Position numbers and translations under genes: made by a program. The notes below the pieces were generated by a model. The model was not told the origin of the DNA, ran no database searches, and was given only the letters and a program-made list of their open reading frames with translations. From contig JACIWW010000021.1 of the NCBI GenBank assembly GCA_014360905.1, forward strand, positions 1 through 54,053: a DNA stretch of 54,053 nt. The letters are read 5' to 3'. This DNA is from Chloroflexota bacterium (GTDB lineage: Bacteria; Chloroflexota; Anaerolineae; UBA2200). Shown here piece by piece: positions 1 to 54,053 of the stretch. Each line of letters opens with the position of its first letter. Position 1 is the stretch's first letter.

Positions 1-125
1 AATTCATTCCCCGGTCTGGCGCGGTCTGTTACAAGGGATAGCCATCAACGAACGGCTACGCTCTGCCCATTCGTTCCCCTACTCGCTGATGGCATGCCTG
101 CTCCCGGCGGACCACAGTCCGCCGT
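1..125. repeat. 125-bp terminal direct repeat, left copy
   Basis: The first 125 bases are identical to the last 125 (53929-54053). The copy contains half of the GGGGAATTCATTCCCC hairpin, an inverted GCCATCAACGAA / TTCG..TGATGGC pair and the GGCGGAC / GTCCGCC hairpin, all members of the dispersed repeat family found across the window. It therefore reads as a genome repeat at which assembly stopped, or as the closure overlap of a circular molecule. Confidence 0.95.
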
Positions 126-227
126 TCCCCGGCGTGGGCTGTTGCCCACGCCGAGCGAGGAAGGCGGCTAGTAAACTACCTAACGGTCTGTGCTCCACCT
201 TCGCCGCGGAGTAGAACGTATCGGCTG

Positions 228-254
228 GAGGCGCGGGTTAGCCCGCGCCTCTTT
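228..254 (+). terminator. GC-rich hairpin followed by TTT
   Basis: A perfect 10-bp stem (GAGGCGCGGG / CCCGCGCCTC) with a TTAG loop is followed by TTT on the plus strand. It lies about 47 bases beyond the stop of the minus-strand Asp-box gene. The T run is on the wrong side to terminate that gene, so it may simply be another dispersed hairpin. Confidence 0.3.
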
Positions 255-300
255 GGCCTGGAATGTTCGCTTGCCTCCATGCGCCGTCTGGCACTAGTCC

Positions 301-1866
<1,566 letters not shown>

Positions 1867-1944
1867 GGTGCATCTCCTTTCTCTGTGTTCTTCGCGTTCA
1901 TTTTTGGACTCCTTTCCATGAACTTTCGCCCACGACTTGAGCGC

Positions 1945-2060
1945 GCTAACGGCGCGGACGCTGCGCGTCCGCGCTAACGGTATCCGCTTCAGCTGCACGC
2001 GGAGCGATGGAGCGCAGCGACCGAGCGGAGCGTGTCGGCTCCAGCCGCATGTTATATAAC
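1945..2060. repeat. palindromic element, left border of the R-M island
   Basis: A GC-rich structured block begins CGCTAACGGCGCGGACG and ends GTTATATAAC. Bases 1952-1978 are an exact 27-base match to 4676-4702 at the other end of the island. Its right part (GTCGGCTCCA, then CCGCATG) resembles 4593-4611 in the right element. TAAC and GTTA ends around imperfect inverted arms recall integron attC sites, but no integrase gene is in the window and the core sites do not fit the consensus well. A REP- or MITE-like origin is equally possible. Confidence 0.6.
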
Positions 2061-2120
2061 CCGAACGAAGTGAGGGCGAGGAGCGAAGCGACGAAGCGTT
2101 CCGCCCGCCAGTCTTTTTCA

Positions 2121-3023
2121 TTATTTGTTTTTATCGTCATAATATTCTCCCAGTCTTTCAATTAAGCCAGTCGCTAATTCTCTGTAAGGAGTGCCATGTT
2201 GTGTCTTAAAATATGAAATCAAAAGTTTTAAAGTAGAACCCTCTCGGAATACTGTTTTTATAATTCCTTCATCCCATAATTTATCATTGTGCAAAATTTT
2301 TCTCCAACTTCTTAATTCCAAACCCTTGATTTCTTCAAAGCTTTCTTTCGGTGTCGTGTCGAAATTAATTTCTGGCAATTCTGGTAAACTGTCTTTCCAT
2401 TGTTTTAGCCATGAAAGAATATCATCCCATATTTCAGGATGCTCTAAATATTCAAATAATTCTTTGCCATAGAAAAGACGGATTTTAACGCCATAGAATT
2501 TTTTAAGTCTCTCAAGTTCTTGAAGATAATAATTTTTGTTTTTAGAAAGGTCAGGGTCAATGAAGTACATAAATCCGAATAGGGCTGAACCATGCTTTTT
2601 ATGCAAAATCTCAAGTTTCGTCTCAAAATTAGAGACTTGCCCTCGCTTTTTTGCAGAGTCGTGGTCATCTCTCACCTTTTGCTCAATGAAAAAATATACT
2701 TTCCCATCTGTAAAATACTGGTCCAATGATAACGTTTCGCCACTTTCATTTACAATGCTTTTAGACAAAATTTTAAAACCGAGAGACCTCAGTATTTCTT
2801 CTATAATTTCCTCAAGAGCATCACCCATGCGGATTTCATGGGATTGTAGAAGGTGTTGTAAGACTTTTGCCTGATTTATAATCTCCAAAGATGTTCTTTG
2901 TTTTAAAGTAAATAATTCTGAATTATGCAAAAATTCGTCTTCAGCAATTTTTCTTAACAAATCTAACTTTTCTGTCTCTAATATATGTTTATTTAAAATT
3001 TTGCAAAACGTTTCGTAATCCAT
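2121..3023 (-). CDS. type II restriction endonuclease, PD-(D/E)XK fold
   Basis: This 300-residue protein looks like a type II restriction enzyme that cleaves unmethylated DNA. A helical N-terminal half is followed by GDALEEIIEEIL, then LSLDQYF and VYFFIEQKVRDDHDS. These give a PD-(D/E)XK active site with D101 and the E114-x-K116 pair. The sequence around IEQKVRDDHDS recalls the HpyAIV/HinfI-type (GANTC) enzymes, but I am not certain and specificity should be treated as unassigned. Its ATG is one base beyond the stop of the gene at 3024-3749, so the three island genes form one unit in the order methyltransferase, nuclease-like protein, endonuclease. The gene is strongly AT-rich against a GC-rich genome, which indicates recent acquisition. 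Confidence 0.75.
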   Translation of the reverse strand: MDYETFCKILNKHILETEKLDLLRKIAEDEFLHNSELFTLKQRTSLEIINQAKVLQHLLQSHEIRMGDALEEIIEEILRSLGFKILSKSIVNESGETLSLDQYFTDGKVYFFIEQKVRDDHDSAKKRGQVSNFETKLEILHKKHGSALFGFMYFIDPDLSKNKNYYLQELERLKKFYGVKIRLFYGKELFEYLEHPEIWDDILSWLKQWKDSLPELPEINFDTTPKESFEEIKGLELRSWRKILHNDKLWDEGIIKTVFREGSTLKLLISYFKTQHGTPYRELATGLIERLGEYYDDKNK

Positions 3024-3749
3024 TTATAACACCCCTTTTTTAACTTCATTATATTTGAGTGTTTCTTCGTAGAACTTCAAAATTGTTTCATAATTTCTAA
3101 ATAAAAATCTTTCTTTGAACTTCAAATAAGGCTCTTTGCTGATTTTTGTTTCAAATCTATTCTTATAATCCTCAGGGGCTATTATGTAAAAATTCAAATT
3201 AAAAGAAAACAACTGGACGCAACGATTAATCGCATCTGAAAGTGTTCCGGGACTGTCTACTACCTCAAAAACCTTCTGAGGAAATAAAAAACCTTCCGTA
3301 TTGAACCATATCACATCTATTCTTTTTACTTCTTCTATTATTTCCGGATAAGTAAAAGATGGAAAATGTTTGAGACTCTCGAGTTGACTTAAAGAAATTC
3401 TATCTTTAAAAATAGCAGTTTTGTCAGGTGTGTATGTGAGAAAATTGTGAAAATTCCCTAATTCAAGACAAATGCCTTCTATATAAGGGTGCATTTTTTG
3501 TTTTTCCTTTATCTCTGGTGTAGGTTCCTCTTTATAATCTTTTAAAGCAAAAATTCCCAGCCCCACTCTTTTAAAATTTCTATTGTTCTTTATCTCTCTG
3601 TATAAAACGCCTCTAATGCCTTCTTTCCAAGCAATACTTGCTTTTACTGCTGGATAATATTTTTCTATGTTCTCGTAAATTTGTTTCCAAGTCGCAATAC
3701 CATTAAATTCCTCCAAAACTTTTTTTATCGCTTCAACTTTAGTTGTCAT
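3024..3749 (-). CDS. R-M island protein: N-terminal winged helix plus nuclease-like C-terminal half
   Basis: This 241-residue protein is the middle gene of the restriction-modification island. Residues 1-75 (KVLEEFNGIATWKQIYE, then VLYREIKNNRNFKRVGLGIFAL) resemble the HARE-HTH type of winged helix found in several restriction enzymes. The C-terminal half has a VKRIDVIWFN strand followed by KVFEVVDS, which resembles the D...ExV pattern of PD-(D/E)XK-like domains, though no lysine follows in the usual place. It could be a second endonuclease subunit, a specificity partner or a regulator. Its start has a good site (AAGGAG, 6 bases before ATG) and overlaps the end of the truncated methyltransferase by 11 bases. 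Base composition is AT-rich like its partners. Confidence 0.6.
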   Translation of the reverse strand: MTTKVEAIKKVLEEFNGIATWKQIYENIEKYYPAVKASIAWKEGIRGVLYREIKNNRNFKRVGLGIFALKDYKEEPTPEIKEKQKMHPYIEGICLELGNFHNFLTYTPDKTAIFKDRISLSQLESLKHFPSFTYPEIIEEVKRIDVIWFNTEGFLFPQKVFEVVDSPGTLSDAINRCVQLFSFNLNFYIIAPEDYKNRFETKISKEPYLKFKERFLFRNYETILKFYEETLKYNEVKKGVL

Positions 3750-4497
3750 AGTAATCTCCTTCTTTCGTGGATGTCAAAATAACTCTTTTGAGAAGCTCTA
3801 CAGGCTTTTGCGTAGAGTGTAATTTTTTACCATTTTCGTCTTTAAGCCTTTCATTTCCCCAACAAAGAGGGAATACCCAGACATTAGCACCTACCTTACC
3901 AATACTAACTTTTTTTGCAAATTCTTTATTGAAAGTATGTCCTTTAACATGTTTATCTTTTACAGCCCAGATTAGGTTTTCAGTAGCATTTGTAAATCTT
4001 ACACCTAACCAGTTAGGCATGGGATTAGTCTTTACCCATATAACATCGTTAAGTATCCAGTAGCCTAAATCCTGCATAATTTTTCCAATTCTGAAAATGC
4101 TGTGATACGTTGCAATAACCCAGATCGTAGCGGTAGGCTTCATTACTCTTTTTACTTCCATAAGGAGCCTTTGGATAAAATAATCGTATTCTTGAAATGA
4201 AGAAAATTTATCCCATTCGTCATTTACTCCTTCAACTACAGCTTTTACTGTCCACCGCCTTAATTCTTTGTTTGGTAATTGTAAAAAATAAGGCGGGTCA
4301 ATAAAAACCAAATCAAAAACTTCGTCATCTATTTTCTTAAGTACTTTGAATGTATCACCTAAAATAACTTTATTCTTAATTTCCTCAAGTATGTATTTCT
4401 GTTTATCATCTTTATCTTCCACCACTAAACCCATACTATTAGTTTGGGGTTCCTCATTCTTAAATAAAACTTTTTGTATATTTTCTGTTTTGTTCAT
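3739..4497 (-). pseudogene. DNA methyltransferase (beta-class N6-adenine/N4-cytosine), C-terminally truncated
   Basis: The 252-residue product has the catalytic motif IV FIDPPYF (DPPY at residues 67-70), a target-recognition region around residues 110-220, and motif X, TQKPVELLKRVI, near residues 230-241. In beta-class enzymes motif X leads directly into motif I (DPFxGxGT), which binds SAM. Here the frame ends only ten residues after motif X (TSTKEGD-YYDN, stop), so motifs I to III are absent. The truncation falls on the ribosome-binding site of the next gene: KEGD is encoded by its AAGGAG. No motif I is present N-terminally. As it stands the enzyme should not bind SAM unless the missing part is supplied in trans. 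The start at 4497 has AGGAGG 9 bases upstream. Confidence 0.75.
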
Positions 4498-4535
4498 TGT
4501 TTTAACCTCCTAATTTTTGGGCGGGCGGAATGTCA

Positions 4536-4702
4536 TATAACGGCGCGGCGGATGAGCCGCGCATAGCGGAGGCGCGTCAGCGCCGATGCGAGCGTCGGCT
4601 CCATCCGCTTGCTAGCCGGAGGCGAGCGTCAGCGAGCCGAAGGCTAGCAAGCGGACGAAATCCGCCGCGCCGTTAGCGCGGACGCTGCGCGTCCGCGCTA
4701 AC
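4536..4702. repeat. large palindromic element, right border of the R-M island
   Basis: This is a multi-branched inverted repeat. An outer stem TAACGGCGCGGCGGAT (4538-4553) pairs with ATCCGCCGCGCCGTTA (4660-4675). Inside are an arm GAGCCG/CGGCTC and an arm CCGCTTGCTAGCC/GGCTAGCAAGCGG. It abuts a separate perfect hairpin, GTTAGCGCGGACGC (4672-4685) / GCGTCCGCGCTAAC (4689-4702) with a 3-base loop, whose 27 bases recur exactly at 1952-1978. It sits directly upstream of the methyltransferase. The rest of the 4498-4896 gap (4703-4896) shows no recognisable gene or site. Confidence 0.7.
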
Positions 4703-4896
4703 TATTGAGTAGACCGAACTATTTCGGCCCTGACTACCCCGATTCCTAGACAGAATCAATTCGGTATAGCATCCCGCTCAGTTGACTGATACTGAACCCT
4801 GACTATAATACCGGGCGTTTGGGCTAGGCAACTTGGATTGGAGCACCGCTTCCGACGACGCTCATTCATATTTTATATAGCCGAATCCCCCCTTTA

Positions 4897-5085
4897 TCAA
4901 CTAGCAGGAGGCAACCCATGAATGCGTTCGGCCAGCGCCGGATCATTCACGTCCATCGGCTTGCCGCTCCATTCCATGGCTGCCTGAGCCTCGGGATACC
5001 TGTTGGCCAATTCGGCAAAGATGGCGGCCTGCCGTTCCGCCAGGCTCTGTCCCGGTGGCGCCACGACCCAGATGGTCACCCCCAT
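4897..5085 (-). CDS. small hypothetical protein, possibly a gene remnant
   Basis: This 62-residue ORF (starting MGVTIWVVAPPGQSL) is not recognised. It reads as a plausible amphipathic soluble fragment (SLAERQAAIFAELANRYPEAQAAMEW) with proline-rich ends. A weak AAGGAA precedes the ATG, and the upstream sequence is a GGGGAA/TTCCCC hairpin of the repeat type, so the original 5' end may have been replaced. It could be a truncated copy of a longer gene. Nothing nearby suggests a role. Confidence 0.35.
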   Translation of the reverse strand: MGVTIWVVAPPGQSLAERQAAIFAELANRYPEAQAAMEWSGKPMDVNDPALAERIHGLPPAS

Positions 5086-5208
5086 CCGTTCCTTCCCCGT
5101 TGACGGGGAGGGTCAGGGTAGAGTGGAGATGGGACTGGGGGTGAGGCAATCCGAGCGCTGAAGCGCTCACTACAAACCTGATGGCCGTCACTCAACTGTA
5201 GCGCATTG

Positions 5209-5886
5209 CTACGGATTTGTCTCCGTCAGACTGCCGAATCGGGCAGCTTGGACAGCGGCGCGACAACGCTCCAACTGAAGGAACAGGTCTGGGATGCACT
5301 GGGCAATCTCCGGGTGGTCGCTGACGAGTTCCTCCAAAAGCCACAGGGCACGGGAATCCGAAGCATCGGCCTGAATCCCTTGCAGATAGCACTCGGCTGC
5401 TTCGGCGAAACGTTGCTGACTTTCCAAGGAAATGCCCAGGTTCTTGTAGGCATTTTGTCGGCTGGGGTCAATCTGGATTGCCATGCGCAAGTAAGATTCT
5501 GCTTCTTCGTGTCGTCCCAATCGGTTTAGACAGTATCCCAGGTTGTTGTGGACAAAATATGCAATGTGCGGGTCAACTGGTTCCAGGGCATAGGCCTGGG
5601 CATAATAGGTGCAGGCTGCGTCATAGTCGCGGGTCTGCTCCATGAACTGGCCAAGGGCCAGGTAACATGCTGCCGTCAGTTCCAGGTCATCCGCAACGGC
5701 CAGGAGTTTCCTGATGTATTTGCAGGCCCGTTCTTGGCGTCCCTTGTGGCTGCAGAGCCATGCCAGGTCCCAGAGGGTTCTGCAGTATTCATCCTGGCAA
5801 CGCTTGAGTTTGCTCAGGAGAAGCTGCTCCAACTCTTCGCTGGTAGATTGGGGCACTCTAGGTTTTCCATACCAATTCTCTGACAT
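5209..5886 (-). CDS. TPR-repeat protein
   Basis: This 225-residue cytoplasmic protein is made of tetratricopeptide repeats. ATG 5886 is preferred over 5892 because GAAAGGAG directly abuts 5892, whereas it lies 6 bases before 5886. Repeats are visible at about residues 30-65 (LWDLAWLCSHKGRQERACKYI), 67-100 (ACYLALGQFMEQTRDYDAACTYYAQAYALEP), 105-140 (NNLGYCLNRLGRHEEAESYLRMAIQIDP) and 142-175 (AYKNLGISLESQQRFAEAAECYLQG). TPRs are protein-binding scaffolds and the partner is unknown. A minus-strand sigma-70-type promoter lies just upstream (5915-5943), so it is probably monocistronic. Confidence 0.85.
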   Translation of the reverse strand: MSENWYGKPRVPQSTSEELEQLLLSKLKRCQDEYCRTLWDLAWLCSHKGRQERACKYIRKLLAVADDLELTAACYLALGQFMEQTRDYDAACTYYAQAYALEPVDPHIAYFVHNNLGYCLNRLGRHEEAESYLRMAIQIDPSRQNAYKNLGISLESQQRFAEAAECYLQGIQADASDSRALWLLEELVSDHPEIAQCIPDLFLQLERCRAAVQAARFGSLTETNP

Positions 5887-5914
5887 GCCCATCTCCTTTC
5901 ACATGGACGCTCAT

Positions 5915-5943
5915 ATTTTACCACAAAGTTGCTTTCATTTCAA
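5915..5943 (-). promoter_or_regulatory. sigma-70-type promoter of the TPR gene
   Basis: Read on the minus strand, TTGAAA (5938-5943) and TAAAAT (5915-5920) are separated by exactly 17 bases. The expected transcript start is near 5908, about 20 bases before the ribosome-binding site of the TPR gene. Confidence 0.6.
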
Positions 5944-6018
5944 ATGAATTCCTGCTCGGCATGGACAACAGCCCGCGCCTGCTTTCACCGCAGAGCGCGC
6001 GGAGAGGCATTAGCAGCA

Positions 6019-6400
6019 GGCTGGGCGTGGGAGCCCAGCCTGCATAGCCGGGGAATGAATTCCCCGGCTGAATGTGAGAAGCCCCTGAAGGGGCTTGGCA
6101 GTTTTAGCCAGGGATTTCAATCCCTGGCGTCCTTGAGCGCTGAAGCGCTCACTACAAACCCGCCAGGGGGAGGCGTGGGAGTCGCCTGGAGGATTTCAAT
6201 CCCTGGTGTCCATGAGCGCTGAAGCGCTCACTACAAACCCGCCAGGGGGAGGCGTGGGAGTCGCCTGGAGGATTTCGATCCCTGGCCTCCGCTCCGCGTG
6301 GGCAACAGCCCACGCGAAAAGCCCCCTCTCCTACGCTGTAGGAGAGGGGGCTGGGGGTGAGGTTATCCGCCTGGAGCGGGGAAGTGTGGCTCACGACAAA
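6019..6400. repeat. composite hairpin-mosaic repeat (prototype copy)
   Basis: This fills most of the 5887-6405 gap. Modules in order: GGCTGGGC hairpin (6019-6040); CCGGGGAA-TGAA-TTCCCCGG (6048-6067); AGCCCC-TGAA-GGGGCT (6080-6095); GCCAGGGAT-TTCA-ATCCCTGGC (6107-6128); GAGCGC-TGAA-GCGCTC (6135-6150) followed by ACTACAAACC. The last two modules plus a GGCG/CGCC hairpin then repeat as a near-identical 75-bp direct duplication (to about 6285). GTGGGC/GCCCAC and CTCTCCTAC/GTAGGAGAG hairpins follow. No ORF here has coding character. Confidence 0.85.
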
Positions 6401-6405
6401 CGGCT

Positions 6406-7860
6406 CTACCACGCAATCCACTCCGTGGCATACGGCTCCCGGTGAACTAGCCCCAGCGTGAAATCGTCCTCGTAGTCACAGATACGCGCAGCATCAGGCG
6501 GGTTGCTCCCCCACCAGCAGCCCAATATCTCTATGTCCTTGTGCTGCTGCATCTTCACATCCCATAAGTAGTTGTCCAAGATGTTGCAGTCCGCTATCTC
6601 CGGCTCCCCCTCGTAGTACACAAGCACCCCAATGCTGTTGTAGCGAATGGTCGAGCTGTACACCCGCGTTTCACCCATCGTTGCTATCCCCCACGTGTTC
6701 GAGAGCACGTTGCAGTGTGTGATCACCGCTCCGCCTGCGTCATTGATCCCGTTGCCATAGAGGATGTCCACGTAGTCAAACCGCGCTTCGGCATTGTGGC
6801 GCACGTAGATTGGACCCCAGGCTCCGTAATCCGTTGCTGTGTACGCTTGTGTGACCGCGATCGGCTCTTCCGCCGTACCCACCGCATACAGCCGGCCCCA
6901 CACGTCCCAGTGATAGTCGCCCACCATCACTACTGCTGTACCAGCCGTGATGGTCAGGCAAGCCCCAGGCTCGATCCCCACATTGCAGCGCACGTACACC
7001 GCACCAGGCCCCCACGTTGTATCCTCTGTAATCGCAGTGGGGCATATCCCGGTAGGAGTGGGAGTAAGTGTAACCGTTGGCGCAGCCGTTGGAGTATTCG
7101 TTGGCGTAGGCGTAGCTGTAGGAATAAGAGTCTCCGTAGGCGTTGCCGTGTCTGTAGGCGTAGGAGTAGCAGGAACCGTGTACTCCACCACCAGATAAGG
7201 ATCGGACGAAGTGCCACTGTAATCCGCCGACCTGATGAACACGTACTGGTTCCCCGATGGCGCCGTACCATTCACGTCTCTGTCGCTCACCAGCGCATAC
7301 TTCGTGTCACCCGTCAAATTGATCCCCTCGGTGGACACCGTCATGCTGTAATATGTGCCCGAACTCCACCCATCCCCGGTGTAACGCAAAGTGCCCTCGA
7401 GCGCCGCCGAGCCGCCGTACGCCCCGTCAAAGTTCGCTTCGCGCACCTCCGTCGTCTGCGTCAATGCCTCCGTCCAGGCATAGCGATAGACCTTCACATA
7501 AAAGTCAGTAACGCTCAAATCTGCATCCGCACACACATACAGCACCGCAGAGGAAACCACCGCATCATCAGGCAGCTCGCTTGTGTCAAAACTCAGATAC
7601 GAGCGATAAACCGAGTACACATTGCCACCCGTCTTGTTCTGCCCTATCCGCTCCGTTGTGGACGAGACCGAGCCGCTGTAAGACGTGCTCCGCGCCGTGC
7701 TGTAGTCCGTGTGCTCACCCCAGATGGAGCCATCCGCCATCTCCCCGTACACCGTCATCGTCGTGTGGATGCGCACGACCGGCGACCTGGCCGGCCACCA
7801 GCACGACACGAGACACAGCACAAACACGACACAGGCAACCCTTGTTATCACCCTATTCAT
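6406..7860 (-). CDS. lipoprotein with DNRLRE-like domain, Thr-Pro linker and beta-helix
   Basis: This is a 484-residue exported protein. ATG 7860 is chosen over GTG 7869 because AGGGG is correctly spaced for it. The gene overlaps the end of the terminase gene by 8 bases, so translation is probably coupled. The N-terminus has a hydrophobic signal ending in LVSC, a likely lipobox. Residues ~75-225 resemble the DNRLRE/carbohydrate-binding-like beta domain (VYRSYLSFDTSELPDDAVVSSAVLYV). A TPTPT-rich linker spans ~225-265. The C-terminal ~200 residues resemble a right-handed parallel beta-helix (ITHCNVLSNTWGI, IRYNSIGVLVYYEGEPEIADCNILDN). In a phage cluster it could be a tail-spike or a lysogenic-conversion surface protein; the signal peptide favours a host-surface role. 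Confidence 0.7.
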   Translation of the reverse strand: MNRVITRVACVVFVLCLVSCWWPARSPVVRIHTTMTVYGEMADGSIWGEHTDYSTARSTSYSGSVSSTTERIGQNKTGGNVYSVYRSYLSFDTSELPDDAVVSSAVLYVCADADLSVTDFYVKVYRYAWTEALTQTTEVREANFDGAYGGSAALEGTLRYTGDGWSSGTYYSMTVSTEGINLTGDTKYALVSDRDVNGTAPSGNQYVFIRSADYSGTSSDPYLVVEYTVPATPTPTDTATPTETLIPTATPTPTNTPTAAPTVTLTPTPTGICPTAITEDTTWGPGAVYVRCNVGIEPGACLTITAGTAVVMVGDYHWDVWGRLYAVGTAEEPIAVTQAYTATDYGAWGPIYVRHNAEARFDYVDILYGNGINDAGGAVITHCNVLSNTWGIATMGETRVYSSTIRYNSIGVLVYYEGEPEIADCNILDNYLWDVKMQQHKDIEILGCWWGSNPPDAARICDYEDDFTLGLVHREPYATEWIAW

Positions 7861-9412
7861 CAAATGCACCCCTGTCTACGTCATCGAGATAATCGTTTGG
7901 CGCGATCACCTCCCCCTCTACCTCCTCGCGCCACTCTAACTTGTCCAGCACCGCCACCAGCGCCGCCGAGACCAGCATGTCATCGTGCACAGTCGCATCG
8001 CGCACACCCCAGCGCATCACCTTGCCCGGTCCAGGCAAGACCTCATACTCGCACTGCGCCACCTCTCGCCAAAACTGTGCAGTGTCCGCTGCGCCGTCAT
8101 CCGTGTACTCTTTGTACCGCCCCGTCTCGATCACGGCGAGGAAATCCCACCCCAACTCCGACTTGGACACGGACGTGAACTCGAAGGGAACCACCAGCCC
8201 CGGAGGATCGTCCTTATCACTCCCAAGTCGCTTGACCAAAAAGCCCGCCAGCCCCGCGCCAATCCCGGTTGCATCCACCACCAAACTCGATGGCTTCCAC
8301 TGTCCCACCAGATCAACAATCGCCGCGTACACCTCCGCCTGCTTGCGCCCCGTCCACCAGTAGCGGTTCACCACCTCATAGCGAGGATACCCAACGAGGG
8401 GATCACCCAAAGTGTTCAGATCCACGCGAAATACTGTAACCACCGTGCTGTCCCTGCGTGGATGCTCCGCGCGCACATCTTCATCCGCTCGCCGCTCCGC
8501 ATCTTCATCCTCCCCGGCTACGTCAACGGTCAGCGCATACATTTCCCCATCGTGCGGATGCCGCAGCCTACTGTGTGTCCCACGCATTCGCGCGATGCGC
8601 TCCGCCGTGAACAGCCGTCCAGCTTCATCTATCTCCTGTAACTCGTACTGTGTCTTGATGATGGGATGGTTCGCACCCAGCCGCGCCATCTCTTTGCGCA
8701 CGTACTCGCCATACGCCGGCACGATTGCCGCTACCTCTTGCCATGGCACCAGGAACACGCGTTTGACCCCGTCTTGCTGTTGCTGCTGTTGCAGCCTCCG
8801 TATTGTCCGCGCCAGCAGCGTCCGACTGGTCCACATCGTGCCGTAGAACACGGTCGTGACGTTCGTGGACGCACCCATCGGCGCAAACTCCTTGTCCCAC
8901 TTCTCCGCATCCACATCTTGCGCTTCATCGCACTCCAAGAGCACCGACGCCGTCGCGCCCACGACATTGGCGCTAGGATGAGCCGAGAAGAAGAAACAAC
9001 GACACCAACCAAGACGGACGATGTAGCCCTCGTCCCCGCGTAGAAACTCCCGGTTCCAGGGATTGTCCAGGCAATCGCGCAAGCGCATCTTGCTGTTGAT
9101 CGTCTGAGGCTTGTATGTCGGCGACGCCTTGACCAGGCTTGCCCCGCGTACCTGTTGGAACAGGTTCATCAAATACGCCTCTAACTGCGCCGACAATTCG
9201 TTCTTGCCCGCTTGCCGGCTCATCACCACCGCAAAGGTCAAGCCTTTGCGGTTGATCACGCTATCCACGATCGCCTTCGCCGGCTCTAACTGATACGACC
9301 TCAGCGGACGCCTTACCACGACCTTGCTGAACAGCCGTATATCCGACAGAAACGCTTTGATCACCTGCACCAGATTCAAACTCACGCTCCAGCCACCACC
9401 TTGCCAAAACAA
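7853..9412 (-). CDS. terL: phage terminase large subunit (ATPase-nuclease)
   Basis: This 519-residue protein is the DNA-packaging motor. The N-terminal ATPase has a Walker A-like SRQAGKNE (65-72, K70) and Walker B VLLECDEAQD (157-166, D162/E163). The C-terminal RNase H-like nuclease has LTVDVAG (D297), VVDATGIGAG (D380) and TVHDDMLVSAAL (D477/D478). All motors and catalytic acids are present, so the gene looks intact. The start is uncertain: the longest frame begins with TTG at 9412, and a GGAG-preceded internal start about 12 codons in is possible. A run of seven glutamines lies at 208-214 (encoded by CAG/CAA). No small terminase, portal, protease or capsid gene lies beside it, which is abnormal for a working prophage. 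Confidence 0.88.
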   Translation of the reverse strand: MFWQGGGWSVSLNLVQVIKAFLSDIRLFSKVVVRRPLRSYQLEPAKAIVDSVINRKGLTFAVVMSRQAGKNELSAQLEAYLMNLFQQVRGASLVKASPTYKPQTINSKMRLRDCLDNPWNREFLRGDEGYIVRLGWCRCFFFSAHPSANVVGATASVLLECDEAQDVDAEKWDKEFAPMGASTNVTTVFYGTMWTSRTLLARTIRRLQQQQQQDGVKRVFLVPWQEVAAIVPAYGEYVRKEMARLGANHPIIKTQYELQEIDEAGRLFTAERIARMRGTHSRLRHPHDGEMYALTVDVAGEDEDAERRADEDVRAEHPRRDSTVVTVFRVDLNTLGDPLVGYPRYEVVNRYWWTGRKQAEVYAAIVDLVGQWKPSSLVVDATGIGAGLAGFLVKRLGSDKDDPPGLVVPFEFTSVSKSELGWDFLAVIETGRYKEYTDDGAADTAQFWREVAQCEYEVLPGPGKVMRWGVRDATVHDDMLVSAALVAVLDKLEWREEVEGEVIAPNDYLDDVDRGAFDE

Positions 9413-9502
9413 ACAGCACCCGATACAGCCACAACCTCATGCCATGCCTCCCATGTGCGCACGGGCAAACCTCGTGTTCGCCTCCATCTCCTCCACTGCT
9501 CT

Positions 9503-9805
9503 TCAGCCCAGCACCGGGCCGTCCCCCAAAAGTCCCCTGTGCCTATGCCCCACGACGGGATCGAAGCGCGGATCATCCGCCGGACGCCCACCATACAGCG
9601 CCACCACCACCGCATCCGAGGGGTGAAAATCATCCCCAACCAACAGGACACAAGACACCCCGTCCACCACCCAATCTTCACGCACGGCAAACGACACCGG
9701 CACGCCTGTCAGAACTGTGCCAGGATACCCCACCAGCTCTACCTCCGCCGTGTAGCCATCCCTATCAAAGCCACGTATCACGCCAAACCGTATCGCCGCC
9801 ACCAT
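9503..9805 (-). CDS. phage baseplate/spike-like OB-fold protein
   Basis: This is a protein of about 100 residues. ATG 9805 is chosen; the open frame reaches 9880, but that part is repeat DNA. The sequence (AAIRFGVIRGFDRDGYTAEVELVGYPGTVLTGVPV, then GVSCVLLVGDDFHPSDAVVVALYGG) has the beta-strand pattern and the closing VALYGG typical of the OB-fold in gpV/gp5-like phage spike proteins. It lies downstream of a tail-hub-like gene, the usual order of hub then spike in contractile or siphovirus tails. The assignment rests on pattern and context only. Confidence 0.5.
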   Translation of the reverse strand: MVAAIRFGVIRGFDRDGYTAEVELVGYPGTVLTGVPVSFAVREDWVVDGVSCVLLVGDDFHPSDAVVVALYGGRPADDPRFDPVVGHRHRGLLGDGPVLG

Positions 9806-9861
9806 CCCCCATCCGTAGGGGCAGGCCTTGTACCCGCCCCACCTTCGCAGATTACCATCTT

Positions 9862-10140
9862 TTTGCTCCCGGCGGACCACAGTCCGCTGCCATTCCCGGC
9901 GTGGGTTCGTAGTGAGCGCTTCAGCGCTCGGATTGTAGGTTTGTAGTGAGCGCTTCAGCGCTCGGATTGTAGGTTTGTAGTAAGCGCTTCAGCGCTCGGA
10001 TTGTAGGTTTGTAGTGAGCGCTTCAGCGCTCATGGATGCCAGGGATTGAAATCCCTGGCTAAAACTGCCAAGCCCCTTCAGGGGCTCCTCTTCAGCCGGG
10101 GAATTCATGCCCCAGCCAGGCCCACGCGAAGTGCGCACTA
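9862..10140. repeat. composite hairpin repeat, reverse orientation, with a 4-copy 34-bp tandem array
   Basis: This occupies the 9806-10166 gap. On the plus strand it reads GCGGACC/GTCCGC hairpin, then four tandem units of about 34 bp (9904-10031: GGTTTGTAGT, GAGCGC-TTCA-GCGCTC, GGATTGTA), then the CCAGGGAT hairpin, the AGCCCC-TTCA-GGGGCT hairpin and the GGGGAATTC hairpin. Its reverse complement matches 13975-14215 module for module, so the two form a long inverted pair around the genes between them. It lies inside the phage operon. Confidence 0.88.
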
Positions 10141-10166
10141 CGAACTCCAGATGACAAGCATCGCCC

Positions 10167-12314
10167 CTACACGCCCTCCAGATATACCGTCTGCATCCAC
10201 CCAGGAACACACTGCAATGGCTCATACTCCGTCACGATCCCGCTCACCCGCCGCTTGATGCCCTCGATCCCAGCGCCGGCTTTGCTGTCTGTGATCTCTA
10301 TCACGTCAAATAGCTCCAAGCCCACATTTGGGCGCGCCTTGATCCATCCGCCATGCACGCGCGCCGCCGCTTCATCCAAGATCGCACGACCCACTCCGTA
10401 ACATGCATCCGCATCATCCAAATGACTCGCATAGTACACCGACAAAAAATCCACCCCACAAGCCACCCCAGGCATCGGCCAATGTACCTCATATCCCACG
10501 CCATTGCCTACTACACGCGCCCGCGTCGGCCAGGCAAAACTATCTACGTACTGCCCAGCAAGGACCTCGCCATCCTCATAGGTATAATCCACAGCGGGAT
10601 CGCCGCCCTGTTTGTAGGGGATGAAGCAGTACAAGACATCCCCACTATCACCATGGCCAAAACGAGCCACACCGCCCACCAACGACAAAAGACGCCGGAG
10701 GATGACGTAGCCCGTCATCCCTTGCGGAAAGACGCCGGCCTCCTTCAAAATCGCATAGCGCTTGTCATCCACACGAAACCACGTCCGCCCTTGCCAGTCC
10801 TCTGTACTTGCCACTGCAAAGTAGCCCAGCGTCTCATCCCATTCAGGACTATCATCCAATTCCACATCCCAAAATCCCACCCGACAAGCCAACTCCGCTA
10901 TGCACCAACGCAAAGTCTTGTCAACCCACACAATCGTGCTATCCGCACGCCACATGCGCAGGACTTCCCACCCATCCACCGCATAGATTCGATATAGATT
11001 GACCCCCCTTTCACGGACTTTTGACCCACTGTAGAAGTAGAATGGCCGGCACTCCACACGCTCTGCGCCCTCTGCTGTGGTCAGCCCATGCGCAATAACC
11101 ACTTGCGCTAATGGCTTCAGCGCTTCTGCAGCACTGCTAACGCCAGCATGGTCATACCGCCCATCCCTGTTGTCCAGCTCCAAGTCCAGTTCCCCACGTT
11201 CGGGATATTCTGTGATCCTGTAGCGCAAAACCCGCTCCGCTGTCTCCGTCATCTCCGCATCGGCTTTGCCCGAGTACCACAAATCTACCCGATAGAGTTC
11301 GTCAATATCATGCATGTAGATCGTGCATCCGCTTTCCACCAAGTTCAGCCGTTGCGCTACCGACACCGCAAAATCGAGGGAGACTTTGTAACTCCAATGG
11401 TCAAAATCACGTGACATGAGCAGCACAGGCTGTTCCCAGGAAAGCCGGCTATCGGAAAATTTGTCAACGTAGGACAAAAGCCACAGGGATCCCAGCGCAG
11501 AAGAGGTCCTTATCAGACACGGATAGAGAGGAGAAGAGCCAGCCATGGGGATGCCAGGAGGGGCAATGCCCTGATAGCCTGATAGTTTCGCGGTCGCATA
11601 GTCCCACAGCGCCGAGACAATCCGCCCATCGTTGTTGTTCGCCCGATCTAGGCTGGCCACCACGCGATATTTGCTCACCGCAGAATCGTACACCACCGCC
11701 AGCCCGTAGCAATGCTCATATTCACCGCCCGTCTCCATCAAGTACTGCACATGCTTCCACCCACCCCATGAGCCACCCGACTTGACCCCCATGTAGATAT
11801 AGCGATAGCCAGGACGCTCGATCGTGTACCAGCAGTCATTGTTGCCCCCAGACGCCAACTTGTAATGATATTGCGAAGTCCTACCCCAGGGAGTATGCAC
11901 CAATTGTGAGGAGCCCCACGACACGCCGTTGTCCGTGCTCTCAAAGCACTTGATGTATCCCTCTTCATCCACATAAAAGAGACGCAGCACGCCGGAATTA
12001 ACCGAGAGTGCTACATCTCCTTTCGGCCAAGGCAGGGCGGATGAAGTGAGCAATGTCCAAGAATAGAAAGCACCCCAGCCAGCAAAGGAAGAAGGAGAAG
12101 TTACCCGCGTGACCCGCACCTGCCCCGCCGCGTTAACTCCACAAGCGACCACCGAGCCGTCAGACGCCTGGCATACCGCCCCGATGGCAAAGCCTTGTGC
12201 CAAGCCCCCAACCACTGAGAACCGCGGCCACTTATCACGCACGAACACCCGTACCGCCGGCTTTTGCGTACCATCACGTTGCGCCTCCGCTAGCGTCTCC
12301 GTAATCGTGCGCAC
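10167..12314 (-). CDS. phage tail-hub-like protein with internal propeller-like domain
   Basis: This is a 715-residue protein with a GTG start at 12314 preceded by GGGGGG about 5 bases upstream. The N-terminal ~35 residues and the C-terminal ~350 (from about residue 360, MTETAERVLRYRITEYPERGELDLELDNRDG, to DVIEITDSKAG...VSGIVTEYEP) look like a gpD/gp27-type tail hub. The last part, GIEGIKRRVSGIVTEYEPLQ, is typical of such proteins. Residues ~40-355 resemble a sialidase-like beta-propeller inserted in the hub (repeated FYVDEEGYIKCFESTDNGVSWGSS, WGGWKHVQYL). Such an insertion could bind surface glycans. The next gene downstream is an OB-fold spike-like protein, matching hub-spike order. The propeller assignment is from pattern only. 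Confidence 0.6.
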   Translation of the reverse strand: MRTITETLAEAQRDGTQKPAVRVFVRDKWPRFSVVGGLAQGFAIGAVCQASDGSVVACGVNAAGQVRVTRVTSPSSFAGWGAFYSWTLLTSSALPWPKGDVALSVNSGVLRLFYVDEEGYIKCFESTDNGVSWGSSQLVHTPWGRTSQYHYKLASGGNNDCWYTIERPGYRYIYMGVKSGGSWGGWKHVQYLMETGGEYEHCYGLAVVYDSAVSKYRVVASLDRANNNDGRIVSALWDYATAKLSGYQGIAPPGIPMAGSSPLYPCLIRTSSALGSLWLLSYVDKFSDSRLSWEQPVLLMSRDFDHWSYKVSLDFAVSVAQRLNLVESGCTIYMHDIDELYRVDLWYSGKADAEMTETAERVLRYRITEYPERGELDLELDNRDGRYDHAGVSSAAEALKPLAQVVIAHGLTTAEGAERVECRPFYFYSGSKVRERGVNLYRIYAVDGWEVLRMWRADSTIVWVDKTLRWCIAELACRVGFWDVELDDSPEWDETLGYFAVASTEDWQGRTWFRVDDKRYAILKEAGVFPQGMTGYVILRRLLSLVGGVARFGHGDSGDVLYCFIPYKQGGDPAVDYTYEDGEVLAGQYVDSFAWPTRARVVGNGVGYEVHWPMPGVACGVDFLSVYYASHLDDADACYGVGRAILDEAAARVHGGWIKARPNVGLELFDVIEITDSKAGAGIEGIKRRVSGIVTEYEPLQCVPGWMQTVYLEGV

Positions 12315-12399
12315 CTAATCCCCCCTTGCACCGCAGAGATGTTGCCTGCGATGTCCCCGCGAAATTTATGTCGAGTTGCTGCGTCCATGACGCCTCGCT

Positions 12400-13299
12400 T
12401 CACTTGCCCCGCTGCCCATTGCTGACAAAGCATACCTCTCGCACCTGCGCCTCGGAGACCGCTGCCAACACGCGCCGGATGAGTGGCGCCAGGCGATGCT
12501 GCAGTTTCTCCCGGGCCAGATCGCCTGGTACATGCACGGTCAATACTCCCTCGTGAAAAGAATGCACCTCGCTCCCCAAAAGACAAGTCTCAAAGGTATT
12601 GCGCGTCAATTGCAGACGCAATTCCTGCAATGTTTCCTGCCACCAATGATTCATTCGGTCTTCTTCGCTGGTATTATTCGTGATCGGTGCAGCAAGCCCT
12701 GTATTGCCTGGCGCAGGAGGGCTATAGCGCTCTGTCACCGTGGTAGGAGATGGGACAGCAGGGGTGATGCCTGGTGCAGCAGGCATTTCCAAATCGCAGG
12801 GATGAATCTGGTCTTCGCCCCGACGCTGGCGGGCAAGACCATGCCGTTCGAGCCAGTTGGCGTGGTCGCGCTGCAGGCTGGGAGAGAGGTGGGCGACTTG
12901 CTCCGGTCGCAACAAGGGCAACGACTTGCACACGCGGAAGGTGTAACTGGCAGTGGGGCCGTCGCCGTAACGGCTGACCTGCACCAGCCCCTCGCGGCGG
13001 AGGGTCTCCAATGCCCCCGCGTATCTGGAGTCTTGCCCGTTGGAACCCTTGGCGTCCGATTTGCGTCTGCCCGTCACCACTGCCCGATTGTGATCGCTAT
13101 TGGTGAGGATGCGCGCCAGACGCGAGATAGAGGGATAGGCAATGTCGCGCTCGCCGTAGCAGAAGGAGAGCAGCAACTCCCACAGGGCAAAGGCGGTGTT
13201 GCCCAGATAGGGACGCCAAAAGTACAGCGCATAGTTGGACACGATGGTATAGCCATGTTGCGCCGGGTCGAACGCATCACCTGCCATATTTTCCACCAT
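12400..13299 (-). CDS. replication-initiation-like protein: HTH domain plus DnaA domain I-like C-terminus
   Basis: This is a 299-residue protein. Residues ~10-130 form a winged-helix region of the phage/plasmid replication type (FALWELLLSFCYGERDIAYPSISRLARIL, then ALETLRREGLVQVSR). A low-complexity Pro/Thr linker follows (~170-210). The C-terminal ~90 residues (WWQETLQELRLQLTRNTFETCLLGSE, then VLTVHVPGDLAREKLQHRLAPLIRR) closely resemble DnaA domain I, the part that recruits the DnaB helicase and partner proteins. No AAA+ or DNA-binding DnaA domains IV are present. It plausibly binds an origin with the HTH and loads host helicase through the DnaA-like module. ATG 13299 has AAGGGGGAG upstream. 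It lies 85 bases before the tail-hub gene on the same strand. Confidence 0.65.
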   Translation of the reverse strand: MVENMAGDAFDPAQHGYTIVSNYALYFWRPYLGNTAFALWELLLSFCYGERDIAYPSISRLARILTNSDHNRAVVTGRRKSDAKGSNGQDSRYAGALETLRREGLVQVSRYGDGPTASYTFRVCKSLPLLRPEQVAHLSPSLQRDHANWLERHGLARQRRGEDQIHPCDLEMPAAPGITPAVPSPTTVTERYSPPAPGNTGLAAPITNNTSEEDRMNHWWQETLQELRLQLTRNTFETCLLGSEVHSFHEGVLTVHVPGDLAREKLQHRLAPLIRRVLAAVSEAQVREVCFVSNGQRGK

Positions 13300-13463
13300 T
13301 GCTCCCCCTTCCAGAGCGCCACTTCACAGCGAAGGCTTCAGCACTCTATCCCCCGCTCAGGCTGGGCAACAGCCCAGCCGCCTTATGCGCAGACTGTTGT
13401 CCGCGCCGAGCGCATTGCTTCAGCGCTTACAAAACCTGTTGTTTTTCACTAAAATATATCAAA

Positions 13464-13721
13464 TCATTCACTATTTATCATATCCTGCAGCAAAAAAAGA
13501 AGCACCTCCTCACGCAGACGGGGATAGGCTTTCAGCAATCCGTGCAGGAATTTGCGCCCTGGGCTGCGGTGTCCATTGTAGACCATGCCCAACATGCTGG
13601 CACTGATACCCAGGCGTCGTGCCATCTCTTCCGTGCTCAACTGCTCATCGCGCTGCAAGCCGCGCACGATGCGCACCAGCCGGCGGATGCGCCCTCGTGC
13701 ACTCGTGCGTATCTGTCCCAT
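13464..13721 (-). CDS. small helix-turn-helix regulator
   Basis: This is an 85-residue basic DNA-binding protein. Residues ~28-60 (LSTEEMARRLGISASMLGMVYNGHRSPGRKFLHGLL) match an XRE/Cro-like HTH. GGAAGAG lies 3-8 bases before ATG 13721. It is divergent from the XRE regulator at 14233, with about 500 bases between them; such head-to-head repressor pairs are typical of phage switch regions. The 13300-13463 stretch downstream carries GCTGGGC and GTGGGC-type repeat hairpins. Confidence 0.65.
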   Translation of the reverse strand: MGQIRTSARGRIRRLVRIVRGLQRDEQLSTEEMARRLGISASMLGMVYNGHRSPGRKFLHGLLKAYPRLREEVLLFLLQDMINSE

Positions 13722-13921
13722 AGCTCTTCCTTTACGTCTTCTGTTTCACGTCTTCCGTTTTACGCTTTACGTTCCCCATTCTCCCCACCCTCCCTAACCA
13801 CCTCACCGCCTACTGCTTCCGCTCCACTGCGCTGCTGCCCTTCTCCCAACGCCATATTAGCACATATGTTCTACTTTGTCAAGCAAAATTCACGAAATCT
13901 TCACGTTTTTACCTTAAAAAT

Positions 13922-13952
13922 TTGCACAAGAGTGAAATTTTTGGGCTATAAT
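13922..13952 (+). promoter_or_regulatory. probable promoter for the XRE regulator operon
   Basis: TTGCAC (13922-13927) and a perfect TATAAT (13947-13952) are 19 bases apart, longer than ideal. The sequence around it (13860-13970) is AT-rich, unlike the flanks. The transcript would carry an entire composite hairpin repeat (13975-14215) in its roughly 270-base leader before the regulator start at 14233. Confidence 0.45.
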
Positions 13953-13974
13953 AGCGTCATCACAGTAAAAAAGG

Positions 13975-14215
13975 AGCATGGCTGGGGCATGAATTCCCCG
14001 GCTGAATGCGAAGCCCCTTCAGGGCCTTGTCAGTTTTAGTCAGGGATTTCAATCCTTGGTGTCCATGAGCGCTGAAGCGCTCACTACGAACCTACAATCC
14101 GAGCGCTGAAGCGCTCACTACAAACCTACAATCCGAGCGCTGAAGCGCTCACTACGAACCCACGCCAGGGATAACGGCGGACTGTGGTCCGCCGGGAGCT
14201 GGGCACGCAAGGAAG
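13975..14215. repeat. composite hairpin repeat, forward orientation
   Basis: Order: GGGGCATGAATTCCCC, AGCCCC-TTCA-GGGCC (a degenerate terminator-like module), CAGGGAT-TTCA-ATCCTTG, then three tandem GAGCGC-TGAA-GCGCTC units separated by ACTACRAACCTACAATCC, then CGGACTGTGGTCCG. It is the inverted partner of 9862-10140. An AAAAAAGGAGCATG string at its left edge looks like a start site, but the frame closes after four codons and GGAGCATGG belongs to the repeat. Confidence 0.85.
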
Positions 14216-14232
14216 TACAGAAAGGAGCACTC

Positions 14233-14640
14233 ATGTCACTAGGTCAGGCAATTCGCGCGATCCGCCAGGAAGCAGGGTTGAGCCAGAAGGAACTGGCCGA
14301 AGCAGCGGGCATTGACCAGTCCTACCTGAGCATGATCGAATCGGGTCAGCGACACAATCCCGGCACGCGCCTCATGGCGCGGCTGGCGCAGGCGCTGCAC
14401 GTCTCCATGGACGAACTGGCGGCAAGAGCAGGCTACCTACCGCACACGCCATCCTCTGATGCACTGGCCGAGCAGGCTCTGCGCCTTTTCCGGCAGCTTC
14501 CCCGCTGGAGGCAAGAAGATGTCGTGGCACAATTGGAATTGTATTTGCACTTGACAGAGCAACAGCCGCGTGTCATTGGCGCAGAGGAGGAGCAAAATGC
14601 ACAGACGGAAAAGACCGCAGCACATAGCCAAGCCGCTTGA
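14233..14640 (+). CDS. XRE-family HTH transcriptional regulator
   Basis: This 135-residue protein has a canonical Cro/C1-type HTH at residues ~7-62 (IRAIRQEAGLSQKELAEAAGIDQSYLSMIESG), a helical middle resembling the LQRLPRWRQEDV dimerisation segment of such regulators, and a polar tail. GAAAGGAG lies 6 bases before the ATG. The next small gene overlaps its 3' end by 44 bases and a giant sensor kinase follows, so the regulator is co-transcribed with the sensors. It may be a former phage repressor, given the divergent small HTH gene on the left, or the transcriptional controller of the kinase operon. Confidence 0.85.
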   Translation: MSLGQAIRAIRQEAGLSQKELAEAAGIDQSYLSMIESGQRHNPGTRLMARLAQALHVSMDELAARAGYLPHTPSSDALAEQALRLFRQLPRWRQEDVVAQLELYLHLTEQQPRVIGAEEEQNAQTEKTAAHSQAA

Positions 14641-14779
14641 GTTATCTTTCCGCGATTTTTTCCTGCGCTTGAGCGAGCAGGAGCGCCGCCGCGTGGTGCA
14701 GGAATTGTCTCAGCCCTTTCAGCGCCTGTGGCTCATCGTGGATGCCCAGGGCGTGAAAAGGCTGGAGGATGAGGGGTGA
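14597..14779 (+). CDS. small basic protein overlapping the regulator and preceding the kinase
   Basis: This is a 60-residue product (MHRRKRPQHIAKP, then LSFRDFFLRLSEQERRRVVQELSQPFQRLWLIVDAQG). The start at 14597 is set by GAGGAGGAG 6-7 bases upstream; the frame's longer GTG version has no site. It overlaps the XRE gene by 44 bases in another frame and ends 17 bases before the kinase start, which suggests translational coupling. It is predicted helical and very basic at the N-terminus. The family is not recognised. Confidence 0.55.
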   Translation: MHRRKRPQHIAKPLELSFRDFFLRLSEQERRRVVQELSQPFQRLWLIVDAQGVKRLEDEG

Positions 14780-14796
14780 GAAGAAAGGAGTAAGCA

Positions 14797-17700
14797 ATGC
14801 TTTGGCCTGGGGAACCACCCTTTCTCTTGTTTTGGCTTTCGGTTGTAGCATTTTCCATCGCCATCGCACTGTGGGCGTGGCAACGGCGCCCTGCGCCTGG
14901 CGTGAGGACTTTTGCTGCGCTTACGTTGTCCCTAGTAGTGTGGTCCACGGCGCAGGTGCTGCACTTTGCCAGCGCTTCTCCGGCAGCAAAACTGTTCTGG
15001 TACAAAGCCGAGTTCCTGGGCATGGTGATCATGCCCATGGCCTGGCTGGCCTTTGTCCTGCGTTACACAGGACAAGGTAAACGCTTGAGCAAGCGCGGGA
15101 TGGCCTTGCTCGCCATCGAACCTGCCCTTACCATGCTCTTGGTCTGGAGCAACGAAGCCCATCGCTGGGTGTGGAGCAACGTTGCGTTTATCCGTGCTGC
15201 AGCGGGAGCAGAACTCGTATCGCGCCCAGGGCCGTGGTTCTGGGTGCACTCGGTATATGCCAACGCGCTGCTTTGCGCCGGCATGCTCCTGTTCATCCAG
15301 CCGCTGGTGCGTGGTTCACGCCTCTACCGCACACAGGGCATGACTTTGTTGTTAAGCGTCTTGCTAGCCTGGATAGGAGGCAACCTGCACAGCGTCTTTC
15401 CTGACCTTGGCCCAGCCCCTCTGGCTGTGGCGTTGCTGTTATTCGACCTAGCTGCGACTTGTAGCCTGCTGCACTACCGCCTGTTTGACCTCATCCCTGT
15501 GGCGCGTGCAACCGTGCTGGAGCAAATGAGGGATGCCGTGTTCGTGCTCGACGCCCAAGAGCGCATTGTGGACCTCAATCAGGCGGCGCAGGAGATAGTA
15601 GGCAAGCCTACCCCTGATCGCATGGGTCAGGGAAAAGCCCAGGCAATCCCCACCTATCGCGATGTGATTGACAACTACCTCAAGATAGGCGAACTGCAGC
15701 AGGAAGTCACGACTGGCGCAGGGGAAAACAAACAGCACTATGACCTGCGTATTACGCCCCTGCGCAACCTCCAGGGAGATCTGGCAGGGCATCTGCTCGT
15801 GATGCACAATGCCACGGAACGCAAGCAAACCGAAGCGGCGCTGCAGAAATCCGAAGCAGAGAAAAGGCTCATCCTGGACCACATCTCCGAACTGGTGGCT
15901 TTTCAGGATCCTGAGTTAAGGATCCTGTGGGCGAACCGCGCGGCAGCCGCATCGGTGGGCTTGACCCTTGAGGAACTGGTTGGTCGCCATTGCTACGAAA
16001 TCTGGCACCAGCGCGATGCACCCTGCCCTGGCTGCCCCGTAGTAAAGGCGCGCGATACTGGACAGCCGCAGGAGGGGAAAACCACCACTCCCGATGGACG
16101 GGTGTGGCTCGTGCGGGGTTACCCGGTGCAGGATGCCGAGGGGCAGGTCACGGGCATCGTCGAGGTAACGCAGAACATCACCGAACAAGAGCGCGCCCTG
16201 GAGATGCTGGTGCAGAGCGAGGAGCGCTATCGCCACTTGTTCCAACGCGTGCCGGTGGGGCTCTACCGCGCTACGCCGGAGGCACAGATTATGGATGCCA
16301 ACGCTGCTCTCGTCCAAATGCTCGGCTACCCGGACGTGGAGACGCTCCTAGCAGTCAATGCCAAGGACATCTTCGTCAATCCGGAAGACTACCGACGAGA
16401 GCAGATTTTGTTGCAACGCAACGGTTTCGTGCACGGCTTTGAGATGCAACTGTACCGCTATGATGGCCGCATCATTTGGGTGCAGGACCATGCTTACGCC
16501 GTGCGCGACGCAGAGGGCAAAATCCTATACTACGAGGGGGGCCTCGCAGACATTACGCAGCGCAAGCAGGCGGAGCTAGCCCTGCAGCAGCGGACTGCCG
16601 AACTGGCGGCGCTGCAAGCGACCGTGCTGGACATCGCTGCTCCGCACAATCTGCCCGACTTGCTGCACACCATCGTCGAGCGCGCCGTCGAACTGCTGCA
16701 TGCTGCCGGAGGAGGGCTGTACCTGTGCGATCCGGCGCAGCAGGAAGCACGGTGCATGGTAAGTTTCAAGACCAAGCGCGACTATACCGGCACCGTGCTC
16801 AAATACGGCGAAGGCGCCGCTGGACTCGTAGCGCAAACCGGCAAGCCGCTCATCATTGATGACTACCGCACCTGGGCGGGTAGAGCTGCCGTTTTCGAGG
16901 AGGACCATCCCTTCACCGCGGTGTGCAGCGTGCCCATGATCTGGCAAGGCCAGGTTATCGGCGTGCTCCATGCCCTGGAGGACATCAAACTGCGCCAGTT
17001 TACGCCGCATGACGTGGAACTGCTCACCCTCTTTGCCAACCACGCCGCCATTGCCATCGAGAACGCCCGCCTTTATGCCGAGGTGCAAGGCGAACTGGCA
17101 GAACGCAAACGGGCAGAGGAACAACTCCAGCACCGCCACGCAGAGCTCGCCAGTCTATACGAGACCGCGCTAGAAATCACTGCCCAACTGGACCTGCAAC
17201 AACTTTTGCCCATCATCGTGGAACGAGCCAACCACCTGTTGCACGGCCTGGGAGCCGGCATCTATCTGTACCGTCCGCAATCAGACGATCTGGAGTATGT
17301 CGCCGTGTGCGGGGAAGACCAGCCGTACTTGGGGCATGTGCTCAAACGCGGCGAAGGAATGGCAGGCAAGGAGCTGGACAGTGGCTTGCCTATGACCGTT
17401 GCCGATTATAGCCAATGGCCCGGGCAGTCGCCTATCTTCGCCGCACTCGAGCCAAGAGCGGTGCTAGCGGTGCCTATCAAGTGGGGCACGGAGATGTTGG
17501 GCGTTATTGACCTGCTGCGCCCAGCGGGCTCCACCTTCAGCGACGACGACATCCGCCTGCTGAGCCTCTTCGCCAACCAAGCCGCTATCGCCATTCGCAA
17601 CGCGCGGGTTGTCGCCGCTGAGACCCAGCAGCGGCGCCGCGCCGAGGCCCTGGCGCAGGCCACGATTGCCCCCACCAGCACCCTGGAACTGGAGCCGCTG

Positions 17701-19725
17701 CTGGAGAACATCCTCTCCGCCGCCATCCATGCCATCCCATCCGCAGAAAAAGGGAGTATTCTCCTCGTGGACGAGCCAAACGGCGAGTTGCGCATGCACG
17801 CCTTGGTCGGCTACAGCGACCCGCGCATCCGCGAAACGCGCTTTGTGCGCGAGGAGGGCTACTCGTACCAAGCGCTGCGCGCAGGACATCCGTTGATCAT
17901 TGCCGATGCGCGCATGGGAGATATCTGCTACAACGGCGAGATCGAGGAGATGCGTGCCATCCAATCCGCTATCGTCGCTCCCATGCACTATCGTGAGCGC
18001 AGCATTGGCGTCATCTCGCTGGATAACGCCAGCCGCAAAGACGCCTTCAGCGCGGATGACCTAGCCATACTGGCAGCCTTTGCTGCCCAGGCAGCGGTGG
18101 CCATCGAGAATGCCCGCCTCTATGAAGCTGCACAGCGTGAGCTGTCCGAGCGCCGGCAAGCCGAAGCAGCGCTGCTCACATCTGAGCAGCGCTTCAGGGC
18201 GCTCTTCGAGTCCTCCCGCGAGGGCATCCTCATCACTGACGCCCAAAGCCGCATCGTGGCCGCCAATCCCGCCGCCGCCAAAATCCTGGGCTACTCCAGC
18301 GCGGAGGAATTGGCGGGCGTATCTGCTCTGGACCTATATCCCGACCCGGCACAGAAAAACGCGTGGTTCGCCGAGTTGATGCAAAAAGGTTATGTCGAGG
18401 CGATGGAACTGCGCGTGAGGAGAAAAGACGGCTCCGAAGCCGTCATCCTGGGCGGAGGCGTCCTGCGCCGGGATGCAGAAGGCCGCATCCTGAGCACCGA
18501 GTCCATGTTCACCGACATCACGGAACTCAAGCGCGCCGAAGAGGAGCGGAAAAAACTGGAGGAACAACTCCGCCAAGCGCAGAAGATGGAAGCACTGGGC
18601 TTGCTCGCCGGCGGCATGGCCCATGAATTCAACAACCTGCTCACGATCATCCAGGGCAACGCCGAGCTGGCGCTTTCATCCTTGACACCTTCTCAGACCA
18701 ATTACCAAGAGTTGCTCACCATCTACAAGACTGCGGAGCGGGCAGCCACTCTGACGCGTCAAGTCCTGGCCCTCAGCCGCCGTCAGATTCTGCAGCGGAA
18801 AGAACTCGACCTGAACGCACTCATCTCGAATCTAGTGACCGTGCTGCAGCGGTTGATTGGAGAATCCATCGAGTTGCACAGCGAACTAGCACCCGATCTG
18901 CCCACGGTGTTTGCCGACAGCGGCACCATAGAGCAGGTGATCATGAACCTGGTGTTGAACGCGCGCGATGCCATGCCGGAAGGCGGCAAACTCACCATTC
19001 AAACCGCTGTCGTGACCCTGGACGAAGCCTTCTGCCGCATCCATCCAGATGCCCAAGCAGGAGCACACGTGTGCCTGAAGGTCTCGGACACAGGCATCGG
19101 GATGGACGAAACGGTGCGCAGCCGCCTCTTCGAGCCCTTCTTCACCACCAAGGAGCCAGGCAAAGGCAGCGGGCTGGGACTCTCTGTGGTCTATGGCATC
19201 GTCAAGCAGCACGAGGGCTTCATCGAAGTGGATAGTGCCCCTGGCCAGGGAGCGAAATTCTCCATCTATCTGCCCATTTACCGCTCCCAGGAGCAAGTAG
19301 AACGGAAAGAGATCAGTCAAAAAGGACTGCCACGTGGTACAGAAACCATCCTCATCGTAGAGGATGAGCAGCAGGTGCGCGAATTGACGCAGCAGATACT
19401 GGAAACGCTGGGCTATACCGTGCTGGTCGCTAGTAACGGAGCGGAAGCATTGGAATTATTCAGCGTAAATCCAGACAGCATTGACTTGGTCATCCTGGAT
19501 GCCGTCATGCCCAGCCTATCTGGACAGCAGACATACCAAGCCATGTCCGCTTTGCGTCCCAACCTACCGGTGCTGTTCATCACCGGCTATTCAGCGGAAA
19601 TCATGCAATTGCCGCCAGCCGAGCTGGCCACCCTGCCCATCCTGCAAAAACCCTTCTCCGTCACCGAGATCGGAAGAAGGGTGCGGGAGGTACTGGACAC
19701 AAGAGGAGTGAGGAGTAATAAGTGA
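14797..19725 (+). CDS. giant hybrid sensor histidine kinase (7TM-PAS-PAS-PAS-GAF-GAF-GAF-PAS-HisKA-HATPase-REC)
   Basis: This is a 1642-residue membrane sensor. Residues 1-225 hold about seven membrane segments, like the histidine-kinase N-terminal 7TM region. Then come PAS domains at ~235-345, ~355-465 and ~475-590, GAF domains at ~605-765, ~785-940 and ~955-1110, and another PAS at ~1125-1240. The HisKA helix has the phospho-acceptor H1276 in MAHEFNNLL. The ATPase has [17 protein letters not shown] and GKGSGLGLS. The C-terminal receiver has acceptor D1568 in VILDAVMPS. The second PAS contains CPGCP, a Cys motif seen in some redox or metal-binding PAS domains. AAAGGAG lies 8 bases before ATG. 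The last residues (RGVRSNK) are encoded by a GAGGAGT direct repeat that continues past the stop. Output partners are not encoded nearby. Confidence 0.92.
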
Positions 19726-19742
19726 GGAGTGAGGAGTGGGAA

Positions 19743-19901
19743 ATGGATTACGAAGAATGGAAGAGGGCGGTTCCGAGAGAAATCACGAGTGATGCGTTGT
19801 GGAACGTTGAGGCGTACCGCCTGGCGCTTTTCATGTCCTACTTAGGCTGGCGTGATGTTACTAAACTCATCACTCATCACTCACCACGCCATAGGAGCTG
19901 A
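19743..19901 (+). pseudogene. truncated four-helix-bundle (23S rRNA IVP/S23-type) protein
   Basis: A 52-residue frame starts MDYEEWKRAVPREITSDA and continues LWNVEAYRLALFMSYLGWRDVTK. This strongly recalls the first helix of the four-helix-bundle proteins related to the 23S rRNA intervening-sequence protein, normally about 120 residues. After DVTK the frame runs into an ATCACTC repeat and stops, so the remaining three helices are gone. It sits between the two sensor kinases, with its stop three bases before the second kinase start, and its end provides the TAGGAGC ribosome-binding site. It is probably a dead remnant now serving only as a spacer. Confidence 0.6.
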
Positions 19902-19904
19902 CCC

Positions 19905-22900
19905 ATGACCCTCTGGGAAAAAACGCTACGACTCATTGGCATAATAGTTCTGGTGTTGATTGCTGCGTTGTTTGCCGTGCAGCGTTTGGTTGTGCTCCGC
20001 CACTTCTCCGAAATGGAGCAGCAGGAGGTGCAACGAGGCGTCGCACAGGCGCTGAATTCCTTTGCCCATGAATTGATCCATCTGGACTGGCTGGTCCAGG
20101 ATTGGGCCTATTGGGACGACACCTACCGCTTTGTCCTGGATGGAAACGAGGAATACATCCAAGCCAACCTCGTTGACCAGACATTCTTTGACAGCAGGAT
20201 AAATCTCATCCTCATCGCCGATACCTCGGCGCGCATCGTCTTTGCCAAAGCCTTCGACCTGGACAGGGAGGAAGAAATCTCCATTCCCGAGTTTGCCCAG
20301 GACAAACTGTACCCAGGCCATCCGCTGCTGGACCACCGCGATACCACCAGCAGCAAAGTAGGCATACTCCAGCTCTCCATCGGCCCGATGCTGGTTGCTT
20401 CGCGCCCCATCCTCACGAGCAAGAACGAGGGGCCGATACGCGGCTCCTTCATCATGGGTCGTTTGGTGGATAAGGAGATACTCAGCCATATCTCCGATAT
20501 ACTGCAATTCCCTCTCCAGTTCCTACCGTCCCAAGAGATGACAGCGCCAGCCAAGGCACAAGGCGTACCAATCCACATCCTTGGCTCCATCCCCGTCTGG
20601 GTGCAAGTGCTCGACGCTAACTCGGTGGCGGGCTACGCCCTGGTGAACGACCTGTACGGACAGCCCGCGCTGCTCTTGCGCATCGAACAGCCCAGGGACA
20701 CCTACCACTCTGCGCAGCGCAGTTTCAACCCTTTGGCTGTTGTGCTCAGCGTGGGTGGGCTCCTTTTCTTCGCCGTGGTCATCCTACTGCTGGAGACAAA
20801 TGTACTGACGCCCATACAAGAACTGAGCCGGCGAGTGCAGCAAATTGGCGAGCGAGGCGAGCTCTCCGCTCGCGTGCCCGTGACCAGCGAGGACGAGATA
20901 GGGCAACTGGCACAGGGCATCAACGTCATGCTCTCCGGCCTGCAGCAGACAACGGAAGCAGTGCGCCAGCGCGAAAAATACTTGGAGGCACTGGCCGAAG
21001 CAGGCCAGATACTGCTGGCGCTTTCCCCAGACCTGCCCTACGAGCCTTTCTTGGAAACCCTGGGCAAAGCGGTAGGCGCCAGCCGGGCGTATATCTTTCT
21101 GCTCCACCGCGACGCGCAGGGACGGCTTTTCGCCACCCAGAAAGCCGAATGGTGCGCCGAAGGGATCACACCGCAGATAGACAACCCCATGTTGCAGAAT
21201 CTCGATGTCGTGGTACACGGATTGCAGCGCATAGTGGATATCCTCTCGCGTGGTGAGGTCATCAACAGCCTGGTGGCAGACCTGCCGCCGCAGGAAAGGC
21301 TCCTGCTCGAGGCGCAGAACATCAAAGCCTTCCTCATCCTGCCTCTGCTCATGGATCACGCACTCATTGGCTTCATGGGCTTTGACCGCTGCGACGAGGC
21401 GCGGACATGGAGCCAGGCCGAGGCAGACTTGTTCCGCACCGCTGCGGCTGACCTCACCCAAGCCCTGCGCCACAGACGCGACGAGCAGGTGCAACACGCC
21501 ATCTACCGCATCGCCGAGGCAATCCACCACGTGCGCGATTTGGTGGAACTGTTCCAGGAAGTGCACTGCATCGTCGGCGAACTCATGCCCGCCAATAACT
21601 TTTACATCGCCCTCTACGACCATGCGACCGAAACGCTTCATTTCCCCTATTTCGTGGACGAGTATGACCAGCCACCTGCGCCGAAGAAACTCGGCAAGGG
21701 GCTGACCGAGTACGTGCTGCGCACCGGTGAGCCGTTGCTGGCTCCACCAGGGGTATTTGAGGAGCTGATGCGCAGGGGCGAGGTCGAATCCGTTGGCGCG
21801 CCTTCCATTGACTGGCTGGGCGTGCCACTGAAAGCCCAAGACCGGGTCATCGGCGTGCTGGCAGTGCAGAGTTATACCGAGGGCATCCGCTACGGGCAAG
21901 AAGACAAGGAACTGCTACAGTTCGTTTCAGAACAGATAGCGCTGGCTATCGAACGCAAACGGACAGAACAAGAACTGCAAGAAAGGGAGCGCCGCTTCCG
22001 CAGCCTGCTGGACAACGTGGAACTGGTCGCAGTGGGACTGGACAAAGAGGGGCACGTGACTTACGCCAACCCCTACCTGCTGCAACTCACCGGCTATAGC
22101 CTCGATGAGGTCCTGGGCAAAAATTGGTTTGCGACTTTCATTCCAGAAAGGCATCGCCAAACGCTTGGCACCATGTTCGCTGAACTGCTACAGGACTGGC
22201 GCTACCTCCATCACGAGAACCCCATCCTGACCAAATCCGGTGAGGAGCGCCTTATCGTCTGGAACAATACCCTGCTCTTGGATACAGAGGGCAATCCCAT
22301 CGGGACGATGAGCATCGGCGAGGACATCACCGAACGCCGGCGGATGGAGCAGGCGCTACTCGAGTCGGAGGAGCGCTACCGCACCATCTTCGAGACCAAC
22401 GCTACCGCCAACGTCATTATTGAAGAGGATACCATCATCTCGCTGGTCAACAAAAGGGTAGAGCAACTCTTTGGCTATGCCAAGGAAGAAGTGGAAGGCA
22501 AGATGAGTTGGACTGAATTCATTGCCCCGGAAGACGTGCCCAGGCTTTTGGAATACCATCGCCTGCGCCGTCAAGACCCTTCGGCTGCCCCATCGAGTTA
22601 CGAGTGCCGTGGGGTGGACCGCACCGGGAAGCGCATAGACCTCCTGGTCAATGTGGCGATCATCCCCGGCACCAAGCGCAGTGTGGCTTCCCTGCTCGAC
22701 CTCACGGCGCGCAAGCGCATGGAGGAGGACCTGCGCCGACTGAAGGAGTTCAACGAAGGCATTGTGCGCAGCATGGCGGAGGGCTTGCTTCTCGAGGATG
22801 CCAACGGCATCATCTCCTTTGTCAACCCGGCGCTGGAGGAATTGCTCGGTTACACAGCAGAGGAACTGATTGGCTGGCATTGGCGCAAGATCGTGCCACT

Positions 22901-23873
22901 AGAGGAAATGGCAAAGATAGAGGCTCAAGTAGCGCAGCGTCCACAGGGCATCAGCAGCATGTACGAAGCCCAACTCCTGCGCAAAGATGGCAGCCGTGTG
23001 CCCGTGCTGATCAGTGCGCGCCCGCTGTTTGAAAAGGATGTTTTCGTCGGCGTGCTCACCGCCTTCACCGACCTCACCGCCCTCAAGAAAGCCGATGAGG
23101 AGCGGCGTAAACTGGAGGAGCAACTGCGCCAGGCGCAGAAGATGGAGGCAGTGGGATTGCTCGCCGGCGGCGTGGCCCATGAATTCAACAACCTGCTAAC
23201 TGTGGTGCAAGGCAACGCGGAACTGGCCATGAGCGAACTGGCGCCCTCGGATCCGCTGTACGCACGGCTATCATCCATGCGCGAAGCCGCTCAGCGCGGG
23301 GCACGGTTGACGCAGCAACTGCTGGCATTCAGTCGCCGCCAAATCCTGCAGCCGCGACCACTGGATCTCAACGCTCTCGTCCGCAACTTTGCGGCGATGA
23401 TAGGGCGCCTGATTGGCGCGGACGTTGCGCTGCAACTAGACCTTGCCCCTGACCTCAAACCCGTTTTCAGCGACCCAGGGGCACTGGAGCAGGTGCTGAT
23501 GAACCTGGCTATGAACGCCCGCGACGCCATGCCCGAGGGCGGCACGCTACGCATCGAGACGGCTCCCATGATATGCGACGAGGCGTATTGCCAGGCGCAC
23601 CCGGAGGCAACACCTGGCGAATACGTGCGTTTGACTATAGCCGACACGGGCAGGGGAATGAACGAGGAGATAAAGGCGCACCTCTTCGAGCCCTTCTTCA
23701 CCACGAAGGAAATAGGCAAGGGAACAGGGCTGGGGCTCTCTATGGTGTATGGCATCGTGAAGGAACATGGTGGGTTTATCGAGGTCTGGAGCGAGGTTGG
23801 GCAGGGAACCCGCTTCGATATTTACCAGCCCGTTGCCCAGCTTGCTGACCCCGCGCCCAAGGCACAGGAGTGA
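19905..23873 (+). CDS. sensor histidine kinase (CHASE4-HAMP-GAF-GAF-PAS-PAS-PAS-HisKA-HATPase)
   Basis: This is a 1322-residue transmembrane sensor. TM1 is at ~10-30. The extracytoplasmic ~45-265 region begins HELIHLDWLVQDWAYWDDTY, the hallmark of a CHASE4 ligand-binding domain. TM2 is ~275-297, then HAMP (~300-350), two GAF domains (~365-525, ~530-690) and PAS domains at ~700-815, ~825-935 and ~945-1060. The HisKA acceptor is H1092 in [10 protein letters not shown]. The ATPase shows NLAMNARDAM, DTGRGMN and GKGTGLGLS. Unlike the preceding kinase it has no receiver domain. The catalytic halves of the two kinases are close relatives ([12 protein letters not shown] in both), so one probably arose by duplication and swapped sensor. 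TAGGAGC precedes ATG by 7 bases. Confidence 0.9.
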   Translation: MTLWEKTLRLIGIIVLVLIAALFAVQRLVVLRHFSEMEQQEVQRGVAQALNSFAHELIHLDWLVQDWAYWDDTYRFVLDGNEEYIQANLVDQTFFDSRINLILIADTSARIVFAKAFDLDREEEISIPEFAQDKLYPGHPLLDHRDTTSSKVGILQLSIGPMLVASRPILTSKNEGPIRGSFIMGRLVDKEILSHISDILQFPLQFLPSQEMTAPAKAQGVPIHILGSIPVWVQVLDANSVAGYALVNDLYGQPALLLRIEQPRDTYHSAQRSFNPLAVVLSVGGLLFFAVVILLLETNVLTPIQELSRRVQQIGERGELSARVPVTSEDEIGQLAQGINVMLSGLQQTTEAVRQREKYLEALAEAGQILLALSPDLPYEPFLETLGKAVGASRAYIFLLHRDAQGRLFATQKAEWCAEGITPQIDNPMLQNLDVVVHGLQRIVDILSRGEVINSLVADLPPQERLLLEAQNIKAFLILPLLMDHALIGFMGFDRCDEARTWSQAEADLFRTAAADLTQALRHRRDEQVQHAIYRIAEAIHHVRDLVELFQEVHCIVGELMPANNFYIALYDHATETLHFPYFVDEYDQPPAPKKLGKGLTEYVLRTGEPLLAPPGVFEELMRRGEVESVGAPSIDWLGVPLKAQDRVIGVLAVQSYTEGIRYGQEDKELLQFVSEQIALAIERKRTEQELQERERRFRSLLDNVELVAVGLDKEGHVTYANPYLLQLTGYSLDEVLGKNWFATFIPERHRQTLGTMFAELLQDWRYLHHENPILTKSGEERLIVWNNTLLLDTEGNPIGTMSIGEDITERRRMEQALLESEERYRTIFETNATANVIIEEDTIISLVNKRVEQLFGYAKEEVEGKMSWTEFIAPEDVPRLLEYHRLRRQDPSAAPSSYECRGVDRTGKRIDLLVNVAIIPGTKRSVASLLDLTARKRMEEDLRRLKEFNEGIVRSMAEGLLLEDANGIISFVNPALEELLGYTAEELIGWHWRKIVPLEEMAKIEAQVAQRPQGISSMYEAQLLRKDGSRVPVLISARPLFEKDVFVGVLTAFTDLTALKKADEERRKLEEQLRQAQKMEAVGLLAGGVAHEFNNLLTVVQGNAELAMSELAPSDPLYARLSSMREAAQRGARLTQQLLAFSRRQILQPRPLDLNALVRNFAAMIGRLIGADVALQLDLAPDLKPVFSDPGALEQVLMNLAMNARDAMPEGGTLRIETAPMICDEAYCQAHPEATPGEYVRLTIADTGRGMNEEIKAHLFEPFFTTKEIGKGTGLGLSMVYGIVKEHGGFIEVWSEVGQGTRFDIYQPVAQLADPAPKAQE

Positions 23874-23875
23874 GC

Positions 23876-24535
23876 ATGCCACGTTCCCCTCTATTGGAAA
23901 AACAATGGGCGTTGTTCGAACAGCAACAATATGAGGAAGCCTTTCAGATGACGCAGTCCGCGATGAGCGGCCTGCAAGGCGAGGATTTGCGCGATGCTCA
24001 GCGTCTGATGGGGCTAGCCTGTTACCACAAGCACCAGTACGAGCGCGCCGTCTTCTGGTTGATGGAAGCATGCAAGGGCAGTGCCAACGCGCAGGATTGG
24101 CTGCATCTGGCGCTTGCCGCCGCCATGCAGGGCCACCAAGAACTGAGCGCACAGGCTTTCGAGCAGGTGCGCCTCTGTCAGCAGGCAGCCAAATATGCCC
24201 AGGAACCCGGTTGGTACCTGCAACTCTACTGGTATGCGTGTGCGCTGTGCGATAGCGGGCAGTGCGAGCGCGCCCTGCCCTTGCTGAATGAACTAGCCAG
24301 CGCTTACAAGCGCCTGCGCCATAGCGATACCATCTACCTGCGTGCCCGTGATATGCCCTTCCTCTCCAGTTTTCTCGATCTGGTCGTGCGCTGCTTCCGC
24401 GCCTTGGCGCGCCATGCAGAGGGAACTGCCTGGTTGGAAGAACTAGCACAAGCGCTTGATCCTCCCGGTCAGCGCCAGGTGTGCCAAGCGATCGAGGAAA
24501 TATGGGACATGGGGAACGGAAAACGGAAAACGTAA
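23876..24535 (+). CDS. TPR-like helical repeat protein
   Basis: This is a 219-residue soluble protein. ATG 23876 is chosen (CAGGAG 6 bases upstream, inside the kinase stop region); GTG 23870 is possible. It shows helical pairs with TPR character (WALFEQQQYEEAFQMTQSAM, LACYHKHQYERAVFWLMEAC, LHLALAAAMQGHQELSAQAFEQV, WYACALCDSGQCERALPLLNELA). It starts two bases after the kinase stop, so it is translationally coupled to it and may scaffold the signalling complex. The last residues (NGKRKT) are encoded by an ACGGAAAACGG direct repeat of the type also seen near 13730, suggesting a repeat has replaced the original 3' end. Confidence 0.75.
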   Translation: MPRSPLLEKQWALFEQQQYEEAFQMTQSAMSGLQGEDLRDAQRLMGLACYHKHQYERAVFWLMEACKGSANAQDWLHLALAAAMQGHQELSAQAFEQVRLCQQAAKYAQEPGWYLQLYWYACALCDSGQCERALPLLNELASAYKRLRHSDTIYLRARDMPFLSSFLDLVVRCFRALARHAEGTAWLEELAQALDPPGQRQVCQAIEEIWDMGNGKRKT

Positions 24536-24547
24536 CAAGGAGTGCCT

Positions 24548-25720
24548 ATGCACACCACACCGCACGATAAACTTTGGAGCCGCGATTTCCTCCTCTTGCT
24601 CGGCTCGACTTTGCTTTTGTGGGGCAGTTTCTATTTCATCTTGCCCACCTTGCCGCTCTATGTGGTGCAGAGGCTGCACGGCAACCTAGCCCAGGTGGGG
24701 CTGCTCTCCGGCGCGCTGGGGATCACGGCGGTGCTTGCGCGCCCGCTCACGGGCTGGGCTGCAGACCGCTGGGGGCGGCGCCCGGTGCAGCTTCTCTTCC
24801 TGCTGCTCTTTGCTCTGGTTATGCTCAGTTACAATCTGGCGACTAGCGTGCCCCTGCTCGTTCTCATCCGCCTATTGCATGGCATTCCCTTTGGCGCCGC
24901 TACGACCGCTGGGATGACCGTCGCAGCGGACTTGGTGCCTGCGCCAAGGCGCGGCGAAGGGATTGGCTACTACACCCTATCGCAGACGCTGTCCATGGCC
25001 ATTGGGCCGGTGCTGGCTTTCAGCATTTTGAGCGGAAGGCAATTTCCTCGCCTATTCTTGACGGCGGCATTCGTTGCCTCTGCCGCGCTTGTGCTGGCCT
25101 GGGCGATACGCCATCCCATTGTACGCAACCCGCGGGCCTCCTTCTCGCTGCAATCCATCATCGAAAGGAGGGTGAGCTGGCTCTCGCTCACTGCGCTGTT
25201 CATCGCACTCGGTTACAGTGGCATCGTTTCCTTTGTCACGCTCTATGCCGAGGAATTGCACGTGGCGAATGCGGGTTTGTTCTTCACATTGTACGCCGTG
25301 GGCATGGTGCTGGTGCGCCCTGTAGCCGGACAGGTATTCGACCGGCACGGGCCAGCCACGGTCGTTGCCAGTGGCTTAGCCTTGCTCTTTCTCGCCTACC
25401 TCATGTTGGCGCTGTGGCGAACAACCTTGGGCTTTCTCGGTGCCGGGCTATGGTATGGACTGGGCTATGGCGCGGTGGTGCCGTCATTGCAAGCCATGGC
25501 AGTGAATGTAGTGCCGGCAGTGCGGCGCGGAGCGGCCAATGCGACGGTGTTCTCCGTCTTTGACATCGGCATGACGGCTGGCCCTTATCTGCTGGGACTC
25601 CTCGCCCAGGCCATAGGCGGCTATGCCACGGTGTATGGCGTGGCAGCCATGCTCCTGCTCCCGCCCACGCTCGTGTTCTTCTGGCGCGTGATGCCAGAGT
25701 ATCGGATTTACGCGGAGTAG
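24548..25720 (+). CDS. MFS transporter
   Basis: This is a 390-residue inner-membrane transporter with about twelve predicted membrane segments. AAGGAG lies 7 bases before ATG 24548. The loop between TM2 and TM3 has GWAADRWGRRPVQ, the conserved MFS motif A (G-x-x-x-D-R-x-G-R-R), and a second copy-like GQVFDRHGPATV begins the C-terminal half. The family includes drug and small-molecule exporters; the substrate cannot be read from sequence. It is the last gene of the kinase run, 12 bases after the TPR gene, so export may be the response governed by the sensors. A composite repeat with a terminator-like hairpin follows at about 25850. Confidence 0.85.
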   Translation: MHTTPHDKLWSRDFLLLLGSTLLLWGSFYFILPTLPLYVVQRLHGNLAQVGLLSGALGITAVLARPLTGWAADRWGRRPVQLLFLLLFALVMLSYNLATSVPLLVLIRLLHGIPFGAATTAGMTVAADLVPAPRRGEGIGYYTLSQTLSMAIGPVLAFSILSGRQFPRLFLTAAFVASAALVLAWAIRHPIVRNPRASFSLQSIIERRVSWLSLTALFIALGYSGIVSFVTLYAEELHVANAGLFFTLYAVGMVLVRPVAGQVFDRHGPATVVASGLALLFLAYLMLALWRTTLGFLGAGLWYGLGYGAVVPSLQAMAVNVVPAVRRGAANATVFSVFDIGMTAGPYLLGLLAQAIGGYATVYGVAAMLLLPPTLVFFWRVMPEYRIYAE

Positions 25721-25769
25721 AATCTTAGCGTAATCCTCGCTCCAGGCGGACAACCATCCGCCGCCATCC

Positions 25770-26210
25770 CTGGTGCGGGTTTGTAGTGAGCGCTTCAGCG
25801 CTCATACGCGCCAGGGATTGAAATCCTTGCCTAAAAGGGAAAAGCCCCTAAAAAGGGCTTTTCACATTCAGTTGGGGAATTCACGCCCCGGCCATGCTCC
25901 AGGCGCACAACAGTCCGCTGTCATCTCTGGCGTAGGTTTGTAGTGAGCGCTTCAGCGCTCATACGCGCCAGGGATTGAAATCCTTGCCTAAAAGGGAAAA
26001 GCCCCTAAAAAGGGCTTCTCACATTCAGCTGGGGAATCCATTCCCCGGCCACGCTCCAGGCGCACTGAAGTGCGCACTACGAACCTGCACTGAAGGGGCT
26101 TCTCACATTCCGCCGGGAAATTCATTCCCAGGCCATGCTCCAGGCGCACTGAAGTGCGCACTACGAACCTGCCCCTGCTCCAGGCGCACAACAGTCCACC
26201 ATCTCCTGGC
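25770..26210. repeat. cluster of composite hairpin repeats (reverse orientation)
   Basis: Two nearly identical reverse-oriented units (25778-25896 and 25937-26056) carry GAGCGC-TTCA-GCGCTC, CGCGCCAGGGATTGAAATCC, AAAAGCCCCTAAAAAGGGCTTTT (a bidirectional terminator shape) and GGGGAATTC. Shorter GCGCAC-TGAA-GTGCGC / AGGGGCTTCTCACATTC / GGGAAATTCATTCCC units follow to 26190. The first terminator-like hairpin lies about 135 bases after the MFS stop and probably ends that operon. No gene is visible in 25721-26624. Confidence 0.85.
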
Positions 26211-26217
26211 GTGCAGA

Positions 26218-26293
26218 AAATTACCACAAAGGCACCAAGACACAAAAGGTAATCCTATTTATTCTTTGTGCCTTTGTGTCTTTGTGGTGATAT
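26218..26293. repeat. inverted repeat of the ACCACAAAG / CTTTGTGGT type
   Basis: ACCACAAAGGCACCAAGACA on the left faces TTTGTGTCTTTGTGGT on the right across a short AT-rich centre (TAATCCTATTTATT). It is an imperfect palindrome of about 70 bases, distinct in sequence from the GC-rich hairpin modules around it. Confidence 0.7.
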
Positions 26294-26473
26294 GGAGATG
26301 GCGGCATGGGAGCCGCCTCTGCAGGATTCCCACGCTTCAGGCGGACAACCATCCGCCGCCATCCCTGGTTCAACGCAGAGCACGCTGAGCACGCAGAGAT
26401 TGATTAGGTTTTTCTCCACGTGCTCTGCTCCAGCTGGGCAACAGCCCAGCCGGCTCCTGGCGTGGGTTTCGAT

Positions 26474-26511
26474 CAAGAAACCAGGTTTCTGGGAGAAACC
26501 TGGTTTCTCCT
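26474..26511. repeat. AAACCAGGTTTCT hairpin repeat
   Basis: AAGAAACCAGGTTTCT and AGAAACCTGGTTTCT form overlapping palindromes; the same element recurs at 30880-30915 with one changed base (GGAAG for GGGAG). It is another dispersed family, here directly upstream of a promoter-like sequence. Confidence 0.75.
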
Positions 26512-26517
26512 AACCAT

Positions 26518-26546
26518 TTGGTGAAATCGAATACTTGTGCTATAAG
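26518..26546 (+). promoter_or_regulatory. promoter-like sequence upstream of the DUF3795 gene
   Basis: TTGGTG (26518-26523) and TATAAG (26541-26546) are 17 bases apart. The predicted transcript starts about 70 bases before the ATG at 26625. Confidence 0.5.
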
Positions 26547-26624
26547 GGTAAGCAGTTCTTCCAGGGTTCCTGACTCTAGGAGGTAATGCGCCCTGGCAAT
26601 CAGCGGGGAAAAGGAGATGAAGCG

Positions 26625-26981
26625 ATGGAACGGATGATTGCAATGTGTGGGTTGGATTGCGGGCCATGCGAGGCACGCCTGGCGACGCAGGCCAACGACA
26701 CGGCGGCCAAGGAGCGCGTTGCTGCCCAGTGGCGGGAACAATTCCACGCACCGGACATTGACGCAGCCTATGTCGCTTGCGACGGCTGTCTAGCCAGCAC
26801 TGACCGGCATTGTGGCTGGTGCTACCAGTGTCCCATCCGCGCTTGCGGCATGGAACGCGGCCTGCCCAATTGCGCTCACTGCGACGAGTTCGAATCCTGT
26901 GAGAAACTGGCCGGCTTTTTTGGTCCAGGCACGCCGGCGCGTGCAACGCTAGAAGCAATCCGGAAAGAGCTCAAGACCTAA
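26625..26981 (+). CDS. DUF3795-type cysteine-rich protein
   Basis: This is a 118-residue soluble protein rich in cysteine: MCGLDCGPCEARLA at the N-terminus, then ACDGCLAS, HCGWCYQCPIRACGM, NCAHCDEFESCEKL. These spaced CxxC pairs match the DUF3795 family, which is presumed to bind metal (zinc or iron-sulfur), with no assigned biochemical role. ATG 26625 is preferred because AAGGAG lies 8 bases upstream; the frame begins earlier at 26586 without a site. It appears monocistronic, with its own promoter-like sequence and an insertion element downstream. Confidence 0.8.
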   Translation: MERMIAMCGLDCGPCEARLATQANDTAAKERVAAQWREQFHAPDIDAAYVACDGCLASTDRHCGWCYQCPIRACGMERGLPNCAHCDEFESCEKLAGFFGPGTPARATLEAIRKELKT

Positions 26982-27057
26982 TCGTTGGCGGCTGGCAAAG
27001 CCGCCCTACACACTCACCCCTTGTATGATACGATTAGTGAGGCAAACCCAGTATAAT

Positions 27058-27205
27058 CTGGATGTTCGAGGGCACGATAGACCGATCCCCCTCTGGTCGG
27101 AAAGGCCGCCGGAGAGCAAGGGTCATCGTGCCTACCAGAGCCTAACCCGAACAGTTGCCAGGGCGTTAGAGCCCGTATCCGGCAAGGCTGGGAACAAACC
27201 AAAAG
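27058..27205 (+). ncRNA. candidate bridge RNA of the IS110-family element
   Basis: The 150 bases before the transposase fold into two multi-arm blocks. First, GGCACGAT-A-GACC (near 27073) pairs with GGTC-ATCGTGCC (near 27120), enclosing GACC..GGTC and GGCCGCCGG arms. Second, TTGCC pairs with GGCAA around GGGC-GTTAGA-GCCC. Two internal-loop-bearing stem-loops in the transposase-proximal end are the known layout of IS110 bridge RNAs (target-binding and donor-binding loops). A TATAAT at 27052-27057 lies at the left edge without a good -35, as expected when the -35 is supplied by the joined right end in the circular intermediate. Pairing was judged by eye. Confidence 0.5.
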
Positions 27206-27215
27206 GGAGGAGCTA

Positions 27216-27323
27216 ATGGAGCGCAAGGGTTGTTTTGTTGGGATCGATGTAGCGAGGTTGCACTTGGATATCATGGTGCGTCCTGACGGCGAGCTAAAGA
27301 CACTGGGTAACGACGAAGAGCAA

Positions 27324-27329
<6 letters not shown>
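27216..27329 (+). pseudogene. IS110 transposase, N-terminal fragment
   Basis: Thirty-seven codons starting MERKGCFVGIDVARLHLDIM include the first catalytic Asp of the RuvC-like DEDD domain (GIDVAR). GGGAGGAG lies 4-5 bases before ATG. The frame closes at TGA 27327, which is created by the 49-bp insertion; the native protein would continue as in 27373 onward. Confidence 0.8.
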
Positions 27330-28246
<917 letters not shown>

Positions 28247-28385
28247 TTTGCTCTCCGCAGGCGGAGAGGGGGCAGGGGTGAGGGTCAAACAAGGGGCGCG
28301 ATTGAATCACGCCCCTACACCGCGCAGGCAACAGCCAGCACCTGGGGAACGGTGGACTGTGGCCTACACCAAGCATGGTTTGTTC

Positions 28386-30674
28386 CTACCGCGACCAGGT
28401 TGGCGCGATGCTGCTTTGTGAAGTAGCACTGGTCAACTTCACCATGGTCGTGCCGCGAGCAGGTGCGGCGTGAAGTTCGAAGTTGGGTGCATCGCCAACG
28501 ACCACGATGATGAACCGCCCATCAGGCGACCAGTCGGGGTAGGCAAACTGCGCAGCACCCGTCTCGCCAAAGGTCACCCGCCGTGAACGAGTCGGATCGC
28601 GCACATCCAGCACGCCAATGCCGCGTGTCAAACTGCCTCCCTCCGCGACAACCATTGTGTACACGATCTCGTTCCCCTGCGGTGACCATGTCCCATGGGC
28701 ATCCGAATAGGGATTGTTGGTCAGTTGGCTTTGTCTCCCGCTCGCGACATCGAGCAGGAACAGGTCATAGTTGCCGGTCTGGCGCGAAGTGTAGACGAGT
28801 TGCGTACTATCGGGAGACCAGGACGGGAAACTATCCCAAGTCTGATTGAAGGTGAGTTGTCGCGTCCGCCCCGTGCTCAATTCCAGCAGGTAAATCTCCC
28901 AGTCTCCATCGGCATTGGAGACATAGGCAATCCACTGGCCATTGGGAGACCACACAGGGTGGACTTCGTCTCCCCTGAAGTCGGTGATCTGTTGCCATCC
29001 ACTGCCATCCGCGTTCATGATGTAGAGGTCAGTGTCGCCGACCCCACGGTAGGCAAAGACGATGCGGCGGCGATCTGGCGACCAACTGGGGTCGGCTTCA
29101 TCTCCTGGCGCACTGGTCAAGCGCATGCGACCAGTGCCATCCGGGTTGATGCGGTAGATATCCTGAGTGCCTGCCTCATCCGAGACGAAGAGAATCGGCG
29201 CAGAGGCGACCTCGGTTGGGGCCAAGAAGAACTCACTTGCCCATCCTGTCAGCCCTGTGCTCAGCATGCGCACGTTGTACCAGAAGCGAGCGCCATCCCA
29301 TTGCGGAGCCTGTAGCACATCGAGCACGCTGCCCAGCGGCATCTCCGTCACTACAGCATAATCCAGCCCTGGGCCAGTGCGCAAGTTGAGCCTTTCGACA
29401 CCGAGCACGACCATGCGCCTGCCCGTGCCCGGTTCGGGCGTCGGCTGGGGCGTCCACACCGGCCGCGGGGCAATCTTGGCTCTGGGCAACAGCTCAGTGA
29501 CCCGGTTGCTTGGCCGCAGCAAAGTTAGTTGCTCCCTTCTCCCTGGTCCGACGAACTCGACCTTGCTGATAACACCTATCTGCTCGCCCTGCTTATTGAT
29601 CGCCATGCCCCCGCTGTGTCCGTAACTGGCCAGCGCATCGGTCTTGATCCAATCACGATCGAATGTAACTACCCCGCCTTCCGTCCAGGAGAGCGTGTCT
29701 TTGGCATAATCCGGGTAACCTAGCAGGATAATGCGATCGCCTCGACGCACTTGCTCACTGTTGCCCAGGGGGATGGACGGTAAGTTCAACGAGCCACGAA
29801 TAGGAGTCTGTCCATCCTCATAGGTTACGATCTGCAGGAAAGCCAGGTCAAGTACGGGGTCAGAAGCAGACCTCAGCACCTGAGCCCAGTAGGAGAGGCG
29901 CGGCTCATCGTCCGGGTCCAGAGTGCAGAAAACAGCTACCAATTCGCCTTCGGGCGAACGTCCGTTATCGTCGGCGACGACATGCCAATTGGTAAGCAGC
30001 AAGCCCTGCTGTCCGTCCACGATCGAAGCGGAGCCCCCTTGCCCCAAGGCAGGAAACTCCAACCGCACCACCGAGAGAGCAGCCCTGCGTATGATAGCCT
30101 GGATATCCGGCGGAGGTGGAGGAGTTGCGGTTGGGATGGCGGTAGGTGTGGGGGTAGGTGCCAGAACCCAGAAAGACGCCGATGCCACTGGGCGCTCCTC
30201 GATGAACAGATCCAGCCGATAGACGCCAGGGGCTAAGCCAGTCGGCTCTGTGAAGGGGGCTGTATAGGCATCGCCAGAGGCAGCGTTGAGGTACACATCC
30301 CAGGTAAATGAGTCACAGGAGCGCAGCGCATTGTCAAAGTACCAGCAGTACTTCCATGGCAAGCCATGGCGCATGTTGTGATAGCTCCATTGTGCGTACA
30401 CCGTGTCGGTGCCAGCGGGAAAGCTGGTGCCAGGGTTCTTCACTCGCACGCCAGACTCGAGTTCGGTGCCAAAGACGATATGACTGAACATAGCAACCGG
30501 GGTTGCGGAAGCAGTGGGCGTGTTAGTAGGGATGGGAGTATTCGTGGCGGTAGGCAATGGAGTAGGCGTGGGTGTAGGAGTTCCTTGCTGGCAGCACACC
30601 AGGGCCAATAGCATCGTTACAAGCAGGGTGAGAACAAGCAAAACATAAACCGGTTTTCTGTGCAAGTCTATCAT
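28386..30674 (-). CDS. lipoprotein: trypsin-like serine protease + SH3b + TolB-like propeller
   Basis: This is a 762-residue exported protein. ATG 30674 is chosen (GGAGG 6 bases upstream). Hydrophobic residues 8-26 end in LALVC-C, a likely lipobox with lipidated C27 or C28. A Thr-Pro linker (~32-60), a beta-sandwich-like region with three Cys (~62-172) and a second TP linker follow. Residues ~190-400 are an S1C/HtrA-like protease with H231 (TNWHVVAD), D276 (PVLDLAF) and S354 (GHSGGM), so the triad is complete. An SH3b domain covers ~424-487 (LNLRTGPGLDYAVV). Residues ~493-762 are about six PD40/TolB-type propeller blades (DIYRINPDGTGRMRLTS, PSWSPDRRRIVFAYR). No PDZ domain is present. It probably acts on the cell surface, with SH3b for wall binding and the propeller for substrate recognition. 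Confidence 0.87.
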   Translation of the reverse strand: MIDLHRKPVYVLLVLTLLVTMLLALVCCQQGTPTPTPTPLPTATNTPIPTNTPTASATPVAMFSHIVFGTELESGVRVKNPGTSFPAGTDTVYAQWSYHNMRHGLPWKYCWYFDNALRSCDSFTWDVYLNAASGDAYTAPFTEPTGLAPGVYRLDLFIEERPVASASFWVLAPTPTPTAIPTATPPPPPDIQAIIRRAALSVVRLEFPALGQGGSASIVDGQQGLLLTNWHVVADDNGRSPEGELVAVFCTLDPDDEPRLSYWAQVLRSASDPVLDLAFLQIVTYEDGQTPIRGSLNLPSIPLGNSEQVRRGDRIILLGYPDYAKDTLSWTEGGVVTFDRDWIKTDALASYGHSGGMAINKQGEQIGVISKVEFVGPGRREQLTLLRPSNRVTELLPRAKIAPRPVWTPQPTPEPGTGRRMVVLGVERLNLRTGPGLDYAVVTEMPLGSVLDVLQAPQWDGARFWYNVRMLSTGLTGWASEFFLAPTEVASAPILFVSDEAGTQDIYRINPDGTGRMRLTSAPGDEADPSWSPDRRRIVFAYRGVGDTDLYIMNADGSGWQQITDFRGDEVHPVWSPNGQWIAYVSNADGDWEIYLLELSTGRTRQLTFNQTWDSFPSWSPDSTQLVYTSRQTGNYDLFLLDVASGRQSQLTNNPYSDAHGTWSPQGNEIVYTMVVAEGGSLTRGIGVLDVRDPTRSRRVTFGETGAAQFAYPDWSPDGRFIIVVVGDAPNFELHAAPARGTTMVKLTSATSQSSIAPTWSR

Positions 30675-30829
30675 CTGATTCCTCCGGCATGGGCTAGTGA
30701 TAGAAGCATACCTCACCGATATGCGCTTATGCGCGTCTGCCGACCCTAATTTTCTCTTGTTTTGGTGGCACTGGGCCATAAGTTTTGACTATTCTTTGCA
30801 CCAAATGCCCCACTGTTCCACTTACCAAT

Positions 30830-30858
30830 ATTATAGGCCATAGACCAAAATCTGTCAA
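30830..30858 (-). promoter_or_regulatory. sigma-70-type promoter of the protease lipoprotein gene
   Basis: On the minus strand TTGACA (30853-30858) and TATAAT (30830-30835) are both perfect and 17 bases apart. The transcript would start near 30823, giving a leader of about 150 bases. Confidence 0.8.
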
Positions 30859-30879
30859 ATTCAGAGCAAAAATCAACAA

Positions 30880-31340
30880 GAAACCAGGTTTCTGGAAGAA
30901 ACCTGGTTTCTTGCTCCAGGGGCCGGGGAATCCATTCCCCGGCCACGCTCCAGGCGCACTGAAGTGCGCACTACGAACCTGTACTGAAGGGGCTTCTCAT
31001 CTTCAGCCAGGGAATTCATTCCCCGGCCATGCTCCAGGCGCACTGAAGTGCGCACTACGAACCTGTACTGAAGGGGCTTCTTATCTTCAGCCGGGGAATT
31101 CATTCCCCGGCCACGCTCCAGGCGCACTGAAGTGCGCACTACGAACCTGCCCCTAAAAAGGGCTTCTCACATTCAGCTGGGGAATCCATTCCCCGGCCAC
31201 GCTCCAGGCGCACTGAAGTGCGCACTACGAACCTGCACTGAAGGGGCTTCTCATCTTCAGCCAGGGAATTCATTCCCCGGCCATGCCCTGCAATCCCACT
31301 TGCTCCGGGCGGACCACAGTCCGCCGTCTTTTTGCGTGGG
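30880..31340. repeat. composite hairpin repeats, GCGCAC type
   Basis: This fills 30859-31365. It starts with the AAACCAGGTTTCT palindrome (30880-30915), then five near-identical units of GGGGAATTCATTCCCC, GGCCAYGCTCCAG, GCGCAC-TGAA-GTGCGC, ACTACGAACCTG and AGGGGCTTCT. One unit has the AAAAAGGGCTT variant. It ends with GGCGGAC/GTCCGCC and GTGGGC/GTCCAC hairpins. No gene is seen in this stretch. Confidence 0.88.
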
Positions 31341-31365
31341 CTGTTGTCCACGCCGAGCGAACATA

Positions 31366-32610
31366 TCAGAACAGCGCATCCCAGAGGAGCACCCCCGTGG
31401 CGATGGTGATCAACACTGCCAGCACGGTGGCAAAGACGTTGGTCGTGCGCTTGTTGCACCACGCTTTCATGATGCTGCGGTCGTTTGCCAGGCGCAACAT
31501 CATGACCATGACGGCGGGCAGGAGCACAGCGTTGACTACCTGCGATAGCCACATGAGGGGGAAGAGCGGCAAACCGGGGATGAGCACGATCAACACGCTC
31601 AGCACGATCATGAAGGTATACAAGCCATAGAACATCGGGGCATCGTCCAAGGTGCGGTCAATGCCGCGTTCCCAGCCAAAGGCTTCGCACACAGCGTAAG
31701 TGGTCGCCAGTGGCAAGACGGAAGCAGCCAAGAGCGAGGCGCCGAACAATCCAGCGCTGAAAAGTTGCTTTGCCCACGTGCCAGCCAATGGTTCCAAGGC
31801 CATGGCGGCCTGTTCCGCAGCCTCCACGCGAATACCATGTACAAATAACGTCGCTGCGGTGCAAATGATAATGAAGGCAGAGACGACATTGCCCATCACC
31901 GCGCCAAAAACCACGTCCAAGCGCGTGAAGGGGTATTCCTTCATGGTCACGCCCTTATCGGCGACGGTAGCCTGCATGTAGGCGCAACCCCACGGGGTCA
32001 TGGTCGTGCCCACCGTGGCCAGCACTGCTAGTAGGAAATGCGGCTCGAAATGGATGGTAGGCACAACGGTGTGGTACAGCACCTCCCCAAAAGGTGGACG
32101 CGCAAGGAAGGCAGAGAGGATGTAGGCTACCGCATAGAGAGTGAGGAAAAGCAGCACTTTCTCGACATGCTGGTACGAGCCACGCAGTACCAGCAGCCAC
32201 ACGGCCAGCCCCGCCAGGGGCACGATGATGTAGCGCGACAGTCCAAACAACTCGCCGCTAGCAGCAATGCCGGCGAACTGAGCCGCTGTCGTGCCCAGGT
32301 TGGCCAGAATCAGCCCCAGCATGACCAGAAAAGCCATTCTCACACCAAAGCGCTCACGCACCAGGTCGGTGAGACCTTTGCCTGTTGCTGCGCCCATGCG
32401 TGCCGCCATCTCCTGGGTTACGACCTCTCCGAAAGTGACCCACACCAACACCCACAGAAAGGAATAGCCATAGAACGAGCCAGCCATGGAATAGGTGGCC
32501 ACGCCAGGGGCGTCGTTGTCTGCACTGGCCGTGATCAGCCCAGGACCCATGATGGATAGAAAGAGCATCAATCTTTGGGCGATATGCTTCATGCGTTGTT
32601 TCAGCGTCAT
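31366..32610 (-). CDS. Nramp-family divalent metal transporter, Mg-transporter-like variant
   Basis: This is a 414-residue inner-membrane protein with about eleven membrane segments. ATG 32610 is chosen because GGAG is 9 bases upstream; 32619 directly abuts it. The Nramp TM1 metal motif DPGN is replaced by SADNDAPGVATYS (residues 29-41). The TM6 MPH motif is replaced by TTMTPWGCAYMQATVADKG, as in Nramp-related proteins that do not fit the Mn/Fe pattern. Its immediate upstream partner is an MgtE-like sensor protein lacking a channel (41-base gap), which points to magnesium as the cargo. Both genes share the long leader at 33909-34304. The metal assignment is inference from motif loss and neighbourhood. 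Confidence 0.85.
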   Translation of the reverse strand: MTLKQRMKHIAQRLMLFLSIMGPGLITASADNDAPGVATYSMAGSFYGYSFLWVLVWVTFGEVVTQEMAARMGAATGKGLTDLVRERFGVRMAFLVMLGLILANLGTTAAQFAGIAASGELFGLSRYIIVPLAGLAVWLLVLRGSYQHVEKVLLFLTLYAVAYILSAFLARPPFGEVLYHTVVPTIHFEPHFLLAVLATVGTTMTPWGCAYMQATVADKGVTMKEYPFTRLDVVFGAVMGNVVSAFIIICTAATLFVHGIRVEAAEQAAMALEPLAGTWAKQLFSAGLFGASLLAASVLPLATTYAVCEAFGWERGIDRTLDDAPMFYGLYTFMIVLSVLIVLIPGLPLFPLMWLSQVVNAVLLPAVMVMMLRLANDRSIMKAWCNKRTTNVFATVLAVLITIATGVLLWDALF

Positions 32611-32651
32611 GGTCAGCATCTCCGCATGGAAGATAGGTTAGTGAGGTTGCC

Positions 32652-33908
32652 TTAGAAAAAGCGGGGCAGCCGCTTCTTCCAGGCAGTGGGAAGGACGTGA
32701 TCCAGCGCATCGTCCACGGTGACAATGCCGAGCATGACATTGTGCTCGTCCAGGACTGGGATGGCCAGCAAATTGTACTTGGCGACCAGTCGCGCCACCT
32801 CGCTCTGCGGCTCGAATGGACCCACTTTGATCACATCTGTTTCCATGATCTCGGCTACAGGCTCATCCGGTGACGCTAGGACAAGTTCGCGCAGACTAAT
32901 CACGCCCTGTAACTTGTGCTGCTCGTTTAGTACATAAATATAATACAGGGCCTCGTCTTCCTGTGCGGCAGGCGAGTGGCGCAGGTAATCCAGCGCTTCG
33001 CTCACCGTCAAATTCATGGGGATGGTAACGTACTCCGTGGTCATGATGCCCCCAGCAGACTCTTCCGGGTACGCCAGCAGTTTTTCCACCTCGCTGGCGT
33101 CCTCATCCTCCATGAGATCCAGGAGTTTGGCACGGTCGGTGGGGCGCAGGTCGGCCAACACGTCCGCTGCTTCATCGGGGCCCATCTCCTCCAGCACGTC
33201 GGCGGCACGCTCTGGGGGCAGCGTGCCCAAGATGCTTGCCTGCAGTTCGGGCTCGAGTTCTTCCATGGTATCGGCAATGGTTTCGTTGTCGAGGGTTTGC
33301 AGCAAAGCCTGACCCATGGGGCGGTCGAGGTCTTCGATGATGTCCGCGATGTCGGCAGGGTGCATTTCGCTGATCTTGTCGTGCGAGATGCGCAGGCGGA
33401 TGGGGGCGTCTGCCTGCAGTGGCGCCACTTCGCTCCAAGGGATGATGGCTTCTGCCGGCTCGCGGTGGAGGAATTTGAACAGCAAGGAGAGTGGAGCTTC
33501 CAGCCCCAAACGGCGCAACAGACCACGTGTGCCAATGTCGACGCCGGCCAGACAATAGGGGCCGCCGGGACAGGTTCGGGCAAGTTGCAAATCGTTCACA
33601 CGCACTAGTCGCCGTCCCTCGATGTCCACGATCTGGCGATCTAGGACCTGGCGGGCCAGCCAGAGTTCATCCCCGCGTTTTTCATAGACCGGGGGCTCAA
33701 CGATATTGAGGATAATGGAGGGGCTCAGCCAAGCGATAGCTTCTGCCGGGATGAGACGCGGCTCTTGTCCATTGCGCAGGGCAAGGGCGCGCACGAATGG
33801 AAAAGGGGTCTCTGCTCCCGCTACCAGCACATCAGCGCAACGTCCCAGACGTTCACCACGCGCATTCCAGACTGGCTTGCCCAGGATTTGGCTCAAATAC
33901 GTGGTCAT
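32652..33908 (-). CDS. PRC-barrel / MgtE N-terminal / tandem CBS protein without a membrane channel
   Basis: This is a 418-residue soluble protein. ATG 33908 is set by GGAGGAG 6 bases upstream; the frame runs on to 34031 through the leader. Residues ~1-80 (YLSQILGKPVWNARGERLGRCADVLV) and ~85-165 look like two PRC-barrel domains. ~185-285 is the MgtE N-domain superhelix (MHPADIADIIEDLDRPMGQALLQTL, LPPERAADVLEEMGPDEAADVLADL). Two CBS domains follow at ~295-415 (GGIMTTEYVTIPMNLTVSEAL; IMETDVIKVGPFEPQSEVARL). In MgtE these domains sense Mg2+ and gate a C-terminal five-helix channel. Here the protein ends right after CBS2 (WKKRLPRFF), and an Nramp-like transporter follows in the operon. It is probably a stand-alone Mg2+ sensor or gate for that transporter. 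Confidence 0.88.
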   Translation of the reverse strand: MTTYLSQILGKPVWNARGERLGRCADVLVAGAETPFPFVRALALRNGQEPRLIPAEAIAWLSPSIILNIVEPPVYEKRGDELWLARQVLDRQIVDIEGRRLVRVNDLQLARTCPGGPYCLAGVDIGTRGLLRRLGLEAPLSLLFKFLHREPAEAIIPWSEVAPLQADAPIRLRISHDKISEMHPADIADIIEDLDRPMGQALLQTLDNETIADTMEELEPELQASILGTLPPERAADVLEEMGPDEAADVLADLRPTDRAKLLDLMEDEDASEVEKLLAYPEESAGGIMTTEYVTIPMNLTVSEALDYLRHSPAAQEDEALYYIYVLNEQHKLQGVISLRELVLASPDEPVAEIMETDVIKVGPFEPQSEVARLVAKYNLLAIPVLDEHNVMLGIVTVDDALDHVLPTAWKKRLPRFF

Positions 33909-33973
33909 TGTAACTCCTCCAGTTCTTGGATTGGCGGTTCCTTCGACCACGCAGGTTACCATATCTCCCGGGC

Positions 33974-34004
33974 ACAAAAAAGTCGCAGCGAAAAAACTGC
34001 GACT
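33974..34004 (-). terminator. intrinsic terminator in the leader (second)
   Basis: On the minus strand AGTCGCAG / CTGCGACT (33981-34004, loop TTTTTTCG) is followed directly by TTTTTTG. It lies about 65 bases before the Mg-sensor start, so it would abort transcription unless prevented. Confidence 0.75.
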
Positions 34005-34011
34005 CGGTGTA

Positions 34012-34041
34012 AAAGCCCGCTTCGCGCGCAAACCGGGCTTA
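34012..34041 (-). terminator. intrinsic-terminator-like hairpin in the leader (first)
   Basis: On the minus strand AAGCCCG pairs with CGGGCTT and TTTA follows, just upstream of the second terminator. It may act with it in tandem or form part of a switch. Confidence 0.5.
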
Positions 34042-34310
34042 GTTATTTCCGATGCGCCGTTTTATCGCTCAGGGCGGAATGTTTGTCTGGTAACTTGCAA
34101 GGTCGTCGGAACCAGTATGTATGTGACTGCTACTACTGTCTGTGTCCATCCTTGCTCTTGGTTCTGTCTCTACTCAAAGACGTTCTCAAAGCGATCAAGT
34201 TCCCATCTTCAGCCTTCGGAGGTGACCTCACCTCGAGGCTCTTTCCCAACACAGAAAGATAAGCCGACCAACGTCGCAGCAGTCAAAGATGCGCGCCGGT
34301 CATTTATCCT

Positions 34311-34339
34311 ATTATAGCGCCGATATTCAAAACTGTCAA
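34311..34339 (-). promoter_or_regulatory. consensus sigma-70 promoter of the Mg-sensor/Nramp operon
   Basis: On the minus strand TTGACA (34334-34339) and TATAAT (34311-34316) match consensus fully with a 17-base spacer. Such a strong promoter fits an operon controlled downstream by attenuation. Predicted start near 34304. Confidence 0.85.
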
Positions 34340-34377
34340 GATTTGCGGGAGGCTGGGAGCCGCCCCTGCAAGGGGCA

Positions 34378-34665
34378 GCAGGTTCGTAGTGCGCACTTCA
34401 GTGCGCCTGTAGCAGGTTCGTAGTGCGCACTTCAGTGCAGCAGGTTCGTAGTGCGCACTTCAGTGCGCCTGTAGCAGGTTCGTAGTGCGCACTTCAGTGC
34501 AGCAGGTTCGTAGTGCGCACTTCAGTGCGCATGGAGCGTGGCCGGGGCGTGAATTCCCCAGCTGAATGTGAAAAGCCCTTTTTAGGGGCTTTTCCCTTTT
34601 AGGCAAGGATTTCAATCCCTGGCGCGTATGAGCGCTGAAGCGCTCACTACGAACCCACGCCAGAG
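34378..34665. repeat. five-copy GCGCAC hairpin array plus composite repeat
   Basis: 34378-34530 is a tandem array of GCAGGTTCGTAGT, GCGCAC-TTCA-GTGC(GC) units in alternating 34- and 27-29-base lengths. A composite unit follows: GGGGCGTGAATTCCCC, AAAAGCCCTTTTTAGGGGCTTTT, AAGGATTTCAATCC, GAGCGC-TGAA-GCGCTC. The remaining 34666-34923 holds no recognisable feature except a TATACT (34873) that may be the -10 of the lepA stump. Confidence 0.88.
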
Positions 34666-34923
34666 ATGACATGAGAAAAACGCAAACCTGCCACCCTTCT
34701 CGACAGCCTATGCGACCCAACTCTATACACATTCTATCAGAAAAACGGGGGGATTGCAAACACTTTCGCAGGTTCACGCTGCATTAATCAACGCTCTACA
34801 TTCAGGAAGGCCTTCCTCCCATTATATGGGGAGTGGAGAGATTCCTCTTTCCCCCTTTTGCGCCAAATACGGTATACTATGCTTAACCGGGGCCAGAACA
34901 CTTGCGCCCCGGCACGAGTGAAG

Positions 34924-35112
34924 ATGGATCAAAGTTACATCCGCAATTTCTGTATCATCGCCCACATCGACCACGGCAAGAGCACTCTCAGCGACCGTCT
35001 GCTGGAATATACTGGTACCATCAGCCCGCGCGAGATGTCTGAGCAGGTGCTCGACCAGATGGACCTTATAGTATTATCATCAATTCTCGATTTTGCTCAG
35101 TTGCAAAGATAG
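34924..35112 (+). pseudogene. lepA: lepA (elongation factor 4) N-terminal stump
   Basis: The first ~47 residues are unmistakable Lep[21 protein letters not shown] with the G1 P-loop AHIDHGKST, then [27 protein letters not shown]. In LepA this continues with the RERGITI G2 switch, but here after base ~35067 the frame enters 26 bases of AT-rich sequence and then an IS end at 35093, adding [14 protein letters not shown] before a stop. About 550 residues are missing and no remainder is in the window. LepA is a ribosome-binding translational GTPase, usually single copy, so an intact copy may lie elsewhere or the gene is lost in this strain. Confidence 0.88.
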
Positions 35113-35713
35113 ATAGGTCTGTTGACAAAACTAGCGATGGAGATTGTAGACCAATCCCTTGACAGCCGGCTCGCGGTTCTGGAGAACCACCAGGCGCGAG
35201 CGGATGGCATCGCCAAACCTGCGCGTGCCCACCGCGTAGGCCCCTTTCTGAATTCCCGCATCGTACGGCCCGTCCGACTGCGGTAATAGGCGCTCGCCTG
35301 GGTGGTGGCATATCCTGTGCTATCAGAGGCGATCGCTTCTTCTTCAATCCCTGCCTCATCCAGCAACTTGCGCCGCATCTGGTCCAGCACTTTCATGCCC
35401 AGCAGACGCTTGGAGGCGCGCGACAGGGTGCTGGGGTCCGGCACACGCTTCAACTCCAGCACGTCGCCGACTTTGTCCGTGGCCAACAGCCATTCTTCCA
35501 TGTCCCGGTAGCTGAGCCTGAGATAGAACGTCAGCAGTACACAAGCAGCCAATGGGGGCAGAGTGTAGCGGTGAGGGCTCTTGGGATGGGAGTAGCGTGG
35601 CAAGACCTCTTGGGCCAGGTGGTAGGCTATTCGGGCAACGGTTACGTAGCGGCTCTCTCTTGTGTCTATACTCGGTATGTAACCACGATTACCCAATGTT
35701 TGCAACTGAGCAA
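35093..35713 (-). mobile_element. internally deleted IS (DDE, IS4/IS5-like), full-length ends
   Basis: Ends are TTGCTCAGTTGCAA (35093-35106) and its reverse complement TTGCAACTGAGCAA (35700-35713), a perfect 14-bp terminal inverted repeat. The enclosed transposase gene is on the minus strand. The element is only 621 bp because the middle of the gene is deleted. The same end and 3' gene segment recur at 39784-40030 in the same orientation. Confidence 0.85.
35131..35705 (-). pseudogene. DDE transposase with internal deletion and frameshift
   Basis: The first ~150 residues read as an IS4/IS5-type transposase (YRDMEEWLLATDKVGDVLELKRVPDPSTLSR; first catalytic Asp in AIASDSTGYATTQASAYYR). After TMREF the sequence jumps to the 3' end of the gene, which is out of frame. 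The correct frame there encodes GDAIRSRLVVLQNREPAV and ends at TAG 35131-35133, identical to the second copy at 39822. About half of the gene, with the remaining catalytic residues, is missing, so this copy cannot move itself. Confidence 0.85.
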
Positions 35714-35737
35714 TTAAGCCCTTTTAATTCCAAGAAA

Positions 35738-38164
35738 TCAGCGATCGGACAGTTTGAATTCTTCTTCCAGAATATTGGCATGGTATTCCATGCCGAGATC
35801 TTCGTAGATTTTCCTGGCCTCATCAGCGCGTTTTTTGGCTTCCGCCTCGTTTCCGCATTTCCTTTCGATTTGTGCACGTACACTTAGAGCAAAGGCCATA
35901 GCACTAGCAGGGTAGCAGATAGCCTGTGCCCATTCGATACTCAGATCAGACCTCCTTCTTGCTTCCTCGCATTTCCCTTGCATAATCTCAATTAAGGCCA
36001 GAGAGCTATGCGTTCCTATTAGTATGCTCAAATCGCCACTATCCACGAACGCATTTAAAAGCTGATGATATTGTTCTGCTGCTTCTTCCAATAGGCCTTG
36101 CATCAGCCAAAGTTTGGCACGTGAACGCAAAGATATGGTTTTCCAGTATTCAGCTTGGGGTTGTTCTAAACTCTCCCAAATATCCAAACTCTCCTTAAGC
36201 ATCTCTTGAGCTTTTTCGTATTCTCCCTCGTCCATCGTTAATTCAGCCATATCCCGCAAAGTGAGCGCCAGCACGTGCTCCCACCTGTTGTTTCTAGCTT
36301 GTTCCAAAATCTCTTCTAGAAGTTCTTTGGCCTTGGATCGCGATTCGTTCGTGCCCATATTGATATAAGACCAGGCCACGTCTCGAACCGCAAACCATCC
36401 TTGACGGTCCAGTTGCCCGAGCCTTTCCGAAGCCTTCATGGCCCGTCTTCCCCAGAGTATCTTCTCGTCAAGATATCGGAGGACACCAAGCGGGATCCCC
36501 ATCAGCTCTACAAACTTCTGCACCTCTTCCCATTTCTCTAGGTCATAACACCACTCCATTATCTTTATAACATTGCCCTTTTCTCGTCTGAGGAACAATA
36601 ACGTACTATCTAAACGATCCTTTCTAACGTCCAAGGCCTCGAGGTAGTAATCAGTCAAACGCTCGCACGCTTTGTCGCAGAAATCAGCAACTTGTGGGTC
36701 TTTCCAAATTGATTCAGCGATAAATCCGCGTACTAGAGGTACCGCATCATACCCGGCATACTCTGGTCTTTCTACCCGCTCTATCATATGGGCGTGGCAT
36801 AGCTTCCCTATAGCATCGTATATCCCTGCGCTTGAAATCCCACTAGCTACTTGGAGGTCTTCGGACGAAGGCATATCCCTGAATAGGGGCAGCACAACCA
36901 ATACATTCTTGGCAGAGGATGGTAACCGTTGATAGGCCCTCAGATAATAGAACTCAATCACCTTTCTTATGTTCTCTGCGGAGGAAAGATGCTCTAGAGC
37001 CTCATCGAAAGTCGGGTATGTTCGCACACTTCCCAAAAACACACTCATAACCAAAGGATAATTAGCATATGGGTGTTCTAACAGTTTCTCCAGCTCCATC
37101 TCTGCAAGCGGTGGTCTTACTCCCAATGCCTCGATTTCCATTCTTATGTAATTTTTTGCTTCCTCTCTTGTCATTGGGCCGATTTTTACTAATTTTTCAC
37201 CTACGCAAGGTGGTTTGCGTTTGGTGATTATAGATTTGTGTTGGCGAGGCAGTCTGTAGATAAAGTCATGGACCTTGCCTTCAAGACCGTCGGGGAGATA
37301 TTCCGAATCCATATTATCAAAGATAAACAGGCACACGCAGTCTTTCAGCACTTGTTCTAGAAAAAGTTGTTTTTCCTCGTTAGATGGAATTTGTAGTATT
37401 TCTCTCTTTCCAAGTGTAGTGCCAATCAGGTTTAGGTCTGTTTTCCAGACATTTTCGAGATCGGGAGGCATCCCTAACAACTGTCGCGTTATTCGGGGGT
37501 CCGAACGATGGGAGAGCCAGATGACTGCTTCGAATTGAAGCCGATGCTCGTCCCGTTTTTTCTCTACTTCTTCGGCTACTTTATAAATGAGAGTTGACTT
37601 ACCTACACCTGCTTCACCCTCAACAGATATCAACCAAGCCTTCCCATCACGGAGTTCGGGGATGAAGACGTCCATTACATAGTCTCTCCCTGTATTATCC
37701 TGCCTTGGCACAAATTCGTGAATGTGTACTTGGTGCTGCAGGTTGTGTTTGACTTTTACCGCCATCTTAGCCTCCTCCTCTGACCGCCATAACAAAAGCG
37801 CCATCGCCTCCAGGGCCTCTTTTCGTATGCTGTAGAATGTTGACCGGGCCACGGCTAGATCGCTTGCGACGATACCCCATTCTTTCCCTTCCCAAATGTA
37901 TTCTTTGAGGAATGTATAGCTGCGCCAAAGAGGCGTATCCCTCTCTGTATTAGACGGCCGCATGCTTTCTATAGCGTTCCTTAAAACTTCTTTCATAACA
38001 TCCCCAACGAGAACGGTTGAATAATACTCTACGGGTTGAGGTAAATGCCTTCGCAAAAGGGATGGCAGCTCACTTACCAGGGCGCTTTTACCTAAGCCTC
38101 GGATATCCCGTTTGCGTAACAATGACGCTGCGCTGCTTACCCACTTGACAAATTCTTCCCTCAT
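35738..38164 (-). CDS. STAND-class NTPase (NB-ARC-like) with N-terminal HTH and C-terminal TPRs
   Basis: This is an 808-residue protein. The N-terminal ~130 residues include a probable HTH (WGIVASDLAVARSTFYSIRKEALEAM, ~97-121). The NTPase core has Walker A GEAGVGKST (183-191), Walker B CLFIFDNMD (D283) and a sensor-1-like SIITKR (R316), followed by a winged helix at ~410-480 (LVVLPLFRDMPSSEDLQVASGI). The C-terminal ~250 residues are TPR-like (VRDVAWSYINMG, ALTLRDMAELTMDEGEYEKAQEMLKESLDIW). This is the signal-sensing STAND layout, used both by transcription regulators and by anti-phage sensors; no nuclease or other effector domain is visible, which favours a regulator. ATG 38164 has AGGAGG 5 bases upstream. 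GC content is clearly below the flanks and the gene lies between IS fragments, so it looks imported. Confidence 0.82.
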   Translation of the reverse strand: MREEFVKWVSSAASLLRKRDIRGLGKSALVSELPSLLRRHLPQPVEYYSTVLVGDVMKEVLRNAIESMRPSNTERDTPLWRSYTFLKEYIWEGKEWGIVASDLAVARSTFYSIRKEALEAMALLLWRSEEEAKMAVKVKHNLQHQVHIHEFVPRQDNTGRDYVMDVFIPELRDGKAWLISVEGEAGVGKSTLIYKVAEEVEKKRDEHRLQFEAVIWLSHRSDPRITRQLLGMPPDLENVWKTDLNLIGTTLGKREILQIPSNEEKQLFLEQVLKDCVCLFIFDNMDSEYLPDGLEGKVHDFIYRLPRQHKSIITKRKPPCVGEKLVKIGPMTREEAKNYIRMEIEALGVRPPLAEMELEKLLEHPYANYPLVMSVFLGSVRTYPTFDEALEHLSSAENIRKVIEFYYLRAYQRLPSSAKNVLVVLPLFRDMPSSEDLQVASGISSAGIYDAIGKLCHAHMIERVERPEYAGYDAVPLVRGFIAESIWKDPQVADFCDKACERLTDYYLEALDVRKDRLDSTLLFLRREKGNVIKIMEWCYDLEKWEEVQKFVELMGIPLGVLRYLDEKILWGRRAMKASERLGQLDRQGWFAVRDVAWSYINMGTNESRSKAKELLEEILEQARNNRWEHVLALTLRDMAELTMDEGEYEKAQEMLKESLDIWESLEQPQAEYWKTISLRSRAKLWLMQGLLEEAAEQYHQLLNAFVDSGDLSILIGTHSSLALIEIMQGKCEEARRRSDLSIEWAQAICYPASAMAFALSVRAQIERKCGNEAEAKKRADEARKIYEDLGMEYHANILEEEFKLSDR

Positions 38165-38238
38165 CCTCCCCTCCTACTTGAGAAACGATGCATTTCGCTG
38201 CCCGAGCTGGATCTGTAAACTTTGCCCATCGCATTTAT

Positions 38239-38267
38239 ATCATACCATAAAACCTTTTAGTAATCAA
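38239..38267 (-). promoter_or_regulatory. promoter of the STAND NTPase gene
   Basis: On the minus strand TTGATT (38262-38267) and TATGAT (38239-38244) are 17 bases apart. Predicted start near 38232, about 68 bases before the ATG. The rest of 38165-38511 is AT-rich; a possible plus-strand TTGACT (38437-38442) could serve the divergent zinc-finger gene, but its -10 is weak. Confidence 0.6.
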
Positions 38268-38511
38268 TGGGTTTCGGAAAAGTTTAGACAAACGCAGGAC
38301 ATTAATTGGACTTTTAGTATAACATTATAGTACGAGAGAGGAATCTTCATTGGATTATCTTGATAACGAGGACAGGACGCGTTAGGATGGAAAATCATAT
38401 ATCCTATTTGCGGAAATAGATTCTGGAACAATTGCCTTGACTTTAAGGGGTTCGGTTTGAGATAGCATGTCAAGAACTGGACAGGAACAGAGATCTTTAA
38501 GGAGGTGCCCA

Positions 38512-38811
38512 ATGTACGCCAACCATCGTTTATCTAAGCTTCAGCTGTCTCTGGAACAGCAACATGAAGATCTACAAAAGCGGATTCATCAGTATGAGGA
38601 GATGAGCCGCCGGTTTGGTCATGTTGAGGATGATCTAAGGGATCTTCAAAGGAGGAAAAGAAAACTGTCTGAGATAGAACGTGCATTGAGACGCCTGATG
38701 TGTGGCAACTACGGGATTTGCGAACGTTGCGGCGTTCCTATTGATCCTGCGAGACTAGAAGCAATCCCAGAGACGACTTTATGCTATAAGTGTAGTGCAC
38801 GCTACGGATAA
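38512..38811 (+). CDS. DksA/TraR-type C4 zinc-finger protein
   Basis: This is a 99-residue protein. ATG 38512 follows AAGGAGG by 6 bases. Residues ~5-60 form a coiled coil (LSLEQQHEDLQKRIHQYEEM, LRDLQRRKRKLSEIERALRRL). The zinc finger uses C70, C73, C91 and C94 (GICERCG ... TLCYKC). DksA/TraR proteins insert their coiled coil into the RNA polymerase secondary channel. Here the coil is short and lacks the DxxDxA tip, so polymerase binding is possible but unproven. It is divergent from the STAND NTPase and followed at once by a small membrane protein. Confidence 0.85.
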   Translation: MYANHRLSKLQLSLEQQHEDLQKRIHQYEEMSRRFGHVEDDLRDLQRRKRKLSEIERALRRLMCGNYGICERCGVPIDPARLEAIPETTLCYKCSARYG

Positions 38812-39040
38812 TGGAGGTGAAACCATAGATCAGGTTTGGTTTCTGCTGGCTTTGGTAGTCATAGTAATAGAAAGTCTCTATGCTCTGTCTCTTTGGTGGC
38901 GCCTCTCAACAAATCAGATTATCGTGATTCCCGTTAATACCGGAGAACAGTCCAACAGCGCCGGCTGGGGAGGGCTTCTGTTTCTACTCCTAATCATGAG
39001 CGCCGCTCTCGTCATCCTCTACCGAACTTTCTTTGCATGA
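38795..39040 (+). CDS. small two-helix membrane protein; start codon uncertain (GTG or ATA)
   Basis: The product has two hydrophobic helices (VWFLLALVVIVIESLYALSLWW and LLFLLLIMSAALVILY) around a polar loop. The longest frame starts at GTG 38795 inside the zinc-finger gene and has no ribosome-binding site. A perfect GGAGGT (38813-38818) lies six bases before an in-frame ATA at 38825, which would give a 71-residue protein with the first helix almost at its N-terminus. ATA initiation is rare but the spacing is ideal. The gene starts right at the stop of the zinc-finger gene and is probably co-translated. No family was recognised. Confidence 0.55.
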   Translation: MHATDNGGETIDQVWFLLALVVIVIESLYALSLWWRLSTNQIIVIPVNTGEQSNSAGWGGLLFLLLIMSAALVILYRTFFA

Positions 39041-39199
39041 CCATCCCTCTTTAGACTTCCCAAGAAGCACGGTCGCCACTGGACCTGTTCTTCGAATTTT
39101 CCTGCAAACAACTCTCAATGTAGAATTTAGCGAGTGAGCCCGGGGCAAAGAGGAAACGTCCGGAATTCAATATGCACTTAGGAAAGAATAGGAGGGTCC

Positions 39200-39772
39200 A
39201 TGAGTCCAGAACACATCGGAATGATAATTGGTGGGGTTATTTCTCTCGTGACCAGTATCGCAACATCAGTATTAAACCATTGGATGGCATTGCGGGAAAA
39301 ACACCTGGAGACACAATTGGAGATGACCAAGTGTGAACATGCAGCTGAACTACGAATGCGAGAGCAAGCGGACACAGAAAAGAGGCAACATATTGAATTG
39401 CTCCGCAAATATGAACAGCTTGACCATAAACCTTCCTTTAATGGTATTAATCTTTCTGAGGCAGTCTTAAGTGGTCTCCAATTGCCAGGGGTAGAAATGT
39501 GTGGTGCTGTCCTAAGGCGGGCGCAACTTTGCTATACATATTTAGCTCGTGCAGATTTACGGGGTGCCATTCTGAGAGGAGCTAACCTGGAGGGTGCCGA
39601 TTTGCAAGACGCAAAGCTTCAAGGAGCTGATCTAGAGGAGGCAAACCTAACTATGACGAATCTGCGGAGAGCTAACTTGCTGGGAGCCCGGGTGTCAAAA
39701 GACGCTTTAGATAAAGCCATATTGGATCAAACGATATTGCCTGATGGCACAGTTAGTCCTCTGGACAATTAA
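39200..39772 (+). CDS. membrane-anchored pentapeptide-repeat protein
   Basis: This is a 190-residue protein. AGGAGGG lies 3-4 bases before the ATG. An N-terminal hydrophobic helix (~5-25, IGMIIGGVISLVTSIATSVL) is followed by a charged helical stalk (~30-75). About 14 pentapeptide repeats follow (LARADLRGAILRGANLEGADLQDAKLQGADLEEANL), forming a right-handed quadrilateral beta-helix at ~85-170. Pentapeptide proteins occur as DNA-mimic gyrase inhibitors and as scaffold domains; the membrane anchor argues for scaffolding. It is the last gene of the imported island, 12 bases before an IS end. Confidence 0.82.
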   Translation: MSPEHIGMIIGGVISLVTSIATSVLNHWMALREKHLETQLEMTKCEHAAELRMREQADTEKRQHIELLRKYEQLDHKPSFNGINLSEAVLSGLQLPGVEMCGAVLRRAQLCYTYLARADLRGAILRGANLEGADLQDAKLQGADLEEANLTMTNLRRANLLGARVSKDALDKAILDQTILPDGTVSPLDN

Positions 39773-39783
39773 TAAAACATAAC

Positions 39784-40030
39784 TTGCTCAGTTGCAAAGA
39801 TAGATAGGTCTGTTGACAAAACTAGCGATGGAGATTGTAGACCCACCCCTTGACAGCCGGCTCGCGGTTCTGGAGAACCACCAGGCGCGAGCGGATGGCA
39901 TCGCCAAACTTGCGCTTGATGACGGAGTTCACCGTTTCCGCCTTCCAACGCTGACCATACAAGCCGTCCAACCGGGCCGTCGCGACCAACTCAGCCCTGG
40001 CGATCCGTTCATGATCTACCAGCGTGATCA
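39784..40030 (-). mobile_element. IS remnant, 3' third only (same IS as 35093-35713)
   Basis: It starts with the same TTGCTCAGTTGCAA end and is nearly identical to 35093-35220 before continuing into transposase sequence absent from the first copy (GQRWKAETVNSVIKRKFGDAI). The other end is missing; the sequence switches abruptly to a DUF5615 gene near 40030. The two copies are in direct orientation around 35714-39783. Confidence 0.8.
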
Positions 40031-40193
40031 AGGTGCGTTTCTCACGCCGGCACACTGCAGCGATGACATCATCTGATGCACCACCCATTTGTTCTTCTGG
40101 CACAGTTGCTGCTTCATGCCCGGCCTGACGCAAATGCTCTGCTACTTCAATAGGCAAGTTCTCATCTACCTTAAAACGCAGGAGTGGTTCCAT
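39822..40193 (-). pseudogene. DUF5615 (PIN-like toxin) fused to a transposase C-terminus
   Basis: Residues 1-~57 (LLRFKVDENLPIEVAEHLRQAGHEAATV, GASDDVIAAVCRREKRTLITL) are the DUF5615 PIN-like domain with its N-terminal DEN acidic motif. At the point where the family has a LITLDxDF acidic motif, the frame runs into transposase sequence (VDHERIARAELVATARLDGLYGQRW) in phase to its stop. The toxin has therefore lost its C-terminal half and the chimera is unlikely to be active. It begins 3 bases after the stop of the DUF433 gene, the usual order of this predicted toxin-antitoxin pair. Confidence 0.82.
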
Positions 40194-40196
40194 GTC

Positions 40197-40562
<366 letters not shown>

Positions 40563-40619
40563 TCAAACCTTGCTGGGCGTGAGAACTGATGTAACGTCAT
40601 GGCGAGAGCGCCCTGCACC

Positions 40620-41640
40620 CGAAGCAATCTCGTTGGTGATGAGCATAGCCGGGGAACGAATAAACGAATCACCGCAGCGTCATTCGATGATTCGTTTTTC
40701 CTATTCGTTGATGGCTTTCCCCTGTAACAGTCCACGCCAAAAGACGGCGGACTTTTGTCCGCCTGGAGCAGTTGAAGTGATGGCCATCAACGGATGGGAG
40801 AACGAATCACTGCAGCGCAGCAGGTTGGGCTCCCATGCCCAGCTAGCATAGCCAGGGCGTGAATTCCCCAGCTGAATGTGAGAAGCCCTTGAAAGGGGCA
40901 GCAGGTTCGTAGTGCGCACTTCAGTGCGCCTGGAGCGTGGCCGGGGCGTGAATTCCCCAGCTGAATGTGAAAAGCCCCTGAAAGGGGCTTTTCCCTTTTT
41001 AGCCAGGGATTTCAATACCTGGCGCCCATGAGCGCTGAAACGCTCACTACAAACTCACCCAGGAGGAGCCGCCCCTGCAAAGGCACAGCAGGCTGGGCTC
41101 CCACGCCCAGCCTGCATGGCCGGGGATTGCAATCCCTGGCATCTGCTCCACGTGGACAACAGCCCACGCAAAAAGCCCCTCTCCTACAGCGTAGGAGAGG
41201 GGCCAGGAGGTGAGGCAATCCGAGCGCTGAAGCGCTCACTACAAACCCGCCAGGAGGCGGCGGACTGTGGTCCGCCGGGAGCAGGTGGAGCGATGGCCAT
41301 CAACGAATGGAGGAACGAATAAACGAATCACCGCAGAGCAGCAGGCTGGGCTCCCACGCTCAGCCAGCATGGCTGGGGATTGCAATCCCTGGCACCTGCT
41401 CGGCGTGGACAACAGTCCACGCAAAAAGCCCTTCTCCTACAGCGTAGGAGAGGGGGCCTGAGGTGAGGCAATCCAAGCGCTGAAGCGCTCACTACAAACC
41501 CGCCAGGAGGCGGCGGACTGTTGTCCGCCTGAAGCAGTGTGACGATGGCCGTCAACGAATGGGGAACGAATAAACGAATTCGTTTTGGCATAGCCATTCG
41601 TTGAGGGCATGGTGCAAGGGGAACGAATCAATACATCCCA
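40620..41640. repeat. dense mosaic of dispersed hairpin repeats
   Basis: This fills most of 40425-41840. Besides the composite unit (40855-41060: GGGGCGTGAATTCCCC, AAAAGCCCCTGAAAGGGGCTTTT, CCAGGGATTTCAATACCTGG, GAGCGC-TGAA-ACGCTC), it holds two long partial duplications (about 41085-41330 and 41335-41580) with GGCTGGGC hairpins, GATTGCAATC, GTGGAC/GTCCAC, CTCTCCTACAGCGTAGGAGAG, GAGCGCTGAAGCGCTC and GGCGGAC/GTCCGCC. It also has at least four copies of a GCCATCAACGAATGG..GAACGAATAAACGAAT family (40660-40715, 40780-40810, 41290-41330, 41545-41610). No coding ORF is convincing here. Confidence 0.85.
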
Positions 41641-41646
41641 GACAAT

Positions 41647-41676
41647 TTGACTTTTTGGCGGACAATGCGTTATTAT
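41647..41676 (+). promoter_or_regulatory. promoter of the secreted protease gene
   Basis: TTGACT (41647-41652) and TATTAT (41671-41676) are 18 bases apart, giving a leader of about 160 bases before ATG 41841. Confidence 0.6.
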
Positions 41677-41840
41677 TTTGCGTAGAATACCCGGCAGGAC
41701 TCGTTGCCTCTCTTTGCTAATGGGTTCTGGTCGTCCAGAACTGCACCTTTTTTGCTCCTTTGCATCTGCGTTCATCTACCCGGGTGATGCGTTGCTTGTC
41801 TGTTCCCCTTTGTTCCGCATCTCACGGAAGGAGGCGTAAA

Positions 41841-44800
41841 ATGAAAAAGCAAACTTTGCGAGTCCTGCGTGTGTTCCTCTCTCTCGTCGTCTTCCTCTCC
41901 TGGCTCTTCCCGCCGCCGACACGGCAAACAACCATACGGGCTGAAAACGAAGTCAAGTGGACGCTGGCTTCCATTGGCCTGCCCACCACGAACCCATACC
42001 ATGGTATTGCCTTTGGCGACATCAACCACGATGGCAAGCTGGACATTATCAGCGGGCTGGCTGAAGAAATGGGGCTGCGCGTCTGGTTTGGCAATGGCGC
42101 TGGGTCGTGGGAAGATAACTCAGGCAACTTGCCCACTAAAGGCAAGTACCACGGTCTGGCCTTGGGCGACCTCAACCACGATGGCAATCTTGACCTAGTC
42201 GCTGCAACCGAGGACTCAGGCGTCAAAGCCTGGTGGGGTGACGGCGCCAAGACGTGGACCTCCTGCAGCACTGGCTTACCGACCAGCGGCCGCTATTACG
42301 ATGTCGCTCTGGCCGATTTTGACCGCGATGGCGACCTGGATATTGTGGCTACCCATGGCAATAACGGCGGCGTCCTGGTCTATTATTCGTCGGGGGGTGG
42401 GCGGGAGTGGGGGCTGGGGCCTGTGCCGACTCGCCAGCTTACTTACTGGGGTGTGGATGCCGGCGACTTGAACAATGACGGCTGGCCCGATATTGTGGCC
42501 GGATGGTATGACCCCAATGGCGGCGTGCATGTCTGGCGCAACACGAGTGGTACCGGTTGGACCTCGGCGCTGACTGGACTCTCGTCCATCGGTTACACGC
42601 GGGGCGTTGCCTTTGGCGACATCAACCACGATGGGAAGCTGGACATCGGGGCTGCCTCTCAGAGCAGTATCAAAGTCTGGACGGGAGATGGCTTGGGCAA
42701 CTGGACGCCGGCGATGGTGGGCTTCTCTAGGCTTGACTCCGCGGGCATACAGTTCGGCGACCTGAACAACGATGGCAATTTAGACCTGGTGGCCAGTTCT
42801 TGGGAGAACGCGGGCATTCAAGCCTGGCGCGGCAATGGTGCTGGCTCCTGGTCGGCTTTCCCCTTCCCCACAGGGAGCGGCAAATACTTCGATCTGGCAT
42901 TAGGCGATATGAACAACGACGGGAAACTCGATTTAGCAGGCAGCAACGCCGGTGGTGGAGGAGTGCAATGTTGGGCGGACACGGGCGAGGCTGAAGAGTT
43001 GTGTTCCTGGATCAAAGCTCCCTGGCCCACAAGCAGTGGAGATTGGTATGGCGTGGCGGTGGGCGATGTGAACAACGACGGCAATCTGGACATCGCTGCC
43101 GCCAGCCGCACCCAAGGTGTTTGGATTTGGCGCGGCGACGGCGGCAACCACTGGTACGACATGGCCTACTACAATCCACCCAAGACAGGCGGTTACTTGG
43201 ATGTGGCCATCGGCGATTTCAGCCGGGATGGCTATCCCGATTTGGTTACTGGCGCCATCACCGTTGGACTGCGCGCTTGGATCTACTCGTTGTGGGATCC
43301 TTCCTTTAGCGGCTTGCCCAGCAGCGGTGAATACCGCGATGTGGCGATGGGCGATATTGACAACGATGGCTTGCTAGACCTAGTGGCAGCCAGCGACAGG
43401 TCTGGCGTCCGTGCCTACAAGAGCCTGAGCTTTAGCGGCTGGAGTCCATTTCCAGCGCCGGTAAGCAGTGGCTCGTTCCACAGCGTGGCAGTGGGCGATG
43501 TGAACCACGATGGGAAACTGGATGTCTTGGCCGGTTCCGCAAGCAATGGCGTCTATGTCTGGCGGGGCAACGGTGGCACGGGCTGGACGCCTTGGCCGCA
43601 GCCAATGGCGAGTGGCAACGTCTATGGCTTGGCTGTGGGCGATATCAACCACGACGGCTGGCTGGACATCCTGGCGGGCACGAACACTCATGGCTTGTTG
43701 CTCTGGGCAGGCAATGGCGGTAGCTCTTGGACCGCCTTGCCTTCGCCTGACACCAAGGCCGCTTCCCAATACTGGCATGTGGACTTGGGTGATTTCAACA
43801 ACGATGGCCATCTGGACATCCTGGCTGCACACAGGACCGAGGGTGTGAAGGTGTGGGCGGGCGATGGCGGTCGCTCCTGGTCGCCCTGTATGACCAGCTT
43901 GCCTACCTCGGGTTCCTATAGCGGCGCCGTATGGGGGCATGTGGACCACGACGGAGCGTTGGACATTATCGTCGGGCATTCCGACGGCAGTGGCGTGCAG
44001 GTCTATACCGCAGCCGAATCCGCGCCGCCCAGCGGCTGGCGCGATTTCCAACCCACGAACTGGCAGACCACGCAGCAGCCAACGTGCAGCGTCAAGGTCT
44101 CGGATGCCGGTTCGGGCTTGAAGGTGGACACGGCGCGCTATGCCTATTCTAAGGATGGTGGGGCTAACTGGAGCGCCTGGCAAGTAGCCTCTTGCACCGG
44201 ATCGGACGGTACGACTGCCGAGCAGACCATCACTGCCGCCAGTGTGCCCTTCAATCAGGATTCGCTGACCACACAACGCAACAAGATCAAGTTCAGCATC
44301 CAGGATATGGCGGGCAACACCGGCTACAGCACTGTCTATGGGGTTTCCATTGACACCACGCCACCGAACAACCCCACGTCCTTGACCAGCCCCAGCCATG
44401 TCGTTAGCCAGTGGAACAACGATAATACCGTGCAGGTGCAATGGTCAGGGGCTAGCGATGCTTCCAGTGGCGTCAGCGGCTATTCCTTTGTCTGGGATAC
44501 TTCCAGTACTACTCTACCGGATACAACGGTGGATACCTACATTACCAGCACCACTTCTTCAGCCCTGGCTGATGGGAGCACTCACTACTTCCACCTGCGC
44601 ACACGTGACCTGGCAGGCAACTGGGCGACGGGCGCCGTGCATTTGGGGCCGTTCTATATTGACACGACGCCTCCGCAGAACCCCACAAGCGTTTCTAGCA
44701 CGACGCACAGTCCCAGCACCTGGTCTAATCAGAACCAGGTCGCTTGCCAGTGGTCGGGTGCTTCCGATGCCCTCAGTGGCTTGGGCGGCTACTCCTACGT

Positions 44801-47285
44801 GTGGGATCATTCGTCAAGCACAGTGCCCGATGCCGTTACAGAGACGCTGGGGACAAGCACCACCAGCAGCCCGCTGGCGGATGACAACGACTGGTATTTC
44901 CACGTGCGGGCGGTGGACCGCGCCAGAAACGGGGGCACAGGCGCAAAGCACTATGGGCCATTCTACATTGACACGACAGCGCCGAGTTCTGCGGTGAACG
45001 CGCTAGCAGCGAACCAGGGCCATGCCTCGTTCACGGTGAGCTGGACAGGTAATGCCGGGAGCGGCGCGCCGATCGCCAGCTATGACGTGCAGTACAAGGA
45101 TGGCAGCGGGGCATGGACGGATTGGCGCATGGCAACGACTTCTACATCGGCTACGTTCAATGGCACGCGCGGACATACCTATTATTTCCGCTGCCGTGCA
45201 CGCGATGCGGCGGGCAACTTGGAGAGCTATCCCGCGGCTGCCGACACGTCCACGACCGTGGGCAAGGATGTAACGGTGCGTGTGCAGGATGAGAGCGCGG
45301 CGAACAAGAACGGAGCGAAGGTCTATCACAATGGCAACTATGTGGGTGCGACTGGTGCAGGTGGCACGATTATGGTGCCCGATGTGCTGATTGATGATCA
45401 ATTGGCAGCCCTGTACAAGGTGTACGAAAAGCCCAGTTCCAAGGACTACCACGACCTGGATGGCACGAGTGACTGGGCCTGGCGCATTTACCAGACCAAC
45501 GTGAGCATTGCTGCCGATGGCACGCCGCAACTGTTTGAAGTGAGCAACATCAACGTCGAGCAGGTGCTGACCGTGCGCAAGAATCAGCCACTGGTGGGTA
45601 TGCACATGGTGGTTTCGGTAGAGTGGGATGCCAGCAGCACGTACCTTACAGATTTGCGCCAGGGATTGGAGAATGCCTCAGCGTATCTCTACGATGTGGG
45701 CGATGGGCAGTTCTTCTGGGAGGTGATCGAGGTTCGCGACAACCGTTCGCGCTGGGCAGATGCCGATATGCGTATCCACGCCTCCAATCAAGTCTGGCCA
45801 TGTGCGGATGTGTGGGGCATCACCGGTGGCACAGACGCGCATATTTACATGGGCCGCCATTTCAATGGCAATACTTCTAACACTGGCGATTGGGTGTTCA
45901 GCAATGGCTTCCGCACCTTCATCCATGAATTCGGACACTATGGATTGGGGCTGTGGGACGAATACCTAGATCGCAATGGCAATAAAACCAGCGATGCTTA
46001 CTGTGCGACGAATTTTAACACGACACCGCAAGATCGCCGCTCCAGCATCATGTACTACCAGTACACGTCTACTGAGCTCTGCTCCGACTTTGACCCCAAC
46101 CATAGACACCGCACACAGACCTATCACGATTACAAGACGGGCGAATCCACCTGGGAGACGGTCTTGCGCCGCTTTGCCGACAGCAGTTCACCCACGCGCT
46201 GGACATTGCGCTCGCCAGTGGAGCGCGGTGCTATCATCCCTGGGCCCAACGCTATCGCGGTGGAAGATTGGCAGCAAGTGTATGTGACGAATTTCGATAC
46301 GGATGTTTGTGCTCCTTTTACGGTTATTGTCAGCTACCCTAGCAGTGGAGCGCCGGTAGAAGGGGCGGATGTATGGATTGACCGTCTTGGTCCAGACTTG
46401 GAACAGGGCAAGACCAATGCCTCTGGTCAGATTGTGGTCTATGGTGCACACGATGGGGAAACGGTGCGCGCCAGCAAGGACGGTGCATCCGGTTCCATGA
46501 CCGTGGACTGTGTTCCAGCGCAAGCAATGATGATGCAGGGAATGACCCTGATGCCAGATCCGTTCACGCTGGAGACGCGCATTGTGCCGCTCAGTGTGCA
46601 GAGCATGCGCGTAGAGGTCAAGCCCTCGGTGGCGCTGGCGGGCAATCCCACCGTTAGTGTATGGCAGGCGGGAGCAGAAGATGCCATTATTGTCCCCATG
46701 AGCTACAATGCAGGTACGGGCTGGTACAGTGGCAATGCTATATTGAATCCGGCGCTGGGCACGCAAGGCTATGTGCAGATCGTGGCGACCAATCTATCCG
46801 CGCAGAGCGTGTACCAAACGGTGCCGTTCAAGTTGGAACCTGTGCCTGTGGGTGACATTACCATCCTGTCCTCAGCGGATGACAATTTCCGGCTGGTGCT
46901 GCCAGTCGGTTGCCTGAACGGCGAGCCCGTGGTGAGCATCCAGCAGACGACGACGGGCAGAGATAGGCAGGGCAATCTGCGGCAGGTGGGTGGCGCCTAT
47001 GAGGTACAGGTCTCGACCGGGCAGTATGTGCCGAACGTCCCAGCCACCATCCACATGCGTTACCATGAGGAGCACCTGGCAGGTGTGCGGGAGGAGACGC
47101 TGCGCATCTACCGCTGGAACGAGGCGACGCAATTGTGGGTGCCCATTGGCGGCGCGGTAGACCCGGATTTCAACATGGTCAGCGTCACGGGGGTGAATCA
47201 GTTTTCGGTGTTCGCCATTCTGGGCGAGGAGACTGGTATCCCGCCAGCGCGGAAGTTGTATCTGCCGGCAGTGCTGAAACAATAG
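41841..47285 (+). CDS. giant secreted FG-GAP repeat protein with CLCA-like zinc metalloprotease domain
   Basis: This is a 1814-residue exported protein. ATG 41841 follows GGAAGGAGG by 6-7 bases and begins a signal peptide (KKQTLRVLRVFLSLVVFLSWLF). Residues ~45-730 hold 14 FG-GAP/VCBS blades with calcium loops of the form D-x-N-x-D-G-x-x-D, probably two seven-bladed propellers. ~735-1130 are beta-sandwich modules (DTTPPNNPTSLTSPSH, SSALADGSTHYFHLRTRDLAGNW), the last fibronectin-III-like. The protease has HEFGHYGLGLWDEY (H1362), i.e. HExxHxxGxxDE, the arrangement of CLCA-type self-cleaving metalloproteases, followed by SSIMYYQY and a conserved Cys. Further carboxypeptidase-regulatory-like beta domains follow, and the tail ends ARKLYLPAVLKQ. 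It probably degrades or remodels surface proteins. No membrane anchor is seen other than the short tail. Confidence 0.87.
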   Translation: MKKQTLRVLRVFLSLVVFLSWLFPPPTRQTTIRAENEVKWTLASIGLPTTNPYHGIAFGDINHDGKLDIISGLAEEMGLRVWFGNGAGSWEDNSGNLPTKGKYHGLALGDLNHDGNLDLVAATEDSGVKAWWGDGAKTWTSCSTGLPTSGRYYDVALADFDRDGDLDIVATHGNNGGVLVYYSSGGGREWGLGPVPTRQLTYWGVDAGDLNNDGWPDIVAGWYDPNGGVHVWRNTSGTGWTSALTGLSSIGYTRGVAFGDINHDGKLDIGAASQSSIKVWTGDGLGNWTPAMVGFSRLDSAGIQFGDLNNDGNLDLVASSWENAGIQAWRGNGAGSWSAFPFPTGSGKYFDLALGDMNNDGKLDLAGSNAGGGGVQCWADTGEAEELCSWIKAPWPTSSGDWYGVAVGDVNNDGNLDIAAASRTQGVWIWRGDGGNHWYDMAYYNPPKTGGYLDVAIGDFSRDGYPDLVTGAITVGLRAWIYSLWDPSFSGLPSSGEYRDVAMGDIDNDGLLDLVAASDRSGVRAYKSLSFSGWSPFPAPVSSGSFHSVAVGDVNHDGKLDVLAGSASNGVYVWRGNGGTGWTPWPQPMASGNVYGLAVGDINHDGWLDILAGTNTHGLLLWAGNGGSSWTALPSPDTKAASQYWHVDLGDFNNDGHLDILAAHRTEGVKVWAGDGGRSWSPCMTSLPTSGSYSGAVWGHVDHDGALDIIVGHSDGSGVQVYTAAESAPPSGWRDFQPTNWQTTQQPTCSVKVSDAGSGLKVDTARYAYSKDGGANWSAWQVASCTGSDGTTAEQTITAASVPFNQDSLTTQRNKIKFSIQDMAGNTGYSTVYGVSIDTTPPNNPTSLTSPSHVVSQWNNDNTVQVQWSGASDASSGVSGYSFVWDTSSTTLPDTTVDTYITSTTSSALADGSTHYFHLRTRDLAGNWATGAVHLGPFYIDTTPPQNPTSVSSTTHSPSTWSNQNQVACQWSGASDALSGLGGYSYVWDHSSSTVPDAVTETLGTSTTSSPLADDNDWYFHVRAVDRARNGGTGAKHYGPFYIDTTAPSSAVNALAANQGHASFTVSWTGNAGSGAPIASYDVQYKDGSGAWTDWRMATTSTSATFNGTRGHTYYFRCRARDAAGNLESYPAAADTSTTVGKDVTVRVQDESAANKNGAKVYHNGNYVGATGAGGTIMVPDVLIDDQLAALYKVYEKPSSKDYHDLDGTSDWAWRIYQTNVSIAADGTPQLFEVSNINVEQVLTVRKNQPLVGMHMVVSVEWDASSTYLTDLRQGLENASAYLYDVGDGQFFWEVIEVRDNRSRWADADMRIHASNQVWPCADVWGITGGTDAHIYMGRHFNGNTSNTGDWVFSNGFRTFIHEFGHYGLGLWDEYLDRNGNKTSDAYCATNFNTTPQDRRSSIMYYQYTSTELCSDFDPNHRHRTQTYHDYKTGESTWETVLRRFADSSSPTRWTLRSPVERGAIIPGPNAIAVEDWQQVYVTNFDTDVCAPFTVIVSYPSSGAPVEGADVWIDRLGPDLEQGKTNASGQIVVYGAHDGETVRASKDGASGSMTVDCVPAQAMMMQGMTLMPDPFTLETRIVPLSVQSMRVEVKPSVALAGNPTVSVWQAGAEDAIIVPMSYNAGTGWYSGNAILNPALGTQGYVQIVATNLSAQSVYQTVPFKLEPVPVGDITILSSADDNFRLVLPVGCLNGEPVVSIQQTTTGRDRQGNLRQVGGAYEVQVSTGQYVPNVPATIHMRYHEEHLAGVREETLRIYRWNEATQLWVPIGGAVDPDFNMVSVTGVNQFSVFAILGEETGIPPARKLYLPAVLKQ

Positions 47286-47930
47286 GCGAGTGTGGCCGGG
47301 GAATAAATTCCCTGGCTGAATGCGAAAAGCCCCTGAAAGGGGCTTTTCATTTTTAGCCAGGGATTGCAATCCCTGGCACCCATGAGCGCTGAAGCGCTCA
47401 CTACGAACCCGCACCAGGGATGACGGCGGACTGTTGTCAGCAGGTTCGTAGTGCGCACTTCAGTGCGCCTGGAGCATGGCCGGGGCGTGAATTCCCCAGC
47501 TGAATGTGAAAAGCCCTTTTTAGGGGCTTTTCCTTTTTAGGCAAGGATTTCAATCCCTGGCGTCCATGAGCGCTGAAGCGCTCACTACGAACCCACGCCA
47601 GAGATGACAGCGGACTGTTGTGCGCCAGGAGCATGGCCGGGGCGTGAATTCCCCAGCTGAAGATGAGAAGCCCCTTCAGTACAGGTTCGTAGTGCGCACC
47701 TCAGTGCACCTGGAGCATGGCCGGGGCGTGAATTCCCCGGCAGAATGTGAAAAGCCCTTTTTAGGGGCTTTTCCTTTTTAGCCAGGGATTTCAATCCCTG
47801 GCATCCATGAGCGCTGAAGCGCTCACTACGAACCCACGCCAGAGATGACAGCGGACTGTGGTCCGCCTGGAGCAAGGACCTCACCCCCGGCCCCCTCTCC
47901 TGCTGCAGGAGAGGGGGTAGCGTGTAGTGT
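47286..47930. repeat. three consecutive composite hairpin repeats
   Basis: The first unit is textbook: AAAAGCCCCTGAAAGGGGCTTTT (47325-47347), GCCAGGGATTGCAATCCCTGGC (47356-47377), GAGCGC-TGAA-GCGCTC (47384-47399). Two more full units follow at about 47475-47600 and 47715-47870, separated by GCAGGTTCGTAGTGCGCAC hairpins and GCGGACTGTGGTCCGC. The block ends in a CTCTCCTGCTGCAGGAGAG hairpin near 47900. From 47931 to the promoter at 48080 nothing else is recognised. Confidence 0.9.
47325..47347. terminator. bidirectional intrinsic terminator supplied by the composite repeat
   Basis: AAAAGCCCC-TGAAA-GGGGCTTTT has a seven-to-eleven-base stem with A and T runs on both sides, so it can terminate transcription on either strand. 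It lies 40 bases after the protease stop. Equivalent modules sit near 25855, 26010, 34580, 40990, 47520 and 47765. Confidence 0.65.
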
Positions 47931-48079
47931 AGGGCGGCTTTTCTAGCCGCCTCTTCTGGTGCGGGGCCATCAACAAACATGTCTGCGAATGAACGAATGT
48001 CCTGCACTTCATAATTGATTGACGGCCGAGACTCAGCAGTCTGCTCTACATTGAACTATCCCCAATTACCCCTCATGTA

Positions 48080-48108
48080 TTGACGCGCGCGTGCAATTGT
48101 GTTACAAT
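48080..48108 (+). promoter_or_regulatory. promoter of pckA
   Basis: TTGACG (48080-48085) and TACAAT (48103-48108) are 17 bases apart. The transcript would start near 48115, about 100 bases before the chosen pckA start. Confidence 0.75.
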
Positions 48109-48211
48109 GTTTGGGCTGCAAACACTGAGCACGAGGAGAGGTGAAGCGAAGACGAGACACCCCCTTCTCAACACAGATAAAATGAAGATGACATGGAGGC
48201 AACAACGAAAT

Positions 48212-49855
48212 ATGGATTGGCAAAGCAAAGTAGCTGAGCTCCTCAGCGAGCACCCTTATGTGCAGGACAATCCCTCGCGCCGTGAGATGATCGCTCAGGT
48301 CGTAGCGCGCAAAGAAGCGCTGGTTGCCGCAAACGGATGCCTGGCTACGTGGACTCCCCCTGAATCCACCGGGCGCAGTCCCCAGGATACGTATACCGTC
48401 CGGCATCAGGAAAGCGAAGCGACCATTGATTGGGATTCGCCGAACAACATCCCGATGGAACCCGAGACGTTCGATATGCTGGTGGTGGACGCGCTGAACA
48501 CGCTGGCACGCAAGCCTACGCTCTATGTCACGGATCGCGTGCTGGTGGCGGAGACAAAGTATGCCATGCCGGTGAAGGTGGTGACGGATAGGGCATTGAC
48601 CGCATTGTTCAGCGATAACATGTTCCGTCCCGTGCCCCCTGATTTGGAGAAGAGCGTTCTGGCAAAGCGCGGGTTCACGCTGCTGGCGTGTCCTTATGAT
48701 AAATTAGATCGGGAAAGGTACGCGGGGCGCCTGCGCAAATTGCGCGATGGACGCACTTCGAACATGGCTGTGGCCATGGACTTTGACCGACGCATAGGTG
48801 TGGTGTATGGCTCAGCCTATTGCGGCAGCGTGAAGAAGATGATGTTCAGTGTGATGAACTATGTGCTGCCTGGCGTGGGCGTCCTGCCCTTGCACTGTTC
48901 TGCCAACGAAGGCCCTGAAGGCGATATCGCCCTCTTGCTCGGGCTCTCGGGTACTGGCAAGACCACCCTCTCGGCTGATCCGCGGCGTGCGCTGCTGGGC
49001 GATGATGAGCACGCCTGGAGCGAGAACGGGGTTTCCAACTTCGAGTACGGGTGCTACGCCAAACTGATCAACTTGCGCAAGGATAAAGAGCCGGAGATAT
49101 GGAATGCCGTCTTCCACGAGGCGCATTACCTAGATCACGGCGCCATTGTCGAGAACGCGATGATGTATCCCGACGGTCATTTCGATTTGGACGACGCCCG
49201 CCTCACGCCCAATTCGCGCGCTTCCTATCCACTCAGTTTTCTGAGCAACATCAAGGACCCGCCGGTGGGCGGGCATCCGCGCACCATTCTCTTCCTCACC
49301 GCTGACGCCAACGGGGTGCTGCCGCCAGTGTCCCGGCTCACTCCCGAGCAGGCTATGCTGTGGTTTTTGATGGGCTACACGAGCAAACTGGCTGGCACGG
49401 AGACGGGCATTATTGACCCCGAGAGCACCTTTTCCCGCTTCTTTGGTTCGCCCTTCATGCCACGCAACCCCGATGTTTACGCTTCCATGCTGGGCGAGAA
49501 GATGCGCCAGCATGGGACGGACGTGTACTTGATCAACACGGGCTGGACGGGCGGCATCTTTGGCGTCGGGCACCGCATTGACATTAGCGTGACGCGGGCG
49601 ATCGTGCACGCCGCTTTGAGCGGGAAACTCAAAGATGTGGAATACGACGAGGATCCGCTCTTCCATATCTGGGTGCCGCGCACCTGTCCCGATGTGGACC
49701 AGACGATGCTCAACCCGCGCAACACGTGGGCGGACAAAGAGGCGTTTGAGCGCCAGGCACGCAAATTAGCGAACGATTTCCGCACCTATTTCGACAAGGT
49801 CTATGCCAAGAAGGGCATTGACCCAGCCATAGCGGCGCAATGTCCAGGGAAGTGA
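48212..49855 (+). CDS. pckA: phosphoenolpyruvate carboxykinase (ATP)
   Basis: This enzyme converts oxaloacetate and ATP to phosphoenolpyruvate, CO2 and ADP, linking the TCA cycle to gluconeogenesis in the cytoplasm. The 547-residue product has the kinase-1 P-loop GLSGTGKTTLS (~243-253), the metal and substrate segments DDEHAW and GDIALLLG, HEAHYLDHGAIVEN, a GYTSKLAGTE segment and the adenine-binding NTGWTGG region. The usual EGGC of the ATP-type family reads EYGC here. The start is uncertain: 48212 (MDWQSKVAELL) fits the family N-terminus and has GGAGG 12 bases upstream; in-frame ATGs at 48182 and 48188 and the longer frame from 48080 overlap the promoter or lack a site. Length is close to the family norm. 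It stands alone between repeat blocks. Confidence 0.93.
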   Translation: MDWQSKVAELLSEHPYVQDNPSRREMIAQVVARKEALVAANGCLATWTPPESTGRSPQDTYTVRHQESEATIDWDSPNNIPMEPETFDMLVVDALNTLARKPTLYVTDRVLVAETKYAMPVKVVTDRALTALFSDNMFRPVPPDLEKSVLAKRGFTLLACPYDKLDRERYAGRLRKLRDGRTSNMAVAMDFDRRIGVVYGSAYCGSVKKMMFSVMNYVLPGVGVLPLHCSANEGPEGDIALLLGLSGTGKTTLSADPRRALLGDDEHAWSENGVSNFEYGCYAKLINLRKDKEPEIWNAVFHEAHYLDHGAIVENAMMYPDGHFDLDDARLTPNSRASYPLSFLSNIKDPPVGGHPRTILFLTADANGVLPPVSRLTPEQAMLWFLMGYTSKLAGTETGIIDPESTFSRFFGSPFMPRNPDVYASMLGEKMRQHGTDVYLINTGWTGGIFGVGHRIDISVTRAIVHAALSGKLKDVEYDEDPLFHIWVPRTCPDVDQTMLNPRNTWADKEAFERQARKLANDFRTYFDKVYAKKGIDPAIAAQCPGK

Positions 49856-49914
49856 GGATTGAGGGGCACAGACCTCATTGCGAGCCGCCACAGGCGGCGA
49901 AGCAATCCCACTTG

Positions 49915-50065
49915 CTCCCGGCGGACCACAGTCCGCCGTCTTTGGGCGGGTTTGTAGTGAGCGCTTCAGCGCTCATGGATGCCAGGGATTGAAATCCCTG
50001 GCTAAAAGCAACAAGCCCCTTCAGGGGCTTCGCACATTCAGCCGGGGAATTCATTCCCCGGCCAT
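49915..50065. repeat. composite hairpin repeat, reverse orientation
   Basis: Order on the plus strand: GGCGGAC/GTCCGCC, GGTTTGTAGT + GAGCGC-TTCA-GCGCTC, GCCAGGGATTGAAATCCCTGGC, AAGCCCC-TTCA-GGGGCTT, CCGGGGAA-TTCA-TTCCCCGG. A CATTGCGAGCCGCCACAGGC string just before it (49878) is a further dispersed element. The 50066-50202 stretch shows no feature. Confidence 0.85.
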
Positions 50066-50202
50066 TTTGGCTGAACGTGGGAGCACAGCCTGCTGCTAAT
50101 TCTCCTCTTGGGTAAGGATGCTTGCCACACAGTGGGCAACTAGACAGTGTTTACAATTATAGAGCAGGCCATGCCGTTTATCAGATAGAAGAGCAACGAG
50201 AT

Positions 50203-50231
50203 TTGACAGAATGGCTGTTCTATGCTATATT
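50203..50231 (+). promoter_or_regulatory. promoter of the T-box/trpB/serA transcription unit
   Basis: TTGACA (50203-50208) and TATATT (50226-50231) have a 17-base spacer. Transcription would begin near 50238, just before the start of the T-box stem I. Confidence 0.8.
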
Positions 50232-50237
50232 TTTATC

Positions 50238-50651
50238 AAAGCGAAACAGCAAAGACTGTGAACAAGGCTAGTAGGCGTGCGTGGGCGGTGTAGAGAGCCG
50301 GGGTCAGGTGCAAGCCCGGTACCGCTGCGGACGCTGAATGGGCTTGGGAGTTGCAGGGCGAAAGGTGTTGCTGCTCCCTCTCCCTAAGAGGGAGAGGGCA
50401 GGGGTGAGGGCCCAGTAGCCTGTGCCGGAGCCGCCACCGTTATCACGGCTGAGGGTATCGGATGGCACGGCCAGCGATGGCCACAGTGCTATCCTGTACC
50501 TGCAATGAGTGAGGCTGGCCTTCACGACAGTCATTCCGCCGTCACGGGCGGATTTTTTGTTTCTGGCATAAAGAGGTCGGCCTAATGAGGGTGGCACCGC
50601 GGGTGAGAACCTCCCGTCCCGGAGTTTTCGAGGGATGGGAGGTTTTTGCTT
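50238..50651 (+). ncRNA. T-box leader, probable Trp specificity
   Basis: The conserved T-box AGGGTGGCACCGCGG lies at 50588-50602 and is followed by a terminator. Upstream, stem I is recognisable: AGTAGGCGTGCG at its base, the AGAG bulge (TAGAGAGCC), a distal loop with AGGTGCAAG between CCGGG and CCCGG, and a specifier loop GCTGAATGGGC. Here GAA is followed by TGG (50339-50341), the tryptophan codon. The TGGC in the T-box would pair with the tRNA end if its discriminator base is G, as is usual for tRNA-Trp. Uncharged tRNA-Trp binding would stabilise the antiterminator and allow trpB and serA expression. A dispersed CCCTCTCCC/GGGAGAGGG hairpin (about 50376-50398) is inserted between stem I and the antiterminator. 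Confidence 0.85.
50608..50647 (+). terminator. T-box intrinsic terminator
   Basis: AACCTCCCGTCCC pairs with GGGATGGGAGGTT and is followed by TTT. Its left arm overlaps the 3' side of the antiterminator, giving mutually exclusive structures. Between it and the trpB start (50652-50828) lies a repeat-type CTCTCCTGCATGGCAGGAGAG hairpin and no convincing gene. Confidence 0.85.
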
Positions 50652-50828
50652 AGATGTGCGCGATGTGTTGCGCGATGGCACACGGCGGGCGCGGACTATC
50701 GCCAGAGCGACAATGGAGGAGGTGAAGGAGTGTATGGGGCTGGGACTCACCCCCGGCCCGTTCGTTGTGCTCAGGGCAGGCTCTCTCCTGCATGGCAGGA
50801 GAGATGACATACAGAAAGGAGGATGAAG

Positions 50829-52187
50829 ATGGATAGGAACAAGTTCATATTAGACGAAGGCAAGTTGCCCAAGGCATGGTACAACATCATCGCGGATTTG
50901 CCTGTGCCGCTGCCGCCGGTATTGCACCCCGCCACGCTGCAGCCGGTGGGGCCGGATGACCTGGCGCCATTGTTCCCGATGGCGTTGATCGGGCAGGAGG
51001 TGAGCACGGAGCGCTACATCCCGATCCCGGAGGAAGTGCGCGCAGTGTACCGTTTGTGGCGCCCCACGCCGCTGGTGCGTGCACGACGCCTGGAGCAAGC
51101 TCTGGATACGCCAGCGCACATCTACTACAAGAACGAAGGAGTGAGTCCACCCGGCAGCCACAAGCCCAACACGGCGGTGGCCCAGGCTTATTACAACAAG
51201 ATGGAGGGCGTGCGACGTATTACCACAGAGACGGGCGCGGGGCAATGGGGCAGTGCACTGGCGATGGCCTGTCATTTCTTCGGCATCGAGTGCAAGGTCT
51301 ATATGGTGAAGATCAGTTATCAGCAAAAGCCGTACCGTCGCTCGTTGATGCAGTTGTGGGGTGCCAGCGTCACTCCCAGCCCCAGCCCAGAGACAGAAGC
51401 TGGGCGCAGCATCCTCGCCCAGAACCCAGATTCCCTCGGCTCATTGGGCATTGCCATCAGCGAGGCGGTGGAGGTGGCAGCCAAGAACGAGGACACCAAG
51501 TACTCTCTGGGCAGTGTGCTCAACCACGTCTTGCTGCATCAGACGGTGATCGGCGAGGAAGCACTGCTGCAGATGGAGATGACAGGCGAAGAGCCGGATG
51601 TGGTCATCGGCTGCGTTGGCGGTGGCTCCAACTATGCCGGGCTAGCTTTCCCCTTCCTGCGTCGGGTGCTGCGGGAGGGAGCCAGGACGCGCTTTATCGC
51701 AGTGGAGCCAAAGGCTTGCCCCTCGATCACCAAGGGGGTCTATGCCTATGACTTTGGCGATACAGCCAAGACAACCCCGTTGGTGAAAATGCACACGCTG
51801 GGTCACTCCTTTGTGCCCGCGGGCATCCATGCCGGAGGGCTGCGCTATCACGGCATGGCACCGCTGATCTCGGCGCTCGCGCAGGCGGGTTACATCGCAG
51901 CGGTGGCGTACCACCAGAATGAGGTATTTGCGGCAGCGGTGCAATTCGCACGCAGCGAGGGCATTGTCCCAGCACCGGAAACGGCTCATGCCGTGCGCGC
52001 GGCTATAGATGAAGCGCTGCGCTGCAAGGAGACTGGCGAGTCGAAAGTCATCCTGTTCAATTTCAGCGGGCACGGCCATTTTGACCTGGCTGCCTACGAT
52101 GCCTACTTCAGCGGTACGCTTCAGGATTACGAGTACCCAGAGAGCGAGGTAAGGAAAGCACTTGCTGAGTTGCCGCTGGTGCGATAA
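50829..52187 (+). CDS. trpB: tryptophan synthase beta chain, TrpB2-type
   Basis: This PLP enzyme condenses indole with serine to give tryptophan. The 452-residue protein has the PLP lysine K112 in SHKPNTA, the catalytic Glu E134 in [11 protein letters not shown] and the phosphate-binding [11 protein letters not shown] (262-272). The N-terminal extension and the [12 protein letters not shown] entry mark the TrpB2 class, which usually acts without the standard TrpA partner; no trpA is in the window. ATG 50829 is chosen because AAAGGAGG lies 6 bases upstream, whereas the in-frame ATG at 50823 directly abuts it. It is controlled by the upstream T-box, with serA 13 bases downstream. Some TrpB2 proteins use O-phosphoserine or have other beta-replacement roles, but the Trp T-box supports a tryptophan role. 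Confidence 0.92.
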
Positions 52188-52200
52188 TCGGGGGTGTGCG

Positions 52201-53781
52201 ATGTATCGCATATTGGTCACCGAACCACTGGCAGAGGAAGGGCTGCGGCTGCTTCGTGAACAGGCTCAAGTGGACATGAAACTTGGCCTAACCACGTCAG
52301 AACTAGCCCAGGTAATTGCGCCTTATGAAGCCTTGATTGTGCGCAGCAATACGCAGATTACCGAGAAAGTGATCGCAGCAGCATCGAGCCTGAGGGCCAT
52401 CGGACGCGCCGGCACGGGGGTGGACAACATTGACCTGCCGGCAGCCACGCGCAGGGGCATTGTGGTGGTCAACGCGCCCTATGGCAATACGGTGGCAGTT
52501 GCTGAACACACATTGGCAATGCTACTGTCTTTGGTGCGGCGCATCCCCTTCGCGGACGCTGCGCTGCGCCAGGGGCGCTGGAAGAAGGAATGCTGCCAGG
52601 GCGAGCAGGTGCGCGGCAAGGTGCTGGGACTGGTTGGGTTGGGGAGAGTGGGGACAGCCGTGGCACGCCGAGCAATGGGATTGGAGATGAAGGTCATCGC
52701 GTACGACCCATTCGTTACTGCAGAGCGTGCAGCACAATTAGGCGTGCAATGGGTTCCGTTCGACGAGTTGTTGCGGAGCGCTGATTTCGTCTCGCTACAC
52801 CTGCCTGGCCATGAGCAGAACCGGGGCCTGATTAGCAGTCGTGAGTTGGCTTTGATGAAGCCAAGTGCCTATCTCATCAACTGTGCGCGGGGCAATCTGG
52901 TGGATGAGCAGGCGTTGTGTCAGGCACTGGAGGAAGGGCGGCTGGCGGGTGCTGCACTCGATGTATTTGCCCAGGAACCAGTGCTGAACAGCCGCTTGTT
53001 GCGCAGCGATAAGGTGGTCCTGACGCCGCATGTAGCGGGATCCACCATAGAAGCCCAGCGGGACACGGCAGTCGAGGTTGCTCAACAAGTGCTGGAAGTG
53101 CTCGCTGGACAGATACCGCGTTATCCTGTGAACGCCCCGGCTCTGGCGGCAGAGGAGTTGGAGCAATTGCAACCTTACCTGGATCTGACGCAGCGCTTGG
53201 GCAGTTTCTACGCCCAATGGCAGTCGGATCATCTGCAGTCGGTAGAAGTGGCTTGCGGCAGCCAAGTGGCTAGGCAGCGCATGGACTTGTTGGTCTCGGC
53301 AGCGCTGGTGGGGCTGCTAGCGGGAAGCAGTGAGGAGGCAGTGAACTGGGTGAACGCACCGCTGGTGGCGCAGGAACGGGGCATTGCCTTTGCCGGAAAG
53401 TACGAACCGGTGGACAGCGCAGGCGGGTGGTCGGATTGGGTGGAGCTGCGTCTGTGCAGTGCAAGGCAACGGCACACGATTACTGGGGCGGTGCTGCGCG
53501 GCGAGCCCCACATCGTGCAGATTGACGGCTATTGGCTGGATTTTGTCGCGCGAGGGTTGCTGCTGGTCAGCGAACACATCGAGCAACTAGGCATTCTAGG
53601 GCGCATGGGCACTGTGCTGGGGCATGCGGGCGTGAACATCCATTTCGTGCAGGTGGGCAGGCGAGAGCGAGGCGGGCCAGGCATCTTGGTGCTAGGGTTG
53701 GACGACCCATTGACGCCGGAAGTACTGGAGCAGGTGATGACTTTGCCCAGCATCCGCGCGGCATGGATGGTGCGGTTGTAG
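52201..53781 (+). CDS. serA: D-3-phosphoglycerate dehydrogenase
   Basis: This enzyme carries out the first step of serine synthesis, oxidising 3-phosphoglycerate with NAD. The 526-residue protein has the substrate-domain GRAGTGVDNID (68-78), the NAD-binding GLGRVG (146-151), R230 in NCARGNLVDE, E259 in FAQEP and the catalytic H277 in TPHVAGST. An intermediate ASB-like domain (~300-445) and an ACT domain (~455-526) for allosteric serine control follow, i.e. the long form of the family. ATG 52201 follows GGGGGTG; the frame extends back into trpB. It is 13 bases downstream of trpB in the same T-box-controlled unit. Serine is the TrpB co-substrate, which explains the pairing. A hairpin near 53850 may end the transcript. 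Confidence 0.94.
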   Translation: MYRILVTEPLAEEGLRLLREQAQVDMKLGLTTSELAQVIAPYEALIVRSNTQITEKVIAAASSLRAIGRAGTGVDNIDLPAATRRGIVVVNAPYGNTVAVAEHTLAMLLSLVRRIPFADAALRQGRWKKECCQGEQVRGKVLGLVGLGRVGTAVARRAMGLEMKVIAYDPFVTAERAAQLGVQWVPFDELLRSADFVSLHLPGHEQNRGLISSRELALMKPSAYLINCARGNLVDEQALCQALEEGRLAGAALDVFAQEPVLNSRLLRSDKVVLTPHVAGSTIEAQRDTAVEVAQQVLEVLAGQIPRYPVNAPALAAEELEQLQPYLDLTQRLGSFYAQWQSDHLQSVEVACGSQVARQRMDLLVSAALVGLLAGSSEEAVNWVNAPLVAQERGIAFAGKYEPVDSAGGWSDWVELRLCSARQRHTITGAVLRGEPHIVQIDGYWLDFVARGLLLVSEHIEQLGILGRMGTVLGHAGVNIHFVQVGRRERGGPGILVLGLDDPLTPEVLEQVMTLPSIRAAWMVRL

Positions 53782-53814
53782 GAAGCGGGGTGTCAGAGCC
53801 ACTTCTCTAGCCAT

Positions 53815-53940
53815 CTCCCTCAGCTCCGCGTGGGCAACAGCCCTCGCGAAAAGCCCCCTCTCCTACAGCGTAGGAGAGGGGTAGCGTGTAGTGTAGGGCG
53901 GCTTTTCTAGCCGCCAGCATGGCCGGGGAATTCATTCCCC
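53815..53940. repeat. hairpin repeats downstream of serA
   Basis: GTGGGCAACAGCCC, AAAAGCCCCCTCTCC with CTCTCCTACAGCGTAGGAGAG, a GGCGGC(TTTTCTA)GCCGCC hairpin and GGGGAATTCATTCCCC occur here. The same succession of CTCTCC hairpin, GTAGCGTGTAGTGTAGGGCG and GGCGGC is found at 47896-47950. Confidence 0.8.
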
Positions 53941-54053
53941 GGTCTGGCGCGGTCTGTTACAAGGGATAGCCATCAACGAACGGCTACGCTCTGCCCATTC
54001 GTTCCCCTACTCGCTGATGGCATGCCTGCTCCCGGCGGACCACAGTCCGCCGT
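53929..54053. repeat. 125-bp terminal direct repeat, right copy
   Basis: Identical to bases 1-125; see that entry. Confidence 0.95.

Follow-up and report, generated by a model that had tools for sequence, protein, structure and literature searches.

Why do hairpins with dissimilar stems share the same four-letter centre in the intergenic DNA of a Chloroflexota genome? The window, that is, the whole stretch of 54,053 nucleotides analysed here, is contig C21 of a 2.83-Mb genome (G000) in 49 contigs. An initial annotation described a chain of five unrelated hairpins with a TGAA/TTCA centre in almost every intergenic gap. It attributed the shared centre to a process such as a TnpA-REP-like enzyme or to an RNA tetraloop, and proposed checking the hairpins for a loop preference and the genome for a REP-associated transposase (RAYT). 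Counting perfect hairpins whose stem is 6 or longer and whose loop is 4 gave 81 in the window, and the loop was TTCA/TGAA in 39 of them. In 100 dinucleotide shuffles of the window, the mean number of hairpins was 15.6 (maximum 25) and that of TTCA/TGAA loops was 0.08 (maximum 1). The hairpins are real and well beyond chance expectation, and the loop preference is confirmed. The letters of the four hairpins at 6046-6151 matched the description exactly, the fifth (GCGCAC-TGAA-GTGCGC) was present at other sites as reported, and the chain was seen again in both orientations at all the places listed. "Almost every gap" was an overstatement for about 12 clusters in 54 kb. The five hairpins are not unrelated either, as all are parts of one 149-bp element and its truncated copies; fragments of one longer element were the outcome that the annotation itself had named as contrary to its reading.

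The GAGCGC hairpin (A1) and the GCGCAC hairpin (A2) are two arms of one family with the foot GTTYGTAGT, a six-pair stem, and the loop TTYA; the first stem pair lies one nucleotide past GTAG. The stem letters of the arms do vary, as had been claimed, but the two arms have this 9-nt foot in common. GCCAGGGAT and GCCGGGGAA appear to be versions of a single hairpin. The common centre is strict in the GTAG-footed family, but as TTYA, and other hairpins deviate from it. The centres TCCA, TGCA, TTTTTAG, and CGTGAATT were also found in the middle hairpins of the chain, and AACA/CACA loops on other hairpins of the window.

The element statistics of this genome were obtained from 378 kb of repeat-rich contigs and from whole-genome pattern searches. 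The foot alone was matched 126 times in the 378 kb and was followed in 115 cases by a hairpin in which 5 or all 6 of the pairs form. The loops of these 115 arms were TTCA (98) or TTTA (14), giving 112 TTYA. In other genomes, the same foot preceded 31 different stems with the loop TTYA at 61 of 65 places, most of which were retrieved by a pattern that already includes the loop. A total of 41 different arm stems were seen. Among 117 distinct elements picked by foot and loop only, with the stem ignored, 89.6% of the stem positions were paired, compared with 61.7% when the 3' arms were shuffled (highest of 1000 shuffles, 66.8%). The stem thus varies while remaining paired, and foot and loop do not change. 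This accounts for the unrelated stems with the same centre. The foot-plus-loop pattern had 123 matches in the 2.83-Mb genome and none in the control, and was present in 19 of 60 relatives, some of which had just 1-2 matches at chance level. Only 1 of the 117 arms lay inside a main ORF, though ORFs make up 80% of the sequence. With GTAG at the hairpin foot, a stem of 6 bp, a 4-nt loop, and many extragenic copies, the arms have the features of GTAG REPs.

Several arms of the sister species G001 (contig C6; L268 4190-4818) carry the insert CCTTCGCCCGCGCTCAGGGCAAGC directly before the TTCA loop, which lengthens the hairpin. The arms of G000 are concentrated in the higher-GC contigs C9, C12, C13, C16, C21, C23, and C40 (GC approximately 0.57-0.60), and the arm-poor contigs C1-C8, C10, C11, C14, and C15 have a GC of 0.51-0.56. 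A binning effect or chimeric bin, or a genomic compartment, was considered as the source of the arm-rich contigs. Against a chimeric bin, arm-rich and arm-poor contigs alike align to the sister species, where the distribution of arms over contigs is similarly uneven.

Most of the 19 head-out arm pairs were either 51-55 bp or 149 bp long. The paired arms were nearly always one A2 and one A1 with the feet outward. The long form has 11 copies, all of exactly 149 bp except one of 150 bp, and 5 of them are in the window. Its order, A2, C2, D, C1, and inverted A1, is well conserved among copies. Two inverted REPs and a spacer are thus present as a discrete unit, as in a REPIN. We consider it very likely that the hairpin chain is this 149-base miniature mobile element, a REPIN, together with its broken copies. 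The short form beside the RAYT described below folds as two hairpins on a common stem in single-stranded DNA. The chains other than full copies are truncations and tandem duplications. The copies in the window are as follows.

47685-47833, + strand: full-length 149-bp REPIN with arm A2 (GTTCGTAGT-GCGCAC-loop), C2, D, C1, and inverted A1 (GAGCGC; ACTACGAAC); single-stranded DNA fold of the long form, z = -8.3
47444-47592, + strand: full-length 149-bp REPIN
40905-41054, + strand: full-length REPIN, 150 bp
34506-34654, + strand: full-length 149-bp REPIN; more A2 arms ahead at 34382-34502
25936-26084, - strand: full-length 149-bp REPIN, A1 arm first
6047-6159, + strand: truncated copy C2-D-C1-A1, A2 arm absent; the chain that the initial annotation had read best
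6214-6238, - strand: A1 arm within a 79-bp tandem duplication (6112-6190 / 6191-6269)
5153-5177, - strand: single A1 arm
9905-10031, + strand: four tandem A1 arms at 34-bp spacing, then C1-D-C2 (from 10038)
13981-14159, - strand: C2-D-(C1), then three tandem A1 arms
25779-25803, + strand: A1 arm of a copy with the A2 arm missing or degraded
30922-31283, - strand: four tandem units of A2 arm and C2 at 84-86 bp spacing
41222-41246, - strand: A1 arm; another A1 arm at 41475-41499
47295-47408, + strand: truncated copy C2-D-C1-A1
49950-50062, + strand: truncated copy A1-C1-D-C2

Orthologous gaps in the two genomes, G001 and this one, often differ in whether they contain elements; one such gap is 100 bp long and armless in one genome and 629 bp long with nine arms in the other. 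This shows the turnover of the element, not its agent; the intergenic sequence is too diverged between the two species to fix exact insertion junctions. The elements had no match in phage or plasmid collections. The window also contains a 132-bp tandem repeat of approximately ten copies (358-1729) inside the ORF at 301-2121 (- strand), and a further dispersed palindrome, AGAAACCAGGTTTCT-N3-AGAAACCTGGTTTCT, at 26476-26508 and 30877-30913.

Which enzyme could move the arms? A PF01797 search of this genome found two Y1 genes and missed the gene described here. Both lack A arms at their sides and were rejected as the enzyme for the arms. A RAYT of the relative G035 adjoins a 21-copy array of GTAGT-stem-TTYA hairpins and was used as the query. 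It revealed a 201-aa homologue in G000 on contig C16, 60502-61107 (48% identity, E = 4e-61). The C16 protein matches REP_Tyr_transpos (NCBIfam) above the cutoff, and its G035 relative has a match to the E. coli TnpA_REP of known structure (4ER8; E = 1.4e-6). The motifs of the C16 protein are NHYH and YIHYNPVKH; the latter is largely kept in the clade, with YxHxN common to relatives. In six aligned RAYTs, NHYH is invariant and PxHxPPH is present. The gene is surrounded by 11 A arms, 3 upstream and 8 downstream, all within 400 nt, and several of them are head-out A2/A1 pairs a few bases apart. HUH and tyrosine motifs, the REP_Tyr_transpos profile, and its own REP family on the flanks identify the gene as a RAYT. 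The search proposed by the initial annotation found a RAYT with matching hairpins on both sides in the same genome, and its guess of a TnpA-REP-like enzyme is upheld for the outer arms. Partial matches to the RAYT profile below the cutoff at C12:58175-58774 and C16:154-330 of G000 are possibly decayed or distant copies.

The survey of the RAYT clade covered 60 relatives and 400 genomes sampled from the phylum. GTAGT-stem-TTYA hairpins flanked 12 of 13 close RAYTs, the C16 gene included, versus 0 of 34 distant Y1 genes (Fisher, 2.5e-10). The 13th close homologue (L286) has a degenerate hairpin directly upstream of the gene. Mapped on the RAYT tree, the flank label requires 2 changes, compared with 10.3 when shuffled. 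The flanking stems vary by genome (AACGAC, AACGGC, GCCGAC, and others), and the stems of the two paired arms differ in most of these genomes. This link between the RAYT clade and the foot and loop in the DNA favours a DNA-level cause of the shared centre over the RNA tetraloop. In G018, G004, and G044, which are rich in GTTYGTAGT hairpins, no close RAYT was found; either arms persist or spread without a close RAYT there, or the assemblies miss the gene.

The inner hairpins have a different distribution. G001 has the C and D hairpins in a unit of their own, C1-D-F-C2, which is 112-116 bp long with constant stems and variable spacers; an A arm lies within 60 nt of only 1 of the 41 C hairpins there. 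The loops of C1, D, and F in G001 read TTYA or the reverse complement of it, and it is again the third position that varies between C and T; C loops are also TTGA, TCCA, and TGCA. In G000, the C unit minus F lies between the two arms and gives a 99-bp spacer. The C and D hairpins are without a GTAG foot. No RAYT flanked by C hairpins was found in the RAYT search, and in the 60 relatives the C-hairpin pattern was limited to this genus and one match in G035. At several loci of G001 (L266, L271, L273-L277), the C-D-F-C unit lies within a longer dispersed repeat with the flanks GACGGCGGCGTTTGCCATTGAGCCT and GGCATCTGCGCCTGGGCTCCCATGC. Known REP dimers have structured spacers with small stem-loops, and REPs are associated with other palindromes, according to PMC3733652. 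Template switching can yield loop inversions and paired stem changes (PMC8794818), and we offer it as a mere suggestion for such changes here.

The initial annotation in its strong version would make all hairpins, C and D included, independent substrates of the same RAYT that were assembled singly. The TTYA-type loops of C1, D, and F in the sister species, with their C/T variation at the third position, agree with this. We regard it as unlikely, given that C and D have no GTAG foot, that C loops are not confined to TTYA, that no RAYT has C hairpins on its flanks, and that the length of 149 bp is fixed in 10 of 11 full copies. The fixed length indicates instead that the composite spreads as one unit. 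Such a unit, with imperfect inverted ends of approximately 25 bp and a length of 149 bp, might be a DDE-transposase MITE in which the outer arms serve as terminal inverted repeats. This is hardly credible here: single arms and 51-55-bp forms are also abundant, each end is a GTAG-footed hairpin in its own right, and it is a Y1 enzyme, not a DDE enzyme, that lies amid the arms in 12 genomes.

The hairpins could also be terminators or mRNA-stabilising 3' structures under host selection, spread by recombination or duplication with no transposase. Such roles are possible for known REPs, according to PMC3733652 and PMC6006769, and the extragenic position of the arms, their strong single-strand folds, and the frequent G-T pairs at the outermost stem pair are in line with them. 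Arm-holding gaps are similar between divergent genes (7 in 10.0 kb) and convergent genes (7 in 8.3 kb), which is unexpected for terminators, and the elements have no Rfam match. The sizes of 51-55 and 149 bp, the 9-nt foot outside the stem, and the tight link to one RAYT clade would also be left unexplained. We consider host-selected structures of this kind very improbable.

We are largely confident that a REPIN and a trans-acting RAYT explain the chains. The REPIN would be a non-autonomous element of two inverted GTAG-footed REP hairpins with feet outward, which the RAYT, a Y1 HUH transposase, would copy through the genome in trans on single-stranded DNA. For each arm, the RAYT would recognise two features, the foot (GTAG, or more exactly GTAGT) and a TTNA loop carried by a paired stem. 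The stem letters would matter little while paired, so that stems could drift with foot and loop fixed, and one element could have two arms with different stems. In Marinomonas TnpA_REP, a mismatch-free stem and the loop TTNA are needed, with T, T, and A essential and the third base free, and a swap of the whole stem has only a moderate effect (PMC8266576). The loops TTCA and TTTA fit this rule, which leads us to infer recognition of foot plus loop by the C16 RAYT. The letters of the stem may still play a part, since stems are common within one genus. The association of gene and arms suggests that the C16 RAYT cuts and moves the arms via a single-stranded intermediate. The spacer was probably widened to 99 bp by the entry of the second multi-hairpin unit (C2-D-C1) between the arms, and the 149-bp form would then have been amplified. 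Truncation and tandem duplication would have produced the remaining chains.

A second RAYT of the same genome is on contig C23 (12044-12607; L001 1459-2022). It has E hairpins on both sides, with the foot GCTC, a stem of 7-8, and the loop AACA, which occur around it in both orientations. Well-paired E copies with AACA/CACA loops numbered 71, with ten stems, in the 378 kb. The C23 family is a non-GTAG-foot family of the same design, in which foot and loop are constant and the stem is variable. Its copies in the window are as follows.

99-152, no strand assigned: pair of E-family hairpins (GCTC foot, CACA/AACA loop)
Near 6289, 13354, 14194, 41278, 41400, 49913, and 54033: more E-family copies

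A third RAYT (HYH) on contig C7 of G000, 29047-29538, has a TGGAYTGCTGAAGC hairpin on each side and no A, C, or E hairpins on its flanks.

These families are a natural experiment on RAYT recognition, in which foot and loop are fixed phylum-wide but the stem is exchanged; SELEX on a single Marinomonas enzyme agrees with this. The second, non-GTAG pair makes the foot/loop code directly testable with two enzymes in one genome. It is possible, if short of probable, that the RAYTs of this phylum read a stem-independent two-part "address" (foot plus loop), that the codes GTAGT/TTYA and GCTC/AACA coexist in one genome, and that foreign multi-hairpin units with matching loops could thus be captured between arms and co-amplified as composites. 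The element is also an example of a REPIN becoming composite with another repeat inside. For annotation, such chains in Chloroflexota MAGs are most likely copies or debris of mobile elements, not regulatory arrays, until shown otherwise.

The initial annotation knew of no described family of this design, but GTAG REPs, REPINs, and RAYTs are already described, and a TTTA loop with these required bases was measured in Marinomonas (PMC8266576). No description of this family in this lineage was found in the openly licensed literature. Like the REPINs of Pseudomonas fluorescens SBW25 (PMC3116915), the element is extragenic and consists of two inverted REPs with conserved ends, separated by a spacer that forms hairpins, and it occurs in tandem clusters, one of them beside the cognate RAYT. 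Unlike those REPINs, its arms differ in their stems, its tag is GTTYGTAGT, and one size class has a 99-bp three-hairpin spacer. It shares the GTAG foot, 6-9 bp stems, different stems, and spacers with small stem-loops with the GTAG REP head-head heterodimers of PMC3733652, which also records GTAG REPs for a Chloroflexi species, T. roseum. Neither this combination of stem and loop nor this lineage was found in the passages of that source consulted, and unlike the GTAG REP families there, the element here has a spacer that occurs in the sister species as a separate dispersed unit.

Marinomonas REPtron Mb has the same loop rule (TTNA), an unmismatched stem, and a minor role of the stem letters; the rule is biochemical there, whereas here it is read from natural variation in another phylum (PMC8266576). 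For E. coli, the same source states that TnpA_REP needs GTAG and a stem bulge and that the loop letters are not specific. E. coli BIMEs, as described there, are likewise mosaics of different REP types in inverted pairs, but here the stems have no bulge and the loop is fixed. A small subclass of HYH RAYTs with GTAG REP flanks has been described, TnpA_Y1 subclass 2.8 (PMC6006769). The C16 RAYT resembles it in the HYH motif, the proline-containing N-terminus, and the GT[AG]G REP flanks, a comparison based on the published description; unlike the host of the C16 RAYT, that subclass was described from Cyanobacteria in the sample of that study. REPs, head-head heterodimers, REPINs, and RAYTs are known, and the composite spacer and the second foot/loop code are the less ordinary parts of this system.

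Follow-up and report, generated by a model that had tools for sequence, protein, structure and literature searches.

REP elements are associated with HUH transposases known as RAYTs, or TnpA_REP (PMC2817692, PMC3733652, PMC6006769). A superfamily of GTAG-tagged REPs, with 24 published families, has been reported from Cyanobacteria, Chloroflexi and the PVC group (Di Nocera 2013, PMC3733652); like the elements described below, its members have a terminal GTAG, a stem of 6-9 bp and a TY loop, fall into sub-families with alternative, complementary stem residues, form both homo- and heterodimers, and include copies that flank RAYT genes. The same 2013 survey described a preference for heterodimers without obvious explanation, and suggested protection from hairpin-removing enzymes (PMC3733652). 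RAYTs of TnpA_REP subclass 2.8 combine an NHYH HuH motif with W[YH], YIHYNP and a proline-rich N-terminus, and flank canonical GT[AG]G REPs, as does the RAYT described here; the published sample of this subclass is restricted to Cyanobacteria, with relatives elsewhere mentioned (PMC6006769). Two further arrangements have likenesses here: in E. coli BIME-2, two REP types (Y and Z2) flank the RAYT gene yafM and alternate in orientation (PMC2817692), and the REPINs of Pseudomonas fluorescens SBW25 are inverted REP doublets with a structured spacer, in which compensatory changes have been noted (PMC3116915). In vitro, a group 3 RAYT from Marinomonas needs the loop T-T-N-A and tolerates changes in stem sequence but not stem mismatches, with GTAG guiding the cleavage site; in a Stenotrophomonas system, cleavage is even better when the base of the stem is altered (PMC8266576).

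The literature thus already covers GTAG REPs, their compensatory stem changes and their heterodimers, and what we describe is an ordinary REP/RAYT system, cleanly resolved. It departs from its relatives as follows. The tag conserved in this RAYT clade, GGTTYGTAG, is longer than that of the GTAG superfamily. The RAYT occurs in the class Anaerolineae, with homologues in planctomycete, lentisphaeral and verrucomicrobial genomes, unlike the published subclass 2.8 sample. The stems are short and perfect, like the substrates of group 3 RAYTs, whereas E. coli REPs have a bulged stem. Lastly, SBW25 doublets consist of same-group REPs, whereas opposite-facing partners in the source genome always have different stems.

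Results

The window, a 54,053-nt stretch of a Chloroflexota genome, contains 38 matches to ACTACRAACC (at most one mismatch), with 3.0 expected; none of 100 shuffles reached this number. About 33 of the tag copies adjoin a stem-TTYA-stem hairpin, and each hairpin, read on the opposite strand, is GGTTYGTAG followed by a palindrome, that is, a GTAG-tagged REP element. All REP copies in the window sit between long ORFs, as read by eye. An Rfam search of the window gave no match, and a literature text search for the tag sequence returned only unrelated matches.

Five REPs of the form GGTTCGTAG-T-GCGCACT-TC-AGTGCGC make up a tandem array on the forward strand at 34381-34530 (spacing 34, 28, 34 and 28 bp), in which copies 2 and 4 (34415 and 34477) have a truncated 3' arm. 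A REP with the other stem, GGTTCGTAG-T-GAGCGCT-TC-AGCGCTC, lies on the reverse strand at 34630-34655 and faces the opposite way to the array. Together, the last array copy, a 99-nt spacer and this opposite-facing copy form a heterotypic REPIN of 151 nt (34505-34655). The spacer (34531-34629) is structured, with arms GGGGCGTGAATTCCCC and GGGATTTCAATCCC and a terminator-like AAAAGCCCTTTTTAGGGGCTTTT hairpin at its tip. The original prediction was of two hairpin types, GAGCGCT and GCGCACT, that share the ACTACRAACC flank while the stem is rewritten on both sides, with both types lying within 34378-34530. Both types and their common flank are indeed present in the window; the interval itself holds the five GCGCACT copies, and the GAGCGCT copy lies just outside it, on the other strand. 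The rewriting is compensated, as predicted, but extends to only two of the seven base pairs (pair 2 goes from A:T to C:G, and pair 5 from G:C to A:T).

Further copies are spread along the window. There are three dispersed GAGCGCT-type REPs on the reverse strand at 5153-6239 (tags at 5169, 6151 and 6230), three tandem GAGCGCT-type REPs on the reverse strand at 14067-14160 (34-bp spacing), four tandem GCGCACT-type REPs on the reverse strand at 30954-31233 (84-86-bp units, adjoining an Nramp gene), and a lone GAGCGCT-type REP on the forward strand at 49949-49974. Mixed clusters lie at 9904-10146, where four GAGCGCT-type copies on the forward strand and one degenerate GCGCACT-type copy on the reverse strand face outward, 122 bp apart; at 25778-26169, with an outward-facing heterotypic pair (25944/26076, 132 bp); at 40904-41500, with another such pair (40913/41046) and two more GAGCGCT-type copies; and at 47384-47834, where five copies alternate in type and strand, as in a BIME, and include two heterotypic pairs of 132 bp.

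The array at 34381-34530 lies between mgtE and the start of a LepA-like gene, the two being divergently oriented. Upstream of mgtE, positions 34047-34171 are 87% identical in the congener G001, conserved like coding sequence, and match no Rfam family; this stretch is possibly an mgtE leader element. The LepA/EF4-like N-terminus (34924-35066) ends after about 48 codons, with no later LepA motif in the window, and could mark an insertion, a rearrangement or an assembly joint. Just past it, at 35738-38164, is a NACHT/NB-ARC protein with TPR repeats, which could be a defence-type STAND protein. G001 shares the conserved nramp-mgtE block but has no array next to it; synteny does not extend to the far side, and hence this is not a clean empty site.

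The 2.83-Mb source genome contains 92 matches to TGAAGNNNNNACTACRAACC, in which five stem positions are free, and none to the reversed control; strict matches to the reverse-strand pattern GGTTNGTAGTNNNNNCTTYAG number 105. The element is 26 nt long, with a short-looped palindrome, and is high-copy and, in the window, intergenic; every pattern-defined copy has GGTTYGTAG 5' of its stem. Folded as DNA, single elements form a 6-bp stem with a TTCA/TTTA loop. Besides the two types of the window, the genome has a third stem, GCGCGCT/AGCGCGC, which is intermediate between them and fully paired, and a fourth, AACGGCT/AGCCGTT. Copies were gathered by pattern searches and from the sequence stretches around matches, and dimer counts hold for these sampled regions. 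Most copies are borne by contigs C12, C16, C21 (the window), C23 and C40, about 9% of the assembly; the element-rich contigs have a GC content of 0.55-0.61, compared with 0.50-0.55 in sampled other contigs, and a different tetranucleotide profile. Bin contamination as their source is opposed by the Nramp gene of the window, which is 88% identical in a congener.

Homology searching identified a single matching RAYT gene in the source genome, at C16:60454-61104. The ORF scores 90.6 (cut-off 80) against NCBIfam NF047646 (REP_Tyr_transpos, REP-associated tyrosine transposase), its family profile matches TnpA_REP (4er8) best among solved structures (E=1.4e-12), and it has NHYH, WY and YIHYNP motifs with a proline-rich N-terminus (GYPPHSPPHP). 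Both stem types occur in arrays on either side of the gene (six GCGCACT and four GAGCGCT copies), and the RAYT genes of G001 (L210) and of G164, a genome from another family (L215), are likewise embedded in arrays. Pfam Y1_Tnp (PF01797) missed the C16 RAYT, which was recovered by NF047646 and the homologue search; the two PF01797 RAYT-like genes of the genome were rejected as the cognate enzyme, neither being flanked by elements, and RAYTs fetched with PF01797 from other genomes are mostly not flanked by these elements. We also rejected an autonomous IS200/IS605 element: the next-nearest two Y1 genes are only 28% identical to the C16 RAYT, there is one such RAYT copy, and nearly all hairpins are geneless.

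We searched 298 genomes of the class, 22 of which have a close RAYT homologue (E below 1e-40). GTAG/TY-loop hairpins flank 19 of the 22 close homologues, compared with 0 of 8 sister-clade RAYTs. The strict element pattern is present in 53 of the 298 genomes, and 16 have both element and RAYT; the frequency of the element is thus 16/22 where the RAYT is present and 37/277 where it is absent (p=3.9e-9). In the 37 element-bearing genomes without a close RAYT, the gene may have been lost, the MAGs may be incomplete, or another mobiliser may be at work. For other phyla, RAYT homologues were sought in genomes picked by element presence: seven from cyanobacterial genomes (L260-L265 and L267) and one from a Lentisphaeria genome (L269) are clearly flanked, flanking is weaker (one to three hairpins) for planctomycete and verrucomicrobial loci, and hairpins are missing beside several of the strong homologues from other phyla. 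In a tree of the RAYT homologues, the C16 RAYT groups with sequences from its own class and from Cyanobacteria in one mixed clade (97/91). Other REPtrons, with the stems and tags GTAG-CCCCGACTCT-TT and GTAG-GGTGCGC, flank other RAYTs at L177 and L191, in genomes that also carry the GGTTYGTAG family. In many close homologues, the matching region includes one or two stop codons (L219, L221, L224-L227, L230, L260, L261, L263, L265-L267 and L270), which suggests frequent gene decay, or matches that run past the end of the gene.

These observations argue strongly that the hairpins are GTAG-tagged REPs served by the one RAYT at C16:60454-61104, which very probably reads the tag and loop and requires of the stem only that it be paired. 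An alternative is that the hairpins are kept for a job at the RNA level, such as transcription termination or the formation of mRNA ends, and are spread by recombination, the link to the RAYT being incidental. Copies do lie between long ORFs, and the REPIN spacer has a terminator-like hairpin. Nonetheless, termination accounts neither for the constancy of the GTAG tag and TTYA loop nor for the RAYT flanking (19/22 versus 0/8) and genome co-occurrence, and the array of the window sits between divergently oriented genes; we therefore consider this explanation very unlikely, and a secondary RNA-level role possible.

If a RAYT requires only that the stem be paired, the two arms can vary together. 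For the pairing test, hairpins were defined by the tag alone, the stem being no search condition, and loci fetched with the five outer pairs free were added. In the source genome, 88 of the 103 tag-defined copies with a GA/AA loop are fully paired, and nine have one mismatch. Scored over all copies against the commonest hairpin, pair-level changes are compensated in 81 cases and uncompensated in 26; when each distinct hairpin is scored once, the numbers are 12 and 15. The compensated excess within this one genome thus largely reflects amplification of fully paired types, whereas the excess across genomes is real covariation. The cross-genome set is decisive for the pairing question: among 116 distinct hairpins, Watson-Crick pairs fill 79% of cells, versus 18-31% after one arm has been displaced by 1-2 bases. 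Pairs 2-5 include all four Watson-Crick pair types across genomes, while the tag, the loop and the two pairs nearest the loop do not vary. Shuffling the 3' arms gave the same picture, with 204 pairs observed in the class against a null of 126.5+-7.6, and 390 against 272.9+-9.0 across phyla, among the matches listed; the excess is weaker in the source genome alone (92 against 75.9+-5.0, maximum 94) because there are few distinct hairpins there. About ten cross-phylum single hits among the matches listed, including L069, L076, L083, L087, L094, L097, L116, L120 and L123, look like chance matches, their arms being unpaired; a RAYT match is absent from the genomes of L069, L083, L094 and L123, and only weak in those of L097 and L116.

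The original prediction, that most copies within each type are fully paired and that the pattern reflects selection on structure, is therefore upheld, with a fixed tag and loop and a free but paired stem in the genome, the class and several other phyla, and with a flanked RAYT gene as the agent. It had proposed counting compensatory against disruptive changes over copies from the genome and its relatives, with a null for comparison, and held that stem changes as often unpaired as paired, or two types derived from unrelated elements, would speak against it. Across genomes, changes are mostly paired; the two types are two base pairs apart, have intermediates between them, and share one RAYT locus.

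The same prediction named a second route to paired arms. Template switching at quasipalindromes is a known mutational route, by which one arm could be copied from the other without selection on pairing, and fully paired types are more numerous than half-changed intermediates, as such copying would give. It does not, however, predict the gradient of pairing along the stem, in which the outermost pair is open in 69 of the 116 distinct hairpins and the two pairs nearest the loop are open in 15 and 5, and the fixity of loop and tag across phyla calls for selection. We give this explanation only the slightest chance; templated copying could be a source of stem variants, and is not needed for the explanation.

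Dimers in the source genome follow a strict rule, in which stem type equals strand: it is obeyed by 202 element pairs and broken by none, and holds in 12 of 12 mixed clusters. Opposite-facing partners in the sampled regions are always of different stem types. That such partners always differ (202:0), and form a 151-nt REPIN, is the new detail of this system. The sampled genome has 10 inverted doublets with the 132-bp spacing, and outward pairs are also heterotypic at other spacings (36 and 62 bp), in G001 (18/18) and in G164 (9/9).

The 151-nt REPIN is predicted to fold as one long hairpin (-42.4 kcal/mol, z -6.4) that competes with two local hairpins, raising the possibility that the selected unit is the long hairpin, formed by a REP and its opposite-facing partner. 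In a cyanobacteria-dominated set, 32 of 59 dimers are homotypic, as this would allow. Against it, all 43 outward pairs in the source genome, G001 and G164 are heterotypic, with 93-98% pairing within local hairpins and 59-70% between REPs, and single tandem copies keep the local hairpin too; we regard selection on the long hairpin as highly improbable. For opposite-facing partners in the source genome, the local hairpin is 98% paired versus 70% from REP to REP; the compensated changes therefore favour the local hairpin at the expense of the long one, pointing to selection on the local hairpin. Microcoleus-type genomes (L260, L261, L062 and others) have up to 1576 copies with the same tag and loop, GAGGACT/GCGGACT stems, and mostly homodimers.

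Discussion

We propose that the C16 RAYT acts on a single-stranded substrate consisting of a 5' GTAG tag (here GGTTYGTAG) followed by a short stem with a TTYA loop. Tag and loop would be read as sequence, and the stem would be needed just as a paired structure; the arms would therefore drift together, and one enzyme could serve several stem types, as the C16 RAYT probably does for all stem types of the source genome. Two types in opposite orientation would constitute the REPIN/BIME units, 151 nt long here, which would spread in dimeric form and as tandem arrays. By analogy with characterised RAYTs, the C16 enzyme would cleave and transfer the single strand and so disperse the elements; our comparison of genomes, including G001, revealed no transposition, excision or empty site. 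The natural variation of the family fits the RAYT assays, with a fixed GTAG, a fixed T-T-Y-A loop, a free but paired stem and a tolerant outermost pair.

The type-strand rule could descend from a single founding dimer within one lineage. A founder account is less simple given that the rule recurs with different spacers in another family. Alternatively, the two stem types may be distinct ends, such that the RAYT needs a dimer of differing REPs, each folding locally as the left or right end, as in IS200/IS605, and the rule is selected rather than inherited from a founder; we hold this reading tentatively, as a minority possibility. Different ends may also be kept as a way of avoiding the long perfect hairpin, prone to cutting or deletion, that two identical ends would form.

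The family is a natural experiment in substrate reading by a RAYT, since tag and loop stay constant, the stem varies as long as its arms pair, and one enzyme is matched with several stem types. It also bears on the heterodimer preference of many REP families, since the stem changes keep the local hairpin and break long-range pairing. Related cyanobacterial RAYTs keep many homodimers, so homo- and heterodimer states can be compared, and the heterotypic dimers are one testable point of the system.
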